From Uliginosibacterium sp. 31-16 (GTDB lineage Bacteria > Pseudomonadota > Gammaproteobacteria > Burkholderiales > Rhodocyclaceae): a stretch of DNA of 64,000 nt. A program made the position numbers and the translations under genes. The notes under the pieces are model-generated. The model did no database searches. It was given only the letters and a program-made list of their open reading frames with translations, and was not told the DNA's origin. The stretch is taken from positions 186,001 to 250,000 of the forward strand of contig NZ_JAVALZ010000003.1 in NCBI RefSeq assembly GCF_030730865.1, given 5' to 3'. Positions 1-64,000 of this stretch are shown here, piece after piece. Position 1 is the first letter of the stretch; each line of letters starts with the position of its first letter.

Positions 1-2271
1 CAGCTCAAAGGCATCGTTGCCATTCTGTGCGGTGATGATGTTGTAGTTCTCGTGGCGGAACAGACGGTGCATGGCGTTGAGGATCGCCGGTTCATCATCC
101 ACGATGAGCAGGGTCTGCTTGCTGGCTGCGGTGGCAGTCGCTCCCAGATGCAGCCTGGCTTTCTGTGCGAGCAGCTGGGCGATGGCGTCTGGCGCGGCAG
201 GGCGACTGAACAGATAGCCCTGCATTGCGTCGCAGCGTCGGTTGCGCAGGAAGATCGCCTGCGCCTCGGTTTCCACGCCTTCGGCCAGCACCGACAGGTT
301 CAGGCCGTGGGCAATCGCAATGGCGGCGGTGGCAATGGCGGCGTTGGCGGGATTGTGGGTGATGTCGCTGACAAAGCCCTGATCAATCTTGAGTTTGTCG
401 AAGGGGAAACGTGCCACGTAGGCCAGCGAGGAATAGCCGGTGCCGAAATCGTCGAGCGACAGCTTGACCCCTAGTGCCTTGAGTTTGCGACAGGTAGCGA
501 CCGCAGCATCGATATTGTTGATCAGCGCAGATTCGGTGACTTCCAGCTCCAGCAGCTCGGCCGGCAAACCGGTTTCTGCGAGCACGGCCGCAACCTCATC
601 AACCAGCGTGTCGCCGCGGAACTGACGGGTCGACAGGTTGACTGCCACGCGCATGCGGCCTAGCCCCTGATCAAGCCATTCCTTGTTCTGTGCGCAGGCC
701 TGACGCATCACCCAGCTGCCGATGGGTATGATCAGGCCGGTTTCTTCCGCCACCGGAATGAATTCGCCGGGACTGACCATGCCCAGCTCGGCGTTGTGCC
801 AGCGCAGCAGGGCCTCGGTACCGATGATGTTGCCGGAATCCAGATTGTTCTGGGCCTGGTACACCACGCTCAGTTCGTTGCGTGCCAGTGCGCCGCGCAG
901 CTGGGCTTCGATGGCCTGACGACGCCTGGCATCGGCGTCCATGCTGGGCGAGTAGAAGCTGACGCAGTTGCCGCCTTCAAGCTTGGCGCGGATCAGCGCC
1001 GCGTCCGCCGCCTTGAGCAGGGTCTCGCCATCTTCTCCATCGCGTGGCGCGACGCTGATGCCGATGCTGGCGGTGACGATCAGGGGGTGGTTGTCGTGCT
1101 CAAGGGGGCGGGCGATCACGTCCTGCAGACGCTGGGCCAGCAGGATGGCATCTTCGGCTGCATTCAGGTTGCTCAACAGGAAGCAGAATTCGTTACCGGA
1201 AAGACGGGCGACTGTATCGCCCTGGCGGATTTGCTTGGCAAAACGTCGTGCCATGTCGACGAGCACGCGATCCCCGGTGGCCTGACTCAAGGTGTCGTTG
1301 ATCAGGCGGAAACGGTCCAGGTTCACCAGGATCGCCGCCGAGCAGCGCCCGCTGCGTCTCGAGGCGACCAGGGATTGCTCCATGCGGTCGAGGAACAGGC
1401 TGCGGTTGGGCAGGCCGGTCAGCGGATCGAACTGGGTGAGCTGGTTGATGCGGTCGACCAGACGTTTCTGTTCGGCAACGTAGCCGAACTGGCCGACGTA
1501 ATGGCTTGGCTGACCAGCTTCGTCAAGAACGCTGCTGATGCGCAGCCACTCGGTATAGGTGCTGCCATCCTTGTGCCGGTTGATGATCTCACCTTGCCAG
1601 CAGCCGTTTTCAACAATGGCCTGCCACATGGCAAGGTAATACTCCGGGTCTTGCTGGCCGGATTTGAGGATGCGCGGATTGTGGCCCTTGACCTCGGCCA
1701 GCGTGTAGCCGGACATCTGGGTAAACGTGTCGTTGACCAGCAGGATGTTGCCGGCCGCATCGGTGACACAGATCCCGTCCCGGCTGCCGCGCAGGACTGC
1801 CAGCGCAAGCTGGAGCTCGTTGTCGGGCGCCTGGTAACTGGCCATCGTGGCGTGGTACTGGACGGCAATCCTGATCGCCGCGGGCAGACGCAGCAAGGCT
1901 TCGTCACACAGACAGTCAGCAGCGCCCTGCCACATGGCCTGGGCGGCAAAACCGACCAGTTCTTCAGCGCAGCACAGCATGATCACAGGCAGTGATCCGG
2001 GGTGGCGGCGCACCCGCTGCAGCAGCATCAGGCCGGCAGGCCCGGAGTCTTCGCTGGCGATGCTCAGATTCGGGTGCTGTGCGCACAGCAGACAATCCGC
2101 ATCGGCATGTTCCAGCGCCTGCTCCAGTTCGCCGAGCTGGTTGAGTGGGGTGAGGTTGAATGCTTCTCCCGAGGCGTGCAGCACGGCACTGATGGTGTCA
2201 TACAGCGGCGGATCAGCATCGATCAGCAATACCTGAATGGGAGAGGTGGATGCAGGTCTGTTCATGTTCAT
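1..2271 (-). CDS. REC-like/PAS/GGDEF/EAL/REC signalling protein (3' end outside window)
   Basis: Predicted cyclic-di-GMP phosphodiesterase-type regulator; 757 codons are visible and the C-terminus lies beyond the left edge. Order: degenerate receiver-like domain (1-130), PAS (about 144-258), GGDEF (268-425), EAL (about 470-710), then a second receiver starting with LLIVDDEP. The GGDEF signature reads SGNEF (358-362), so cyclase activity is doubtful. The EAL side keeps EALLRW (486-491), DDFGTGYSS and AEGVET, so phosphodiesterase activity is plausible. The ATG at 2271 overlaps the stop of the upstream HD-GYP gene (ATGA), which fixes the start and implies translational coupling. No membrane segment is seen. 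The phospho-acceptor Asp of the terminal receiver is outside the window. Confidence 0.9.
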   Translation of the reverse strand, partial: MNMNRPASTSPIQVLLIDADPPLYDTISAVLHASGEAFNLTPLNQLGELEQALEHADADCLLCAQHPNLSIASEDSGPAGLMLLQRVRRHPGSLPVIMLCCAEELVGFAAQAMWQGAADCLCDEALLRLPAAIRIAVQYHATMASYQAPDNELQLALAVLRGSRDGICVTDAAGNILLVNDTFTQMSGYTLAEVKGHNPRILKSGQQDPEYYLAMWQAIVENGCWQGEIINRHKDGSTYTEWLRISSVLDEAGQPSHYVGQFGYVAEQKRLVDRINQLTQFDPLTGLPNRSLFLDRMEQSLVASRRSGRCSAAILVNLDRFRLINDTLSQATGDRVLVDMARRFAKQIRQGDTVARLSGNEFCFLLSNLNAAEDAILLAQRLQDVIARPLEHDNHPLIVTASIGISVAPRDGEDGETLLKAADAALIRAKLEGGNCVSFYSPSMDADARRRQAIEAQLRGALARNELSVVYQAQNNLDSGNIIGTEALLRWHNAELGMVSPGEFIPVAEETGLIIPIGSWVMRQACAQNKEWLDQGLGRMRVAVNLSTRQFRGDTLVDEVAAVLAETGLPAELLELEVTESALINNIDAAVATCRKLKALGVKLSLDDFGTGYSSLAYVARFPFDKLKIDQGFVSDITHNPANAAIATAAIAIAHGLNLSVLAEGVETEAQAIFLRNRRCDAMQGYLFSRPAAPDAIAQLLAQKARLHLGATATAASKQTLLIVDDEPAILNAMHRLFRHENYNIITAQNGNDAFEL

Positions 2272-3596
2272 GCCCGCACGCAAACCACCAGCGGCCTGCC
2301 GTAAGAATGTTCGTAATCGCGGATCTGCCGGATCAGCAGCTCATCCAGCACGTACTCGGTGGCCAGCAAGAGCATGCCGTCCGGGCTGTACAGATCGCGT
2401 GAGAGCACCATGCCCACTTCCAGCTGGGCGCCACCCATGCGCTTTTCGAGCACGGGTTTGCGCGGGGCGCGGCCAACCAGCGTACCAAAAGCCTCGACCA
2501 CTGCCGGGTCGTAGCGGAATCGGCTGCCCTCGAGCACCCAGCCTTTGGCCTCGTCCACACTCATGCGTTTGATGCTGAGGGTGCCGAGCTGGGCCGCGTC
2601 GTAGTCATTGGCCAGGGCGAGGATGCGCGCGCCCAGCGGGATCTTGTCACCGGCCAGACCGTCGGGGAATCCCTGTCCATCCCAGCGCTCATGATGGCTG
2701 CGGATGATCTCGGCGACCCCGCGCAACTCGGGCATCGACATCAGGGCGGCGGCGCCGTTGAGCGGGTGTTTGCGGGCGACGCCGATTTCATCTGCGCTCA
2801 TGTGGCTGATGGGTTTGGTCAGCAGCGGGTCCGGATAGCCGATCTTGCCGATGTCGTGCAGCAGCCCGGCGAGCAGTATCTCGTGGGTCTCGGCGGGGGG
2901 CACCTTCATCTTTTCGGCCAGATGGCGGGCGACGTCGGCAACGCGGCGGCTATGACCGGCCAGTGCCGGCGCACGCATTTCGATCAGGTTGGAGAGGATC
3001 TGCACCGAGGTGAAGAAGGTCTTCTTGAGCTTCTCCATGGCCAGCGAAATTTCCTGATTGGCGATCTGCAGTTCTTCCGTGCGGATGCGAACCTTGTCTT
3101 CCAGCGTCGCGTTGAGCTCGCGCAGGCTTTCGTTCTGGGCCTGTGTCAGGGCTTCGAGGCGGTTTTTTTCGCGCTGCAGGCCGCACAGCTCCAGCGCCTG
3201 GGCCAGGGTCTTGAGCAGCTCGGTGTCGTCCCAGGGCTTGGCAATGTAGCGGTAGATGCCACCTTCGTTGATCGCGGCAATTGCCGAACTGACCTCGGCA
3301 TAGCCCGTGAGCAGCAGGCGCATGGTGGCAGGCCAGCGTTCGCGTGTCAGGGCCAGCAGTTCGGCCCCATTCATGCCGGGCATGCGCATGTCGGAAATGA
3401 TCAGGTCGACCGGCTGGGCTTCGAGCAGCGTCAGTGCGGCGCCGCCGCTTTCGGCCGTGAGCACGCTGTAGCCGGACGGGCGTAACAGGCGGCGCAGGGC
3501 ACTGAGCACGTTGGGCTCGTCGTCGACGAGCAGGATCACGGGGGCTACGGAGAAGCCGGGAGGATAGGTCGGGGCGAAGGTCCCGGGTTCAGTCAT
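2268..3596 (-). CDS. Response regulator with HD-GYP-type phosphohydrolase domain
   Basis: 442 residues. Receiver domain at 20-135 with phospho-acceptor D69 (ISDMRMPGM), a coiled linker (140-200), and an HD-GYP-type domain (about 205-375) with HDIGK at 247-251 and HHERWDGQGFP at 301-311. The GYP tripeptide is GFP here. HD-GYP proteins usually hydrolyse cyclic-di-GMP. The start is placed at the ATG at 3596, directly before the receiver fold; a longer in-frame extension upstream runs through repeat DNA and is unlikely to be translated. It lies 145 bp after the PAS kinase gene and overlaps the next gene by ATGA. It probably receives phosphate from one of the two kinases encoded upstream. Confidence 0.9.
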   Translation of the reverse strand: MTEPGTFAPTYPPGFSVAPVILLVDDEPNVLSALRRLLRPSGYSVLTAESGGAALTLLEAQPVDLIISDMRMPGMNGAELLALTRERWPATMRLLLTGYAEVSSAIAAINEGGIYRYIAKPWDDTELLKTLAQALELCGLQREKNRLEALTQAQNESLRELNATLEDKVRIRTEELQIANQEISLAMEKLKKTFFTSVQILSNLIEMRAPALAGHSRRVADVARHLAEKMKVPPAETHEILLAGLLHDIGKIGYPDPLLTKPISHMSADEIGVARKHPLNGAAALMSMPELRGVAEIIRSHHERWDGQGFPDGLAGDKIPLGARILALANDYDAAQLGTLSIKRMSVDEAKGWVLEGSRFRYDPAVVEAFGTLVGRAPRKPVLEKRMGGAQLEVGMVLSRDLYSPDGMLLLATEYVLDELLIRQIRDYEHSYGRPLVVCVRA

Positions 3597-3632
3597 GTCG
3601 CCTGCCTCGTGAAGGTATGGGGGTGAATTCTG

Positions 3633-3709
3633 ACCTGCCCGAACAGCCGCGCGCAGCCTGCCTGTGCGGGCAGGGTGTCTGGAGAGACACGCCAGAAGCG
3701 GCTCTTGAC
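3633..3709. repeat. REP/BIME-like intergenic repeat, copy 1
   Basis: Read on the minus strand this carries the family core GAGCCGCTTCTGGCG followed by CTCTCCAGACACCCTGCCCG. It lies in the 145-bp gap between the PAS kinase and HD-GYP genes, where it could attenuate or process the operon transcript. Confidence 0.6.
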
Positions 3710-3741
3710 GATGCTCTTGCAGATGATAGCCACCATCGAAT

Positions 3742-5025
3742 TCATGGCGCCCCCTCGCCGGTATGTGGCGGGTGACGGGGCTTGATCGGCAGGATGATGC
3801 GTACGGTGGTGCCGGCCCCGGGGGCGCTGTCGATCTTGATGTCACCGCCGTGGCGCTGCACCGTACCGTAGGCGACCGACAGGCCCAGACCACTGCCGGC
3901 GCCTACCGGCCGGGTGGTGAAGAACGGGTCGAAGATGTGGGGCATGTTATCGGCGGCGATGCCGCATCCCGTGTCCTGGATTTCGATGACAACAAACTCG
4001 CCGTCGCGTTTCGTCCGCAGCGTGATGCGGCCGCGATCTGCGATGGCTTGCGCGGCATTGAGCAGCACGCTCATGAGCACCTGGTTGATTTCGGAGGCCA
4101 GGCAGAACACGCCGGGAATGTCGCCGTAGTCGCGCTGCAGCTCGCAACGCCCACTGAACTCTCGGCTGAGTACATCCAGTGTGCTTTCCAGACAATGATG
4201 CAGGTCGATCTCGGACCACTGGTATTCATTGCCCTCGCGTGAGAAGTCCTTGAGGCTTTTGACGATCTTGCGCACGCGCTCGACACCCTGGCGCGATTCG
4301 CTGAGCAGATCCTGCACGTCGTCACGCAGATAGGCATAGTCGATGGATTGCTTGAGCAGAGCCAGTGGCGCCAGTCGTTCGGCGGGAATGCTGCCGTCCT
4401 GCTCCAGCGCTTCGTAGTGTTCGATCAGGCGTAGCAGGGCATGAACGTGTTTTTCCAGACTGCTCAGGTTGGAGGAAACGAAGCCGATCGGGTTGTTGAT
4501 TTCATGGGCCATGCCCGCGGCAAGCTGGCCGACCGAAGCAAGTTTTTCGTTTTGCAGCAACTGGCCATGGGCCTTGTCCAGACGCAGATTGAGGGCGTCC
4601 AGATCCTGAAAGGCTTTGAGCAGTGCTGCCTGACTGCCCTTGCGCTCGGCGATGTCGCGGAAGATGACGATTGCGCCACCCTGCGCGGGCAAAGGGTTGG
4701 CGGTGAGCTCAACGTCCAGCGCGTGACCATCCTTGTGCCAGAACACGTCTTCGATGAAGCAGAAGGCGCCGCCACGGGCGAGCCAGGCGAAGGGGCTTTC
4801 CGCCGCCGGGTAGGGCGAGCCGTCGCGACGCCGGGCTTGCAGGCAGGTGTGAAGGTTTTGCGTGATCAGTTCATCCGCGCCGTAGCCCAGCAGATAGCAC
4901 GCGGCACGATTGGCATAGGTGATGGCGTGTGTGGCATCCAGTGCCAGAACACCTTCGGTGATGGTGTCGAGGATCTGCAGCATGAAGGACTGCATTTCAG
5001 CCGTGACGGGCGCCTCCCTGTTCAT
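3742..5025 (-). CDS. Cytoplasmic PAS sensor histidine kinase
   Basis: 427 residues. A PAS domain (about 10-130) is followed by a short helix and the dimerisation/phospho-acceptor motif AHEINNPIGF with H174. The ATPase domain has the N box near 314-328, DTGCGI at 351-356 and GSGLGLS at 377-383. The kinase class with HEINNP after NEKLASVGQLAAG is common in cytoplasmic sensors. No signal peptide or transmembrane helix is present, so it must sense an internal signal or another protein. Its ATG overlaps the stop of the DctP-like gene (5022-5025), indicating coupled translation with that binding protein. The likely phosphorylation target is the HD-GYP regulator encoded next. Confidence 0.92.
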   Translation of the reverse strand: MNREAPVTAEMQSFMLQILDTITEGVLALDATHAITYANRAACYLLGYGADELITQNLHTCLQARRRDGSPYPAAESPFAWLARGGAFCFIEDVFWHKDGHALDVELTANPLPAQGGAIVIFRDIAERKGSQAALLKAFQDLDALNLRLDKAHGQLLQNEKLASVGQLAAGMAHEINNPIGFVSSNLSSLEKHVHALLRLIEHYEALEQDGSIPAERLAPLALLKQSIDYAYLRDDVQDLLSESRQGVERVRKIVKSLKDFSREGNEYQWSEIDLHHCLESTLDVLSREFSGRCELQRDYGDIPGVFCLASEINQVLMSVLLNAAQAIADRGRITLRTKRDGEFVVIEIQDTGCGIAADNMPHIFDPFFTTRPVGAGSGLGLSVAYGTVQRHGGDIKIDSAPGAGTTVRIILPIKPRHPPHTGEGAP

Positions 5026-5966
5026 GTGGAGACCTCCGGAGGCTGGCGCATGTGCTCAACCATGTCGAGAAAAGTGCGGGTGCGTGCTTCACCGAACCGT
5101 GTCGCCAGATGGTGCCGGGCACCCGTCATGGCCTGGCGGAAGGGCGCCCGCTCCGGCAACACGATCTGCATGCCGAAACCAAGCAGCTCCTCCAGTTGTG
5201 CCGCTTGTTGCGACCGTACCAGCGAACACATGGCCCGGGCTGCGTGATGCGACTCTTCACTGATGATCTGCTGGTGCTCGGTGCTGAGTGATTCGAAGTT
5301 CTTGCGGTTGACGATGTGCAGCATGGCGCCGTAGCTGTAGTCGAGCAGTGTGAGGTGACACTGGTTTTCGTAAAGCCGGTAAGCGCGGATGATGGCGACC
5401 GGATTCTCCTGGCCATCGACCAGGCCTTGGCGGATGACCGAGGCGAGCTGGGCGAATTCGACGATGACGGGCACGCAACCCAGCGCAAGCATGGCCTCTT
5501 GGTATTGCAGGATCGGCGGCACGCGGATGCGCAGTCCGTGCATGTCATCCGGGTTCAGGATGGGGTGGCGGTTGTTGCTGATCTGGCGAAAGCCCCATTC
5601 CCAGCTTGAAAGGCTGTGCAGGCCGCGCTGTCGCAGATCGGGCATGGCCCAGTCGGCAAACGGGCCATTGAGCACGCGGTCGGCGTGGGCCAGATCGTCG
5701 AACACGAAAGGCATGCCGACGCAGCCGAATTTGGGCAGCAACTCGCACAGGCGATCCATGGGCGCTAGTGCCATGTCGGCCTCGCCGGCCATGACCATGC
5801 GTAGCATGGCCGGGATATTGCCCAGCGCACTGCCGGGCATGTCGGCAATGTTCAGCAGGCCGCCGCTGCGCTGGGCAACGCGTTCGCCAAACTGCTGGAT
5901 GGCAAAGCGGGTGGCCGGATCGTCGCCTGTGTGGTGCGCGAGCAGAAGGGTCTTGAAGCTGCTCAT
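5022..5966 (-). CDS. DctP-type TRAP solute-binding protein without signal peptide
   Basis: 314 residues with the fold signature of TRAP-transporter substrate-binding proteins (DctP/TakP type): LLLAHHTGDDPATRFAIQQF at the N-terminus, a central GFRQISNNRHPILNPDDMHG stretch with GLRIRVPP, and FAQLASVIRQGLVDGQENP. Family members are normally exported, but here the first residues already match the mature domain. The ATG overlaps the upstream kinase stop (5963-5966) and the gene's own stop overlaps the next kinase start (5022-5025). No DctQ/DctM permease gene is nearby. The inference is a cytoplasmic ligand sensor, perhaps for a carboxylate, serving the two soluble kinases. A wrong start or an unusual export route cannot be excluded. 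Confidence 0.85.
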   Translation of the reverse strand: MSSFKTLLLAHHTGDDPATRFAIQQFGERVAQRSGGLLNIADMPGSALGNIPAMLRMVMAGEADMALAPMDRLCELLPKFGCVGMPFVFDDLAHADRVLNGPFADWAMPDLRQRGLHSLSSWEWGFRQISNNRHPILNPDDMHGLRIRVPPILQYQEAMLALGCVPVIVEFAQLASVIRQGLVDGQENPVAIIRAYRLYENQCHLTLLDYSYGAMLHIVNRKNFESLSTEHQQIISEESHHAARAMCSLVRSQQAAQLEELLGFGMQIVLPERAPFRQAMTGARHHLATRFGEARTRTFLDMVEHMRQPPEVST

Positions 5967-7774
5967 GACGGGCTGGCCTCCTCAGGCGCGGTTTCGGGCT
6001 GGCAAACCGGCAGGGTGATCCTGAATGTGGTGCCTTCGCCGGGCGTAGAACACACTTCAATCTTGCCGTGGTGCTTGTGCACGATGCCGTAGGACAGCGA
6101 CAGGCCAAGGCCGGTGCCTTTGCCCACCGGTTTGGTGGTGAAGAAGGGGTCGAAGATGCGGCTCATCACCTCCGGTGACATGCCACAGCCGTTGTCGCTG
6201 ATCTCGATCCAGACATGTTCGTTTTCAGCTCCGGTACGCACGCGGATCGTGCCGCGCGCCTCGGGCTTGATGGCATGCGCTGCGTTGACCAGCAGATTCA
6301 TGAAGACCTGGTTGAGCTGCGAGGGCAGGCACTGGATCTGCGGCAGCACGCTGAACTCGCGTACCACATCGGCCTTGTATTTGATCTCGTTGTTGACCAC
6401 GTTGAGCGTGGACTCCAGACCGCGGTGCAGATCAACCCATTGCCAGTCGGCGCTGGCATCGACGTGGGAAAAGTCTTTCAGATCCTGCACGATCTTGCGT
6501 ACCCGTTCGATTCCCTCGCGCGATTCGCGCATCAGGTCAAGCAGGTCGGTTTTCAGGTAGTCCAGATCGATGCTCTGGCGTAGCGTGGCGAGTTCTGCGC
6601 GCAGGCTGTCATTGCAGATGTCCGGCTCGGCCTGGACGTAGGCGTCGATGAGCCTGAGCAGGTCGGCGAGGTAGGTCTGCAGGCTGCCGAAATTGGAGAA
6701 TACGTAGCCGATGGGATTGTTGATCTCGTGCGCCACGCCGGCGGCAAGCTGGCCGATGGACGCCAGTTTTTCGTTCTGTACCAGCTGCTGCTGACTCTGT
6801 ACGAGGCGATCCTGGGTTTCGTGCAGCTGTGCATTGAGCGCGGTGACTTCCATCAGATGCTGCTGCATCTCGCCTTCGATCTGTTTGCGCCGGGTGATGT
6901 CGAATTCGAGTGCGGTTTTGGCTTCGCGCAACTCGCGGGTGCGCTCGGTGACCAGTTGTTCGGCGGCCTCGCGGGCGTTGCGCAATTCCTTTTCGGCGGC
7001 TTTGCGATCAGTGATGTCGATCAGGGTTTCGATGGCGCCGATGATCTCGCCGCCCGCATCGCGCAGCGGGGTGGCCGCCACATGCATCCAGCGCGCCGGG
7101 ATATTGCCATGCTCTGCAACATACAGTTCGGCCTCGAAAGCGCCGTCCGTGGCGGGCGATTTCCACAGGCGCCCGTTGAATTTCTGGCGCAAGCCGTCTT
7201 CGTCAACCGGATTCATGACCCAGTCTGCGAGCAACTGGCCCTTGCCTGCGCCCAGAGCGCTGCCGGCGTCGTCGCTGCCGATCAGATGGTTGGCCGGGAT
7301 GCCGGTGATCACTTCGCAGGCGCGATTCCAGTGCGTGACGCAGTGGTCCTTGTCGAGAACAAAAGTGCCGACCGGATAACCTTCGATGATTTCGGTGAGC
7401 AGTTGCAGCATCGATGCTTCGGCGCCCTCGGCGCGCATGCGCGAAGTGACATCGGTACAGGTGGCAATCTGGACCGTGCGGCCTTCGAAGTCGGTGGGCT
7501 GCATGCTGACTTCAAACCAGCGATCGCTGCCGTCCTTCATCGGCCAAGGCAAGGCGTCGGCCCAGCTCTGGCCGAGGGTGAAGTCGATCCACGCATCGCC
7601 ACCGAGTTCGCGCAGGCTTCTGGCCTGCAGTTCGCGCAGGTTCATCCCGACTATGCGGGAGAATTTGGTGTTGGCAAACAGCACCGACTCAGCGTCGATC
7701 ACGAGGATGCCGACATCGACCAGATCCAGCAGCAGGAAGCTTTGCCAGTGCAGGGGCTCCAGATTCTTGATCAT
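5963..7774 (-). CDS. Cytoplasmic PAS-PAS sensor histidine kinase
   Basis: 603 residues. Two PAS domains (about 10-110 and 120-258), a long coiled coil (258-335), then the phospho-acceptor motif AHEINNPIGYVF with H349 and a complete ATPase domain (DNGCGM, GTGLGLS). It resembles the second kinase of the cluster downstream of the coiled coil, which suggests duplication. No membrane segment. The start is the ATG at 7774, which overlaps the stop of the upstream response-regulator gene (ATGA); longer in-frame extensions would run back through that gene. Its stop overlaps the DctP-like start. Confidence 0.92.
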   Translation of the reverse strand: MIKNLEPLHWQSFLLLDLVDVGILVIDAESVLFANTKFSRIVGMNLRELQARSLRELGGDAWIDFTLGQSWADALPWPMKDGSDRWFEVSMQPTDFEGRTVQIATCTDVTSRMRAEGAEASMLQLLTEIIEGYPVGTFVLDKDHCVTHWNRACEVITGIPANHLIGSDDAGSALGAGKGQLLADWVMNPVDEDGLRQKFNGRLWKSPATDGAFEAELYVAEHGNIPARWMHVAATPLRDAGGEIIGAIETLIDITDRKAAEKELRNAREAAEQLVTERTRELREAKTALEFDITRRKQIEGEMQQHLMEVTALNAQLHETQDRLVQSQQQLVQNEKLASIGQLAAGVAHEINNPIGYVFSNFGSLQTYLADLLRLIDAYVQAEPDICNDSLRAELATLRQSIDLDYLKTDLLDLMRESREGIERVRKIVQDLKDFSHVDASADWQWVDLHRGLESTLNVVNNEIKYKADVVREFSVLPQIQCLPSQLNQVFMNLLVNAAHAIKPEARGTIRVRTGAENEHVWIEISDNGCGMSPEVMSRIFDPFFTTKPVGKGTGLGLSLSYGIVHKHHGKIEVCSTPGEGTTFRITLPVCQPETAPEEASPS

Positions 7775-8631
7775 GTGTGCGGGCCCGGATAAATGGCGAT
7801 GAGCTGCCCCTGCCTGCGGTGTGAAAGGGTTTGCCGCTGCACGACATACGTCTGATCCTGCAGCGCGACGGTGATGCGCTCCGGGCTCGGGGCGTCGAGC
7901 AGGGCCGCTATCGGTGCCGGCAGCATGGGGGCGGCGGGTTTGCACAGGGTCAGCGGTCCTGGCAGCAGTCCCAGTGCAGCCCGGTTGGCGAATACGAGCA
8001 GGCCGCTGTCATCAATGCCGAGAAGCGCTACAGGCAGGTCGTGAACGATTTCCTGCAGGTTCTGCAGGGCATCCTGGGTAAAGTCGGCGCGTTCGGCGAG
8101 TTGCTGGTTGGCGTGGGCAAGCTCTTCGTTGACCTCGACGAGCATGGCCTGGAGCATGCGGTTCTCGTCCTGCACCCACTTGTGGCTCAAGGCTTCCTTG
8201 ATCGACAGGCGCAGGATTTCGTCGTCCCAGGGTTTGGTCAGGAATTTGTAGACCGCCCCGTCGTTGATGGCGGCGGTGACGCTGTCCAGATCGGTGTAGC
8301 CGGACAGGATGATGCGTACGCTGTGCGGGCTCAGTTCGCGCGCCTTGCCCAGAAATACGGTGCCGACCATGTTGGGCATGCGCTGGTCGGAGATGATGAC
8401 GTCGACTTTCTCGGTGGCCAGAATGTCCAGCCCGGCCTGGCCACTGCCGGCACACAGGAGGTGATAGCCATCCTTGCGCAGCAGGCGGCGCAGGGCGGCA
8501 AGAATGTTTTCTTCATCATCGACCAGGAGCAGGGTGCTGGGCTTGATCTCGATGCTTGAGTTTCCCGGCCCTTGAATGGTTTCCATGAAGCCCTCGCTGA
8601 ACTGGATTTCATCGGGGCGACGACCCTTCAC
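7771..8631 (-). CDS. Response regulator with C-terminal PAS-like region
   Basis: First gene of the signalling operon, 286 residues from the GTG at 8631; an in-frame ATG at 8586 is an alternative start. AGGGGA lies seven bases before the GTG and GAGGG five bases before the ATG, so both are possible. Receiver domain with LLLVDDEENIL and phospho-acceptor D82 (IISDQRMPNM), ending in KFLTKPWDD. A coiled linker (about 145-175) leads to a short PAS-like segment (ALLGIDDSGLLVFANRAALG). There is no DNA-binding domain, so output is probably by protein contact. The receiver is close in sequence to that of the HD-GYP protein. Confidence 0.88.
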   Translation of the reverse strand: MKGRRPDEIQFSEGFMETIQGPGNSSIEIKPSTLLLVDDEENILAALRRLLRKDGYHLLCAGSGQAGLDILATEKVDVIISDQRMPNMVGTVFLGKARELSPHSVRIILSGYTDLDSVTAAINDGAVYKFLTKPWDDEILRLSIKEALSHKWVQDENRMLQAMLVEVNEELAHANQQLAERADFTQDALQNLQEIVHDLPVALLGIDDSGLLVFANRAALGLLPGPLTLCKPAAPMLPAPIAALLDAPSPERITVALQDQTYVVQRQTLSHRRQGQLIAIYPGPHT

Positions 8632-8689
8632 CGGGCATTCCCCTGTGGAGGTTTATCGGCTCAAGCGGCGGGGACTTGAAGTCCCGAAG

Positions 8690-8826
8690 AGGCAGGCCTG
8701 CCTGAGCGGACAGGGTTGAATCCGAGGGGCGTCAGATGCCCCCGCGGCATGCCCGGAAAGCCGCTTCTGGCGGACCTCTCCGGGCTGAGTGGCTGGAGAG
8801 TGTTGTCAGAATGGGGTCTTCAGGCA
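8690..8826. repeat. REP/BIME-like intergenic repeat, copy 2
   Basis: Contains CCCGGAAAGCCGCTTCTGG and GCGGACCTCTCCGGG (8752-8784), which fold into a hairpin, with the spacer module CCTGCCTGAGCGGACAGGG on the left. It fills most of the 263-bp gap between the promoter side of the signalling operon and the 3' end of glnE; no gene is seen there. Confidence 0.65.
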
Positions 8827-8894
8827 TGCACGCTGAAGGCCCAGTCTGGATGAGGGTCTCCAGTCAGGGCGTGTTGAACATAGGTCTTTCTGGA

Positions 8895-11561
8895 CTATTC
8901 CCCGAACACCTCTCGCCATAAGTTCTGTACGGGGATGCGTGCGCCTTCCAGGCTGTCGTCAAAGACCCGACTGCGCTGCTGGTTAAGACGCAAGCCGTGC
9001 TGGGCGTGGCGCATCGCACGATAGGCGTTGGCACTGCCGCTGGCGAGCGCCTCCGGGATCAGGCCGGCCGTGGCCGCGCGGCCGAGCAGGGCGATGTTGC
9101 CCTTGTTCTCGGTCAGCTCCGGATGGGCGTGGGCGTGGGCCAGCACGAGGTACTGCACGATGAATTCCACGTCGATCAGGCCGCCGGCGTCGTGTTTGAG
9201 CTCGAAGCCCGCGCCCTTGTTGGCAAACGATTCGCGCATTTTCTGGCGCATCGCCAGCACGTCGCTGCGCAGCTTGTCGGTATCCCGCTCCTCGCGCAGC
9301 AGGGTGGTCCGCAGGGCTTCGAATTTTGCGCCCACCTCAGGGTTGCCGGCGCAGAAGCGGGCGCGGGTCAGCGCCTGCAGCTCCCACATCCAGGCTTCCT
9401 TGCGCTGGTAGTGTTCAAAGGCTTCGAGCGAGACGACGATCAGGCCCGATTCGCCGTTCGGGCGCAGGCGCATGTCGGTCTCGAAGAGGTGGCCGGCCGC
9501 GGTGCGGCTGTCCAGCCAGGTGTTGATGCGCTGGCCCATGCGGGCGTAGATCACCTGGCATTCCGGATCGGGGTCGTCATGCACGAACACCAGATCGAGG
9601 TCCGATGCGTAGCCCAGCTCCTTGCCGCCGAGTTTGCCGTAGCCGAGGATGGCGAAACGGTGCTCGGACGTGTGGCGTTTGGCGCGGCGCCAGTTGAGCC
9701 GGAGGGTTTCTTCGAGCACGGCATCGGCCGCCGCCGAGAGGTGATCAGAAAGCCGTTCGACGCTGAGCTGGCCGGCCAGGTCCTGATTGAGCAGGCGGAA
9801 TACCTGGGCGTGGTGGTGTTCGCGCATCACGTCCATCTGGCGCTCCACGTCGTCACCGAGGCTGTCCATCGCCGTGCCGAGCTCACGGGCAAATTTTGCC
9901 CAGTCCGGCTCTTCGTTCAGCGAGCGGTTGTCCAGCAGTTCGTCGAGCAGCAGGGGGTGGCGGGTGACGAAGGTGGCGGCCCAGCTGGATGCTGAGGCCA
10001 GCTCGACCACGCGGGCCAGCGCCTGCGGATATTGCTGCAGCAGGGCGAGGTAGGCCGAGCGGCGGCACACGGCTTCGAGCAGATCGACCATGCGGGCCAG
10101 CGCTTCGTCGGGATTGGGGCGGGCGGCGGCGAGCTCGAGGATGCGCGGCATCAGCGCATCCAGCCGGCTGCGGGCTTCGTCGCCCATGCTGCGCAGGCGG
10201 GCGCTGGTGGAGAAGGCCTCAAGGCGGGCCGCACTCTCCTTGGGCTGACGGTAGCCAAGCTCGCCCAGGCACTCGCAGGTCGGGCCGGCATCGCAGGCCC
10301 CCAGCCAGATCGGTTCGAGCCGGTGCTCCTGGGCCACCGGATCGGCGAAGACTTCATCAAAATGCAGACCAACCCGCTGGCGAATGGCGTCCAGCGCGGC
10401 TTGCAGGGCAGGCACCTCGGAGAAGCCCATGGCGCGCGCCAGACGCAGCATGTCCTCTGCAGAGTCAGGCAGGCTGTGGGTTTGCGCGTCGTCCAGATAC
10501 TGGATGCGGTGCTCCAGACGGCGCAGGAAATCGTAGGCAGCATTCAGTTCAGCCACCGTTTCCGCGCTTAGCTGGCCACGCTGGACCAGCGCATCGAGCA
10601 CGCGCAGGGTCGGGCGGATCTGCAGGCCGGAGTCGCCGCCGCCACGGATGAGCTGGAACACCTGGGCAATGAACTCGATTTCGCGGATGCCGCCCGGGCC
10701 GAGCTTGATGTTGCCGGCCATGTCGCGGCGCGCGACCTCCCGGCGGATCTGGGCGTGCAGGTCGCGCATGGCGTTGATGGCACCGAAATCGAGATACTTG
10801 CGGAAGATGAAGGGGCGCGCGATGGCCTTCAGTTCGTCGTGGCGGCTGCCGGTGAAGGGGCGCGCCTTGATCCAGGCGTAGCGCTCCCATTCGCGACCCT
10901 GGGTGATGAAATAGTTCTCCAGCATCTCGAAGCAGGCGACCAGCGGGCCGGAGTCGCCATTCGGGCGCAGGCGCATGTCCACACGGAACACATAGCCATC
11001 CCCGGTGAGTTCCGAAATCGCGCCGATGAGCTGGCGGCCCAAGCGGGTAAAGAAATCAAAATTGCTGATGCTGCGAGCTCCGTCAGTATCGCCGTCTTCG
11101 GGATAGGCGAAGATCAGGTCGATATCCGATGAGACATTCAATTCCCCGCCACCGAGTTTGCCCATGCCGATCACGATCAGCTCCTGCACCTCGCCAGCCG
11201 CATTGCGCGGCAGGCCGTGACGGCTCGCCAGATGGGCGGTGAGCACGCGCTGGGCGGTGGCAACGGCCACCTCGGCGATCAGGGTCATGGCGCCGGTGAC
11301 CTCGGCCAGCGGCGCCAGCCCGGCCAGATCACGCACCATGGTGTGTGCGGCGACCCAGGTTTTGAGCTGACGCAGGCGCGGCGCGAGGGTGGTTTCGTCG
11401 AGCAGGCTTTCGCTCAGGAAGGCCTCGAGATCCGCACGACTGAGTGCCCGTTCAAGGCTGTCGGTCAGGCGCCCGGTCAGCCAGGGGCGGGCGGCGAGCA
11501 GGCGTTGCAGATAGCGGCTGTGCGTGGCGGCGGCGTCGATCAGGGGATGGTTTTGGCTCAT
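8895..11561 (-). CDS. glnE: Bifunctional glutamine synthetase adenylyltransferase / adenylyl-removing enzyme
   Basis: 888 residues from the ATG at 11561. It controls glutamine synthetase by attaching and removing AMP in response to PII and glutamine. The two nucleotidyltransferase halves are visible: GMGKLGGGELNVSSDIDLIF near 128-150 and GYGKLGGKELGYASDLDLVF near 638-660, each followed by MRLRPNG. Length fits the family. The longer in-frame start at 11627 is rejected because it adds a non-conserved leader. It diverges from yhdP across 126 bp. The Shine-Dalgarno signal is weak. Confidence 0.97.
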   Translation of the reverse strand: MSQNHPLIDAAATHSRYLQRLLAARPWLTGRLTDSLERALSRADLEAFLSESLLDETTLAPRLRQLKTWVAAHTMVRDLAGLAPLAEVTGAMTLIAEVAVATAQRVLTAHLASRHGLPRNAAGEVQELIVIGMGKLGGGELNVSSDIDLIFAYPEDGDTDGARSISNFDFFTRLGRQLIGAISELTGDGYVFRVDMRLRPNGDSGPLVACFEMLENYFITQGREWERYAWIKARPFTGSRHDELKAIARPFIFRKYLDFGAINAMRDLHAQIRREVARRDMAGNIKLGPGGIREIEFIAQVFQLIRGGGDSGLQIRPTLRVLDALVQRGQLSAETVAELNAAYDFLRRLEHRIQYLDDAQTHSLPDSAEDMLRLARAMGFSEVPALQAALDAIRQRVGLHFDEVFADPVAQEHRLEPIWLGACDAGPTCECLGELGYRQPKESAARLEAFSTSARLRSMGDEARSRLDALMPRILELAAARPNPDEALARMVDLLEAVCRRSAYLALLQQYPQALARVVELASASSWAATFVTRHPLLLDELLDNRSLNEEPDWAKFARELGTAMDSLGDDVERQMDVMREHHHAQVFRLLNQDLAGQLSVERLSDHLSAAADAVLEETLRLNWRRAKRHTSEHRFAILGYGKLGGKELGYASDLDLVFVHDDPDPECQVIYARMGQRINTWLDSRTAAGHLFETDMRLRPNGESGLIVVSLEAFEHYQRKEAWMWELQALTRARFCAGNPEVGAKFEALRTTLLREERDTDKLRSDVLAMRQKMRESFANKGAGFELKHDAGGLIDVEFIVQYLVLAHAHAHPELTENKGNIALLGRAATAGLIPEALASGSANAYRAMRHAQHGLRLNQQRSRVFDDSLEGARIPVQNLWREVFGE

Positions 11562-11631
11562 CGTGTGGAAATTCGCGTGCAAGTTCTGGTGACAAGGGTC
11601 CGAACGGCAGGTTTCTGAGCGGACCATGGGG

Positions 11632-11637
11632 TAAAAT
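11632..11637 (+). promoter_or_regulatory. Possible -10 element for yhdP
   Basis: TAAAAT in the glnE-yhdP divergent gap, 51 bases before the yhdP start. No good -35 hexamer sits at the right distance, so this is a weak call. Confidence 0.3.
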
Positions 11638-11687
11638 CGCGACCTGTTTCATCATGCCGCTTCGTCGCGCGCTGCGTCCAGCCCTTC

Positions 11688-14600
11688 ATGGCCGACAATC
11701 CCGCTGATTCCCGCAAACTGTCTGATTGGCGTACGCGCCTTGCTGCTGCCTGTCATTGGCGCAGCCTGGGGCGCGCTTGCCTGCGCTGGCCATTGCATCT
11801 GCCGCGCCTGGCCTGGCGCGGCTTGTGGCTGGGTTTCTTTGTCCTGGCCATTGGTTTCCTGTTGCTGCGCTACGTTGCTGCACCGCAGATCGCTCAGCAA
11901 CGCGATCGCATCGAGCAGGCCATTTCGCAGCAACTCGGGCTCAAGGTCGAGATCGCCGCGCTGGACGCCAACTGGAATGGTTTGCGTCCGGAATTGTCGA
12001 TTCATAGCCTGCGCGTCTTCGATCATGAGGATCGTGTGGCACTGGAATTGCCCCGGGTCGAGGTGTCGGTGGCCTGGTCTTCACTGCTGTACCGCCGCCT
12101 GCGCCTGTACCGGCTGGAGGTGGTGAGCCCCGAACTGGATCTGCGTCGCGAGGCGGATGGGCGCATTTTCATTGCCGGTCTGCACATCAACAGTGGTGGC
12201 AGCGATTCGGGGTTTGGCGATTTTGTGCTCGACCAGCGCCAGATCGTGATCCGGGAGGCGCGTCTGGTGTGGACCGACGCGCTGCGCGAAGCACCGCCAC
12301 TGGCGCTGGATCACGTCAATCTGCGCCTGGAGAATTCCGGCAACGAGCATCGCTTTGCCTTGCTGGCCAGCCCGCCGGCAGCCTATTCGGCGAACCTCGA
12401 CATTCGCGGCGATCTGCGTGGCGAAGGCTTCAAACGGCTGGAAGACTGGCGCGGTGATCTGTACCTGTCGCTGGACGAAGCCGATCTGGCGGTGTGGCAG
12501 AAATGGCTGGATTACCCATTGGCCTTGCCACGCGGGCGCGGTGGCATCCGCACCTGGCTGAGCTTTGACGGCAAGCGCCTGGAAAGTCTGAGCGCCGATG
12601 TGGCGCTGGCCGATGTGGCGCTGCGCTTCGGCAAGGATCTGCCGCAGCTCGATCTGGTTTCGCTGCAGGGACGAGTGATGCTGAACGCCAGCGCGGATGA
12701 GGTCAATTTCAGCGCCGAGCGCCTGAGCCTGGCAACACATGAGGGCCTGCGCATCGGGCCGACGAAGATTGGCTTCCGCTATCTGGCCGGGGATGAAAAA
12801 CGTCCGGCACAGGGCAGTTTCTCTTCTGGCGAGCTGGATGTGCGCGTGCTCTCGCAACTGGCCGCCTATCTGCCCTTGCCGGAGGACTCGGCCCGTCAGC
12901 TGGCCGAAGCCGGGCCCAGCGGGCGCATCGTGGACATGAAGCTCGACTGGCAGGGGCCGGCAGAGAAAATCGCGCGCTTTGAAGTGAAGGGCCGGCTGGA
13001 TGATCTGGCGCTCAAACCGATGGGGCATTTGCCGGGATTTTCCGGCCTGTCGGTGCAGCTCAATGGCAATGAACGCAGTGGCGAGTTCCGCCTGAACGTC
13101 AAGGATGGGGCGCTGCACCTGCCGACGGCCTTGACCGAGAGCATCGAACTGGGTCGCCTTGATCTGGCCGGGGGCTGGTCTTACGAAAAGCCCAAAGGCA
13201 GTGCTCAGGAAGCGCTGACGGTGAAGATCGGCAGTGGCCATGCGGTCAATCCCTACGTGAGTGCCGATGTCTCGGGTTACTGGCAAGCCCGCCCGACCGG
13301 GCCTGGTTATCTGGATGTGCGTGCCCAGGCCAAACGTGCGCAGCTGGATGCGGTGTGGCGTTACATCCCGATCGTGGCGACGGAATATGTGTCGACCTGG
13401 CTGCATGAATCCCTGACCAGCGGACGCGGCGAGGATCTGCACTTCCAGCTGACAGGGGATCTGACCCAGTTCCCTTTCAACAAGAGTCCGGGCGTTTTCC
13501 GTCTGGAGAGCAAGCTGGTGGACGCGAAGCTGGAGACCTTTGCGCCGGGCTGGCCGGGGGTGTCCGCCATCCAGGGCAGTTTCGTGCTGGACCGCCAGCG
13601 CATGACCATCCGCGCCGAGCGCGGCCGCTATCAGGGCGCTGCGGTGCGCGATGTGAAGGTCGAAATCCCCGATCTGATGGAGCACGACAATCCGGTCTTG
13701 ACCGTGGATGGCAAGGCCAGCGGCGCGACGACCGACTTCCTGCACTACGTGAATGCCAGTGCGCTGGCGCCCATGACGGGCGGCTTCACGCGTGACTTGC
13801 GCGCCAGTGGCAATGGCAATCTGGATCTGCATATCGAGATTCCTCTCAAGGATCCACTGCATACGCGGGTCAAGGGCGACTACCGCTTTGCCGGGAATAC
13901 CTTGCGCCTGATTCCGGCCTTGCCCGAATTCAGCGAAGCCACCGGCACGCTGGGTTTCAACGAAAAAGGCGTATTCCTGCCGGGGGCTGACGCAATCTTT
14001 CTGGGCAAGCGGGTACGTGCCACCGGCGTGACCGAGGCGGATGGCAGTCTGCGCTTCGACGGTCAGGGCCAGATCACGGTAGCTGGGCTGCGGCGGCTGG
14101 TGCCCAACCCGACCTGGGATCACCTGAGGGGTGAAACGGCGGCCACGGCATTGATCCGCGTGCGCCACAATCTTGTCGATGTGACAGTGGACAGCACGCT
14201 CGCCGGCGTGAGCAGCGAATTGCCGCCGCCGATGGTCAAGGATGCCCCCGAGCGCTGGCCGCTACGCTTCAATGTACGCGCCGAGGGGCGCGACGGCAGC
14301 AAGGAGAGCACGAATACCTGGCGCGTGAAGCTGGATCAGCGCGTCGATGTTGCCTGGGGCGAGCAGTGCCACGAGCAGTGCGTGCTGACCCGTGGCGCTG
14401 TCGCCGTGGGTGAGGACGCCGTGCTGCCGGCGCAGGGCTGGCGTTTCTCGGCCATCCTGCCCGCTCTGGATGCGAGCCGCTGGGAGCCGGTGGTCGAGGA
14501 CATGCTGAGCGGATTCGGTGAGAGTGCGACCCCCGGCACCTTGGCCATCGCGGCACGCATTGGCGATCTGGTCGCCGCCGGCCACCGTTTCCGCGATGTC

Positions 14601-15674
14601 AGCGGCAAGGCGTTGCGCCGTGATGGCAACTGGACCTTGCGGCTGGACGGGCCGGACCTGGCAGGGGATCTGAGCTGGAGCGAAAAGGGCAATGGCAGCT
14701 TGCGTGCGCGCCTGTCGCAGCTTTCCTTGCAACCGGTCAGTGGCGGCTTTGAACCGGAGTCGGTGATCGTGACCGGCAGCGGACGACCTTCGCGTCAACC
14801 GCCTGCGTTGGATGTGGTCGCCGAGCATTTCCGTCTGGGCAGCATGGATCTGGGCAAGCTCAGCCTGCAGGCGGTGTCTGACGACAAGAACTGGCAGCTC
14901 AGGAACATCAGCCTGAGTGCGCCGGACATGAATATCACCGGATCTGGCAGCTGGCAGCGCAGCGCGGGAACGCGGATCGAGTTCAAGCTCCATAGCGAAG
15001 ATGCGGGCAGCATGCTCGGGCACTTCGGTCAGCCCAATGTGCTGCGCCGCGGCAGCGTGGATTTTGAGGGCAATCTGATGTGGGCCGGCTTGCCAACCAC
15101 GCTGCATTACCCTTCGATGAATGGCAGCATGAAGCTCAAGGCCAGCGACGGGCAGTTCCGCAAGATGGAGCCGGGCGCCGGGCGCCTGATCGGCATCCTC
15201 AGCCTGCAGTCACTGCCACGACGCATCACCCTGGATTTCCGAGACGTATTTTCCGAGGGGTTTGCCTTCGACAATATATCGGGCGACATGAAGGTGAATG
15301 CCGGTGTGCTGCATACCGGCGACCTGGAAGTGCGTGGCCCGGCAGCCAAGGTTTTCATTACCGGCAGTACCGATCTGGCGCGCGAAACCCATGATCTGCA
15401 TCTGCGCGTGCAGCCCACCCTGTCTGAAACCGTGGCCGTGGGTGTAATCGTCGGCCAGGCGGCGGTCGGCATTCTCAACCCGGCGGTCGGGGCCGCGGTA
15501 TACCTCGGGCAGAAGCTCCTGCGGGACCCGGTCGAGAAGATCTTCAGCTACGACTATGCCGTGACTGGTTCGTGGGCTGACCCCAAGGTGGAAAAGCTTG
15601 AAGGGCGTTTTGATCTGCGGATCGACAGGCCCGGCGATTCCATGCCGACTGCTGATGAAAGCAAACCGAAATGA
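11688..15674 (+). CDS. yhdP: YhdP family AsmA-like inner-membrane protein
   Basis: 1328 residues. A basic N-terminus is followed by one transmembrane helix (about 44-65, LWLGFFVLAIGFLLL) and a very long beta-rich periplasmic region typical of the AsmA/TamB-like bridge proteins. The C-terminus has the conserved VGVIVGQAAVGILNPAVG and SYDYAVTGSWADPKVE segments. YhdP in Escherichia coli takes part in phospholipid traffic to the outer membrane. The stop overlaps the start of the nitrilase-like gene (ATGA at 15671-15674), and tldD follows, a neighbourhood seen in many proteobacteria. A long open frame on the opposite strand is a shadow. Confidence 0.93.
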   Translation: MADNPADSRKLSDWRTRLAAACHWRSLGRACLRWPLHLPRLAWRGLWLGFFVLAIGFLLLRYVAAPQIAQQRDRIEQAISQQLGLKVEIAALDANWNGLRPELSIHSLRVFDHEDRVALELPRVEVSVAWSSLLYRRLRLYRLEVVSPELDLRREADGRIFIAGLHINSGGSDSGFGDFVLDQRQIVIREARLVWTDALREAPPLALDHVNLRLENSGNEHRFALLASPPAAYSANLDIRGDLRGEGFKRLEDWRGDLYLSLDEADLAVWQKWLDYPLALPRGRGGIRTWLSFDGKRLESLSADVALADVALRFGKDLPQLDLVSLQGRVMLNASADEVNFSAERLSLATHEGLRIGPTKIGFRYLAGDEKRPAQGSFSSGELDVRVLSQLAAYLPLPEDSARQLAEAGPSGRIVDMKLDWQGPAEKIARFEVKGRLDDLALKPMGHLPGFSGLSVQLNGNERSGEFRLNVKDGALHLPTALTESIELGRLDLAGGWSYEKPKGSAQEALTVKIGSGHAVNPYVSADVSGYWQARPTGPGYLDVRAQAKRAQLDAVWRYIPIVATEYVSTWLHESLTSGRGEDLHFQLTGDLTQFPFNKSPGVFRLESKLVDAKLETFAPGWPGVSAIQGSFVLDRQRMTIRAERGRYQGAAVRDVKVEIPDLMEHDNPVLTVDGKASGATTDFLHYVNASALAPMTGGFTRDLRASGNGNLDLHIEIPLKDPLHTRVKGDYRFAGNTLRLIPALPEFSEATGTLGFNEKGVFLPGADAIFLGKRVRATGVTEADGSLRFDGQGQITVAGLRRLVPNPTWDHLRGETAATALIRVRHNLVDVTVDSTLAGVSSELPPPMVKDAPERWPLRFNVRAEGRDGSKESTNTWRVKLDQRVDVAWGEQCHEQCVLTRGAVAVGEDAVLPAQGWRFSAILPALDASRWEPVVEDMLSGFGESATPGTLAIAARIGDLVAAGHRFRDVSGKALRRDGNWTLRLDGPDLAGDLSWSEKGNGSLRARLSQLSLQPVSGGFEPESVIVTGSGRPSRQPPALDVVAEHFRLGSMDLGKLSLQAVSDDKNWQLRNISLSAPDMNITGSGSWQRSAGTRIEFKLHSEDAGSMLGHFGQPNVLRRGSVDFEGNLMWAGLPTTLHYPSMNGSMKLKASDGQFRKMEPGAGRLIGILSLQSLPRRITLDFRDVFSEGFAFDNISGDMKVNAGVLHTGDLEVRGPAAKVFITGSTDLARETHDLHLRVQPTLSETVAVGVIVGQAAVGILNPAVGAAVYLGQKLLRDPVEKIFSYDYAVTGSWADPKVEKLEGRFDLRIDRPGDSMPTADESKPK

Positions 15675-16483
15675 ATGCCAAAGCCTGCAAAGTCGCCGCG
15701 GTGCAGTTGATTGCCGGTCCCGACGTAGCCGCCAATCTGCGCGAGGCCGCGAGTCTGATTGCCGAAGCCGCTGCGCAAGGTGCGCAACTGGTGTTGCTGC
15801 CGGAATACTTCGCCCTGATCAGTGCCGACGAAACGGCCAAGATCGGCATTCGCGAAACTCCCGGCACAGGCCTGATCCAGACCTTTCTTGCCGAAACGGC
15901 ACGCCGTCACGCCATCTGGCTGATTGGCGGCACCCTGCCACTGGCCGCCAGTGACGCGGACCACGTTCTCAACACCAGCCTGGTCTTCAATCCGCAAGGC
16001 GAGCAGGTCGCGCGCTACGACAAGATCCACCTGTTCGGCTTCACGCGCGGCAGCGAAAGTTACAACGAGGCGCGCACCATCGAAGCCGGACGCGAGATCG
16101 TCACCTTCGACGGCCCCTGTGGCCGCGTCGGTCTGTCGGTATGCTACGACCTGCGTTTCCCGGAGCTGTACCGGCGCATGGGCGAAGTCGACCTGATCGT
16201 GGTGCCTGCCGCTTTTACCGCCACCACGGGCAGCGCACACTGGGAAGTCCTGTTGCGCGCACGAGCCATCGAAAACCAGTGCTACGTGCTGGCCAGCGGG
16301 CAGGGCGGTACGCATCCGTCCGGCCGTCAGACCTGGGGTCACAGCATGCTGATCGACCCCTGGGGCGAGATTGTTGCCAGCATGGCGAGCGGTGCCGGCG
16401 TGGTTGTCGGCGAGCTGGACCCTCAGCGGACTGCCAGTGTGCGTGAAAGCCTGCCGGCCCTCAAACATCGTATTTTTGACTGA
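15671..16483 (+). CDS. Carbon-nitrogen hydrolase (Nit-type, probable deaminated-glutathione amidase)
   Basis: 270 residues, a complete nitrilase-superfamily domain. The catalytic triad is visible: E45 in LLPEYF, K118 in RYDKIHLFGF and C158 in GLSVCYDLRFPELYR. The closest named group is Nit1/YbeM, which hydrolyses deaminated glutathione as metabolite repair; omega-amidase is the other possibility. Translation is coupled to yhdP by a 4-bp overlap. tldD starts 20 bp downstream, so the three form one transcription unit. Confidence 0.92.
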   Translation: MNAKACKVAAVQLIAGPDVAANLREAASLIAEAAAQGAQLVLLPEYFALISADETAKIGIRETPGTGLIQTFLAETARRHAIWLIGGTLPLAASDADHVLNTSLVFNPQGEQVARYDKIHLFGFTRGSESYNEARTIEAGREIVTFDGPCGRVGLSVCYDLRFPELYRRMGEVDLIVVPAAFTATTGSAHWEVLLRARAIENQCYVLASGQGGTHPSGRQTWGHSMLIDPWGEIVASMASGAGVVVGELDPQRTASVRESLPALKHRIFD

Positions 16484-16503
16484 TTACAGGAAGCATCCCC
16501 CGC

Positions 16504-17973
16504 ATGAGTCTCACAGCATCGCACGAATCTTCAACGCATAGCGCCCTCGACATCGCCAGTCAGACCCTGCTGGCGCCTTATGGTCTTACCACCAGCACGC
16601 TGGACAAGACCCTGGGCAGCATCCTCGGGCACGACCTGCATTACGCCGATCTGTACTTCCAGTACCAGCGCACCGAGAGCTGGAGCCTGGAGGAGGGCAT
16701 CGTCAAATCGGGCAGCTTCAACATCGAACAGGGTGTGGGCGTGCGAGCGATTGCCGGCGAGCGCACCGCCTTTGCCTATTCGGACGACATCACTGCCGCT
16801 GCGCTGGGTGAAGCAGCCAGTACCGTGCGTTCGATTGCTGCGCAGGGACAGGCGCGCAAGGCAAAAGTAAAAGCCCGCGTGCAACCCGCGCCGCTGTATG
16901 CCGCGGTTGATCCGTTGCCCTCCCTGGCAGATGCCGACAAGATTGCCCTGCTGGAGCGCCTCGAACAATTTGCCCGCGCCGAAGATCCGCGTGTGCTGCA
17001 GGCCATGGCCTCGCTCGCTGCGTCTTGGGATGTGGTCATGGTCGCGCGCAGTGATGGCGTACTGGCCGCTGACGTGCGCCCGCTGGTGCGCCTGTCGCTC
17101 ACCGTGATCATGGAGGACGGCGGTCGCCGCGAGCAGGGCTCCTCCGGTGGTGGTGGACGCAGCGATTACCGTCTGTTCACTGATGCCGTGCTGCGCGACT
17201 ACGCCCAGCGTGCCGTGCATCAGGCCCGCACCAATCTGGCAGCCAAACCGGCGCCAGCGGGAGCGATGACCGTGGTGCTCGGCTCCGGCTGGCCCGGCAT
17301 CCTGCTGCACGAAGCCATCGGTCACGGCCTGGAAGGCGATTTCAACCGCAAGGGCAGCTCGGCTTTCGCCGGGCGCATTGGCCAGCGCGTGGCTGCCAAA
17401 GGTGTCACCGTAGTCGATGACGGCACGCTCGAAGGCCGGCGTGGCTCGCTGACCATCGATGACGAAGGCAATCCGACGAAGTGCACCCCGCTGATCGAGG
17501 ATGGCATCCTCGTCGGCTACATGCAGGACATGCACAACGCCGGCCTGATGGGCGTGGCGCCCACCGGCAATGGCCGCCGCGAATCCTTCGCCCACCTGCC
17601 CATGCCGCGCATGACCAACACCCTGATGCGCGCCGGTGACAAGGACCCGGTCGAGATCATCGCCTCGGTGAAGAAAGGCCTGTATGCCGTGAATTTCGGC
17701 GGCGGGCAGGTCGACATCACCAGTGGCAAGTTCGTGTTCTCGGCGGCCGAGGCTTACATGATCGAGAACGGCAAGGTCACCTATCCGGTGAAGGGCGCCA
17801 CCCTGATCGGCAACGGCCCGGATGTGCTCAACCACGTCAGCATGATCGGTAACGATCTGGCGCTCGACCCCGGTGTGGGCACCTGCGGCAAGGACGGTCA
17901 GAGCGTGCCTGTCGGCGTAGGTCAGCCGACGCTGCGGATTGATGGTTTGACCGTGGGCGGAACGGGCGGCTGA
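16504..17973 (+). CDS. tldD: Metalloprotease TldD
   Basis: 489 residues. TldD pairs with TldE/PmbA to form a zinc protease that degrades unfolded peptides and matures some RiPPs such as microcin B17. The zinc motif HEAIGH is at 269-274, followed by GLEGDFNRKGSS, and the conserved GTCGKDGQ with C461 is near the C-terminus. AGGAAG lies upstream of the ATG. The partner gene pmbA is in the same window but about 10 kb away on the other strand. Confidence 0.97.
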   Translation: MSLTASHESSTHSALDIASQTLLAPYGLTTSTLDKTLGSILGHDLHYADLYFQYQRTESWSLEEGIVKSGSFNIEQGVGVRAIAGERTAFAYSDDITAAALGEAASTVRSIAAQGQARKAKVKARVQPAPLYAAVDPLPSLADADKIALLERLEQFARAEDPRVLQAMASLAASWDVVMVARSDGVLAADVRPLVRLSLTVIMEDGGRREQGSSGGGGRSDYRLFTDAVLRDYAQRAVHQARTNLAAKPAPAGAMTVVLGSGWPGILLHEAIGHGLEGDFNRKGSSAFAGRIGQRVAAKGVTVVDDGTLEGRRGSLTIDDEGNPTKCTPLIEDGILVGYMQDMHNAGLMGVAPTGNGRRESFAHLPMPRMTNTLMRAGDKDPVEIIASVKKGLYAVNFGGGQVDITSGKFVFSAAEAYMIENGKVTYPVKGATLIGNGPDVLNHVSMIGNDLALDPGVGTCGKDGQSVPVGVGQPTLRIDGLTVGGTGG

Positions 17974-18016
17974 GGTGCTGCGCGCAGTGTTGAGCAATGG
18001 AAGCTGAGGGCTGAGT

Positions 18017-18090
18017 GCCTGAAGAGCCGCGCTGCGCCTTGCTGTGCAGGCAGCTGGCCTGAAGAGGTCCGCCCCATGCGCTTCTTCAGG
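18017..18090. repeat. REP/BIME-like intergenic repeat, copy 3
   Basis: Starts GCCTGAAGAGCCGC and ends with a hairpin CCTGAAGAG...CTTCTTCAGG (18059-18090). It occupies the tldD-EamA gap. Confidence 0.65.
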
Positions 18091-18122
18091 TGCCGAGTTT
18101 TGTGCTGCAACAGGAGGTGCTG

Positions 18123-18554
18123 ATGGACTCTTCCGGCTGGTTGGTGTGGGCACTGCTCTCGGCCGTGTTTGCAGCAATGACTGCTATCTTCGCCAAGCTC
18201 GGGCTCGAAGGTGTGGATTCCGACTTCGCCACCCTGATCCGTACCGGCGTGATCCTCGTCGTGCTCTCTGCCTTCGTCTATGCCCTGGGCAAGTGGAGCA
18301 GCCCCTTCGCACTGGGGCGGCGCACCTGGCTGTTCCTGATCCTCTCCGGGCTGGCGACCGGCGCCTCGTGGCTGTGCTATTTCCGCGCGCTGAAAATCGG
18401 CGAGGCCTCCAAGGTCGCGCCGGTCGACAAGCTCAGCTTGCTGCTGGTCGCGGTGTTTGCGGTGATCTTCCTGGGCGAGCGCCCCTCCGTCACGTCCTGG
18501 TTCGGCATCTTGCTGGTGGGGGCCGGCGTGGTGGTTCTGGGTCTTAAGCGCTGA
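18123..18554 (+). CDS. Small EamA-family membrane protein
   Basis: 143 residues forming a single EamA (drug/metabolite transporter) domain with about five hydrophobic helices. Full-size members have two such domains, so this one would act as a dimer. The conserved end of the domain is present (KVAPVDKLSLLLVAVFAVIF, LGERPS, GAGVVVLG). The ATG at 18123 has a strong AGGAGGT eight bases away, which decides against an in-frame start at 18090. Substrate unknown. Confidence 0.85.
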   Translation: MDSSGWLVWALLSAVFAAMTAIFAKLGLEGVDSDFATLIRTGVILVVLSAFVYALGKWSSPFALGRRTWLFLILSGLATGASWLCYFRALKIGEASKVAPVDKLSLLLVAVFAVIFLGERPSVTSWFGILLVGAGVVVLGLKR

Positions 18555-18569
18555 AGCCGGGGGCCGCCG

Positions 18570-18647
18570 CCTGCCCGGAGAGCAGCGCGGGGCGTAGGTT
18601 TTCAGGATGGGCTTGTGAAGAGGCCCGTCACGCGCGGCTCTTCAGGC
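18570..18647. repeat. REP/BIME-like intergenic repeat, copy 4
   Basis: CTGCCCGGAGAGC module followed by GTGAAGAGGCCCGTCACGCG and GCGGCTCTTCAGGC (18614-18647). It lies between the convergent EamA and pbpC genes and may end transcription from both sides. Confidence 0.6.
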
Positions 18648-18654
18648 AGTCCCC

Positions 18655-21012
18655 TCAGAAACCCTTGACCATGAAGCGTGCGCTGGCGTAGTGCCCTTGG
18701 GCGTCCATGACGGTGATCATGTGTTCGCCGTTGTCACGCAGTTCGATGCGCTGGCCCTGATCTGCAGGAGCGCTACGCAGCAATTTGCCATTGAGCAGCC
18801 AGTACAGGCTGCCGCTGCCGCCTGCTGCGCGCACATCCAGTTGCGCCACGGTCTTGCCAGGTGCAGGGCGGATCTGTGCGCCGACTGCGATGCCTTGCAG
18901 CTTGATGCTGCCAGTAGTGCTTTCTTCGTGCTGACAGCCGGGGCGCCAGGCGGGGGCACTGCGGGCCCGCTCGTCAGCACTCAGCCAGGGTTCCAGATAG
19001 GTGGGCCAGCGGGCGATCGCATGCTGCTCTGCATGTGGTGTACAGGTCGGAGTGGTGCGCAGGCCGCTGACGGGATCAAGCCAGATCGTGTCGTGCAGGC
19101 TGCGTTCGCTGGCGCGATCCGGCAGGGTGGGCGGAATGGCGCCGTTGAGTGCCCAGGCGCTGCGTTTTTGAGCGCATAGTCCGGCAGGGGTGGTCTCGAC
19201 GGAGGTGCCCAGCGGCCAGCAGATCTGGGCGCTGGTGACGCTAGCGGGGCGGGTCCGGACCGGTGGATTGCCCGCGGGCAAGGCGGCCACGATGTCGTGA
19301 AGCAGTGGTGCAGCAATGTTGGCGCCGAAGAAGCCGGGGTTCGGCGTGCCATCGGGGCGGCCGATCCATACGCCGACGGTGTAATTGCCCGCCACGCCGA
19401 CCGCCCAGGCGTCGCGGAAACCGAAGCTGGTACCGGTTTTCCAGGCGATGCGGCGGCCTCCGTCTTCAATGAAGGGACGGTCCGGATGCCCGCCACTTTC
19501 CAGAATGTCGCGCACGATCCAGGCCGCGCCCTCGCTCATCATGCGACTCTCGACCTTGGGGGCGGCCGGGTTCAGTCGTGGCACGCCGCTCATGCCCTTG
19601 GCGGCGAGACTGCGATAGGCACCGACCAGCTCTTCCAGTGTGGTGCCGGCGCCGCCAAGAATGATCGAAAGATTCGGCTCGCCACCTGCCGGCAGGCGCA
19701 GGCGCAGGCCGCCGCTGCGCAGGTGGGTGGCAAAGCGATGGGGGCCGAGGCGGTCGAGCAGATCCACCGCCGGCACGTTCAGCGAGCGCTGCAGGGCTTC
19801 GGAGACACTGACCGGGCCGGAAAAATTCGCCTGGAAGTTGCCCGGCTCATAACCGGCAAAGGATTGTGGTGCGTCGGCGAGCAGGCTCTCTGAATGGATC
19901 AGGCCTTCATCCAGCGCCAGGGCATACAGGAAGGGTTTGAGCGTGGAGCCGGGAGAGCGCACGCCGCGCACCATGTCGACATGGTTGAAGCGTTTGCCGT
20001 CGCGAAAGTCTGCCGAGCCGGCGTAGGCCCGGATGGCAAGGCTGTCGCTTTCCATCACCATCACCGCCATCGAGACTTTCGGGGGCAGTTGCTCGATGCG
20101 ATCAAGCAGCATGCGCTCGACCGTGCTCTGGATTTCAGGGCGCAGCGTGGAGCGCACTACCGCAGGTTTGCCATGGCTGTCTGACTGACGCACCTGCTGG
20201 CGCAGGCGCTCGGCGGCCAGCGGGGCCAGCAGTTGGGCCCGCAACGGGTTGGCACCGACGGGCTCCATGCGTGAATCCTGCACGGCCACCGGTCCCCAGA
20301 TGCCCAGTTCGACCATGCGTAGCAGCACCTTGTCGCGCGCCAGCTGGGCGCGTGCTGCCGCGCGGTCGGGACGCAAGCGCGAGGGCGCCTGGGGCAGTAC
20401 CACCAGCAGTGCCGCTTCGGCCTGGGTCAGGTTGGCAGAGGGTTTGCCCAGATACATGCGGCTGGCCATCTCCACGCCTTCGACAATGCCGCCCATGGGC
20501 GCATGATTCAGGTAGAGGGTGAGGATTTCCTGCTTGGACAGACGGGATTCCAGTTGCAGCGCGCGCAGGATCTGACGCACTTTGCCGGGAATCGAGCGCC
20601 CGGGCGGATCAATGATGCGTGCGACCTGCATGGTCAGGGTGGAGCCGCCGGAGATGATGCGCCCGTGACGTGCCCACTGCACGGCTGCGCGCAGCAGGGC
20701 TGATGGATTGACGCCGGGGTGGCGGTAGAACCAGCGGTCTTCGTAGGCCAGCAGGGCTTGCAGATACAGGGGCGAGACCTGCTCGGGCGTGACCGGGTAG
20801 CGCCACACGCCATCGGCACTCGGCCAGCTGCGCAGTGGCGAGCCATCTTCGGCGGCAACCACCAGGCCGGGCTCGTCGCGCGGAATGGGGGGCGGGAAAC
20901 ACTGGTCCAGCAGCAACGCCAGCGTGAGCACGCAGGCCAGCCCGCCCCGTATGGGGTGGCGGCGCAGCCAGCTGCACAAGGACCGGGCGAGATGGAAAAG
21001 GCGTTGCTTCAT
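18655..21012 (-). CDS. pbpC: Penicillin-binding protein 1C
   Basis: 785 residues. Bifunctional murein synthase: an N-terminal membrane helix (about 22-38), a glycosyltransferase domain with EDRWFYRHPG (E91) and GGSTLTMQVAR, then a transpeptidase domain with SPGSTLK (nucleophile S356, K359) and KTGTS at 525-529, and the C-terminal BiPBP domain characteristic of PBP1C. PbpC genes often sit next to a yfhM alpha-2-macroglobulin gene, which is absent here. No Shine-Dalgarno sequence precedes the ATG at 21012; a 10-bp hairpin ends about 11 bases before it. Confidence 0.95.
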   Translation of the reverse strand: MKQRLFHLARSLCSWLRRHPIRGGLACVLTLALLLDQCFPPPIPRDEPGLVVAAEDGSPLRSWPSADGVWRYPVTPEQVSPLYLQALLAYEDRWFYRHPGVNPSALLRAAVQWARHGRIISGGSTLTMQVARIIDPPGRSIPGKVRQILRALQLESRLSKQEILTLYLNHAPMGGIVEGVEMASRMYLGKPSANLTQAEAALLVVLPQAPSRLRPDRAAARAQLARDKVLLRMVELGIWGPVAVQDSRMEPVGANPLRAQLLAPLAAERLRQQVRQSDSHGKPAVVRSTLRPEIQSTVERMLLDRIEQLPPKVSMAVMVMESDSLAIRAYAGSADFRDGKRFNHVDMVRGVRSPGSTLKPFLYALALDEGLIHSESLLADAPQSFAGYEPGNFQANFSGPVSVSEALQRSLNVPAVDLLDRLGPHRFATHLRSGGLRLRLPAGGEPNLSIILGGAGTTLEELVGAYRSLAAKGMSGVPRLNPAAPKVESRMMSEGAAWIVRDILESGGHPDRPFIEDGGRRIAWKTGTSFGFRDAWAVGVAGNYTVGVWIGRPDGTPNPGFFGANIAAPLLHDIVAALPAGNPPVRTRPASVTSAQICWPLGTSVETTPAGLCAQKRSAWALNGAIPPTLPDRASERSLHDTIWLDPVSGLRTTPTCTPHAEQHAIARWPTYLEPWLSADERARSAPAWRPGCQHEESTTGSIKLQGIAVGAQIRPAPGKTVAQLDVRAAGGSGSLYWLLNGKLLRSAPADQGQRIELRDNGEHMITVMDAQGHYASARFMVKGF

Positions 21013-21023
21013 CTTGAAATGCA

Positions 21024-21046
21024 GAATGCCGGCTGGGCCGGCATTC
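21024..21046 (-). terminator. Hairpin between ompA-like gene and pbpC
   Basis: GAATGCCGGC and GCCGGCATTC form a perfect 10-bp stem with a 3-base loop. It follows the OmpA-like stop and directly precedes pbpC. There is no T run, so it may be a weak terminator or a translation-control hairpin. Confidence 0.5.
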
Positions 21047-21063
21047 GATGGCTGGGTTTCCGC

Positions 21064-21531
21064 TTATTGCAGCCGCAGGTCAACGCGGCGCGCTTCCTGC
21101 AGATCCTCGTTGCCTGCGATGACCTCGGGCTTGCGCAGGATGATGCGCTCTGCCGGCACACCGGCGGCGATCAGGGCGTCGCGTGCGGCTTCGGCGCGCT
21201 GCTTGGCCAGTTCGGCGTTCTGCGCCGGGTCACCGGAAGGATCGTGATAGCCGGAAATCAGCACATTCAGGTTCGCCACGACCATGGCGCGTTCCTTGAT
21301 CGTTTCGATGGCTCCGCCTGCTTCGGCGGGCAGCTCGGCGCTGTTGATCTCGAAATAGATCCGGGCCATCGCTTCGCCTTTGGGGGCGGGCGCTTCCGTA
21401 CTTGGTGCTGACGGGGTTTCAGGCAGGGTGGAATAGATTCCGATGCCGATCACGCCGAGCACACAGACCAGGATCAGGCCGCCCAGCAGCAGGCCGATTC
21501 CGCCAATACCGATTTCCTCGTCGCCTTGCAT
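21064..21531 (-). CDS. Small OmpA-domain membrane protein
   Basis: 155 residues. A short acidic N-terminus, one glycine-rich transmembrane helix (about 10-33), a proline-rich linker and an OmpA/MotB-like peptidoglycan-binding domain (about 55-155). It has ARIYFEINSAELP, ISGYHDPSGD and the typical LAKQRAEAARDALIAAGV. The domain is probably periplasmic and anchored in the inner membrane. Precedes pbpC on the same strand, which fits a cell-wall role. Confidence 0.82.
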   Translation of the reverse strand: MQGDEEIGIGGIGLLLGGLILVCVLGVIGIGIYSTLPETPSAPSTEAPAPKGEAMARIYFEINSAELPAEAGGAIETIKERAMVVANLNVLISGYHDPSGDPAQNAELAKQRAEAARDALIAAGVPAERIILRKPEVIAGNEDLQEARRVDLRLQ

Positions 21532-21929
21532 GAAATTCCTTTCCTGATCCGTTTTCGGGCAGTGCGCAAGGATACGCGCTTGTCACGCGGTGCGCACGTT
21601 TTCAGGCCGACGTGGTTATCTGCGGGCTGAGCAATGGCGGTGTGGATTTCACCGGTGTCCGGCAACGGTTTTTCGCCCAGGCCGTGACTCCTCACCAGGA
21701 GGTCTGCAGCCACCGCCTGTCGGATCGGACGTGGCACTGGCGGGAGCCACGACCGCGGCGCATTCGCGTGTATCACTCCGCCCATGAAGCACAGGCCAGT
21801 ATTCCGGCCCGGCGTCTCCGGCAGGGCCCCCGCCGGTTGATCCGGATGTGCTGCCAGGGCATGTCTTGTGTGTCGGGGAAACTGGCAAAATAGCGGCGGT
21901 CCACGTTCGGGCTGTGCAGGAAAACTGGG
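21532..21929. other. 398-bp gap without a recognised gene
   Basis: Divergent gap between the OmpA-like gene and the aspartic-protease gene. Short open frames occur on both strands (for example a 93-codon frame at 21612-21893) but none resembles a known protein or has a convincing ribosome site. No family repeat, tRNA or riboswitch was recognised. CAAAAT at about 21887 could be a -10 element for the downstream gene. Confidence 0.5.
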
Positions 21930-22589
21930 ATGGGGTTCATGCGAATGGCAAACAGGATGTTGCGTGGCGGGGTCGGTCTGGTTGTGGCGGCCTTTGCTCT
22001 TATGGCTCAGGCGGAGGACGTCTCGGTGGTCGGTCTGTTTGCCGACAAGGCGGTGCTGGTGATTGATGGTGGCGCGCCGCGTACGGTGCGGGTGGGCCAG
22101 GCCGTCGGCCGGGTCAAGCTGATCGAGGTCGGCAAGGATTCGGCAACGCTGGATATCAACGGACAGCGTGCTCGGATCGGCATCGGTGAGCCGGTCAGTG
22201 TCGGGGCCACCACGGGCGCCCAGCGCCAGGTCACGCTGGTGTCGGATGTCCGCGGGCACTTTCTTACCAATGGCACGCTCAATGGCAGCAGCGTGCAGTT
22301 CATGGTGGATACGGGGGCGACGGCGGTGGCCATGGACCGGGCTACGGCGATGCGCGCCGGGATCAACCTGAGCAAGGGCGAGGCGGGCATGGCCGGAACC
22401 GCCAATGGAGTCGTTGCGACCGTCAGGGTCAAGATTGCCAAGATCAGCATCGGCGACGTGACGCTCTATGATGTGGATGGCACTGTGGTATCGGCACCCA
22501 TGCCCCAGGTACTCCTCGGCATGAGCTTCCTGAACCGCATGGAAATGCGTCGTGACGGCAGCACCATGGTGCTGACCCAGCGTTATTGA
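21930..22589 (+). CDS. Retropepsin-like aspartic protease, secreted or membrane-anchored
   Basis: 219 residues. A hydrophobic N-terminal segment (about 11-28, ending AQAED) is a signal peptide or anchor. A small beta domain (30-90) is followed by a single retropepsin-type domain with catalytic D127 in VDTGATAVAMD and the later LLGMSFLNRMEM. This matches the bacterial clan AA family of periplasmic, dimeric aspartic proteases. AGGA at 21918 supports the ATG at 21930; ATGs at 21939 and 21945 are possible. The NUDIX gene starts 9 bp downstream. Confidence 0.85.
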   Translation: MGFMRMANRMLRGGVGLVVAAFALMAQAEDVSVVGLFADKAVLVIDGGAPRTVRVGQAVGRVKLIEVGKDSATLDINGQRARIGIGEPVSVGATTGAQRQVTLVSDVRGHFLTNGTLNGSSVQFMVDTGATAVAMDRATAMRAGINLSKGEAGMAGTANGVVATVRVKIAKISIGDVTLYDVDGTVVSAPMPQVLLGMSFLNRMEMRRDGSTMVLTQRY

Positions 22590-22598
22590 GGTGTTGTG

Positions 22599-23192
22599 AT
22601 GGATGATTCGCCGGCTGCCCTGCGGGCGCGTTTCGCGCAGCTGGCGGACTTTGCCTGGCAGAGCGACTGGCCGCTGGACTCACGCCAGGTGCCGGCGGCG
22701 GTGCTGGTGCCGCTGGTGCCCCGTCCGCAGGGCATGCAGGTGCTGCTGACCCGGCGCACCGACCACCTGCATCATCACGCCGGCCAGATCAGTTTTCCGG
22801 GCGGGCGCATGGAAGAGGAGGATGTCTCCCTGAGCGCCACCGCTCTGCGTGAAGCCTCCGAAGAAGTGGGGCTGCTGCCGGAGAGCGTCGAACTCCTTGG
22901 TGTGCTGCCGGACTTCGGCACGCCCAGCGGCTTCCGGATCACGCCTGTGCTTGGTCTGCTGCATCCTGATGTGTGCCTGCGCCCCGATCCGTTCGAGGTG
23001 GCCGAAGCCTTTGAAATCCCGCTGCAATTCCTGGCCCGGCACAGCAACTACCAGAGCCATCGCATCCGCTGGCAGGCGGGTGAGCGGCATGTATATGCCG
23101 TGCCCTACCCGGGCCGTTTCATCTGGGGGGCCACGGCGGGCATCCTGCACATGCTGGCTGCCTTTCTGGCCGATCGTCCGGGCGGCGAATAG
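22599..23192 (+). CDS. CoA pyrophosphatase-type NUDIX hydrolase
   Basis: 197 residues. The NUDIX box runs from G69 to L92 and contains REASEEVGL; the preceding HAGQISFPGGR and following PESVELLGVLPDFGTPSGF are typical of the NudL/CoAse group, which cleaves CoA and its derivatives. ATG at 22599 has TGAGGT six bases upstream; a GTG one codon earlier is possible. Follows the aspartic-protease gene closely. Confidence 0.9.
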   Translation: MDDSPAALRARFAQLADFAWQSDWPLDSRQVPAAVLVPLVPRPQGMQVLLTRRTDHLHHHAGQISFPGGRMEEEDVSLSATALREASEEVGLLPESVELLGVLPDFGTPSGFRITPVLGLLHPDVCLRPDPFEVAEAFEIPLQFLARHSNYQSHRIRWQAGERHVYAVPYPGRFIWGATAGILHMLAAFLADRPGGE

Positions 23193-23282
23193 ACCTTCCG
23201 GTCCGCGCCCGGAAGGGGGCGCTTGTGCTATCTTCCTCCCTTGCTCGGCGGCCTTTCCGCCCTTAATTTTCCGATCGTTCCG

Positions 23283-24206
23283 ATGACCCTGCTCGCGCTC
23301 ATCCTTACCCTCGTTCTTGAACAGTTCCGCCCGCTCAATGCGGCGCGCTATCTTTATCCGCCGCTGGCCGCCCTTGGCCAGTATTTCGAGGATCGCTTCA
23401 ATGACGGTCAGGCGCACCACGGCACGATTGCCTGGTGCCTGATGGTGCTGCCGCCGGTGGCGCTGGTGGCGCTGCTGTATTTCCTGCTGTATGCCCTGCA
23501 TCCGGTCGCTGCCTTGCTGTTCAACGTGGTGGTGCTCTATTGCACGATGGGATTTCGCCACAGCAGCCATTTCTTCACGCGCATCCACGCCAGCCTGCGT
23601 GCGCAGGATCTGCCGCATGCCCGCAAGCTGCTCGGCGAATGGCGCGGCCACCTGCATGAGCAGAGCAGCAGCGAGGAAGTCACCCGCCTGACGCTGGAGC
23701 AGGCTATCGTCGGCTCGCACCGCCAGGTCTTCGGCGTGATCGTGTGCTTCATCCTGTTGCCCGGCCCCTGCGGTGCCGTGCTGTACCGCATGGCGGATTA
23801 TTTCGCGCGCGAATGGGGCGCCCGCAGCGATCCGGAAGCTGGCGATTTCGGCCACTTCGCGCGGCGTGCTTTTGCCGTCATCGAATGGTTGCCGGCCCGC
23901 GTGACGGCCATGGCTTTCTCCATCGTCGGTGATTTCGAGGACGCCGCCTACTGCTGGCGCACCCAGTCTCCCGCCTGGCCGGATCGCAACGAAGGCATCT
24001 TGCTGGCTGCCGGCGCCGGTGCGCTGGGCGTGCGTCTGGGCCAGCCCATCCTGCAAAGTGGCGAACCGCTGGAGCGCCCTGAACTCGGTACTGGCGACGA
24101 GGCGGCGGTTGAATATCTGCAGAGTTTTGTCGGTCTGGTGCGGCGCACCCTCGTGCTCAATGCACTGGTTCTGCTGTTGTTGAGCCTGAGCCGGTTGGCG
24201 GCCTGA
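23283..24206 (+). CDS. CobD/CbiB (AmpE-like) family membrane protein
   Basis: 307 residues from the ATG at 23283. Several membrane helices, starting LLALILTLVLEQFRPL, with the family segments HSSHFFTRIHASLRAQDLPH and ARKLLGEWRG. Annotation as cobalamin-pathway CobD/CbiB is by family only. No cobalamin gene or riboswitch is nearby, and the length and motifs also fit AmpE-like proteins, so a role in vitamin B12 synthesis should not be assumed. A good terminator follows. Confidence 0.8.
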   Translation: MTLLALILTLVLEQFRPLNAARYLYPPLAALGQYFEDRFNDGQAHHGTIAWCLMVLPPVALVALLYFLLYALHPVAALLFNVVVLYCTMGFRHSSHFFTRIHASLRAQDLPHARKLLGEWRGHLHEQSSSEEVTRLTLEQAIVGSHRQVFGVIVCFILLPGPCGAVLYRMADYFAREWGARSDPEAGDFGHFARRAFAVIEWLPARVTAMAFSIVGDFEDAAYCWRTQSPAWPDRNEGILLAAGAGALGVRLGQPILQSGEPLERPELGTGDEAAVEYLQSFVGLVRRTLVLNALVLLLLSLSRLAA

Positions 24207-24220
24207 GCGCTGCAGGCCCG

Positions 24221-24266
24221 GATGAAAAAGCCCCTGCCGGGTTAGATCGGCCGGGGCTTTTTTTCA
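24221..24266 (+). terminator. Rho-independent terminator after the CobD/CbiB-like gene
   Basis: AAAAAGCCCC...GGGGCTTTTTTT with GC-rich inner pairs and a seven-T run; A-rich left arm makes it potentially bidirectional. Confidence 0.9.
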
Positions 24267-24351
24267 TGGTCGGGCTGGATAGCCGCACCCAGTCTTCGTT
24301 TTAAGACGGTGAGGCTGAAGACCCGCATCCATGCTTGATGTAGAGCATGGC

Positions 24352-24387
24352 AGCCTGAAGAACCTTGCTGCAGGCGGCTCTGCAGGC
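24352..24387. repeat. REP/BIME-like intergenic repeat, copy 5 (half element)
   Basis: GCCTGAAGAACC...GCGGCTCTGCAGGC hairpin just beyond the 3' end of miaA, preceded by a decayed half at about 24313. Confidence 0.6.
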
Positions 24388-24397
24388 ATTGCCGGAT

Positions 24398-25351
24398 TCA
24401 TTCGCCAAGCCAGACCTTTGCGGCGTCTTCAATCTGCCGCACATGCTGCGGATCCAGACAATCGAATTCCTGCAACCCTGACCAGCTCTCGCGGAACTGG
24501 CGCAACCAGGTCAGCTGACGCTTGGCGAGCTGGCGGGTGGCGGCAATCCCCTTGAAGTGCAAGCCGGCCGCGTCGATGTCACCATCGAGGTACTCCCACA
24601 TCTGGCGGTAACCCACGCAACGCATCGAAGTCATGTCGAGGTCGAGCCGATACTGCGTGCGCAGGTGGCGCACTTCATCTTCGAAGCCGGCCGCGAGCAT
24701 CGCGTCGAAACGCTGAGCGATGCGCGCGTGCAGCACGCTGCGGTCTGATGGGGCGAGCGCCAGCAGCAGGTAATCGACTGCCGGGCCAGCCTCTTCCTTG
24801 CGGGCGTAGCTCTCGGCGAGCGGCCGGCCGGTGACGCGCACGATTTCCAGTGCGCGCTGGATGCGCTGGGCATCATTGGGATTCAGGCGCGCCGCCGCAT
24901 CGGCATCCAGACGGGCGAGTTCCGCATGCAGCGCCGGCCAGCCCTGTGTTGCCGCCTGTGCCTCGATTCCGGCGCGCAAGCTTGCGTCGGCCTGCGGCAG
25001 ATCCGACAGCCCTTCGAGTAGCGCCTTGAAGTACAGCATGGTGCCGCCGGCCAGCAGCGGAATCCTGCCACGGGCGCTGATTTCGCCGATCAGGCGCAGC
25101 GCATCGGCGCGAAAGCGTGCAGCGGAATAAGCCTCTTCCGGACTGATGATGTCGATGAGATGATGCGGGCAGGCGGATAATTCGGCCGGGGACGGTTTGG
25201 CCGTGCCGATGTCCATGTCGCGGTAGACCAGTGCCGAATCCACGCTGATGATCTCGACGGGCAGCGCTCGGGCCAGATGCAGGGCCGCCGCAGTCTTGCC
25301 GCTGGCAGTGGGGCCCATCAGGAGAATGGCGCGCAATCTTGAATCAGTCAT
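24398..25351 (-). CDS. miaA: tRNA dimethylallyltransferase
   Basis: 317 residues. Transfers an isopentenyl group to A37 of tRNAs that read UNN codons. P-loop GPTASGKT at 13-20, then [18 protein letters not shown], the [20 protein letters not shown] segment and the C-terminal [12 protein letters not shown]. The start is the ATG at 25351; upstream in-frame codons run into the divergent gene. Only 14 bp separate it from that gene's start, so promoters must lie inside coding DNA. Confidence 0.96.
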
Positions 25352-25365
25352 GTGATTGAAAAACC

Positions 25366-26277
25366 ATGCAGATGAATCCAGGCAGGATGTTCTTGCTCGT
25401 GTTGCGTTGGGTGCTGGCCGCCTGTTGTGCTCTGGCTGCCGGCCTGGCGCTGGCCGCCGGACCGAAATTGCCACTGTGGGAGGCCAGCAAGCCGGACGGG
25501 GCCACAGTGTATCTGTTCGGCTCGATCCACGTCTGTAATGCAGGCTGTTTTCCCTTGCCGGAGAAGGTGCTGCGCCGGCTTGAAGCCAGTCAGGTGCTGG
25601 TGGTGGAACTTGATCCGAAGCGGCCGGAGGCGCAGGGCAAACTGCTGGCGGCGGCCATGCTGCCGGCAGGGCAGCGCCTGGGGGATCTCCTCTCCGCAGC
25701 CGACTGGCAGGCGCTGGTGGGGGCGGCACGCGAGCTGGGCCTGCCCGCCGAAGCACTTGCTCCGCTGCAGCCCTGGATGGCCGGCATGCTGCTCAGTGTT
25801 GCCAGTGCCCAGCAGGCAGGCTACGAAATCGCACAGGGCGTGGATATGGCACTGATGCAGCGGGCCGCACAACAGGGAATGACGCTGGAAGAACTCGAGA
25901 GCATCGAAGAGCAGATTGCCGCGCTGGGTGCCGGCAGCCTCCGTGAGCAGCAGCAGGCCTTGCGCCTGACCGTGGATCTGGTGCGTGGCGGGCGCGCGTC
26001 CAGCTATCTGGCGGCGATGATCAGCGCTTGGCGCAGTGGTAACGCTGCACAGGTCAATCGCCTGCTGAACGAGGGCCTGCCCAAGGGATCGACCCAGACG
26101 CGGGCGCTGATCGACGAGCGTAATGTCGTCATGAGCCAGCGCATCGTGCGCAGCATGCAGGATGGCCGCAGCCGTTTTGTGGTGGTGGGTATGGCCCATC
26201 TGGTTGGCCCGCAGGGCGTGCCTGCCTTGCTCGGCAGACAGGGCTATCGGGTTCGCCAGCTTGGCGTGGAAGAGTGA
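25366..26277 (+). CDS. TraB/GumN family protein
   Basis: 303 residues with a signal peptide (hydrophobic stretch ending ALAAGPKL). Family motifs: [19 protein letters not shown] near the N-terminus, LVVELDP, and [19 protein letters not shown] near the C-terminus. TraB/GumN proteins are predicted metalloproteases of the Tiki type, but their bacterial role is unclear. Starts at 25366, 25372 and 25387 are in frame; CAGGCAGG precedes the last. Confidence 0.85.
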
Positions 26278-26443
26278 GCCTGAAAGGCCCGGTTCATATC
26301 GGGAAATCACGCCCATATTGAGACAGGCCCGGCACGAACGGGTTTTTGTCGGTTCTTCAGGAGAGCGCGGACCCTGCCGGGGTCATTTGCCCTGAGCCTG
26401 CAGGGAATGCCGCTTCGCGGAGTGTCCGCCGGGTTTCCTGGAT

Positions 26444-26471
26444 GAAAAAAAGCCCCATCCGCAGATGGGGC
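26444..26471 (-). terminator. Rho-independent terminator after DUF805 gene
   Basis: GCCCCATC and GATGGGGC form an 8-bp stem with a 4-base loop; seven T follow on the minus strand. Confidence 0.9.
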
Positions 26472-26493
26472 CCTGATGCAGAGGAGTTGAACC

Positions 26494-26847
26494 TCAGGCG
26501 GCCTCGGCCTTGGGATCCGGACCATACTGGTTGTCGCCCTTTTCACCTTCTGTTACGAGGAACACGAGCAGGACGATTGCACCGATCAGCGGAAGGAAGC
26601 TGATCAGCAGCCACCAGCCACTGCGGTTGGTGTCGTGCAGACGACGGATCGCCACGCCAAGTGAAGGAAGAAGGAGTGCCAGGCTGTAGATGAGCGCAAG
26701 AACCATGGTTCCAACCACTGCATCGATGACTGCGAGCACCACGTAACCAATGATGTAGAACAAGGTGAACATCCAGTATTCCTGGCGGCGTGCGCGGCCA
26801 CTGAAGGTTGCGTACTTGTTCTTCACAACATCGAGAAACCAATTCAT
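26494..26847 (-). CDS. DUF805 membrane protein
   Basis: 117 residues with three hydrophobic segments. The DUF805 signature is clear: FSGRARRQEYWMFTLF, then GVAIRRLHDTNRSGWWLLIS and a short polar tail ending YGPDPKAEAA. Function of the family is unknown; it is an inner-membrane protein. Monocistronic, with its own terminator. Confidence 0.92.
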   Translation of the reverse strand: MNWFLDVVKNKYATFSGRARRQEYWMFTLFYIIGYVVLAVIDAVVGTMVLALIYSLALLLPSLGVAIRRLHDTNRSGWWLLISFLPLIGAIVLLVFLVTEGEKGDNQYGPDPKAEAA

Positions 26848-26950
26848 TTTTCGCTCCCTGAAAGTTTGAGTTGTACTGCGCTGAAACCTGCTATCCCGGA
26901 TAGCCGGATCGTTTTCATGCCGGCCATGCCTGTCATGCAGAACGCATCAT

Positions 26951-26977
26951 AACAAAGCCCCGCACATGGCGGGGCTT
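26951..26977 (-). terminator. Terminator after TRAP binding-protein gene
   Basis: AAGCCCCGC and GCGGGGCTT form a 9-bp stem with a 5-base loop, followed on the minus strand by TTGTTA. Confidence 0.85.
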
Positions 26978-27000
26978 CGTGGGCGCGCTACCGCTGCCGT

Positions 27001-28110
27001 CTAGCGGCGCGTGGTGGTCTGCGAATAGATGAAGCTGTCGTAGGCACGCTCGGCGACCTTGAACCACAGATTCTGGTCGTCGCGGAATTTCTTCCACTGA
27101 GCGTAGACCTTCTTGAACTTCGGATACTTGGCGGCGAATTCGTCGTAGAGCTGGAAGGTTGCCGCCTGTGCGGCGACCATCACTTCCTTCGGGAATTCGC
27201 GCAGCTGCGTGCCGCCGGCTACCAGACGACGCAGGGCTGCAACGTTCTTCACGTCGTAGTCGGCCTGCATCTGGGCGTGAGCAAAGGCACAGGCGTCTTC
27301 CAGCATCTGCTGGTATTCCTTGGGTAGCTCGCCCCATTTCTTCAGGTTGATGTAGACGGAGAGCTGCGGGCCGGCTTCCCAGAAACCCGGGTAGTAGTAG
27401 TACTTGGCCACACGGTTGAAGCCGAATTTCTCGTCATCATACGGACCCACCCACTCGACGGCGTCGATAGTGCCTTTTTCGAGTGCCGGGTAGATGTCGG
27501 CCGGGCCCATCTGCTGGCCGACCACACCGAGTTTGCCCATGACCTGACCCGCGATGCCGGCGATGCGCATCTTCAGGCCCTTCATGTCACTGATATTCTT
27601 GATCTCCTTGCGGAACCAGCCGCCCATCTGCACGCCGGTGTTGCCGCAGGGGATGTTGTGGATGTTGTAATCCTTGAACAGATCGCGCATCAGATCCAGA
27701 CCGCCACCAGACCACATCCAGGCTGATTGCTGACGGCTGTTCAGGCCGAAGGGCACGGCACAGTCGAAGGCGAATGTCGGATCCTTGCCCACGTAGTAGT
27801 AGCTGGCAGACTGACCCATCTCGACGGTGCCGTCCTTGACTGCATCCAGCACGGCCGCGCTGGGCACGATCTCGCCGGCGGCGAAAAGCTGGATCTCGAA
27901 CTTGCCGCCCGAAGCGGCTTTCACGTGGGCGGCCACTGTTTCGATGGCATGAAAGAGGGTGTCCAGACTCTTCGGGAAGCTTGAGGCCAAACGCCATTTG
28001 ATCGTTGGCAGCGCAGCGGTCTGCGCCAGGGCCGGCGTGGCCGCAACGCTGGCGGCGGCTCCGGCGGCCAGACCGACACTGGCTTGTTTCAGGAATGAAC
28101 GACGTTGCAC
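27001..28110 (-). CDS. TRAP transporter substrate-binding protein, Tat-exported, TakP-like
   Basis: 369 residues from a GTG with GAGGGGGAG eight bases upstream. The N-terminus RRSFLKQASVGLAAGAAASV ends in ALAQ and is a twin-arginine signal. The mature part starts IKWRLASSFPKSLDTLF and contains SDMKGLKMRIAGIAGQVMGK, and EKGTIDAVEWVGPYDD, as in DctP proteins of the alpha-keto-acid (TakP) type. No DctQ or DctM gene is in the window, so it is an orphan binding protein. Substrate is inferred only from family resemblance. Confidence 0.92.
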   Translation of the reverse strand: MQRRSFLKQASVGLAAGAAASVAATPALAQTAALPTIKWRLASSFPKSLDTLFHAIETVAAHVKAASGGKFEIQLFAAGEIVPSAAVLDAVKDGTVEMGQSASYYYVGKDPTFAFDCAVPFGLNSRQQSAWMWSGGGLDLMRDLFKDYNIHNIPCGNTGVQMGGWFRKEIKNISDMKGLKMRIAGIAGQVMGKLGVVGQQMGPADIYPALEKGTIDAVEWVGPYDDEKFGFNRVAKYYYYPGFWEAGPQLSVYINLKKWGELPKEYQQMLEDACAFAHAQMQADYDVKNVAALRRLVAGGTQLREFPKEVMVAAQAATFQLYDEFAAKYPKFKKVYAQWKKFRDDQNLWFKVAERAYDSFIYSQTTTRR

Positions 28111-28134
28111 TTTGTCTCCCCCTCGTGAATGAAC

Positions 28135-28163
28135 AAAAAATCGCCCTTGATTATCAGAGGGCG
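28135..28163 (-). terminator. Terminator after pmbA
   Basis: CGCCCT and AGGGCG stem with a 10-base loop, followed by a six-T run on the minus strand, in the 101-bp gap before the TRAP gene. Confidence 0.75.
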
Positions 28164-28211
28164 TCTGAAACCCCAGCAGGAGGGAATACCCTTACCCGCC
28201 GGGATGGTGTC

Positions 28212-29570
28212 CTATTCCCCGGCAATGGTCATCCTGCCGATGACCAGTGACGGGCACTGCTTGCCGCCACGGATGATCGTGTCATTGCCGGTGGCAACGA
28301 TGTTGCGGAACATCTCGCGCAGGTTGCCGGCAATCGTGATTTCGTGCACCGGATGGCTGATTTCGCCATTCTCGATCCAGTAGCCGGCGGCTCCGCGCGA
28401 GTAATCCCCCGTCACGTAATTCACGCCCTGGCCGAGCAGATCGGTGACCAGCAGGCCGCGGCCGACTTCACGTGCCAGTTCTACCAGGCTCTTGTCGCCG
28501 GGGCGCAGGATCAGGTTGTGGCAGCCGCCCGCGTTGCCGGTGCTCTGCATGCCGAGCTTGCGTGCCGAGTAGCTGCCCAGGAAGTAGCCCTGCAGCACGC
28601 CGGCGGAAACCACTTCGCGTGCCTGGGTGGCGACCCCTTCGTCATCGAAGGGGGTGCTGCCCATGCCCTTGGGAATGTGCGGCAGCTCGTCGATGTGGAT
28701 TGTGTCCGAGAAGATCGGCTGGCCGAGTGCGTTGAGCAGGAAGCTGGCCTTGCGGTAGAGGCTGCCACCGCTGGCGGCATTCACGAAACTGCCGAGCAGA
28801 CCGCAGGCCTGGGGTGCTTCGAAGATCACCGGCACTTCCCCGGTCGGTGCGCGGCGCGAGCCCAGACGGGCCAGAGCACGGCGTGCAGCGTAATCGCCGA
28901 TGGCCGCCGGATCGGCCAGTTCGCGCGGGTCGCGCTTCGAGCTGTACCAGTCGCCGGTCTGCATGGCATCGCCTTCGCCGGCGATCACACCGACCGAAAT
29001 CGAATGGCGCGAGGTGGCGAAGCCGGCGCAGAAGCCCAGGCTGTTGGCCGACATGAATTGCGATTCCTGCACATACACGCTGGCGCCGTCGGAATTGGTG
29101 ATTTGCGGGCTGACGTCAAACGCAGCGGCTTCGCAGCGCTGGGCGATCTCGGTTGCGGCTTCGGGCGAAATTTTCCAGGCGTGGTGCAGGTCCAGTTTGC
29201 TGGCCGCGCTGGCCTTGCCGTGCCACAGGCGCTCTGCGTCGGGCAGGCCGGCGGCCGGATCGGGAGCGGTGAAACGCGCAATCGACAGGGCGGCATCCAC
29301 GCAGGCACGCAGGGCGCTGCGCGAAAAATCGGACGAGCTGGCGTGGCCGCGCTGCTGGCCGAGGTAGACGGTGACGCCGATGCCCTTGTCGCGGTTGTAT
29401 TCGATGGTTTCGAGCTGGCCACGGCGTACGCTGATGCTGCGACCAAAGCCCTCGGAGATGTCGGTTTCGCACGCGCTGGCGCCGCTGGCCCTGGCGTAGT
29501 CGAGGATTTCCTGTGCGAGATCGTGCAGTGCGGACTGGGAATAACTGAAACTGTCTTGCTTCTTGGCCAT
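28212..29570 (-). CDS. pmbA: Metalloprotease subunit PmbA (TldE)
   Basis: 452 residues. Partner of TldD in the heterodimeric TldD/E protease; this subunit lacks the HExxxH zinc motif, as expected. Family segments: ISVRRGQLETIEYNRDKGIG, SFVNAASGGSLYRKASFLL, GNAGGCHNLILRPGD and the C-terminal GYWIENGEISHPVHEITIAG. It diverges from yjgA, the usual neighbour of pmbA in proteobacteria. Confidence 0.96.
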   Translation of the reverse strand: MAKKQDSFSYSQSALHDLAQEILDYARASGASACETDISEGFGRSISVRRGQLETIEYNRDKGIGVTVYLGQQRGHASSSDFSRSALRACVDAALSIARFTAPDPAAGLPDAERLWHGKASAASKLDLHHAWKISPEAATEIAQRCEAAAFDVSPQITNSDGASVYVQESQFMSANSLGFCAGFATSRHSISVGVIAGEGDAMQTGDWYSSKRDPRELADPAAIGDYAARRALARLGSRRAPTGEVPVIFEAPQACGLLGSFVNAASGGSLYRKASFLLNALGQPIFSDTIHIDELPHIPKGMGSTPFDDEGVATQAREVVSAGVLQGYFLGSYSARKLGMQSTGNAGGCHNLILRPGDKSLVELAREVGRGLLVTDLLGQGVNYVTGDYSRGAAGYWIENGEISHPVHEITIAGNLREMFRNIVATGNDTIIRGGKQCPSLVIGRMTIAGE

Positions 29571-29598
29571 GAGGGGAGGTGGAGATGATGCGAAAGGC

Positions 29599-29604
29599 TA
29601 TAAT
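29599..29604 (+). promoter_or_regulatory. Possible -10 element for yjgA-mog
   Basis: A perfect TATAAT hexamer in the pmbA-yjgA divergent gap, 74 bases before the yjgA start. No clear -35 hexamer at 16-18 bases. Confidence 0.4.
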
Positions 29605-29677
29605 CTTAACGTCTTGAGACCCGCATGGCGCGGGCGGGTGCCAGATATCTGCGCGCCGGCCCCGCCTCACACAGGCA

Positions 29678-30265
29678 ATGACCCCAAAACACGAAATCGA
29701 CGACGACTCCTACTTTGTCAGCAAGTCGCAGAAAAAGCGCGACATGGACGCCCTGCAGGATCTGGGCAAGAAGCTTACCGAGCTGGGCTCGGGGAGCCTG
29801 AAAAAAGTCCCGATGTCCGACTCCCTGCGCGAAGCGCTGGCCGAGATGGCACGTATTACCTCGAACGGCGCACGTGCCCGTCAGCTGCAGTACATCGGCC
29901 GGCTGATGCGCAACGAAGAGGTCGAGCCGATCCACCGGGCGCTGGAAGCCATTGCCGGCAAATCCAATGTCGAGATCGCCAAGATGCACCGGCTGGAGAG
30001 GTTGCGCGAGCGCTTCCTCGAAGACGAAAGCATGCTCACCGAGATCGGCAATCTGTATCCGGCCGCCGACCTGCATCGCATGCGCCAGCTGCGTCGCAAT
30101 GCCATCAAGGAGCGTGCCGAGAACAAGCCGCCGAAGGCTTATCGCGAGCTGTTCCAGATCCTGCGGGAATTTGAAGAGGTGGGTGCACGTACCGAACATC
30201 CGCATCACAACAGCGAGGATGACGGCCATCACGGACGCCATCACGGCGGGCCGGCGGATGAGTGA
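29678..30265 (+). CDS. yjgA: Ribosome-associated protein YjgA/DarP (DUF615)
   Basis: 195 residues. DUF615 protein that binds the 50S subunit late in assembly. Conserved start SKSQKKRDMDALQDLGKKL and central ARQLQYIGRLMR and RLERLRERFL. The C-terminus after residue 170 is unusual: it is rich in histidine (HPHH, HHGRHH) and is absent from the core fold, possibly metal-binding or merely a low-constraint tail. The last 8 bases overlap mog. Confidence 0.93.
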   Translation: MTPKHEIDDDSYFVSKSQKKRDMDALQDLGKKLTELGSGSLKKVPMSDSLREALAEMARITSNGARARQLQYIGRLMRNEEVEPIHRALEAIAGKSNVEIAKMHRLERLRERFLEDESMLTEIGNLYPAADLHRMRQLRRNAIKERAENKPPKAYRELFQILREFEEVGARTEHPHHNSEDDGHHGRHHGGPADE

Positions 30266-30860
30266 TCTGCTGCGAGTGGACGCAATGCTGCGCATCGGGG
30301 TCGTCTCCATCAGCGACCGTGCCTCTGCCGGCGTGTATGCCGATCAGGGCGTGCCGGCGCTGCTGGAGTGGTTCGGCGCGGCATTTGCCAGCCCCTGGGA
30401 GGCTGTGCAGCGCCTGATCCCTGACGAGCAGGGGGTGATCGAAGCGACCCTGATCGAGCTGGCCGACGTGGCGGGCTGTCAGCTCATCGTTACCACCGGC
30501 GGTACCGGCCCGGCGCCGCGCGACGTGACTCCGGAAGCCACGCTCGCCGTGGCGCATCGGGAGATGCCAGGCTTCGGCGAAGAAATGCGGCGCATCTCGC
30601 GCCATTTCGTACCCACCGCCATCCTCTCGCGCCAGACCGCTGTCATTCGCGGGCAGAGCCTGATCATCAATCTGCCGGGCCAGCCCAAGGCCATCCGCGA
30701 AACGCTCGAAGGCCTGCGCGATGCTGACGGAAAATTGCTGGTCGAGGGGATTTTCGCCGCCGTGCCGTATTGCATCGACCTGATTGGCGGGCCGTATGTC
30801 GAAACCCATGCCACCGTGAGCAAGGCCTTCCGGCCCAAGAGCGCGGTGCGGGTGAAGTAA
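30258..30860 (+). CDS. mog: Molybdopterin adenylyltransferase
   Basis: 200 residues, closely resembling Escherichia coli MogA, which adenylates molybdopterin before molybdenum insertion. Visible motifs: RIGVVSISDRASAGVYADQG, LIVTTGGTGPAPRDVTPEAT, EMPGFGEEMRRIS and LIINLPGQPKAIRETLEG. The ATG at 30258 overlaps the end of yjgA; an ATG at 30285 gives a length closer to MogA and is possible. No other molybdenum-cofactor gene is near. Confidence 0.95.
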   Translation: MSDLLRVDAMLRIGVVSISDRASAGVYADQGVPALLEWFGAAFASPWEAVQRLIPDEQGVIEATLIELADVAGCQLIVTTGGTGPAPRDVTPEATLAVAHREMPGFGEEMRRISRHFVPTAILSRQTAVIRGQSLIINLPGQPKAIRETLEGLRDADGKLLVEGIFAAVPYCIDLIGGPYVETHATVSKAFRPKSAVRVK

Positions 30861-30870
30861 TCTCGGCACT

Positions 30871-30990
30871 GCTGCCTGTAGAGCCGCTGCTGGCGGACTT
30901 CTCCGCCAGGCATGCCCGGCGTGCCGCATGGCCCCTGCATTGCCAGCATGCCTGCTTCTCAAGCCACGTCACATGCGGTTCTTCAGGCAG
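30871..30990. repeat. REP/BIME-like intergenic repeat, copy 6 (full element)
   Basis: Left unit GCCTGTAGAGCCGCTGCTGG with CGGACTTCTCC, central spacer with CATGCC and a right unit ending GCGGTTCTTCAGGC. It fills half of the 231-bp mog-patatin gap; the rest shows nothing recognisable. Confidence 0.65.
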
Positions 30991-31091
30991 GTGCAGGCTG
31001 GTTTCTTTTCCGGTACTCGCTTATGCTCGCAGAGCATGCTGCAGGCATTGATCTGCCTCGCGCCTTGAAACCCTTTCGCTTCCGTCGCCCG

Positions 31092-33272
31092 ATGAAACCG
31101 ATGCGCACGATTCTCTGCTGTCTGCTTGCCATGCTTGGGGCGCACGCCAGTGCGGCCGAAAGTCCGCCGCGTGTTGCCCTCGTCCTGGGCGGAGGGGGGG
31201 CTCGCGGGGCGGCGCACATCGGCGTGCTGGAAGTGCTGGAGCGCGAACACATCAAGGTGGATTGTGTGGCCGGCACCAGCATGGGGGCGCTGGTGGCGGG
31301 TGCCTATGCCGCCGGCCTGACGCCGGCGCAGATGCGTACGCAACTGGGTGAAGCAGACTGGAACGACATGTTTCAGGACAATCCCACCTCGACCGAACTG
31401 CGCTATCGCAATTACCTGATCTCGCAGCAATTCCTGCCCGGCTCGGAAATGGGCTTCGGCAAGGCTGGCGTGCAGTATCAGTCCGGCGTGGTGGTCGGAC
31501 AGAAGATCAAGCTGTTCTTCAACCAACTGGTGCATGCCGAGCGGGGCGATCCGCAGATCGAGGCTTTGCCCTTGCCTGTCGCGTTGATTGCAACGGACAT
31601 CGGCACAGGCGAGCGCGTGGTGTTCCGTGATGGCAGCCTGACTCAGGCCATGCGCGCGAGCATGTCGGTGCCCGGCCTGCTCGCGCCGCTGGAGTATCGC
31701 GGACGCAAGCTCGTCGATGGCGGGCTGGTCGACAATCTGCCGGTACGCGAGGCACGGGAGCTCTGCAAGGCCGACGTGGTGATCGCGGTGAATGTCGGCT
31801 CTCCCTTGCTCAAGGCCGAGGAGGTTGGTTCGCTGCTGACCGTGTCGGCGCAGATGGTCAACATCCTCACCGAGCAGAATGTCACCCAGTCCATTGCCAG
31901 TCTGGACAAGACCCGCGATATCTATCTGCGCCCCGATCTGAATGGCATTTCGGCCGGCGATTTCGCGCGCAACGCCGAAACCGCAGACCGGGGCCGTGTG
32001 GCCGCAGAAGCCATCGTGCCGCAATTGCGTCGTCTGGCTGTGGACCAGGCGGCCTATCTGGCTTGGCGTCAGCGCTTTGATGACGCCGCTTTGCCGCCCC
32101 GGCGCATTGATGCGATTGAAATCGCCGGTCTGAAGCATGTGAATCCCGAAGTCGTGAAACGCCACATCACCGTCAAGGATGGTCAGGCGCCCGACACCAG
32201 CCAGATCAGGCGTGATCTGCTGCGTGTGTACGGCGACGGCGATTACGAATCGGTGGATTACAGCGTGATCAATGAGCACGACAAGAGCGTGCTGCGCATC
32301 ACGCCCATCGAAAAGCCCTGGGGGCCGGATTACCTGCGCTTCGGTTTGAAGCTGGAGAGCGTGATCGGCAAAAGCGCCAACTTCGGTCTGCGCGGTGGCC
32401 TCCACAAGACCTGGCTGAACAGTTATGGCGGCGAAATGCTGCTGCTCGGCGAGCTGGGCCAATCCTCCGCGCTGGGGCTGGAACTCTACCAGCCGCTGGA
32501 TCCTGCGCAGCGTTTCTTCTTCCAGCCGCAGATCAGTTATCGCCGCACCCAGCAGTCGCTGTACGTGGACAACTGGAATCTCGCCGAATACCAGGTGCGC
32601 AAGGGTGAGATCCTGCTCGCAGCGGGCACCTCCTTTGGCAGCTCCGGGCAGATTCGCGCCGGCTGGAGCGGGCGCGAATACGTCTACACGCTCGAAACCG
32701 GCGTGCCCCTGCTGCCCGAGGAGCGCAAGTGGAGCAGCGGACCGGAGGTGCGGCTGGATATCGACAATTTCGACCGTCTGTATTTCCCGCAGAAAGGCTG
32801 GTCTTTCAGCGGGCGCTATTTTGATTCCGCGACGTATCGCTACAGCAAGCTGTCGGTTGAGGCCAAAGGTGCCTGGACCTGGCGTGATTTCGTGCTCAAC
32901 GGTCAGGCGCGACACATCAGCTCGCCGCAGGGGCGCCTGCCGTATTACGACGCCGCCACGCTGGGCGGCTTCAGGAATCTCTCCGGTTACGTGAACGACC
33001 AGATCATGGGCGACTCGCTCAGTTTCGGCAGCCTTGGCGTGGAGCGCATCATCGGCCGCATGCCGCTGGGGCTGCGCGGCGACATGCGACTGGGGGCGAC
33101 CATGGAGGCCGGGCGCGTCGATGGGCGCATGACCGAACTCAACCGGCAGGGCTGGTTGACATCCAACGCCCTCTACCTTGGCGGTGAGACTCCGCTGGGC
33201 ATCATGTACCTCGGCTGGGGACATGCGCGCAATTCCTCCTCGCACTGGTACCTGTTCATTGGTACGCCGTGA
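31092..33272 (+). CDS. Patatin-like phospholipase, type Vd autotransporter (PlpD-like)
   Basis: 726 residues, about the size of Pseudomonas PlpD. Signal peptide (1-21, ending ASA); patatin lipase domain with oxyanion motif GGGGARG, nucleophile S63 in GTSMG and catalytic D209 in DGGLVDN; a POTRA domain (about 340-410); and a C-terminal 16-strand Omp85-like barrel ending in an aromatic-rich strand (WYLFIGTP). PlpD proteins are type Vd secreted lipases. An in-frame start at 30912 lies in repeat DNA and is rejected. Flanked on both sides by REP-like repeats. Confidence 0.93.
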   Translation: MKPMRTILCCLLAMLGAHASAAESPPRVALVLGGGGARGAAHIGVLEVLEREHIKVDCVAGTSMGALVAGAYAAGLTPAQMRTQLGEADWNDMFQDNPTSTELRYRNYLISQQFLPGSEMGFGKAGVQYQSGVVVGQKIKLFFNQLVHAERGDPQIEALPLPVALIATDIGTGERVVFRDGSLTQAMRASMSVPGLLAPLEYRGRKLVDGGLVDNLPVREARELCKADVVIAVNVGSPLLKAEEVGSLLTVSAQMVNILTEQNVTQSIASLDKTRDIYLRPDLNGISAGDFARNAETADRGRVAAEAIVPQLRRLAVDQAAYLAWRQRFDDAALPPRRIDAIEIAGLKHVNPEVVKRHITVKDGQAPDTSQIRRDLLRVYGDGDYESVDYSVINEHDKSVLRITPIEKPWGPDYLRFGLKLESVIGKSANFGLRGGLHKTWLNSYGGEMLLLGELGQSSALGLELYQPLDPAQRFFFQPQISYRRTQQSLYVDNWNLAEYQVRKGEILLAAGTSFGSSGQIRAGWSGREYVYTLETGVPLLPEERKWSSGPEVRLDIDNFDRLYFPQKGWSFSGRYFDSATYRYSKLSVEAKGAWTWRDFVLNGQARHISSPQGRLPYYDAATLGGFRNLSGYVNDQIMGDSLSFGSLGVERIIGRMPLGLRGDMRLGATMEAGRVDGRMTELNRQGWLTSNALYLGGETPLGIMYLGWGHARNSSSHWYLFIGTP

Positions 33273-33279
33273 TGCAGGT

Positions 33280-33400
33280 GGCTGCAGAGCCGTATCTGGC
33301 GGGCTTCTATGAGGTGCATGCCCGGAAAGTCATGTCCCGCAAGAGTTTCACGCATGCCTGCCTGCATACGCTCGCCAGCAGAGGCTCTGCGGGCAGGGGC
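33280..33400. repeat. REP/BIME-like intergenic repeat, copy 7 (full element)
   Basis: GGCTGCAGAGCCGTATCTGG with GCGGGCTTCTATGAGG, a CATGCCCGGAAAG spacer, and a right unit AGAGGCTCTGCGGGCAGG. Directly after the PlpD-like stop codon; the following 150 bp before the lipoprotein gene show no other feature. Confidence 0.6.
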
Positions 33401-33556
33401 TGCTGATCGTGCCTAGCTGATCGCAGCTTGCTGCCAGCACATCCGGACGCACGGCACGGAAAACCCGCTTGCCGCTCGCCCGGCTTCCTTGCGCCTTCAT
33501 CGGCTGGTGACCGGAATGCGTTGTGGCAAGTCGTCTGCGCTGATTAAATTGGCAGT

Positions 33557-34117
33557 ATGAACAAACCCGGTTCCCCCTTGCTGCGCTCCACCCTTCCGTT
33601 CGCCGGAATTCTGCGCGGCAGCATCCTGATGCTCGCCCTGAGCCTGTGCGGTTGTGCGCCGCTGGCGCTGAGCCTGGTGGGGGCGGGGGCTGGCGCGGGT
33701 ATCAGCCATCAGGTGAATGGCGTGGCGGCGCGGACCTTCAGCGAGCCCTTGCCGCGGGTCAAAAAGGCCTCGTTGATGGCGGCACGGCGCATGAGTTTCC
33801 AGTTCGAAGCGACCGATGCCACCGAGAAGGGCCAGGTTCTGAAAGGGCGCGTGGCCGATCTTGATATCGATGTCGAGCTTGAAATCCTGTCGACGTCCGT
33901 GACGCGGGTCAGCGTCAGCGCCCGCAAGAACATCCTGCGTCTGGACGGAGCGACCGCTCAGGAAGTCATCGTCCAGATCGAGCGGGCACTCGTGAGCACC
34001 GAGATGGCCGAAACGGGAGACACCAAGGACGCCCAGGCCCGGGTGACTCGTCTGGAAAACAGCAGCCCGGCGCGGAATCCGAAGACGCGGGGCAAGACCA
34101 AGGGCGATCCGATCTAG
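33557..34117 (+). CDS. DUF3568 lipoprotein
   Basis: 186 residues. Signal peptide with lipobox LSLCGC near residue 30, a glycine-rich segment, then a DUF3568-type domain (about 55-145, KKASLMAARRMSFQFEATDA ... RVADLDIDVELEILS). The C-terminal tail is polar and lysine-rich. Function unknown. Ends 2 bp from the convergent diguanylate cyclase gene. Confidence 0.82.
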   Translation: MNKPGSPLLRSTLPFAGILRGSILMLALSLCGCAPLALSLVGAGAGAGISHQVNGVAARTFSEPLPRVKKASLMAARRMSFQFEATDATEKGQVLKGRVADLDIDVELEILSTSVTRVSVSARKNILRLDGATAQEVIVQIERALVSTEMAETGDTKDAQARVTRLENSSPARNPKTRGKTKGDPI

Positions 34118-34119
34118 GC

Positions 34120-35472
34120 TCAGGCATCCTGAGGGCTTGCAAACAGCAGGCCACCGCCACTCGCCTTGATTGCATACATCGCCGCATCAGCCGCCGCCAT
34201 CAGGGTTTCGAGCTGTCTGCCATGCTGCGGATAAAGCGCGATGCCCAGGCTGACCCCCAGTTTCAGTTCCAGCCCTTCAACATGCAGGGGCGCTTCAAAC
34301 TGACCGATGATGCGGCGGGCCAGAGCCTCGGCCTGATGCGGATTGTCGGCATCAAAGGACACCAGAAACTCATCGCCACCGAAGCGGGCCAGCAGGTCAT
34401 TCTGGCGGCACACCTGCTGCAGACGCCGGGCCATGAGTTGCAGCACCCGGTCGCCGATGGCATGACCGTACCTGTCGTTGATCGCCTTGAAACCATCAAA
34501 GTCGAACAGGATCAGCCCCGGCGGCGTGCCACCATGCCGGGCCTGTTCCAGCCTGCGTGTCAGACAGGGCAGGATGAAGGCGCGGTTGGCCAGCCCGGTC
34601 AGCACATCCGTGTTGGCAATCAGGCGCAGCTCACCTTCGAGCTGTTTGCGCCGTTCAATGTCCAGAGCCAGCTCGCCATTGACCCGCTCCAGCTCGGCGG
34701 TGCGTTCGCGTACCGCAGCTTCCAGCTGTTCGTTCTGCGCCAGCAGCTCGCGCCGGGCCTCCAGCAGGCGGTGCATCAGGCGCGAGAACGCCAGATAGAG
34801 CCGGCCGATATCGTCATTCCGGCCATCCGGCAGTGTCGGCAACTCCTGCAGTGTGTCCGGCTGAATGCTGTCCGCCGTGCGCACCAGCTCCGCCAGTGGC
34901 CGCCCCACGGAACGCCAGAAAATGGCCTGCTGGATGAGCAGGCCGACTGCAAACAGCAGCAGCCCGCAGGCCAGCAGCCAGCCTATCCGGCCCAGGGTCG
35001 AGGTAATCAGCGCGGCATTGTTGATGAGCACCAGGGTGTAGCCACGTACCGCGCCCGATGGATGCAGAATCGGACTGGCAAACAGGCGTCCTGCTGCGGA
35101 ATTCACCGCATGTGAAGCATCTGCATCCGGCAGCTCCGCGCCTGCAGGCCAGCCCAATGGCTCCGGTCCGCTGTGATACAGCACCTGCCCCTGCAGACCA
35201 AGGATGGCCGCCCCGCGCAGCAACGGGTCGTTGTGGATGACCTCTGCGCATTGTTCGTCGAAGTCGACCAGATCCTCCAGCCGCATCTCCAGGGCCACCA
35301 GACGTCCGGTACGCACGGCCAGCTCTTCACTGGCCTGTCTGGCGCGCAGATGTGCGTTTTCGTACTGTTGTTGATACAGGAACAGCCCTCCCAGCGCACT
35401 CAGCACCAGCGTGACCGCCGCGGCGAACACCATCGAGATCAGGCTGATGCGCAAGGGCAGGGAAATCGTCAT
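34120..35472 (-). CDS. Membrane diguanylate cyclase with HAMP-like linker
   Basis: 450 residues. First transmembrane helix at about 8-32, a periplasmic sensor segment (about 35-160), a second helix (about 165-187), a HAMP-like region, a coiled coil (230-275) and a GGDEF domain. The active site GGDEF is intact at 365-369 and the product-inhibition I-site RQND is at 356-359, so it should make cyclic-di-GMP and be feedback-limited. Monocistronic and convergent with the DUF3568 gene. The ligand is unknown. Confidence 0.94.
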   Translation of the reverse strand: MTISLPLRISLISMVFAAAVTLVLSALGGLFLYQQQYENAHLRARQASEELAVRTGRLVALEMRLEDLVDFDEQCAEVIHNDPLLRGAAILGLQGQVLYHSGPEPLGWPAGAELPDADASHAVNSAAGRLFASPILHPSGAVRGYTLVLINNAALITSTLGRIGWLLACGLLLFAVGLLIQQAIFWRSVGRPLAELVRTADSIQPDTLQELPTLPDGRNDDIGRLYLAFSRLMHRLLEARRELLAQNEQLEAAVRERTAELERVNGELALDIERRKQLEGELRLIANTDVLTGLANRAFILPCLTRRLEQARHGGTPPGLILFDFDGFKAINDRYGHAIGDRVLQLMARRLQQVCRQNDLLARFGGDEFLVSFDADNPHQAEALARRIIGQFEAPLHVEGLELKLGVSLGIALYPQHGRQLETLMAAADAAMYAIKASGGGLLFASPQDA

Positions 35473-35664
35473 CGAGACTCCGTAGCGTGCATCGGGAAGC
35501 CGGGTGGATTCCCTTGATGGAACACCGGAACGACCTTGTGATGAAGTGGTCTTGCCAGCCTAGCGTATCGCACGGTCTTCTTGAGTTGGAACAGATCAAG
35601 GGAATGGCTTCTGTTTGCCGGACCGGGCGGGCTGGTGGATGTGAGCAAGGCGCCTGTTGCTGCA

Positions 35665-35699
35665 AAGCAAAACGCCCACTCCTGGCGGAATGGGCGCTT
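35665..35699 (-). terminator. Terminator after ycaO
   Basis: CGCCCA/TGGGCG stem with partly paired interior, followed by TTTT on the minus strand. The rest of the 252-bp gap up to the diguanylate cyclase start shows no further feature. Confidence 0.65.
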
Positions 35700-35724
35700 C
35701 GCGGGAAGACGGGGCTCTTGCTCC

Positions 35725-37446
35725 TTACTTCATCTTTTGCAGCTTGGCATAGGCCGCCAGCAGCTTGCCGTGCATCACGCAGCCGTCGAGATTCATGCCC
35801 GGCGAAGGGGTGCCGAAGAAGCGCAGTTCGCCGCTGAGCGTACGCATGGCGAGATCCAGCGTTTCCTTGCCGTAGAGGCCGAGAAGCGCCTCCATGTACA
35901 TGTGGTCGTCGTCCAGTCGCAGCAGGTTTTCAATGCAGCTGTATACGCGGCGCCGTGCCGGGTTGAGCTGGCCGAAGTTGCCGACCCATTGCAGGCCGGC
36001 ATCCACCGCATCTTCGTCGCCGATGGCGAGCGCCAGCAGGCATTTGAGTTCGCCCACGCGCAGGTCTTCCCACAGGGTGCCTGGGTCGGCAGCCAGACCG
36101 ATAAGGGCAGCGACCGGCTTCTGCTCGTCCAGATCGATGTCGTTCAGCGCTTCGAGCAACTCGGCGCATTGCGGCTCGCTCATTTCCTGCCACTGCAGGA
36201 TGGAAGGGCGCAGGTCGTTGCCAACGCTGTTGTTGTCGAAATCGAGCTCGTCGATTGGGTAAATTTCAGACATGCCGGGCACGAGGATGCGGCAGGCATA
36301 CACGCCCAGGTGCGTGAAGTCGGCAATCAGGATGTCGTGGCCAGCGGCATGGATGATGTCGGCGAGGCGCTCGAAGTCTTCGGTGGTGGTGCCGGCGAAG
36401 TTCCAGTCACAGAACTCGAAATCCGGTTCGTTGCCGAGGAAATCCCAGTGCACGGTGCCGGAAGAATCGACGAAGTGGATCTCGATGTTCGGCACCGAGG
36501 CAACGTCTTCCAGATCATGGCTGGCGGGTGGGAAACCATCCAGCGCGGCGAGCGCACGACCTTGCAGGAGCTCGGTGAGCGCGCGCTCCAGCGCGACTTC
36601 AAACCGCGGGTGGGCGCCGAAGCTGACGAATACGCCCTGATCGTGCGGATTGAGCAGGGTGACGTTCATGACCGGGAATTCGCCGCCAAGCGAGGCGTCG
36701 CGCACCAGAATGCCGAAACCGGCGTCGCGCAGACCCTTGATGCCGGCGGCGATCGCCGGGTAGCGGGCGATCACATCTTCTGGCACTGCCGGCAGGCACA
36801 GGCCTTCGCGGATGACCTTGAACTTCACATGGCGCTCCAGCACCTCGGAGAGTGCCTGAGCACGGGCTTCCGGTGCTGTATTGCCGGCTGACATGCCGTT
36901 GCTCACATACAGGTTGCTGATGATGTTGACCGGCACATGTACGGTCACGCCGTCGCGCTGGCGCACGTAGGGAATCGTGCAGATGCCGCGTTCCAGATTG
37001 CCGGTGTTCAGATCGACCAGTGCCTCCGCGTCGATCTCACCGCCGGGGTTGTAGAACTTCTGCAGCTCGGGCGTCAGGATGCCCTCGGGCCAGTCCCATT
37101 CGTCGTTGGTGGCGAACCACTTCTCCTGCGGGTAGTGGGCAAACTTTCTTGTGGCGTTGGTCTCGCCGAGGTAGTAGTGCGACCAGAAATAGTTGCACGA
37201 GAGGCGCTCAAAGAATTCGCCGAGTGCGCTGGCGCGTGCCGCCAGCTGCGTGGCGCCCTTGCCGTTGGTGTAAAGCAGCGGGCAATCCGCGTCGCGCAGA
37301 TGCACCGACCAGACGTTGTCGACCGGGTTGAGCCAGCTGTGCTCTTCGGCGCGGAAACCGATGGCGGCGAGCTTGCCCTGCAGGGTGGCGATGGTGGCTT
37401 CGAGGGAAGCATCCTTGCCGGGGATGAAATGTTCTTGAGTCGTCAT
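35725..37446 (-). CDS. ycaO: YcaO cyclodehydratase-family protein
   Basis: 573 residues, colinear with Escherichia coli YcaO, which supports beta-methylthiolation of ribosomal protein S12 by RimO. The YcaO ATP-binding region is recognisable in NGKGATQLAARASALGEFFE, EARAQALSEVLERHVKF and RFEVALERALTELLQGR; a repeat-type helical C-terminal domain follows. No RiPP precursor or partner dehydrogenase is nearby, which favours the housekeeping YcaO type. Confidence 0.93.
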   Translation of the reverse strand: MTTQEHFIPGKDASLEATIATLQGKLAAIGFRAEEHSWLNPVDNVWSVHLRDADCPLLYTNGKGATQLAARASALGEFFERLSCNYFWSHYYLGETNATRKFAHYPQEKWFATNDEWDWPEGILTPELQKFYNPGGEIDAEALVDLNTGNLERGICTIPYVRQRDGVTVHVPVNIISNLYVSNGMSAGNTAPEARAQALSEVLERHVKFKVIREGLCLPAVPEDVIARYPAIAAGIKGLRDAGFGILVRDASLGGEFPVMNVTLLNPHDQGVFVSFGAHPRFEVALERALTELLQGRALAALDGFPPASHDLEDVASVPNIEIHFVDSSGTVHWDFLGNEPDFEFCDWNFAGTTTEDFERLADIIHAAGHDILIADFTHLGVYACRILVPGMSEIYPIDELDFDNNSVGNDLRPSILQWQEMSEPQCAELLEALNDIDLDEQKPVAALIGLAADPGTLWEDLRVGELKCLLALAIGDEDAVDAGLQWVGNFGQLNPARRRVYSCIENLLRLDDDHMYMEALLGLYGKETLDLAMRTLSGELRFFGTPSPGMNLDGCVMHGKLLAAYAKLQKMK

Positions 37447-37524
37447 GGACGTGCGCCGGTCGGATGGGGGAGGCGCATTCTACGGGGTAAACCGCAGGTA
37501 GTCCGGAGTTCAGACGGCTGCGAG

Positions 37525-37594
37525 GCATGCCTGAAGAGCCGCTCCCCGCCTGCCTTTGCCGACAGGCTGGCCGGAGAGGCAGGCGGGGAGCGGA
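37525..37594. repeat. REP/BIME-like repeat, copy 8, with 17-bp perfect stem
   Basis: After GCATGCCTGAAGAGCC, CCGCTCCCCGCCTGCCT (37539-37555) pairs perfectly with AGGCAGGCGGGGAGCGG (37577-37593) around a 21-base loop. Sits just after the GH28 stop codon and could end that transcript, though no T run follows. Confidence 0.7.
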
Positions 37595-37631
37595 TGTGCA
37601 GGGCGCTGTGTTCAGCTCTGAGTTCGCACCA

Positions 37632-39698
37632 TCAAGGGGCCGGACTGACGTTGCTGAAGGTGTTGTTCGATGAGTTCGAGAACACCCACGGCGTCGTGTC
37701 ACCGGTGACGTTGGTGATGGTCACATTGCTGAACGCGCTGTTTTTCAGGCGGCTGATGCTGGTGGGCTTGGCTCCGGTGATTTTCAGGTTATCGAAGGTG
37801 AAATACTCCTCGAAGGTCTCCGTGTAAGAAGGCAACGCGGCGTCGGTGCCCGCGTAGCCGTCGATGGCGATCGGGGCTTTGGTATTGCTGCTGGAGGCAT
37901 TGTCGATCGTGATGTTCTGGACGGTGATGTGATGGAACTGCGCGGCAGTACTGGCATTGGTGAAAACGTTGCTGCCTGCGTTATAGGCCACTGTCGCAAT
38001 GATTGCGTTGGTGGTGGCATCCTTGATCGCATTGTCACGGAAAGTGACGCGCCGCACCCCGCCACCGGTTGCCGGGGTGCTCTTCATGCGCAGGCCGTTG
38101 TCCGTGTGGTACAGCACGTTGTCTTCGTACAGGATGTCCTGAATCCACGCCGATGTATGGCTGCCCATGGCCAGACCACCGTGACCTTCGCGCAGATAGT
38201 TGTTGAAGATCCAGGCGTTCTGCGCCGGGTTGCCGGATTCGTAATTGAGCCCCTGGCCTGCGGCGAAGTTGATGTCATCGTCGCCGGTGTCAAAGAAATT
38301 GTTGTAGACGGTGATGTTTTCGCTGTTGCCGAATTCCACCCCGTCGCCGTTACTGGTGTCATAGGTCTGGCTGACCGTTCCGGCAAAGACGATGTTCTGA
38401 CACTCGACGAACATGACCCCGTGGTAGGCAGGGTTGCGGAAAGTCAGTCCGCCTACATAGATGCCATTGACGCCACGGAAGGTGGTGAGGCTGGAACGGC
38501 GGTTGCTGTACAGGTATCCGATGGTGGTGCTGTTCGGGCTGGTGAATTCGGCCACCGCTGCCGCCATCTGGTCCTTGGCCAGCAAGCCAAGGGTGGCGTA
38601 GGTGTTCTGGCTGCCTGAGGAGTATTGAGGCAATGCGTTGCCTTTTTCATCGGTAATGTCTGTCAGACGGTTCCAGCCACTGCCATCCAGAACGCCCTTG
38701 CCGGTGATCCGGATATTGCTGAATGCGCCGCGGGTGTCGTCGTAGCCGGTGCGGGCAGCGGCCGTCGTGTTGCGGTGCGAACTGCTCAAGGCATTGAGAA
38801 GGGATGGCGGGCGACGGTCGTCAACGCTGTTGGTGGCAAAGTTGTAGAGCTGATAGCCACTGGCCAGCGGGAAGTCGGTGGTGGATGTGGATGCCTTTAG
38901 CGTGGCGCCTGCCGCAATTTCCAGCGTCATGTTGCTGCGCAAATACAGGGCGCCGGTGACAAATACTGCACCGCTGGCGTCATTGGCGGGCACCAGTACC
39001 TTGCAGCCATAGGCCGAGCTTGAGCTTGCCGCGCAGGTATCGATGGCATTCTGGATAACGGTCGTGTTGACGGTGCTGCCGTCGCCGAGGGCGCCGGCCG
39101 TGGCAATGTTGACGACGTTCGTAAACGCCGGAGCTGTCTTGTGTGTGAAAGAGGTGCTGTCGGTCGATTCGTTGCCACTGGCATCTACTGAACGCACCGT
39201 GAAGCTGTAGCTGGTATTTGGCGTCAGTCCGGTGACCGTATAGTTGTGAAACGTGATCTTGGTGTGGAACCCGACTGTGTCTGCCGCATAGAAGGTGTCG
39301 ATATAAGGTTTGGCAGGCGAGTTCGTGGTGTTGTTGAGCGAGGCGCTTCCGATCTTGCTGCCGTTCATGTAGACGTTGTAGTCGGTAATGCTGGCGTAAC
39401 TGGCTGGCTTCTTCCAGACCAGATGGATACTGGTGTCGTCGTACGCCAGGGTTGGCACGGCAAGATCTGTTGGCGCGGCGAGCGTGCTGCCCCCCGAACT
39501 TGAAGAGGAACTGCCTGACGAAGAGGAACTGCTCGAACTGCTGGACGAACTTCCCGAAGAGGAACTGCTTGACGATGACGAAGACGTACCGCCTGAGCCA
39601 GCATTGCCACCTCCGCCACCACTTCCCCCGCAGGCGGCAAGCAGGCAGGCGATCAGCACGAATGCGCCGCAACGGGCGCTGAACAGAGCATGCGACAT
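37632..39698 (-). CDS. GH28 pectinase lipoprotein (polygalacturonase, PehX-like)
   Basis: 688 residues from the ATG at 39698. Signal peptide with lipobox LLAAC (C23), a 30-residue nearly pure serine linker (39-68), a fibronectin type III domain (about 74-190) and a GH28 right-handed beta-helix. The GH28 catalytic elements are present: NGDG (450-453), TGDDD (471-475), GHGG (505-508) and RMK (537-539, usually RIK). The FnIII-GH28 arrangement matches exo-poly-galacturonosidases such as Dickeya PehX. Probably an outer-surface enzyme attacking pectate. Diverges from a LacI-type regulator. No transporter or other pectin gene is in the window. Confidence 0.92.
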   Translation of the reverse strand: MSHALFSARCGAFVLIACLLAACGGSGGGGGNAGSGGTSSSSSSSSSSGSSSSSSSSSSSSGSSSSSSGGSTLAAPTDLAVPTLAYDDTSIHLVWKKPASYASITDYNVYMNGSKIGSASLNNTTNSPAKPYIDTFYAADTVGFHTKITFHNYTVTGLTPNTSYSFTVRSVDASGNESTDSTSFTHKTAPAFTNVVNIATAGALGDGSTVNTTVIQNAIDTCAASSSSAYGCKVLVPANDASGAVFVTGALYLRSNMTLEIAAGATLKASTSTTDFPLASGYQLYNFATNSVDDRRPPSLLNALSSSHRNTTAAARTGYDDTRGAFSNIRITGKGVLDGSGWNRLTDITDEKGNALPQYSSGSQNTYATLGLLAKDQMAAAVAEFTSPNSTTIGYLYSNRRSSLTTFRGVNGIYVGGLTFRNPAYHGVMFVECQNIVFAGTVSQTYDTSNGDGVEFGNSENITVYNNFFDTGDDDINFAAGQGLNYESGNPAQNAWIFNNYLREGHGGLAMGSHTSAWIQDILYEDNVLYHTDNGLRMKSTPATGGGVRRVTFRDNAIKDATTNAIIATVAYNAGSNVFTNASTAAQFHHITVQNITIDNASSSNTKAPIAIDGYAGTDAALPSYTETFEEYFTFDNLKITGAKPTSISRLKNSAFSNVTITNVTGDTTPWVFSNSSNNTFSNVSPAP
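39495..39584 (-). repeat. Poly-serine linker coding tract
   Basis: Low-complexity run of serine codons, interrupted only by glycine, inside the GH28 gene (residues 39-68). Such linkers separate the lipid anchor from catalytic domains in secreted polysaccharide-degrading enzymes. Confidence 0.85.
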
Positions 39699-39813
39699 TT
39701 TGTATCCCCCGGTTTCTGGCGACTGTCGGGCAAGGGACGAGTCGGCAGAGGACTCTGCTTGCACGATCTGCGCGGTTGTTGTGAAGTGATTGTGTGTGGG
39801 TGACCAAGAGGCC

Positions 39814-39857
39814 GCAACCGTTTTTTGTTCGAATGTTGTATGAATGCACGGTTGCAT
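39814..39857. promoter_or_regulatory. Candidate LacI-type operators in the GH28-regulator gap
   Basis: ATGCACGGTTGCAT (39844-39857) is an imperfect palindrome with a central CG, as LacI-family sites usually have. GCAACCGT (39814-39821) is the exact reverse complement of ACGGTTGC inside it (39848-39855). A separate 6-2-6 inverted repeat GCAGAGGACTCTGC is at 39745-39758. GATAAT at 39884-39889 could be the -10 of the regulator gene. The 334-bp gap holds no gene. Confidence 0.4.
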
Positions 39858-40032
39858 GTATGTGCCGAAAGAGGGTTTCAGGCGATAATCCGGCGCAAAT
39901 GACGACTTCTGGGGACGGCGCAGTCATGGAGTTCCGGATTTCCCCGTGAGTGCGTAACAGGAACCGTCGCCAGGCCGTACTTGCGGCTGGTCAGAGTGAA
40001 ATGTGTGGGCGATCCGCCGAGGGAAATCAGAC

Positions 40033-41109
40033 GTGGCAAACAACTTGAGTAGCGACAAGCGGATAACGCTCGCCGATGTGGCCAAGCTGGCCGGTGTTTC
40101 CAAACAGACCGTGTCGCGCGTGATCAACGACAGCGAGCACGTGACCGAGGAAACCCGCGTCAAGGTGCTGCAGTGCATCGACGTGCTGGGCTTTCGCCCC
40201 AGCGCGCTGGCGCGCCAGCTCAGCACCGGGCGCAGCTATACGCTGGGCATCGTCGGCTGCAGCGGGGTGGGTTACCTGACTTCAGGCGTGGCGTATATCG
40301 GCATGGTGCGTCAGGCCGACAAGATGGGCTATGCGCTGCTGATCAAGGAGCTGACGGACTTCAGCCCGGCGGCGATCCATACCATGCTGGATTACCTGAT
40401 CGAGCGCCAGGTGGATGGCGTGATCTGGGCCGGCCCGGAAGTGGGCGACAGCCATGCCTGGCTGGACACCTTCGATCTGAATGCCCTGCCGATGCCGGTG
40501 GTGCAGGTCAACGCCAAGGCGCGGGCCGGCGTGGACACGGTCGCCTACGACAACTTCGACGCAGGTCGGGTCGTGACGCGGCACCTGATCAGTCTGGGGC
40601 GCAAGCGGATCGGCCACATCTCCGGACCGATGGATCGCTGGGTGGCGCAGGAGCGGGTGAAGGGCTGGCGCGCCGAGCTGGATGCGGCCGGTTTGCCTGA
40701 ATGCAAGGAGTATTTCGCCGAGGGCGACTGGGAGCCCGGTACCGGCGGCCCCGGCCTCAAGCGTCTGCTGGAGATTTGCCCGGATCTGGATGCCGTGTTT
40801 GTCGGCAGCGACCGCATGGCGCTGGGCGTGCTCTATGAAGCGCATCAGATGGGCCTGCGCGTGCCGGAAGATCTTGCCGTGATGGCCATCGACAATTTGC
40901 CTGAAAGCGCTTTCTTCATCCCGCCGCTGTCGACCATGAACCAGAACACGCCGGAGATGGCCGAGCGGGCCCTGCGCCAGCTGGTGCGGCGCATCTGTGA
41001 GCGGCGCGGTGAGCCCTATCCGGCCGCCTGCGCTCAGCCCGAAGAGTCGCTGATGCACCACGAGATGGTGCTGCGCGAGAGCTCCTTGGGGAAAAACGCA
41101 CCGAAGTGA
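40033..41109 (+). CDS. LacI-family transcriptional regulator
   Basis: 358 residues from the GTG at 40033, chosen because GAGGGA lies eight bases upstream and the helix-turn-helix follows at once (ITLADVAKLAGVSKQTVSRV, residues about 11-30). A periplasmic-binding-protein-like sensor domain follows (YTLGIVGCSGVGYLTSG ... DGVIWAGPE ... AVFVGSDRMALGVLYEA ... LAVMAIDN). Divergent from the GH28 pectinase, so it likely represses that gene in response to a pectin breakdown product, and itself. Confidence 0.93.
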   Translation: MANNLSSDKRITLADVAKLAGVSKQTVSRVINDSEHVTEETRVKVLQCIDVLGFRPSALARQLSTGRSYTLGIVGCSGVGYLTSGVAYIGMVRQADKMGYALLIKELTDFSPAAIHTMLDYLIERQVDGVIWAGPEVGDSHAWLDTFDLNALPMPVVQVNAKARAGVDTVAYDNFDAGRVVTRHLISLGRKRIGHISGPMDRWVAQERVKGWRAELDAAGLPECKEYFAEGDWEPGTGGPGLKRLLEICPDLDAVFVGSDRMALGVLYEAHQMGLRVPEDLAVMAIDNLPESAFFIPPLSTMNQNTPEMAERALRQLVRRICERRGEPYPAACAQPEESLMHHEMVLRESSLGKNAPK

Positions 41110-41126
41110 CCGGAGGCGCGCCCGGG

Positions 41127-41166
41127 TGAAACAACAACGCCGGCGAGTGCCGGCGTTGTTGTTTCA
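41127..41166 (+). terminator. Strong hairpin terminator after the LacI-type gene
   Basis: TGAAACAACAACGCCGGC pairs perfectly over 18 bp with 41149-41166 around a GAGT loop. The right arm is T-rich at its end, as in intrinsic terminators. Confidence 0.85.
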
Positions 41167-41177
41167 ACAGACTCTGC

Positions 41178-41292
41178 TCGCAGAGCCGCTTGTGGCGGAC
41201 CTCTTCAGGCGGGGTGCCCGGAGATCTGCGTTGCTGTTGCCTCTCCAGCCATTCTGCCTGAAGAGCCTTGCCACAGGCGGCTCTTCAGGCAT
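41178..41292. repeat. REP/BIME-like intergenic repeat, copy 9 (full element)
   Basis: Left unit GCAGAGCCGCTTGTGG with CGGACCTCTTCAGGC and right unit GCCTGAAGAGCC (41256-41267) pairing perfectly over 12 bp with GGCTCTTCAGGC (41279-41290). The best-preserved copy; it lies between convergent genes. Confidence 0.75.
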
Positions 41293-41303
41293 CTTGTTGT
41301 GGC

Positions 41304-44300
41304 TTACAAGAACCAGGGGCGCTCCGGTACGAAGAGCAGGCGCTTGGCGCCGTTGCGCCAGTTGGTCGGTGCCTGCTGGCCGAGCAAGATGACGCCCATG
41401 CCCCAGGTCTGTCCGAGCACCTGCGGCTCCAGTCCCACAAGTGCCTGTTCGGCCTCGGCGATCCTGCCGGCCTGGGCGTTGAGCAGAAAGCTCAGCATCT
41501 TGTCCGCGTATTCGGGCTGGATGCGGCGCAGGGTTTCCGCATAGGCACGCGTGTCGGCTTTCTCGCGCAAGGCCAGGGCCAGGGTGAAGGGCAGGCTGGT
41601 TTCATCCAGCCCTTCGCCATCCGGCAGGCTCAGGGCGCGGCTGACGAGGGCGGCGCTGGCCTTGTCCGAACTGGCCGCCAGACGCAGCAGCAGGGCTTCG
41701 GCCGGGGTCTTGCTGACCCGTTGCAGGGCCTCCTCCAGCTTGCCTTGGGCCAGCAGGGCGTAGGCCTTGGCGGGGCCTTCCAGCTCAGGGCTGTCTTTTT
41801 CCAGCATCAGCATCTGGCGCAGGCCAGGCGAGTTGCGCGCCAGATCGCCCAGATCGGCCTGCGTGCCGGATTGCAGGCGGCGCGCCCGCGCCATGTCGAT
41901 GCTGACGATGCTGGCCAGGGCGGGGTCGGCCGCGCGGGCGATGCCCCAGGCTTCCTGTGCCTGTGCCCAGCGCTGCTGCTCGGCGTGGGTATAGCCGGCG
42001 GCATAGGCCAGCCAGCCGTTTTTCGGCCATTTCTGCTGGGCCGTGATGAAGGCCTCGGCTTTGGCGGTCTTGTCGGCGAGGCAGCGCGCGGCGAGATAGT
42101 GCAGATCCGCATTGTCCGGTGTGGCCTGCAGCAGTGCCGTGTGGGCTGCGCAAACGCGGGCGTGGGCGGCCGGATCGGTGGCGGCATCCTGCTCGAAACG
42201 CCGCGCGATGACTTCGGCCGGATCGTCCTGCAGACGGGCGGTGATGATCTGCGCCTGCTCGCCGGTCTGCGCTGCGAGGGATAGCCAGTGCATCAGGTAA
42301 GGCGTGTGGGCGCCGTCCCAGCGGGCGTGGGCCTTGATCAGCGCGCTGCGCTCCGCGTCGCTGCTCAGGATGCCCAGCATCTGGCTCGGCGTGGCGTCTG
42401 CCGGAGCGGCAGACAGGGCGCTGCGCGTGCCGCCACCGCTCTTGCTGGAAATCTGGCTGGGCGGATCGGTAAACACGTGGTCGACACTGCTGGTGCTCCA
42501 GCGTGGCGCACCGAGCGGACGTTCCGGAATGGGGCCGACGTTGCCGTAGTTGGCCGTCCATTCCACCAGCGGCGTGGCACTGGCAACGTTGTAGATATGG
42601 GTCGCAAAACTGCTGCTCAGATCGACCTCGAAACGCTCGATTTCGGCGCCTTCATTGGTGCGGGCGCTGATGGTGTAGTGGCCCTTTCCGGGCGAGTCGG
42701 TGGAGCTGAAACTGTGTGCGGCCAGCTGCAGAACCTTGCCGCCGGCATCGACGCGCACGCTGCGATCCAGCCCGTTGTACACGGTGATCGTGCTGCTGCC
42801 GACGGCGCCACCCAGGGTGAGGACTGCGCCGACAATGGCCCCGGCGGCGCCCAGACGGGCCAGCGTCGGAACGATGCCGTCAGCGGTCTGGAAGCGGCCC
42901 CACCAGTCCAGACGGCTTTTCAGCTTGCGTTCCTGCCCCGGCAGCAAGACCGGGAAGGCGGCCGGTACGCTGGATGCGGCCGGTGCGGTCTCCGGCGTGC
43001 TGCCTGCGCGCAGCCAGGTGGCGAGCTTGGCCTCGGTGATCAGCAGTTCCTCCAGCGCATGGCGGCGCAACGCGCCAAGAATGCCGGTGGCGTGGTCGAC
43101 CCAGCCGTCGACGACCTTGATCCATTCACCGATATTCTCGCCGGTGGCGCCGAGCAGGCCGAGTTCGCCAATTCCTTCGGCCCAGCTGGCAATTTCGAGC
43201 CGGGCGAGCAGGGCGGCATCCAGCTTCACTTCACTGCTGCGCGAGAACAGCTGGTCCAGCAGGTTGTACAGGCTGTTGGCTTCGGCAACGATGCGGTTGC
43301 GATCACTGGAGCTGACCCGGCGGGTCGCCGTGGCCAGCGCGATCACGTTGTTGAGGCTGCGCCGCGCATCCTGCAGGTTGGCTTCATTGTGATCGGCGTA
43401 GTGCAGCACGCTGGCCAGGCCGACCACGTAATCCTCCCAGCCATTGCCCAGCTGTGCGGCGGCGGCCCGGTGAGCCGTGCGGCAGAGGCGATCATGGGCG
43501 CTGATGCGGGCCTGCACGGCGCTCAGCTCGGCTTGCACTGCTGCGATGGCTGCGGGCAGCTCGTTTTTCTTGAGGCTGCGCTCGCGGTGGCGGATCACAT
43601 CTCCCGGCGCCTTGAGGCTCCCTTCGTGCAGGCTTTCCAGCAGGGACTTTTCCTTTTCGAGGCTGCTGGCCTGTTCCAGTTCGGCGGAGATCGATTCGGG
43701 ATACAGCGCATCCAGCTGCGTCGCTGCACCGTCCAGTGCGTCGTACAGATCAGCGGGTTTGGCGGCTGCGCGCACCGGCGAGCGGCCGTAATAGACGCCG
43801 CGATAGGCGCGGTTCAGGTGCTCGCGGCTGAAGTGTTCGTCCAGACGGGCAATGGCTTCTTCGCTCGGAACCGGTTCAAGGTCCGGCGCGGTGAACAGAC
43901 TGGCGCTGACGTTCTCGCGAACCGATTCGACTTCGTCAAACAGCTGCCAGGCGCTGCGGGCATCGCCCTCGGCCGCCAGGTAGTTGCGCTTGGCATTCTC
44001 TTCGCGCTCATGGTTGAGCGGGTGGGTCGACCACATGCGTGGCGGCTGGGCGATCTCGGCCTTGAACAGGCGGTGCGAGGCCGGGTCGCCAGCGGGGCGT
44101 GGCGGCTCCTGGCCGTAATCGGCCACATTGAGCAGCGCACCCATGCGCGTGATGATGTGGCTCTGGATGGCAAACGCATCTTTTGGCGCGCGCTTGTTGG
44201 CGAGCTCGCCGTTGAGGAAACCCAGGGTCCGGTCCCAGGCATCATCGGCGACCTGCAGGCGGTGCAGGGCGTGGATCAGGGCGTCGCTGCCGGTGAGTGA

Positions 44301-45104
44301 TACGGCGACCAGATCGGCCTGCATTTCCATCTCGCGCGACAGTGAGCGCTGCGCCAGCACGACCAGCATGAAGGCGGTGTCCAGCAGCGAGCGCAGGGCC
44401 CACACGATCAGGCGCAGAATCCAGCCGACCCAGGCGATGCGGATGTCCACGCGCGACAGGCCTTCGAGAAAGCTGTCCAGCGCATCGCGTTTGGCGATGA
44501 TGTGACCGGCGATCTGCTGGGCGATATAAACCCAGCGGCCCACCGCCATCGAGCGCTGGGCAAAGTGGCCGAATTCGTGGGCGCAGACCGCCTTGAATTC
44601 ACCGATGTTGAGCACATTGACCAGGCCGAGACCGATCTCCAGATTCTTGCGCGAAGGCAGGATCAGGTTCAGCACCGACAGGTCGTAGAACACCGCGGCA
44701 TTGACGCGTGCAGACAGGAACACGCGGTGCGGGCGCGGTGCGCCGGCCTCATCGGCAAGGCGGTGCAGGAAGGCGAACAGGCGCGGCTGTTCCCGCGCGG
44801 TGATCTCGACATCCTTGCTGTCGCTGCCATGCTTGACGAAGAACAGGGCCTTGAGCATGAACACCGCCAGAAAGGCCGCACAGGCGCCGACGATGACGCC
44901 CAGGAAAGCATCGCCGCCGCCCTCGACCGCCGCAGCGAACAGGCGCCAGGCCGTCCAGGCGAACCAGCCGCTGAGGAACAGATAGAGCAGCACGAACAGG
45001 GCCAGCACACCCATGGCGAGCCAGGCGCGATGCTGGTAAGCCTTGCTCGGGCGGGTCAGGTCGGCGGGTACGACGGCGGGGCCGGCGGGATAGAGGTTTT
45101 CCAT
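41304..45104 (-). CDS. Giant M48-family metalloprotease with helical repeats
   Basis: 1266 residues, far longer than HtpX or Ste24. Two N-terminal membrane helices (about 29-50, 65-90), the zinc motif HEFGH at 176-180 with the downstream ligand E260 in EMQAD, and more hydrophobic stretches near 225-255. A long coiled-coil-rich region (about 480-720), a hydrophobic segment near 750-775, a beta-type segment (TITVYNGLDRSVRVDAGGK) and a C-terminal helical, TPR-like half follow. Active M48 enzymes cleave membrane or misfolded envelope proteins. It is the last gene of the five-gene cluster, 25 bp after the repeat protein. Substrate unknown. Confidence 0.85.
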   Translation of the reverse strand: MENLYPAGPAVVPADLTRPSKAYQHRAWLAMGVLALFVLLYLFLSGWFAWTAWRLFAAAVEGGGDAFLGVIVGACAAFLAVFMLKALFFVKHGSDSKDVEITAREQPRLFAFLHRLADEAGAPRPHRVFLSARVNAAVFYDLSVLNLILPSRKNLEIGLGLVNVLNIGEFKAVCAHEFGHFAQRSMAVGRWVYIAQQIAGHIIAKRDALDSFLEGLSRVDIRIAWVGWILRLIVWALRSLLDTAFMLVVLAQRSLSREMEMQADLVAVSLTGSDALIHALHRLQVADDAWDRTLGFLNGELANKRAPKDAFAIQSHIITRMGALLNVADYGQEPPRPAGDPASHRLFKAEIAQPPRMWSTHPLNHEREENAKRNYLAAEGDARSAWQLFDEVESVRENVSASLFTAPDLEPVPSEEAIARLDEHFSREHLNRAYRGVYYGRSPVRAAAKPADLYDALDGAATQLDALYPESISAELEQASSLEKEKSLLESLHEGSLKAPGDVIRHRERSLKKNELPAAIAAVQAELSAVQARISAHDRLCRTAHRAAAAQLGNGWEDYVVGLASVLHYADHNEANLQDARRSLNNVIALATATRRVSSSDRNRIVAEANSLYNLLDQLFSRSSEVKLDAALLARLEIASWAEGIGELGLLGATGENIGEWIKVVDGWVDHATGILGALRRHALEELLITEAKLATWLRAGSTPETAPAASSVPAAFPVLLPGQERKLKSRLDWWGRFQTADGIVPTLARLGAAGAIVGAVLTLGGAVGSSTITVYNGLDRSVRVDAGGKVLQLAAHSFSSTDSPGKGHYTISARTNEGAEIERFEVDLSSSFATHIYNVASATPLVEWTANYGNVGPIPERPLGAPRWSTSSVDHVFTDPPSQISSKSGGGTRSALSAAPADATPSQMLGILSSDAERSALIKAHARWDGAHTPYLMHWLSLAAQTGEQAQIITARLQDDPAEVIARRFEQDAATDPAAHARVCAAHTALLQATPDNADLHYLAARCLADKTAKAEAFITAQQKWPKNGWLAYAAGYTHAEQQRWAQAQEAWGIARAADPALASIVSIDMARARRLQSGTQADLGDLARNSPGLRQMLMLEKDSPELEGPAKAYALLAQGKLEEALQRVSKTPAEALLLRLAASSDKASAALVSRALSLPDGEGLDETSLPFTLALALREKADTRAYAETLRRIQPEYADKMLSFLLNAQAGRIAEAEQALVGLEPQVLGQTWGMGVILLGQQAPTNWRNGAKRLLFVPERPWFL

Positions 45105-45129
45105 GGCTGAACTCGGCAGGAAGGTTTGA

Positions 45130-47424
45130 TCAGGGCTGCGGGAGGGAGGCTTTGCGGCGCAGATGCCGGCGGCGTAACAGGTAGATCAGCGCAGCGCCTG
45201 CCAGCACCAGGCTGACCAGCGTCGCCATGGCCAGCGGCTTGTGCTGGCGGGTCCAGCGGCGGAAATCGCGCAGTTCCTGCTTGAGCGTGAACCAGCGGGC
45301 CTGGTGGAAGCCCGGTTCGATCTCGTTCTGGCCGAATTCTGCGGCCCATTCGAGATAGGCGCCGTTGTTCAGGTAGCGCTGATAGATCTTGCCGGACTCC
45401 TTCGCGTCAAGCAGCCTTACCCAGCTGCAGGCATTGTTGAGCACTTCGGCATAGGCTTCGGAGCGCGGTGGCAGATTGTCGGCCGCCTGCATCGCCAGCG
45501 CCGCCGCACGGTAGCGGTAGTGATACGAGTAGTCAGGCTGGGCCGCGCTGGCGGCGAAACGCTGTACTTCATCCTTGCCGGCCAGATCGCTGGTTTTTGG
45601 CGCAGTAGTGACGGACCAGGTGCTGCCGCGCATGAAGAACACATCCGGGTCGCCTTCCGTGCCGAAGATATTGATGCCGTGCCAGCGGGCAATGTGGGCC
45701 GCTTCATAGAGCGACTCGGCGCGGCCGGCCCGGGTCCATGCCCGATCAGCAGCGCTCAGGGCCCGGGCAAAGGCGCGGGCTTGTTCACGCGCTTCAGGAT
45801 CGGGGAAGCGCTTGTCTTCCGCCTGATGGAAATAGGCCAGAGCTTCGTCGTAGCGCCCGGCACGCATCAGGCGGCGGGCGAGCAGGTCGCGCAGATGCGG
45901 CGCGCGGTCGGTCAGATCCGACCAGCCGGACGGGTCCTTGACTTCGGGAAGCTTCGTCTGCGGGACTTTGGCGTCCACAAACTGCTTGAGTTCGTCGACC
46001 GTCAGCACGCGTTCGGCGAGGTAGGCGGTTTCCAGCCAGTAGCGGTCGTCCATGCTGTAGAACTGCTCGAAAGCCTGCTGCAAATCGCCCTGGGCGAGCA
46101 GCGCCGTGCCGTGTTCGGCCTGCAGGCGCGCCAGCGTGTTGGGCGGGACAAGCGCCGTGCCGGCCTCGCGGGCACTGCGCAGGGCTTCGGCGAAAAGTGC
46201 GAGGGCTTCGGCCTGCTTGCCGGCGCGCAGGGCCAGTTTGGCCTTGATCCAGCTGGCCAGCGGCGTCTTGCTGGCGCTGCTGAAGCGCGCCGCCAGCTCG
46301 AATTTGCCTTGCTGGTAGGCGATGGCGGCGAGGCGGTCGGCGTCAGCCGGTTGCCTGATGCCGGCCTTTTCCAGTGCATCCACGAGCAGGCTCAGGCGCG
46401 AGGGCTTGCGCTGGGGCGTAGTGGCTTTCTCTGCTTCGCCCTCCAGCAGCAGTGGGGCCTCACTGGCATTGGCGACGCCCAGTGCGGCGGCTTCGCCGGA
46501 ATTGCCATAGGCCTGCACGTAGCTGATCAACAGGCGTTGCACCAGCGGCGAGGCGATATGCTTTTCAAGCGTTTTCGGCTTGCTCAGCATGCGCTCGGCA
46601 ACGATGCGCAGTGACGAGGTGGCGCTGATCGAGCCATGGCTGGCCTGCTCGGCGTAGAGCGCGACCGCGCCGGTGAAATCCTCGCGCTTGAGGTGCGCCC
46701 GGGCCAGCGCACCGAAGCTGTCCAGCGCCAGTCCGAGCGGATCGCTGCCGCCTTCGAAGGCCAGCTTGCGGCTCAGGGCAAAGGCGGCGTCGGCTTTGTC
46801 GAGCGGGGCCGTGTGGCTGTTTTCGTCGTAATTGCGCGCCAGAGCATAGGCCGCCCAGACGCCGCGCAAGCTGCGCTCCCTGGCCGGCAGGGCGAGAACA
46901 GCTTCAAAGCGTTTGCGCGCCTGGCGCTCGTGCGAGGGGGTTTCGTCATCGCATTCCGTGGGAGTCTCCTTGCCATCTTCGCCGACTTCCGAGCACTTCG
47001 CGTCGCTCCATGCGAGATGGAAGTCGACGGCGGCGGCGGTGTACAGGCGCACATCTTCAGGCAGCCCCTTGCCGAGGGCATAGGCGGCGTCACCATCCTC
47101 CGCAGCACGCATCTGCCCGATCAGCGCGTACTGCCGTTCGCTCAGGCCTTTTTTCTCCGCGTCGGAGATGTCGGGCTCGTCGACTGTGCCATCAGGGCTG
47201 TAGTTGTATGCATCGGCACTGCCGCCGGGCAGCTTCTGCTTCGGCGCCGGCAGCAGGTGTGCTGCATCGAAATAGAAGTTGTTTTCGACCGGGGCGAGCA
47301 GCGTAACCCGGCGCTCGGCGAGGAGGTTGGAGAACTCGAAACCGCAGGCGATGGCGATGGCCGCGGCCAGCAGAAGGGTGGCGGGCAGCAGGAGGCGAAG
47401 GAGCTTAAGGCTGGGGCTGGGCAT
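45130..47424 (-). CDS. Membrane-anchored helical-repeat protein of unknown function
   Basis: 764 residues from the ATG at 47424. An N-terminal hydrophobic segment (about 8-30, ending AIACGFEF; a lipobox is possible but weak), a long alpha-helical region with TPR/Sel1-like pattern (for example LARLQAEHGTALLAQGDLQQ and RRLMRAGRYDEALAYFHQAE), and a C-terminal membrane helix (about 728-747) followed by RRRHLRRK. The bulk is probably periplasmic. The start overlaps the DUF3142 gene by 20 bp. I do not recognise a named family; a scaffold for the neighbouring protease is only an inference. Confidence 0.75.
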   Translation of the reverse strand: MPSPSLKLLRLLLPATLLLAAAIAIACGFEFSNLLAERRVTLLAPVENNFYFDAAHLLPAPKQKLPGGSADAYNYSPDGTVDEPDISDAEKKGLSERQYALIGQMRAAEDGDAAYALGKGLPEDVRLYTAAAVDFHLAWSDAKCSEVGEDGKETPTECDDETPSHERQARKRFEAVLALPARERSLRGVWAAYALARNYDENSHTAPLDKADAAFALSRKLAFEGGSDPLGLALDSFGALARAHLKREDFTGAVALYAEQASHGSISATSSLRIVAERMLSKPKTLEKHIASPLVQRLLISYVQAYGNSGEAAALGVANASEAPLLLEGEAEKATTPQRKPSRLSLLVDALEKAGIRQPADADRLAAIAYQQGKFELAARFSSASKTPLASWIKAKLALRAGKQAEALALFAEALRSAREAGTALVPPNTLARLQAEHGTALLAQGDLQQAFEQFYSMDDRYWLETAYLAERVLTVDELKQFVDAKVPQTKLPEVKDPSGWSDLTDRAPHLRDLLARRLMRAGRYDEALAYFHQAEDKRFPDPEAREQARAFARALSAADRAWTRAGRAESLYEAAHIARWHGINIFGTEGDPDVFFMRGSTWSVTTAPKTSDLAGKDEVQRFAASAAQPDYSYHYRYRAAALAMQAADNLPPRSEAYAEVLNNACSWVRLLDAKESGKIYQRYLNNGAYLEWAAEFGQNEIEPGFHQARWFTLKQELRDFRRWTRQHKPLAMATLVSLVLAGAALIYLLRRRHLRRKASLPQP

Positions 47425-48643
47425 GCAGATCGGATTCCGGGTTGTAGGGGCAGCGCGCCCAGCCGATGACGAGTTCATGTCCCGGGCGGAGCAGGCCGGA
47501 TTGTGCCCGCAGCAGGGCGGGTTTGTCTTGCGTGCCGGCAAGGAAGGCATAGCCGTTTGTACCATCCGCCAGCGTGCAGGCCGCCGGCAGGGTGATGCGG
47601 GCAGGCAGCGGCACATCTGTCGTCGCCGGGTTGTGCACGACGAGATCGAACAGCTGCGGGTCGGCGCTGGTGCGTGCGCTGAGCGTGACGGCCTCGGCCA
47701 GCGTTTCGTCGCGCAGCACGGCGCGCCAGGTGGCGGGCTGCCAGCTGCGGCGATCTTCACCGGTGGGCAGGCGGAACCAGGCGAAGCCGGTCAGCCGCGC
47801 CGGCGGATGTGCCTGCAGCTCGCGCAGCAGGCGCTGCACATCGCGCGGCGCCACGATCATCTCCTCGCGTCGCCCCGCTGCGCCCAGCAGAGGCATTTCG
47901 CTCTCCACGCCGGCGAGGTTGCCGAAGGCATCGAAACGCAGCTGCGAGCCGTAGGCGGGCAGTGCGACACGAAAGGGAACCGGACTGAGCCGGCTGAAGC
48001 GCTCCACCCAGCCCAGCGCCCGGCGTGGCTCGAACAGGCCGCTTTGCGGATTGCTGACCGCATGCACCTGCAGCACAGCTTCATCGGTCTGCGCCAGCAC
48101 GGCGGGCAGGCCCGGTGCATCCAGCCAGGCGGGCAGGGCGGTGATGGCGAGCGGTCGTGCAGCAGGCAGTTCGGCACGCAGGCGGGCGAGAAAGGCGGCG
48201 TAGCGCGGTAGCTTCGCACTGGCGCAATCGTGATCGATCTCCACGCCGGCGAGCCTCAGTCCCTTGTCGCGCGCCGCGTCCAGAGTGGCCCGGATGCCGG
48301 CAACCAAGCGGCTTTCGTCGAAATTCGCAATCTGCCCCTCGATGCGGATGACGCCAATGACAGGTCGTCCGGAAGCCGCCAGTGGCGGCGCTTCCAGCGA
48401 TGCATTCCTGAAGACGCCCGTCTGGTCTGCCTGGGCGAGCAGTACCCGCCAGGATCGAATCTGCGCGCGGCTCTCCGCGATGGCCTCGCGCAGCGGCTCG
48501 TTCCATTGGCGTTGCCAGATATAGGCGTCGTGGGGCAGCGCGGCGGGCGCCGGGCGCAGCAGCCAGATACCCGTCGCCAGTCCGCTCAGTGCAAGCAGCG
48601 CGGCGGCAAGCAGGATGCGCGATGAATGCTTCACGCCCGGCAT
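47405..48643 (-). CDS. DUF3142 domain protein
   Basis: 412 residues. An N-terminal hydrophobic segment (about 8-26) is a signal anchor. The DUF3142 region includes YIWQRQWNEPLREAIAESRA, GVIRIEGQIANFDESRLVAG, VEIDHDCASAKLPRYAAFLA and ALPAWLDAPGL, a pattern suggesting a barrel with a glycosidase-like shape. No function is established for the family. The ATG at 48643 is chosen; a GTG two codons earlier is possible. The stop lies 20 bp inside the next gene. Confidence 0.82.
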   Translation of the reverse strand: MPGVKHSSRILLAAALLALSGLATGIWLLRPAPAALPHDAYIWQRQWNEPLREAIAESRAQIRSWRVLLAQADQTGVFRNASLEAPPLAASGRPVIGVIRIEGQIANFDESRLVAGIRATLDAARDKGLRLAGVEIDHDCASAKLPRYAAFLARLRAELPAARPLAITALPAWLDAPGLPAVLAQTDEAVLQVHAVSNPQSGLFEPRRALGWVERFSRLSPVPFRVALPAYGSQLRFDAFGNLAGVESEMPLLGAAGRREEMIVAPRDVQRLLRELQAHPPARLTGFAWFRLPTGEDRRSWQPATWRAVLRDETLAEAVTLSARTSADPQLFDLVVHNPATTDVPLPARITLPAACTLADGTNGYAFLAGTQDKPALLRAQSGLLRPGHELVIGWARCPYNPESDLHAQPQP

Positions 48644-48697
48644 CCGCACGGAGGCTGGGAACAGACAGCGGCAGGAGTGGGGACGACGTGCATGGGC

Positions 48698-50431
48698 TTA
48701 CTGAAGCTGGATGCGCAGGGTCGCCCATTCTCCTTCAAGCGGAACACTGAACGCGAGCCCCTGCACGGGAACGGTCTGTGCGGCCGGTCTGGCGGGGCTG
48801 TACAGGTCCACCCGGCGGATCTGCCGGAAAGGCAGCAGGGCCGGATTCAGACTGAGCGTGACGGCGCCCGGCCGCGTATCACCGCTACGCAGCAGATGCA
48901 CAATCAGTTCCTGCGGGCGCGCCGGGTCGAACCGCGGCAAGGCGAGGATGCCGTCGCCATCGACCTGCAGCGGTGCGAGTCTGCCGCGCGCAGCATCCAG
49001 ATCCGCCAGCGTGATCCGCGTGTGCGCCACCGCGTCCAGCGCACGCTGACTGGCCGCATCCAGGCCGCTGAAGGCCGAGGCGAAGATCACCGCAGGGGCC
49101 TGCGCGATGCGTTGTGCATCCAGCGTCCGGGCCGGATAGGCGCTGCGTGCCACCATCAATGCAAAGGGAATCTGGCGGGCCTGCAGGGCGCGCACGATGT
49201 CGAGCACCTCGGCCGCCTTGAAGTGTTCCACCTGGCAGATCAGCAGTACGCTGGCGAGGCCTTCGCGCCGGTCGAACAGATCCGGATTCGCACGCACGAA
49301 GCGGTACAGATCGGCATAGTCTTCCGCACGGCCGAAGTAGCGCGGCTGGGCCGTGCGCTGTTTGTCCGGCCCGATCAGGTCCGGCATGTATACATCCCAG
49401 GGCACCAGTGGCAGGGCGCCCAGTGCGTAGAAGCCGGCGATCTGGCGGCGCGTGGCCGCCACGTCCTGCGGCTGCAGGGATGGGTGATAGCTGGCGCCGA
49501 CGCCCTGCACGGTGGCCGCGCCGAGCGCCGCGTTGGCCAGATCGCCGGCCGAGGTTTCGCTCATCACGCCATCGGCCAGATCGATGAGGTTGAAACTGCG
49601 CGCGTCAGGGCGCGGATTGGTGAGGTTCAGGTTCAGCGCCACGGCGGGCGATGCCGCGTGCAGACGCTGGCGCAACTCGTTGAAGAAGCCACGCACCTCT
49701 TCCAGGTGGAAGCGCTCCCAGGCCGGGTTCAGCGACAGCCGCGTGCGCCGCGCCAGATAGGCCGGCGTGCTGCCCAGCCCCCGCCCCTGTCCCTGCAGCC
49801 AGCGCCGGTAATCGAAACTGCCGCTGCGGGTTTCGGCGGGCAGATCCGGGAACAGCCCGACGCCGGGGCCGGTGAGCCAGCGGCCGAAGTTCTGCACTGC
49901 CGCGTCGGAGAAATCGCCGCCCCAGTTGAAGCTGGCCGTGGCGAGTGCCGGATCGTCGAACTGGATTTCGCTCGCGCCCCAGGCCATGTGCCGCTCAGCC
50001 GCGTCCACCAAGGCTTTGCGGGACGCCTGGCTGGAGACGCTGATCCAGCGCGCCTTCCAGGCCTGCATCCACGGAGCGATCAGCGCCTCGCCTTCCAGCG
50101 AGCGCGCCAGACCCTCATCCGGCACCGCCTGATTGGCGTTCAGCGTGCTGCCCACCTGCAGGCCGGCCGCTTTCAGCGCAGCGAGGTAATCGCGGGTCTT
50201 GGGGTAGAGCCAGGTGACGTGCGTGGCGCCGAATGCCGTGGCCGTCGCCAGCGCTTCGGGGCGCTCCCAGCGCGTGGAAAACAGCACCGCCGAGTGTGGC
50301 GGCGCACTGGCGCTTGCCGGCGGATTCAGATCAGTGAGCGGCCCGTCGGAGCGGGCGTGAAGCAGTGTCGGGCAGACGAGCAGGCCACTCAGAAGCAGGC
50401 AGCCCGGCAGGATTTTTCGGAGCGCAGCCAT
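48698..50431 (-). CDS. Secreted barrel-type glycosidase-like protein
   Basis: 577 residues from the ATG at 50431. Signal peptide ending LLHARS. The body looks like an (alpha/beta)8 glycosidase fold: ATHVTWLYPKTRDYLAALKA, MAWGASEIQFDDP with acidic residues at a strand end, MSETSAGDLANAA, and a second Rossmann-like part (HFKAAEVLDIVRALQARQIP). The C-terminus is beta-rich. No exact family is recognised and the catalytic residues are only guesses. Starts 25 bp after the FeeM-like gene and precedes DUF3142 by 54 bp. Likely periplasmic and polysaccharide-related. Confidence 0.65.
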   Translation of the reverse strand: MAALRKILPGCLLLSGLLVCPTLLHARSDGPLTDLNPPASASAPPHSAVLFSTRWERPEALATATAFGATHVTWLYPKTRDYLAALKAAGLQVGSTLNANQAVPDEGLARSLEGEALIAPWMQAWKARWISVSSQASRKALVDAAERHMAWGASEIQFDDPALATASFNWGGDFSDAAVQNFGRWLTGPGVGLFPDLPAETRSGSFDYRRWLQGQGRGLGSTPAYLARRTRLSLNPAWERFHLEEVRGFFNELRQRLHAASPAVALNLNLTNPRPDARSFNLIDLADGVMSETSAGDLANAALGAATVQGVGASYHPSLQPQDVAATRRQIAGFYALGALPLVPWDVYMPDLIGPDKQRTAQPRYFGRAEDYADLYRFVRANPDLFDRREGLASVLLICQVEHFKAAEVLDIVRALQARQIPFALMVARSAYPARTLDAQRIAQAPAVIFASAFSGLDAASQRALDAVAHTRITLADLDAARGRLAPLQVDGDGILALPRFDPARPQELIVHLLRSGDTRPGAVTLSLNPALLPFRQIRRVDLYSPARPAAQTVPVQGLAFSVPLEGEWATLRIQLQ

Positions 50432-50456
50432 CGGGCTCGGTGGCCTGGGCGGCGCC

Positions 50457-51152
50457 TCAGCGCGAGGCGATGCGTGCCTGCAGGCGAGCGATGCGCTGGG
50501 CCGGCAAATACAGCAGCACTTTGCCGGTATCACCGGTTTTGTGCAGACGCTTGAAACCCAGCTTGCTGCAGTAGAAGCCGGCATCCAGCGGCGTGCATTC
50601 GGCAATGATGTCGGTTGCGCCCCAGGTTTCGACCGTGCCGGCCAGCGCCCGGATCATTGGCGCGATCATGGCGTTGCGCGGGGCCTGACGGTCAAAGGCC
50701 AGCTGTTCGACTTCAACGAGGCGGGCGCCCTGCGCGCGCATGCCATCCAGCGCTTCGCGGTGACGACGATCCAGGGTCAGGCCGGCTTCGCTGTCCCGGC
50801 GCAGGGTAATGACGCCCTGGGCGCGCTGGCTGCTGTGAACCGGTGAAACGTGCAGGGCTACCGCCACGGCGCGCTCATTGGCGGGAATGGCCGGTGTGTC
50901 GGCAGGGGTGCTTTTGCGGGGGGCAGGGTGAAAGGTTTCCAGCAGCATGCGCGCTTGCTCAAGCTGCCAGGCCGAGGCGGCCAGACCGATACGCAAGGTG
51001 GATCCTGCAACTTCCAGACAGGTTTCGAAGGCCAGTTCGCGCAGCGCTTCAAATACGTAAGGCTGCTCCGTCGCGGGTCTGGCTTGCAAGGAATTGCACA
51101 GGCGCGAGTGGGGCAGTTTCGCAGCAGTCGAAGCGGGTCGATCCGTGGCCAC
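50457..51152 (-). CDS. FeeM-like N-acyl amino acid synthase / GNAT-fold acyltransferase
   Basis: 231 residues. The order IRIGLAAS-like strand, GVITLRRDSEAGLTLD, GARLVEVEQLAFD, and ATDIIAECTPLDAGFYCSKL followed by GFKRL matches the FeeM/autoinducer-synthase-like GNAT superfamily, whose members join fatty acyl chains from acyl carrier protein to amino acids. The first 30 residues are variable. It is the first gene of the five-gene cluster. No LuxR-type gene or acyl carrier protein is nearby. The acceptor and product are unknown. Confidence 0.72.
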   Translation of the reverse strand: MATDRPASTAAKLPHSRLCNSLQARPATEQPYVFEALRELAFETCLEVAGSTLRIGLAASAWQLEQARMLLETFHPAPRKSTPADTPAIPANERAVAVALHVSPVHSSQRAQGVITLRRDSEAGLTLDRRHREALDGMRAQGARLVEVEQLAFDRQAPRNAMIAPMIRALAGTVETWGATDIIAECTPLDAGFYCSKLGFKRLHKTGDTGKVLLYLPAQRIARLQARIASR

Positions 51153-51213
51153 GATGGTTTTGTCTGGAAATGATCAGGTTTATGACGAAAGTACTAAGTT
51201 GCAAGATTTAACC

Positions 51214-51219
51214 ATTATA
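51214..51219 (-). promoter_or_regulatory. Possible -10 element for the FeeM-like cluster
   Basis: TATAAT on the minus strand, about 60 bases before the FeeM-like ATG, in a locally AT-rich 208-bp gap (51153-51360). A matching -35 is not clear. Confidence 0.35.
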
Positions 51220-51351
51220 GGGAAGAGGAATTGCTTGGCTAGACATTTTTTGCATGATCACGTGTGTTCCCGGTTAAATCGGTGCAAAAAGCCCGATAAG
51301 CGGCACGGATTGCTGCCGTTGGTCGTCCTTTTCCAGCCTGTCGGCAAGCAT

Positions 51352-51372
51352 GCTGCCCGCTTAGCGGGCAGC
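51352..51372 (-). terminator. Hairpin formed across the rlmA stop codon
   Basis: GCTGCCCGC and GCGGGCAGC form a perfect 9-bp stem whose 3-base loop is the rlmA stop codon (TAA on the minus strand). No T run follows, so termination is uncertain. Confidence 0.45.
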
Positions 51373-52209
51373 GCTCCGCACGAAGCGGCTCAGGCGCACA
51401 TCGGCGGTCAGCGCGATCTCCGTCAGGGCCGCTGCGCGGGCGCGGCCCTCTGCATTGGCGCGGTACAGATGCGGTGTCATCGTCAGCAGATCGGCAATCG
51501 GCTCGGCACCGGCAATGTGGAAGTGGAAGCGCAGGCATTCGTCATCCAGCCGGGTGAATCCGTCCGGCGCCTGCGCGTCGGGTTCGCGCGCCGGCTTCAG
51601 CGTGGGATAGATCACTTCGCGCAATTCGCGCAGATGATCCGGCCCCGCATCTACCTGCAGCAGCAGGCCGCCCGGTTTCAGCACGCGGGCGAATTCCGGA
51701 TAGACCGGGAAACCGAACATGCACAGCACCCGGTCCAGCGTGGCCGGCAGCACCGGCAGCTTGGCATTGCTGCCCACCACCCAGGCGCAATCCTTGCCCT
51801 GCTTGGCAGCAGCCAGCACCGCCCATTTCGAGATATCCAGACCGAGTACCGCCAGATCCTGTCCGCGCTGACTGGCCGTGGCCGTCAGCTGGCGCAGGTA
51901 ATAGCCTTCACCGCAGCCCGCATCCAGACAGGCTGCGCCGGCGGGCAGATCCGCCAGTGTCGCGCGGCTCACCAGCCCGGCAATCGGCGCGTAATGGCCT
52001 GCCGTGAGAAAGCGCCGCCGCGCCGCCACCATCTCCTTGCTGTCGCCCGGGTCCAGCGAGCGCTTGTTCTGCACCGGCAGCAGATTCGTGTAGCCCTGAC
52101 TTGCAATGTCGAAACTGTGGCCGGCGGCGCAGCACCAGCAGCTGCCTTTGTGTAGCAAAGGGCCGCCATCCAGCGGGCAGGCCAGAGCGGAGAAGGGTGT
52201 GATGGTCAT
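51361..52209 (-). CDS. rlmA: 23S rRNA (guanine-N1)-methyltransferase RlmA
   Basis: 282 residues, closely resembling Escherichia coli RlmA, which methylates G745 of 23S rRNA. GYTNLLPVQNKRSLDPGDSK is near-identical to the family signature, and the SAM motif DAGCGEGYY is at 96-104. In the N-terminal zinc cluster, C11, C27 and H31 are present, but the second Cys of the usual CxxC is D14; other cysteines at 24 and 26 may replace it. It follows glpM on the same strand. Confidence 0.93.
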   Translation of the reverse strand: MTITPFSALACPLDGGPLLHKGSCWCCAAGHSFDIASQGYTNLLPVQNKRSLDPGDSKEMVAARRRFLTAGHYAPIAGLVSRATLADLPAGAACLDAGCGEGYYLRQLTATASQRGQDLAVLGLDISKWAVLAAAKQGKDCAWVVGSNAKLPVLPATLDRVLCMFGFPVYPEFARVLKPGGLLLQVDAGPDHLRELREVIYPTLKPAREPDAQAPDGFTRLDDECLRFHFHIAGAEPIADLLTMTPHLYRANAEGRARAAALTEIALTADVRLSRFVRSAAR

Positions 52210-52303
52210 GGAATGGAAGATCAGTGAAACCGGCCCGGATTATTTCATGCCGGCGTGACACTTTAGATTGCAGGAGATTGTCGCGCCGGGCTTCCTGGTG
52301 CGA

Positions 52304-52669
52304 TCAGGCCGCATGAAAGCCCAATAGCGGCTTCAGATAAGGCCAGGCGCGGATTTCCACGAAGGCCACGCCGAACCACACCGCAGAGGCCAGCAGCAGC
52401 GCCGGCCCGATGCGCAGATAGCGCACGCTGATGAACAGCGCGACGAGAAAGCACAGATACGTGATCAGCGACAGCATGCCAAAGGCAATCGTCTCCTGCA
52501 GCCGCTCGACCGATTGACTGCTGCCCACGAAGTAGTAGGAAAACATCGCCAGCGAGGGGAACAGCGGGATCAGCGCAGACAGGTAATACAGCTTGCTGCG
52601 CGCCGCGAGCTGAATGCCCAGCACCAGAAAGAAACCCAGCGAAGCTTTGGCGAGTGTGGCAGCGTCCAT
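52304..52669 (-). CDS. glpM: GlpM family membrane protein
   Basis: 121 residues with four hydrophobic helices. Matches GlpM: AKASLGFFLVLGIQLAARSK, YYLSALIPLFPSLAMFSYYF and the ETIAFGMLSLITYLCFLVAL segment. GlpM affects alginate production and cell-envelope behaviour in pseudomonads, but its activity is unknown. Precedes rlmA by 94 bp. Confidence 0.88.
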   Translation of the reverse strand: MDAATLAKASLGFFLVLGIQLAARSKLYYLSALIPLFPSLAMFSYYFVGSSQSVERLQETIAFGMLSLITYLCFLVALFISVRYLRIGPALLLASAVWFGVAFVEIRAWPYLKPLLGFHAA

Positions 52670-52735
52670 GATCCAGCCTTGTTGTCTGACAGCTTTTCAG
52701 CTTACCACCGGAGCGCATCGGCAGCGGCAACATTG

Positions 52736-52856
52736 CGTGGCCCGCCCAGCCGCATGGGGCGGACCTCTCCGGCATGCCTTGCTGCACAGGTCCATCCGGC
52801 GAGCCTGAGCGGGCAGGGTGCCTGCAGAGCGCCACGGCATGCGGCTCCGCAGGCGG
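52736..52856. repeat. REP/BIME-like intergenic repeat, copy 10 (full element)
   Basis: Left unit CCGCATGGGGCGGACCTCTC, spacer CTGCACAGGTCCATCCGGCG with GCGGGCAGGG, and right unit GCCTGCAGAGC...GCGGCTCCGCAGGC. Confidence 0.7.
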
Positions 52857-53083
52857 GGCACTGACACTATGCAGATGCGGATTAAGCGCTTCCGTCTGGG
52901 TCGGGGAAATGGTTGTAGCATGCCGATTAAATGAATAAGCCTGCGGGGAAGGGAGGCTTGCTGCCGAGAATGAAGCTGAAGTGTCGTAAGGCCGTAACCC
53001 GGAATCCATGCCCGAATCGTAGGTAGGAAAGCAAAAGGGGCCAAGCTCGATTTGTTTGATGATTGCACCCTGCGTGTCGATCC

Positions 53084-53111
53084 CGTCATTCCCGCCTTCG
53101 CGGGAATGACG
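53084..53111. repeat. Palindromic CGTCATTCCCG element
   Basis: CGTCATTCCCG and CGGGAATGACG form a perfect 11-bp stem around CCTTCG. This palindrome type is widespread in proteobacterial intergenic DNA and differs from the main repeat family of the window. Confidence 0.75.
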
Positions 53112-53375
53112 ATGATGGGGGGGGGCGTACCCCGGCTGAACAGCAGCATCCCGGCCGGGCAAAAGGGGTACAGTAAAAAGACATGATTCTTACGCCCGGA
53201 TGATTTCCGTGCGGGTATTCCACTAGCCCACCCATGCGTCGAATCCGGCGCGCAGATTGCTGCCCACGACACTGCAGACGCTGAAGGAACCGCTCATCCT
53301 GCGTCGGTGGCGAGTGCTGATGCTGCCTCATACAATCCATGCGAGGTTTGAGCAGCACGGTCACGGAGATAAATC

Positions 53376-53840
53376 ATGGAGCAGGAATACCGCATCGTTT
53401 TCAATGGACGTATCCGCGAAGGGCTCAGCATGCGCAAGGTACGGGCGAACGCGGCGATCCGCCTGAATGCTTCAGAGCAGCTGATCGAGCGGATGTTCTC
53501 TGGCAAGCGTGTCGTGATGAAAAACAATGTCAGCAAGGACGCGGGGATTGCCTACATGGAGCTATTGGGCAAGCTCGGTCTGGTAGTTGAGCTTGAACCT
53601 GTGCCTTCTCCCAAGGACACGGCAACGGCGCCATCGCCCATCTCCGCTGGCTCCGCTGGCTCCGCTGGCTCCGCTGTGCTCACCCCGCCCGTTGATCGGG
53701 TGGATGTGCCGAACGAGGAGAGCTGGATGGCCAGCACCTGCCTGGCCGATCTGGCCCGCACGCAGCTGAATCTGGATCGCGCCGAAGCACTGTTGAATGG
53801 CTGTTTAATGCCCGATCTGCAGGACGGCAGGATGAAATAA
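53376..53840 (+). CDS. Small hypothetical protein with SAG repeat linker
   Basis: 154 residues; GGAG lies six to nine bases before the ATG. The first 75 residues (EYRIVFNGRIREGLSMRKVR, then a helix and GKRVVMKNNVSKDAGIAYME) form a small alpha/beta domain found at the N-terminus of several uncharacterised proteobacterial proteins. A linker of SAG units encoded by a 9-bp tandem repeat follows, then an acidic helix. No signal peptide or membrane helix. Function unknown. Confidence 0.75.
   Translation: MEQEYRIVFNGRIREGLSMRKVRANAAIRLNASEQLIERMFSGKRVVMKNNVSKDAGIAYMELLGKLGLVVELEPVPSPKDTATAPSPISAGSAGSAGSAVLTPPVDRVDVPNEESWMASTCLADLARTQLNLDRAEALLNGCLMPDLQDGRMK
53642..53676 (+). repeat. 9-bp tandem repeat (CTCCGCTGG)
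   Basis: Just under four copies in frame, encoding the SAG linker of the small hypothetical protein. The unit length is a multiple of three, so copy-number change alters linker length without a frameshift. Confidence 0.85.
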
Positions 53841-53860
53841 CTGAAGGGCATTGCACCCCG

Positions 53861-53980
53861 CGTGCCGGGAAGCCGCTTCTGGCGGTCTTCTCCGGCATGC
53901 CTGGCTGCACACGCCCGTCCGGCGAGCCTGCGCGGGCAGGGTGGCTGAAGAGTGCCGCTACATGAGGCTCTGCGGGCAGG
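53861..53980. repeat. REP/BIME-like intergenic repeat, copy 11 (full element)
   Basis: GCCGGGAAGCCGCTTCTGGC with GGTCTTCTCCGGC, spacer CTGCACACGCCCGTCCGGCG with GCGGGCAGGG, and a right unit ending GGCTCTGCGGGCAGG. Between the convergent hypothetical gene and acnB. Confidence 0.7.
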
Positions 53981-53983
53981 GTG

Positions 53984-54026
53984 AAAATAAAACGGCCCGG
54001 CCGGATTGCTCCGGGCGGGCCGTTTG
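53984..54026 (-). terminator. Terminator after acnB
   Basis: AAACGGCCCG-G-CCGG pairs with CCGG-G-CGGGCCGTTT (one mismatch) around ATTGCT; TTTTATTTT follows on the minus strand. Confidence 0.88.
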
Positions 54027-54082
54027 GGTGCCGCTCTCTGTTGGCGTCGAGGTGCGCCTTTGGGTGCTGCTAAATCGTTTGC

Positions 54083-56692
54083 TCAGACCTTTACGTCGTC
54101 GGCGATTTCCTTGTATTCGCTGATCTGGTCGAAGTTCATGTAGCGGTAGATCTTGCCTGCGTCGGCGTTGATCACGCCCATGTCGGCGTGGTATTCGGCG
54201 ACGGTGGGCAGGCGACCGAGCTTCGAGGCAATCGCGGCGACTTCGGCCGAGGAGAGGAACACGTTGGTGTTCTTGCCCAGACGGTTCGGGAAGTTGCGGG
54301 TGGAGGTGGAGACGACGGTGGCGCCTTCACGCACCTGGGCCTGATTGCCCATGCACAGCGAGCAGCCGGGCATTTCGGTGCGGGCACCGGCCGAGCCGAA
54401 GACGCCGTAGTGGCCTTCCTTGGTCAGCTCCGAAGCATCCATCTTGGTCGGCGGTGCGACCCACAGCTTGACCGGAATGTCGCGTTTGCCTTCGAGCAGC
54501 TTGGAGGCGGCGCGGAAATGGCCGATGTTGGTCATGCAGGAGCCGATGAAGACTTCGTCGATCGGGGTGTTCTGCACTTCGGACAGGAACTTTGCGTCGT
54601 CCGGGTCGTTCGGGCAGCACAGGATGGGCTCCTTGATGTCGGCCAGATCGATCTCGATGACGTGGGCGTACTCGGCGTTGGCGTCCGGCTGGAGCAGTTC
54701 GCCGTTGGCGATCCAGTCTTCCATCTTCTGGATGCGGCGCTCCAGGGTGCGCTTGTCGGCGTAGTTGTCGGCGATCATGTTCTTCAGCAACACGATGTTG
54801 GAGCGCATGTATTCGACGATGGGGGCCTTGTTCAGACGCACCGTGCAGCCGGCGGCGGAGCGCTCGGCGGATGCATCCGACAGCTCGAAAGCCTGTTCGA
54901 CCTTGAGGTCCGGCAGGCCTTCGATTTCCAGGATGCGGCCGGAGAACTCATTGACCTTGCCAGCCTTGGCGACGGTCAGCAGGCCTTGCTTGATGCCGTA
55001 CAGCGGAATGGCATGGACCAGATCGCGCAGGGTGACGCCGCGTTTCTGGGCTTCGTCCAGCGAGCCCTTGAAGCGCACCAGCACGGATTCCGGCATGTCC
55101 AGCGGCATGACGCCAGTGGCAGCGGCGAAGGCGACCAGACCGGAACCGGCCGGGAAGCTGATGCCGACCGGGAAGCGGGTGTGGCTGTCGCCGCCGGTGC
55201 CGACGGTGTCGGGCAGCAGCATGCGGTTGAGCCAGGAGTGGATCACGCCGTCACCGGGGCGCAGGGCGATGCCGCCGCGGTTGCTGATGAACTTGGGCAG
55301 CTCGCGGTGGGTCTTCACATCCACGGGCTTCGGATAGGCAGCGGTGTGACAGAAGGACTGCATCACCAGGTCGGCGGAGAAGCCGAGGCAGGCCAGATCC
55401 TTCAGCTCGTCGCGGGTCATCGGGCCGGTGGTGTCCTGCGAGCCGACCGAGGTCATCTTCGGTTCGCAGTAGGTGCCGGGGCGCATGCCGGTGCCCTCAG
55501 GCAGGCCACAGGCGCGGCCGACCATCTTCTGCGCCAGGGTGTAGCCCTTGCCGGTGTCAGCGGGTATCTGCGGCAGGCGGAACAGGGTGGAGACGGGCAG
55601 GCCGAGGAATTCGCGCGCCTTGGCGGTGAGGCTGCGGCCGATGATCAGGTTGATGCGGCCACCCGCACGCACTTCGTCGAGCAGTACCAGCGTCTTCAGT
55701 TGCGACTCGGCGATGGTGGCGCCGCCCTTGGTGGCGGTGACCTTGCCGTTGGCGTGATCGACGTTCAGGGTGATCTCGTCGCCCATGTCCATCTTGGCCA
55801 CGTCGATTTCGATCGGCAGCGCACCGGCATCTTCCTGGGTGTTGAAGAAGATCGGGGCGATCTTGCCGCCGAGGCAGACGCCGCCGAATTTCTTGTTCGG
55901 CACGAAGGGAATGTCTTCGCCGGTCCACCACAGCACGGAGTTCGTTGCGGATTTGCGCGAGGAGCCGGTGCCGACCACGTCGCCGACGTAGGCGACGAGG
56001 TTGCCCTTGGCGGCGAGGTCCTGAATGGCCTTGATCGGACCGCGTTTGCCGTCTTCTTCCGGGGTGATGCCGGCGCGGGTGTTCTTCAGCATGGCCAGCG
56101 CATGCAGCGGGATGTCCGGGCGGCTCCAGGCGTCCGGCGCGGGCGAGAGGTCATCGGTGTTGGTCTCGCCGGTCACCTTCAGCACGGTCAGCTTGATGCT
56201 GGCGGGGAACTCGGGGCGGGTGGTGAACCACTCGGCTTCGGCCCAGCTCTGGATCACTTCCTTGGCGGCAGCGTTGCCAGCCTTGGCCTTCTCGGCCACG
56301 TCGTGGAAGTAGTCGAACATCAGCAGGGTTTTCTTCAGCGCGGCGGCCGAGATTGGCGCCAGGGCTGCGTCGTCGAGCAGATCGATCAGCGGCTTGACGT
56401 TGTAGCCGCCGACCATGGTGCCGAGCAGCTCGGTAGCCTTCTGTTTGCTGATCAGGGCGCAGGCCAGATCACCGTGAGCGACGGCGGCCAGGAAGGAGGC
56501 CTTGACCTGCGCGGCATCATCCACACCCGGCGGTACGCGGTGGGTGAGCAGTTCGACGAGGAAAGCTTCTTCGCCGGCCGGCGGGTTCTTGATCAGTTCG
56601 ATCAGTTCGGCAGTCTGCTTCGCATCCAGGGCGAGCGGCGGAATGCCGAGGGCGGCGCGTTCAGCGACGTGTTGGCGATAGGCTACGAGCAC
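54083..56692 (-). CDS. acnB: Aconitate hydratase B
   Basis: 869 residues from a GTG with AGGAGGA seven bases upstream. Converts citrate to isocitrate through a [4Fe-4S] cluster. The N-terminal helical AcnB domain, the swivel domain and the cluster-binding segments are all present ([13 protein letters not shown] and [12 protein letters not shown] near the C-terminus; [20 protein letters not shown]). Third gene of the mdh / citrate-lyase-like / acnB unit; a stable hairpin ends shortly before its ribosome site. Confidence 0.98.
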
Positions 56693-56710
56693 GGTCTTTC
56701 CTCCTGATTT

Positions 56711-56740
56711 CTGCAGGAGCCGCCGGAGCCGCTCCTGCAG
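56711..56740 (-). promoter_or_regulatory. Hairpin immediately upstream of the acnB ribosome site
   Basis: CTGCAGGAGC and GCTCCTGCAG form a perfect 10-bp stem with a 10-base loop, ending five bases before AGGAGGA of acnB. It may stabilise a processed acnB mRNA or act as an attenuator. Confidence 0.55.
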
Positions 56741-56747
56741 GTTTGGG

Positions 56748-57740
56748 TTACGCGAATAAACGGTTCAATACTTCGTCTTGCAGGGTGATGCCGGTGGAAT
56801 GTGCGCGCTTGAGCACGTTCCAGAAATAGCGATAGGAGGCGCGGTCATGCAGTCGGTCCTGATGCCGCGTCGGCGCCCAATCGGCATCCTGTGCGGCAAG
56901 AATGATTTCTCCGGCCATTTCGACCTCTGCCGCGGCAGGGCGCATTCCACGCAGGATGGGGTCGATCTGGTCTGGATGGATGCTCCACATGCGCAGGAAG
57001 CCGAACTCTTCGCGGGCGCGGCGGGCATCCGATTCGATGATCGCCTGGTCGCGCAATTCGATGCAGACGTTGTGCGAGGGAAGCACGGCATGTGCCAGTG
57101 CGGCCCGGACGGTCTGGATCTTGGCGCTGACCACGAGCGGATGCTCGAACTGACCGGGACTGCGCATGGCGGCTGAATCCAGCGCGCCGTGGTGGGCGCT
57201 GACAAAATCCATCAGGCCGAAATCGAGTGTTTCGATACCCGGCAGGGCGGCGATTTCCCAGGCCTGATGCAGCGCGCCGTGGGTTTCGAGAATGACGTGG
57301 AGCGGGATTTCACGGGTGAGGCCGCCGCGCGCTTCGACTTCGCGCAGGATGGCAATGACACGCTCGACATCGGAAACACCGCGCGCCTTGGGCAGAACGA
57401 GGTAGGCCAGACGCGTGCCAGCCAGGCCAACGATCTGCTCCAGATCAGTGCGCCAGGCGCTGTGAGTGATGTCGTGAATGCGTGCGCCGACGCGGTTGAA
57501 GCGGTTTTCGGGGCTCATGATCAGCGCCGCAACCAGTTCGGCATGATCGCGCTCGGCGCCAGCAGCGGCGCCATCTTCGCAATCGAGGGTGATGTCGAAA
57601 ACCGGGCCGCGCTCGGCTTGCAGGGCGAGCGCCTTGCGCATCAGTTTTTCGCTGCCGGCAAAATGCTCCACCGCTGCACGCTCGGGCAAGACTCCGTCTT
57701 CGGAGTAGAGCACGGCATCAGGGTGGGCGCCGGTCGTCAT
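56748..57740 (-). CDS. HpcH/HpaI aldolase / citrate lyase beta (CitE)-like protein
   Basis: 330 residues. CitE-type fold: [20 protein letters not shown] leading to [37 protein letters not shown], and [20 protein letters not shown]. These residues bind Mg and a CoA thioester in citrate and malyl-CoA lyases. No CitD/CitF subunits are near, so a true citrate lyase is unlikely; a lyase or thioesterase acting on malyl-CoA or a related ester fits better. Placed between mdh and acnB. Confidence 0.85.
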
Positions 57741-57782
57741 TATCTGGATCTCTGTGTGTGTGGGTCAGGAGTGTGCTGGCTT

Positions 57783-57813
57783 CCGCGGGAGCGTTGGGTA
57801 AGCGCTCCCGCGG
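57783..57813 (-). terminator. Hairpin between mdh and the CitE-like gene
   Basis: CCGCGGGAGCG pairs perfectly over 11 bp with CGCTCCCGCGG around a 9-base loop. No T run, so partial termination or mRNA protection is as likely as full termination. Confidence 0.55.
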
Positions 57814-57822
57814 GGGCGGTTT

Positions 57823-58815
57823 TCAGCCAAGCAGGTCGGCAACGCCGGCGCGCTCTTCTTCAAGTTCCTTCAGGGTGAAGTTCATGCGATCACGCGAGAA
57901 CTCGTCGATTTCCAGACCTTCGACACGGGTGTATTCGCCGTTGGCGGTAATCACCGGCACGCCGTAGATGATGCCGGCCGGGATGCCGTAGGAACCATCG
58001 GATTCGACGCCCATGGTGACCCATTCGCCGTTGGAGCCGAGGAACCAGTCGTGCATGTGATCGATGGCTGCGTTGGCCGCCGAGGCTGCAGAGGACAGAC
58101 CACGCGCTTCGATGATGGCCGCGCCGCGCTTGCCGACGGTGGGCAGGAACACGTCACGGTTCCAGGCTTCATCGTTGATCAGGGCCTTCACCTTGTCGCC
58201 ATTGCTGGTGACGAAGCGGTAGTCGGCGTACATGGTCGGGCTATGGTTGCCCCACACGACCAGATTCTTCAGGCTGGAAACCGGGCGGCCAGTCTTGGCG
58301 GAGAGTTGCGACAGGGCGCGGTTGTGATCCAGACGCAGCATGGCGGTGAAGTTCTTGGCCGGCACGCGACCGAACTTCCTAGCACTTTCCTTGGCGATGT
58401 AGGCGTTGGTGTTGCAGGGGTTGCCCACCACCAGCACGCGACAGTTCGGGTCAGCATACTGGCCAATCGCGGCGCCCTGTACGGTGAAGATCTTGGCGTT
58501 TTCGGCGAGCAGATCCTTGCGCTCCATGCCGGGGCCACGCGGGCGGGCACCAACGAGCAGAGCAGCCTGGGTGTCCTTGAACGCCACGGCCGGATCATCG
58601 GTGGCGATCACGCCAGCCAGCAGCGGGAAGGCACAGTCTTCCAGTTCCATGATTACACCGGCCAGCGCCTTCTGGGCTTGGGGCAGATCCAGCAGTTGCA
58701 GGATGACCGGCTGGTCCTTGCCGAGCATCTCGCCCGAGGCAATGCGGAACAGCAGGCTGTAACCGATCTGGCCGGCGGCGCCGGTAACGGTGACACGGAT
58801 GGGTGACTTGGACAT
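57823..58815 (-). CDS. mdh: Malate dehydrogenase
   Basis: 330 residues. NAD-dependent malate/oxaloacetate conversion. N-terminal [50 protein letters not shown], and the catalytic [12 protein letters not shown]. Length and motifs match the LDH-like MDH type of betaproteobacteria. First gene of the minus-strand TCA unit; its 5' leader carries the shared control region. Confidence 0.97.
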
Positions 58816-58933
58816 GCGGGACTCCTTGGGTCAGATGGGGCGGTTTCTGAAACTGGATTCATGTGCGCTTGCGCGCGGGCTCTGCTGGGGTTGTGGGTGT
58901 GCTGCCTGTTTTGTACTGCTTGGAATGAGACAA

Positions 58934-58962
58934 AGTCTATACTTAGCCTTTGAGTGTGTCAA
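58934..58962 (-). promoter_or_regulatory. Predicted sigma-70 promoter of mdh
   Basis: On the minus strand TTGACA (58957-58962) and TAGACT (58934-58939) are 17 bases apart. GTCTATAC (58935-58942), which resembles the GTnTAnAC site of HutC-type GntR regulators, overlaps the -10. Confidence 0.6.
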
Positions 58963-58966
58963 AAGC

Positions 58967-58996
58967 TATCTTATGTCTTATATAAGACATGAGATA
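58967..58996. promoter_or_regulatory. 30-bp palindrome, probable GntR operator
   Basis: ATGTCTTATATAAGACAT (58973-58990) is a perfect 18-bp palindrome; TATCT and AGATA extend it to 30 bp with one mismatched pair. It lies just upstream of the mdh -35 and 32 bases before the gntR start, so one protein bound here could control both operons. Confidence 0.7.
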
Positions 58997-59028
58997 GGAT
59001 ATGGACTAAGGTTTTTATTTGTGCTTGA

Positions 59029-59766
59029 ATGACCGTTATGGCACATGAATCGCCCACTTTCAGCCCCCTTTATCGCCAGATCAGAAATCTGATCGTGCAG
59101 GCGCTCGAGTCTGGTGAATGGCAGCCTGGGCAATCCATCCCCAGCGAGCAGGAGCTCGCCCTGCGCTTTGGTGTAAGCCAGGGGACAGTGCGCAAGGCTA
59201 TCGATGAGCTGGCAGCTGAGAACATCCTGATCCGCCGTCAGGGCAAGGGCACCTTTGTTTCCACGCATCAGGATCCGCGGGCGGTGTTCCGTTTCCTGCG
59301 TTTGAAGGCCATCAATGGCGGGCCCGTTCTGCCCAAGAGCATGCCGCTGGAGTGCATGCGCGGCAAAGCCGGGCAGGAGGCCGCACGCAATCTCGGGATC
59401 GAGCCAGGCAGCCAGATTTTCATCGTGCGACGGATTCTCAAGTTTGAAGGCAAGCCGGTCGTCATCGACGAGATGTACTTGCCGGCAGATGTTTTTCAGG
59501 GGCTGGCAATCGAGCAGCTCAAGGAATGGCAAGGATCGCTCTACAGCCTGTTTGAATCGCGCTTTGGCGTCCGCATGGTGCGGGCGACTGAAAAAATCCG
59601 GGCTGTTGCGGCCGAAAGGGCAGTTGCAGAAGTACTGGGGGTGGCGGAAAACACTCCTTTATTGTCGGTGGAGCGGGTTGCTTACAGTTATGGCGACAAA
59701 CCGGTGGAGTGGCGGCGTGGCTTGTATTCGACAGCTGATCATTTCTATATCAATGAATTGAGTTGA
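59029..59766 (+). CDS. GntR/HutC-family transcriptional regulator
   Basis: 245 residues. Winged helix at about 10-75 (SPLYRQIRNLIVQALESGEW, IPSEQELALRFGVSQGTVRK) and a C-terminal UTRA ligand-binding domain (about 95-240). UTRA domains bind small metabolites, so a TCA intermediate is a reasonable but unproven effector. Two starts are in frame (59029 and 59038); neither has a strong ribosome site. sdhC begins 47 bp downstream on the same strand and mdh diverges upstream. Confidence 0.92.
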   Translation: MTVMAHESPTFSPLYRQIRNLIVQALESGEWQPGQSIPSEQELALRFGVSQGTVRKAIDELAAENILIRRQGKGTFVSTHQDPRAVFRFLRLKAINGGPVLPKSMPLECMRGKAGQEAARNLGIEPGSQIFIVRRILKFEGKPVVIDEMYLPADVFQGLAIEQLKEWQGSLYSLFESRFGVRMVRATEKIRAVAAERAVAEVLGVAENTPLLSVERVAYSYGDKPVEWRRGLYSTADHFYINELS

Positions 59767-59813
59767 GTCCAGGGCGCCGCCTGGCGGTGCCGATTGAAGC
59801 AAGGGAGTGTGGA

Positions 59814-60218
59814 ATGGCGGAAGCTATTGTCAGGAAAGAGCGGCCCAAGTACCTGAATCTTGTACAGATCAGGTTGCCGTTGCCGGGTGTTGTATCAATC
59901 CTGCATCGTGTCAGCGGTGTGGGTCTGTTTCTGGCTCTGGGTGGCCTGATCTGGGTGCTCGGCGCAAGTCTCGGGACACCGGATCAGCTTGAATGCCTGC
60001 GCGTCGTGCTGGCTTTCTCCCTTCTTGGCTTGCCTGTCGTGAAACTCGTCTTGCTGGGTTTGCTGTGGGCTTATCTTCACCACTTCTGTGCCGGCATCCG
60101 TTTCCTGTTGCTCGACATGCATATCGGCATCGAGCTTGCCCCGGCCCGGGCCAGTGCGGTGGCTGTGCTGCTGGTGAGTCTTTCCCTGACCGTCTTCCTG
60201 GGAGTGCTGACATGGTGA
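59814..60218 (+). CDS. sdhC: Succinate dehydrogenase cytochrome b556 subunit
   Basis: 134 residues from the ATG at 59814, with AAGGGAG upstream. Membrane anchor of complex II with three helices. RPKYLNLVQIRLPLPGVVSI, HRVSGVGLFL and HHFCAGIRFLLLD (heme-ligand region) are typical. Overlaps sdhD by 7 bp. Confidence 0.95.
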   Translation: MAEAIVRKERPKYLNLVQIRLPLPGVVSILHRVSGVGLFLALGGLIWVLGASLGTPDQLECLRVVLAFSLLGLPVVKLVLLGLLWAYLHHFCAGIRFLLLDMHIGIELAPARASAVAVLLVSLSLTVFLGVLTW

Positions 60219-60559
60219 AACGTCTGGTAGTGGGCGCCCACTATGGTTTTCGCGACTGGCTGGCCCAGCGCGTGACAGCCGTGGTCATGGCCATCTATAC
60301 GGTCTATATGCTGGTGCGCGTGTTCAGCCTGCCGGTTTATGACAATGCAGCCTGGCGAGCCCTGATGGCTGGTGGCTTCACGAAATTCGTAACCTTCCTG
60401 TTCGCACTGGCCTTGTTCTATCACGCCTGGGTGGGTGTGCGGGATATCTGGATGGATTACGTAAAGCCGATCAGCGTGCGTCTGACGCTGCATGTATTGA
60501 CCCTTTTGGTGCTCGTCGGCTATGCCGGCTGGGTGGCCCAGATTCTGTGGAGGCTGTAA
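60212..60559 (+). CDS. sdhD: Succinate dehydrogenase membrane anchor subunit
   Basis: 115 residues, three helices. GAHYGFRDWLAQRVTAVVMA and FYHAWVGVRDIWMDYVKP are the conserved SdhD segments. Starts inside the end of sdhC and abuts sdhA directly. Confidence 0.95.
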   Translation: MVKRLVVGAHYGFRDWLAQRVTAVVMAIYTVYMLVRVFSLPVYDNAAWRALMAGGFTKFVTFLFALALFYHAWVGVRDIWMDYVKPISVRLTLHVLTLLVLVGYAGWVAQILWRL

Positions 60560-62332
60560 GTGAAAGTCGCCAAGCGTACGTTTGATGCGGTAATCGTCGG
60601 TGCTGGTGGCGCCGGCATGCGTGCTGCGGTGACTCTGGCCGAGTCCGGCCTGAAGACTGCGGTGATTTCAAAAGTGTTCCCGACCCGTTCGCATACGGTG
60701 GCGGCGCAGGGGGGAGTGTCTGCTTCGCTGGGCAACTCCGAGCCGGATCACTGGACTTGGCACATGTACGATACGGTCAAGGGTTCCGACTGGCTCGGCG
60801 ATCAGGACGCCATCGAGTTCATGTGCAAGCAGGCGCCACAGGTGGTCGTCGAGCTTGAGCACTACGGCATGCCGTTTGACCGTACCGATGAGGGCAAGAT
60901 CTATCAGCGTCCTTTCGGCGGGCATATGTCGAATTTCGGCGAGAAGCCGGTGCGCCGCGCCTGTGCAGCGGCTGACCGTACCGGTCACGCCATGCTGCAT
61001 GCGCTGTATCAGCGCAATGTGCGGGCGAATACCCAGTTCTTCGTCGAGTGGCTGGCGCTGGATCTGCTGCGGGCGGCTGACGGACGCGTTCTGGGTGTGA
61101 TCGCCATGGAAATGGAAACCGGCGAAATTACCGTGTTCCAGGCCAAGGCTACGCTTTTCGCCACCGGTGGTGCCGGACGCATCTACTACTCCTCGACCAA
61201 TGCCTTCATCAATACCGGTGACGGCGTGGGCATGGCGGCACGAGCTGGCATTCCGCTGGAAGACATGGAGTTCTGGCAATTCCACCCGACCGGTGTGGCC
61301 GGGGCAGGTGTGCTGATCACCGAAGGTGTGCGCGGTGAGGGCGGCATTCTGCGTAACGCCTCTGGCGAGCGTTTCATGGAACGCTATGCCCCGAACGCCA
61401 AGGATCTGGCTTCGCGCGACGTCGTGTCGCGTGCAATGGTCACCGAAATCAATGAAGGTCGCGGCTGTGGTACCGCCAAGGATCACGTATTGCTCGACAT
61501 CACTCACCTTGATGCCGACGTGATCAACAAGCGTCTGCCGGGTATCCGCGAAATCTCGATTCAATTTGCAGGTGCTGACCCGATCAAGACGCCGATCCCG
61601 GTGGTGCCGACCTGTCACTATCAGATGGGCGGCATTCCGACCAATTATCGCGGTGAAGTCGTCGCGCACGGTGAGGCCGTTGCTGGTTTCTACGCGGCGG
61701 GTGAATGCGCCTGTGCTTCGGTTCATGGAGCCAACCGTCTGGGTACTAATTCGCTGCTGGATCTGCTGGTCTTCGGCAAGAGCTCGGGCGAGTCGATGAT
61801 CGAGTTCATTCGTGGTGAAGGCGCCGCCTTGCCCGAGATTCCACAGGGAGAGATCGACAAGGCGCTGGCTCGCGTGAATCGACTGGATACGCAGAAGAAC
61901 GGCGCAGATGTGCATGAAACGCGACTGGCCATGCAGCGCACCATGCAGGCACATGCCGGCGTGTTCCGCTTCAAGGACATGCTTGCCCAGGGCGTCGACA
62001 AGATCCTCGATATCGAGAAGCAGGTGCTGCAGACCGAAATCAAGGACAAGTCGAAAACCTGGAATACGGCGCGCACCGAAGCACTGGAACTTGAAAATCT
62101 GATCGAAGTGGCCAAGGCCACCATGATCTCGGCTAACGCCCGCACCGAATCGCGCGGCGCTCACGTGCGCGACGATGCGCCGGATACTCCCGAGCATCCG
62201 AATGGCCGTGACGACGCCAACTGGCTCAAGCATTCCCTGTGGTACCGCGAAGGCAATCGTCTGGAATACAAGCCGGTTAACCTCAAGCCGCTGACCGTTG
62301 AAAGCGTTGCGTTGAAAACGCGTGCCTACTGA
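60560..62332 (+). CDS. sdhA: Succinate dehydrogenase flavoprotein subunit
   Basis: 590 residues from a GTG, with GGAGG upstream inside sdhD. FAD-binding motif VIVGAGGAGMRAAVTLAESG, FAD-attachment His in RSHTVAAQGGVSASLGN, substrate-site motif QFHPTGVAGAGVLITEGVRG and the HGANRLGTNSLLDLLVFG segment. Oxidises succinate to fumarate. Central gene of sdhCDAB. Confidence 0.98.
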   Translation: MKVAKRTFDAVIVGAGGAGMRAAVTLAESGLKTAVISKVFPTRSHTVAAQGGVSASLGNSEPDHWTWHMYDTVKGSDWLGDQDAIEFMCKQAPQVVVELEHYGMPFDRTDEGKIYQRPFGGHMSNFGEKPVRRACAAADRTGHAMLHALYQRNVRANTQFFVEWLALDLLRAADGRVLGVIAMEMETGEITVFQAKATLFATGGAGRIYYSSTNAFINTGDGVGMAARAGIPLEDMEFWQFHPTGVAGAGVLITEGVRGEGGILRNASGERFMERYAPNAKDLASRDVVSRAMVTEINEGRGCGTAKDHVLLDITHLDADVINKRLPGIREISIQFAGADPIKTPIPVVPTCHYQMGGIPTNYRGEVVAHGEAVAGFYAAGECACASVHGANRLGTNSLLDLLVFGKSSGESMIEFIRGEGAALPEIPQGEIDKALARVNRLDTQKNGADVHETRLAMQRTMQAHAGVFRFKDMLAQGVDKILDIEKQVLQTEIKDKSKTWNTARTEALELENLIEVAKATMISANARTESRGAHVRDDAPDTPEHPNGRDDANWLKHSLWYREGNRLEYKPVNLKPLTVESVALKTRAY

Positions 62333-62352
62333 TTGCCCGGAGCCGAGAAGAA

Positions 62353-63063
62353 ATGACCTCCCGTACCGTCAAATTCAAGATCTACCGCTACGATCCGGAC
62401 AAGGACGCAGCGCCTTACATGCAGGACATCTCGGTCGAACTCGATCCGTCCGATCGCAAGTTGCTGGATGCTCTGGTGAAGATCAAGGCGCTGGATGATT
62501 CGATGTCCTACCGCCGCTCCTGTCGCGAAGGTGTCTGTGGTTCGGATGCCATGAACATCAACGGCAAGAACGGTCTGGCTTGTCTCACCGATATCGACAG
62601 CCTGCCGCAGCCGATCACCTTGCGCCCCTTGCCGGGTCTGCCGGTGATTCGCGACCTGATCGTGGACATGACCCAGTTCTTCAAGCAATACCACTCGATC
62701 AAGCCGTATGTGGTGAACAACTCGCCGGCCCCGGAAATGGAACGCCTGCAGACGCCAGAAGAGCGCGAAGAGCTCAATGGCCTCTACGAGTGCATTCTCT
62801 GCGCCTGCTGTTCGACGAGTTGTCCGAGCTTCTGGTGGAATCCGGACAAGTTTGTCGGTCCGGCCGGTTTGCTCGCCGCTTATCGTTTCATTGCAGATAC
62901 CCGTGATGAAGCCACCAACGAGCGTCTGGATAACCTTGAAGATCCGTATCGGCTGTTCCGTTGTCACACCATCATGAATTGCGTGGATGTGTGCCCGAAA
63001 CATCTGAACCCGACCAAGGCCATTGGCAAGATCAAAGAGCTGATGCTCTCAAGGACAGTCTGA
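62353..63063 (+). CDS. sdhB: Succinate dehydrogenase iron-sulfur subunit
   Basis: 236 residues. [2Fe-2S] ligands in SCREGVCGSDAMNINGKNG with a following AC, [4Fe-4S] ligands in CILCACCSTSCP and [3Fe-4S] ligands in CHTIMNCVDVCPKHLNPTKA. Passes electrons from SdhA to quinone. Only 3 bases separate its stop from the sdhE start. Confidence 0.98.
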   Translation: MTSRTVKFKIYRYDPDKDAAPYMQDISVELDPSDRKLLDALVKIKALDDSMSYRRSCREGVCGSDAMNINGKNGLACLTDIDSLPQPITLRPLPGLPVIRDLIVDMTQFFKQYHSIKPYVVNNSPAPEMERLQTPEEREELNGLYECILCACCSTSCPSFWWNPDKFVGPAGLLAAYRFIADTRDEATNERLDNLEDPYRLFRCHTIMNCVDVCPKHLNPTKAIGKIKELMLSRTV

Positions 63064-63066
63064 GCG

Positions 63067-63369
63067 ATGGCAGACCTGCATCCACTGCGCGAGAAGATCA
63101 GGTGGCGGGCACGTCGTGGCTTGCTGGAGATCGACCTTTTCTTCACCCGCTTTGCGGCAACAGAGCTCGACAAGCTCACTGAAACACAACTTCTCGATTT
63201 GCAGGATTTGCTGACCTGCGATGACCATGAATTGTGGGCCATGCTTAACGGCAAGCAGGAATGCACGGTCGACAAGTGGAAAAACATGGTGACCCTGCTG
63301 CGGCAGAGTGCGCCAGCGATACCAACAGAAGCGCCCCCAGAAACACGTTCCAAGGAAGGGAATGAAGGC
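63067..63369 (+). CDS. sdhE: SdhE flavinylation-factor domain, in frame with gltA and lacking its own stop
   Basis: 101 codons from the ATG at 63067. Residues 1-78 match SdhE ([16 protein letters not shown] with the RGxxE motif needed for SdhA flavinylation, [13 protein letters not shown]). After the usual end of the family, residues 79-101 form a proline- and charge-rich stretch ([20 protein letters not shown], then NEG) and the frame continues without a stop into the gltA ATG at 63370. Either the product is an SdhE-GltA fusion, or a stop has been lost by mutation or sequence error. The reading was checked codon by codon. Confidence 0.85.
63353..63360 (+). promoter_or_regulatory. Internal Shine-Dalgarno site for gltA
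   Basis: AGGAAGGG ends nine bases before the gltA ATG. It supports separate initiation of citrate synthase even though the upstream frame is open. Confidence 0.65.
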
Positions 63370-64000
63370 ATGACCACACAGAAAACCGCCACGCTTGGCT
63401 TCAATGGCCAGTCCTACGAGTTTCCGGTTCTTTCCGGAAGTATCGGCCCGGATGTCATCGACATCCGTACGCTGTATGGCAAGACGGGTGCCTTTACCTT
63501 CGACCCGGGTTTCATGTCGACGGCGGCCTGTAAATCCTCGATCACTTATATCGATGGTGACAAGGGCGAGTTGCTCTATCGCGGCTATCCGATCGAACAG
63601 CTCGCAGTGAACTGCGACTATCTGGAAACCTGCTACCTGCTCAAGAAGGGCGAGCTGCCCAACAAGACCCAGTATGACGATTTCGTCGGCACGGTTAAGC
63701 AGCACACCATGGTGCATGAACAGCTGACCCGTCTGTATCAGGGCTTCCGTCGCGATGCGCACCCGATGGCGATTCTGGTCGGCATGGTTGGCTCACTGTC
63801 TGCCTACTATCAGGATTCGCTGGATATCAACAATCCCGAGCACCGCACCATCGCGGCGATGCGTCTGATCGCCAAGCTGCCGACGATCACGGCGATGGCC
63901 TACAAGTACACGATCGGCGAGCCTTTCATGTACCCGCGCAATGATCTGGATTACGCCGGCAACTTCCTGCACATGATGTTTGCCACGCCGTGCGAAAAGT
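63370..64000 (+). CDS. gltA: Citrate synthase, type II (3' end outside window)
   Basis: The first 210 codons are visible. They align with Escherichia coli GltA from the start: [73 protein letters not shown] and [20 protein letters not shown]. The catalytic His and Asp lie beyond the edge. Condenses oxaloacetate and acetyl-CoA. Last visible gene of the gntR-sdhCDAB-sdhE unit, and in frame with sdhE. Confidence 0.95.

Follow-up and report, generated by a model that had tools for sequence, protein, structure and literature searches.

In-frame fusion of sdhE with the citrate synthase gene gltA directly downstream of sdhB in Uliginosibacterium sp. 31-16

The sdhE and gltA genes of Uliginosibacterium sp. 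31-16 were confirmed to form a true in-frame gene fusion directly after sdhB. The window analyzed is a stretch of 64,000 nucleotides (contig NZ_JAVALZ010000003.1, positions 186,001 to 250,000), and all features described here lie on its forward strand. The ORFs whose sequences read as sdhA (SDH flavoprotein, the substrate of SdhE) and sdhB (SDH iron-sulphur subunit) occupy positions 60560..62332 and 62353..63063, respectively, and the sdhE ATG is located 3 nt past the end of the sdhB stop. The ORF scan of the window showed that the frame starting at this ATG (63067) is free of stop codons to the window end and enters the GltA ATG at 63370 after 303 nt, corresponding to 101 codons, at the same coordinates as in the first-pass annotation. 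The SdhE part (residues 1–78 of the fusion, 63067..63300) was delimited by PF03937, conserved motif columns, and a structure model. It is followed by a linker (63301..63369), mostly predicted to be unstructured from its sequence and the structure model, whose previously annotated length of 23 codons was borne out by reading of the junction. The citrate synthase part, assigned by TIGR01798, begins at 63370, fills the rest of the window (63370..64000), and runs past it to residue 534. The frame ends at a TGA beyond the window (locus L001), giving 534 residues counted from the ATG at 63067, and the calculated masses are 59.9 kDa for SdhE-GltA versus 48.2 kDa for GltA alone. Pfam placed Sdh5 (PF03937, residues 10–80) and Citrate_synt (PF00285, residues 148–517, 457 bits) on this single chain. 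The ORFs downstream of the fused gene read as sucA, sucB, and lpd. As no stop precedes the GltA end, the only form of SdhE that the frame directly predicts is the fusion with citrate synthase. With a probability of roughly two in three, we consider the locus to be a composite gene that would give a read-through SdhE-GltA protein and, probably via an internal start, free GltA, the two forming mixed oligomers.

The SdhE part passes the Pfam family PF03937 with 64.9 bits (cut-off 27) and fails the NCBI equivalog NF008130 with 26.7 bits (cut-off 120). This shortfall lowers the NCBI equivalog call for SdhE, not the Pfam family call. The RGxxE motif is present as RGLLE at residues 17–21, and the invariant columns among 22 aligned sequences include W13, R16, R17, G18, E21, and D23. 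In the available portion of a previous study, this motif is described as required for flavinylation, and G16 of the motif in E. coli SdhE as touching the FAD-bearing histidine, with mutation of G16 reducing flavinylation (PMC5773532). The structure model, which covers SdhE and the linker (residues 1–101), comprises five helices, which extend to residue 81, and then a structureless tail. In a Foldseek search, the first 12 of the 36 matches were SdhE, YgfY, SDHAF2/Sdh5, or UPF0350-type chains with a best rmsd of 1.2. Two of the 36 reached an E-value of 0.001, and the matched chains include YgfY/SdhE and an SdhA-SdhE complex. The fusion shares the fold and the RGxxE motif with free-standing SdhE/YgfY/SDHAF2 (Sdh5) proteins (PDB 1x6i, 6c12, and 6b58), while its SdhE differs from them in being the N-terminal domain of another enzyme without a stop of its own. 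The GltA part passes the equivalog TIGR01798 with 771.7 bits (cut-off 485.15). It resembles proteobacterial GltA over the whole enzyme, residues 105–531 of the fusion matching residues 26–451 of 4xgh, the best PDB sequence match, and differs from ordinary GltA in the 101-residue N-terminal extension that holds SdhE.

The first-pass annotation had proposed comparing the junction in related genomes. When the junctions of the eight genomes of this genus were read, sdhE-gltA was free of stops in five, namely the host (G000) and four congeners (G001, G004, G005, and G007) with different linkers. Measured from RQS to the GltA ATG, the linkers span 23 codons in G000, 25 in G001, 20 in G004, 19 in G005, and 18 in G007; the five linkers thus have five lengths, with whole codons throughout and no stops. 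In G004, a run of N lies inside sdhB, and none lies between sdhE and gltA. The other three genomes (G002, G003, and G006) are unfused, with sdhE in another frame than gltA. In G002, the stop of sdhE and the start of gltA share an ATGA; in G003, 5 nt separate the sdhE TGA from gltA, and in G006, 19 nt separate the sdhE TAA from it. A sequencing or assembly error, which the first-pass annotation had kept as an alternative, would require only one single-base indel to create a fusion, and the G002 and G004 junctions indeed differ by a net one base. However, four further genomes are fused, each with a different linker, and the host assembly (3.9 Mb) consists of only 8 contigs and is 99.75% complete. 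Since all five linker lengths are in whole codons, one assembly error is not the source. The probability of such an artifact is negligible in our estimate, and sequencing error was rejected as the origin of the fusion on account of the four fused congeners.

Profile searches of the host genome with PF03937 and PF00285 gave one match each, which in both cases was the fused gene, and no second SdhE or citrate synthase gene was found by these searches. With no further SdhE found in the host, the fused SdhE presumably works, and the GltA part is probably catalytically active because it is the only PF00285 gene there. PF03937 gave a single match in each of the eight genus genomes. The number of PF00285 genes in the fused genomes is one in G000, G004, and G005 and two in G001 and G007; the fusion is the sole citrate synthase gene in only three of the five.

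The linkers were compared pairwise among the five fused genes, and the numbers of differences at codon positions 1, 2, and 3 were 40, 43, and 83, respectively. The permutation p value of the third-position excess was 0.005 for the whole linker (20,000 draws with positions swapped within codons) and 0.0135 and 0.008 for the linker core, cut in two ways to leave out the SdhE end and the ribosome site. These statistics come from five related sequences, and because the alignment was built on the translated proteins, the third-position result leans towards codon structure. The pN/pS values of the 10 pairs were 0.16–0.52 for SdhE, 0.18–0.95 for the linker, and 0.04–0.13 for gltA, indicating that the SdhE part stays constrained, though less than GltA. 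The chance odds that at least four of the five other clade members are in frame and that the four other linkers are stop-free were 0.045 × 0.173 = 0.008, a value that assumes an independence not fully met by related genomes. T makes up only 10% of the five fused linkers taken together, and this scarcity makes stop codons rare there.

The same linkers bear on two ways in which SdhE might be released. Cleavage of a polyprotein in the linker would release SdhE and leave a short N-terminal tail on GltA. Such processing would suit a linker that varies in length and sequence and is predicted to be unstructured, as the model has no helix past residue 81 and pLDDT values of 60–65 for residues 81–101. 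By eye, however, the linkers had no motif in common apart from their RQS end and their EG..G end with the ribosome site, and we regard cleavage as unlikely. Alternatively, a programmed frameshift in the linker could free SdhE at a TGA overlapping the gltA ATG. The frame shifted by one base reaches the ATGA of the gltA start in four of the five fused genes, and runs of five or six C are present in G000, G005, and G004. Against this, the shifted frame has an earlier stop in G001, no such C run is found in G001 or G007, and the ATGA is dictated by the second GltA residue and often occurs in unfused genes as well. We regard frameshifting as very improbable.

The history of the fusion was examined with trees of sucA, sucB, lpd, gltA, sdhA, and sdhB, rooted on G373, a genome of the same family outside the genus. 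The sucA and gltA genes were available from all nine genomes, sucB and sdhA from 8, lpd from 7, and sdhB from 3, with the G006 gltA being partial; rpoB, found in only 4 of the 8 genomes, was left out. G006 and G003 were placed outside a clade consisting of the five fused genomes and G002 with support values of 97/97 for protein and 100/99 for DNA positions 1+2. The unfused G002 was located inside the fused group in both six-gene trees, and each tree needs two changes of fusion state. A single clade of the five fused genomes was rejected with the six genes (p-AU of 0.038 for protein and 0.0019 for DNA); therefore, the fusion was either lost once, in G002, or gained more than once. The same clade was not rejected with gltA DNA alone (p-AU of 0.245), whose tree is too weak for placement. 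The position of the unfused G002 inside the fused group indicates that the cell evidently can do without the fusion. The TTCTTCTAG before gltA is common to G002 and G004, whose junctions, counted from the serine codon of RQS/RRS to the ATG, are a net one base apart. The step between fused and separate genes is thus small in either direction. As to its origin, the spacer between sdhE and gltA probably shrank to an overlap, after which a small indel aligned both frames. The junctions represent a natural series of gene merging, from a spacer through a stop just before the start and an ATGA overlap to full fusion, with the downstream start kept. In G006, the sequence just 5′ of sdhE (contig C13, locus L185, ~7700-7850) is unlike the sdhB end that precedes sdhE in most other genomes of the genus.

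The AGGGA at 63357..63361, designated here as the retained gltA ribosome-binding site, ends 8 nt before the GltA ATG. Among unfused loci of the family, 37 of 55 have AGGGA within 20 nt 5′ of gltA, and it ends 5–8 nt before the ATG in 34 of these 37; the gltA ribosome site of other Rhodocyclaceae with separate genes is the same as that in the fusion. All five fused genes, and the unfused G003 as well, have AGGGA at 8 nt upstream of the GltA ATG; the exact word is absent in G002 and G006. The fused genes spell it as GAA GGG A, and the glycine of the motif is encoded by GGG in 5/5. In the genes of this region from the same genomes, GGG accounts for 5–20% of Gly codons, and its conservation despite this rarity suggests that AGGGA has been preserved as a ribosome site. 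Because this site is kept inside the fusion, free GltA is probably also produced by internal initiation. The pairing energy with the 16S tail, calculated without spacing, does not set the gltA start apart, as 9–44% of 357 internal ATGs are equal or stronger. No sigma-70-like promoter site was found in 62900-63450. The earlier description of a good internal gltA ribosome site in the linker is thus upheld by the AGGGA kept at 8 nt and not by the pairing energy, which is unexceptional. Independent initiation of gltA, formerly listed as an alternative to the fusion, agrees with the retained site but does not have to be chosen against the fusion.

In the composite gene, ribosomes from the sdhE ATG would read through to the GltA end and produce SdhE-GltA, and further ribosomes would start at the old gltA ATG via AGGGA and produce ordinary GltA, probably in excess. 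Citrate synthase of this class is oligomeric, and the fusion and free subunits would therefore co-assemble, so that some SdhE domains would hang from the citrate synthase core on flexible linkers of 18–25 residues. While tethered, SdhE would still associate with SdhA and promote the covalent attachment of FAD ahead of SdhB docking. SdhE is a turnover helper and GltA is required in bulk; a little fusion protein could cover the need for SdhE. If this is true, the fusion links complex II maturation to the first step of the TCA cycle in one polypeptide. A more far-reaching proposal, that the mixed SdhE-GltA/GltA oligomers act as a multivalent platform coupling complex II maturation to the citrate synthase level and that at least two other lineages arrived at the joining independently, is tentative and in our view rather doubtful.

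The strongest competitor of a functional tether is neutral stop loss, in which gltA has its own start, the fusion is tolerated, and the tether is functionless. The preserved gltA ribosome site and the unfused state of G002, G003, and G006 fit this explanation. On the other hand, the fused SdhE presumably works given the lack of a second SdhE match in the host, and the linker frame has been kept through several length changes with the third-position excess described above. Frame retention in the linker speaks for maintained read-through rather than for a useful tether. We give neutral stop loss somewhat less than an even chance.

The general view of SdhE/SDHAF2 is of a small, free chaperone that has to associate with SdhA and leave it again. 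The fused lineage would be a natural test case for the need of SdhE to leave and diffuse freely, and should SdhE only be tethered to citrate synthase, tethering would be shown to be tolerated. In the available portion of one article, fusion of SdhE to complex II itself was argued not to be expected, since flavinylation and catalysis have to succeed each other within one molecule (PMC5773532). The fusion partner here is another enzyme and thus escapes this objection. The first-pass annotation had known of no described sdhE-gltA fusion, and in agreement with this, no description of an SdhE-citrate synthase fusion was found in the openly licensed literature, judged mostly by titles and abstract starts. 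The available portions of five articles also contain no mention of an SdhE-GltA fusion (PMC5773532, PMC12727194, PMC9557727, PMC8102297, and PMC10238741). Two-polypeptide phage endolysins have an in-frame internal start, and according to the portion available, both of their products have been demonstrated experimentally (PMC9430671). As far as that portion goes, sdhE-gltA resembles them in having one frame and a shared stop, with an internal start that would give a full-length and a C-terminal product, and in possible co-assembly. It differs in that its second start is a predicted one and its parts are two unrelated metabolic proteins (PMC9430671).

Outside the genus, other Rhodocyclaceae and Burkholderiales with separate sdhE and gltA have the same gene neighbors as the fusion. 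Two frame-blind sets of 30 loci each, best by SdhE score, were collected, in which the gene pair was placed in 29 and 30 loci, respectively. None of these 59 placed pairs was fused, compared with 5/8 genomes in this genus, and the fusion is therefore more than chance. A search of 395 genomes of the family with the first 226 residues as the query gave matches in 362 genomes; among the matches listed that span both genes, only G000, G001, G004, G005, and G007 were stop-free. For the class, 309 of 321 genomes had a match, and among the matches listed only G000 and G100, the latter with a stop, reached the SdhE start. Most of the others cover GltA alone, and the class search thus says little on distant fusions. 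In the order (399 genomes, 384 with a match to the L125 query), only G000 was stop-free among the matches listed spanning both genes, and the fused G080, though searched, was not among them. Both genes were placed in 70 of 80 named loci, a set biased to in-frame pairs, and one of the 70 (L125) was fused. Taking the placed loci outside the genus together (not all independent genomes), a stop lies between sdhE and gltA in 153 of 154, and the sdhE stop is at least 10 nt before gltA in 149; of the rest, L028, L029, L128, and L153 are closer or overlapping, and L125 is fused. This count excludes 21 rows from the genus and 4 second copies or purposely fetched loci (L187-L190).

The L125 fusion (JAUXRG010000078.1, L125:2974-4572) is in frame with a short linker and belongs to a MAG labelled Rubrivivax; another MAG with this label (L171) has a stop between sdhE and gltA. 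In the G080 MAG (contig C256, L187:2135-3823), sdhE-gltA forms an open frame of 562 codons with a long linker that looks like a plain spacer, and a congener, G033, has a stop between the two genes. These two fusions are probably independent of that in the genus and may be sporadic events. Their sporadic appearance, with the G080 fusion absent in G033 and the L125 fusion in one MAG, is a further point in favor of neutral stop loss. The gltA frames of G831 and G942 (L227 and L228), which are 1015 and 915 codons long, were rejected as fusions. Their upstream parts, in which Arg, Pro, Ala, and Gly abound, were judged by eye to be chance frames of G+C-rich DNA; by itself, then, a long open frame is weak evidence of fusion. 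In L028 and L029 (G268 and G050, from another family of the order, f43), the sdhE stop and gltA start overlap as ATGA, like those of G002.
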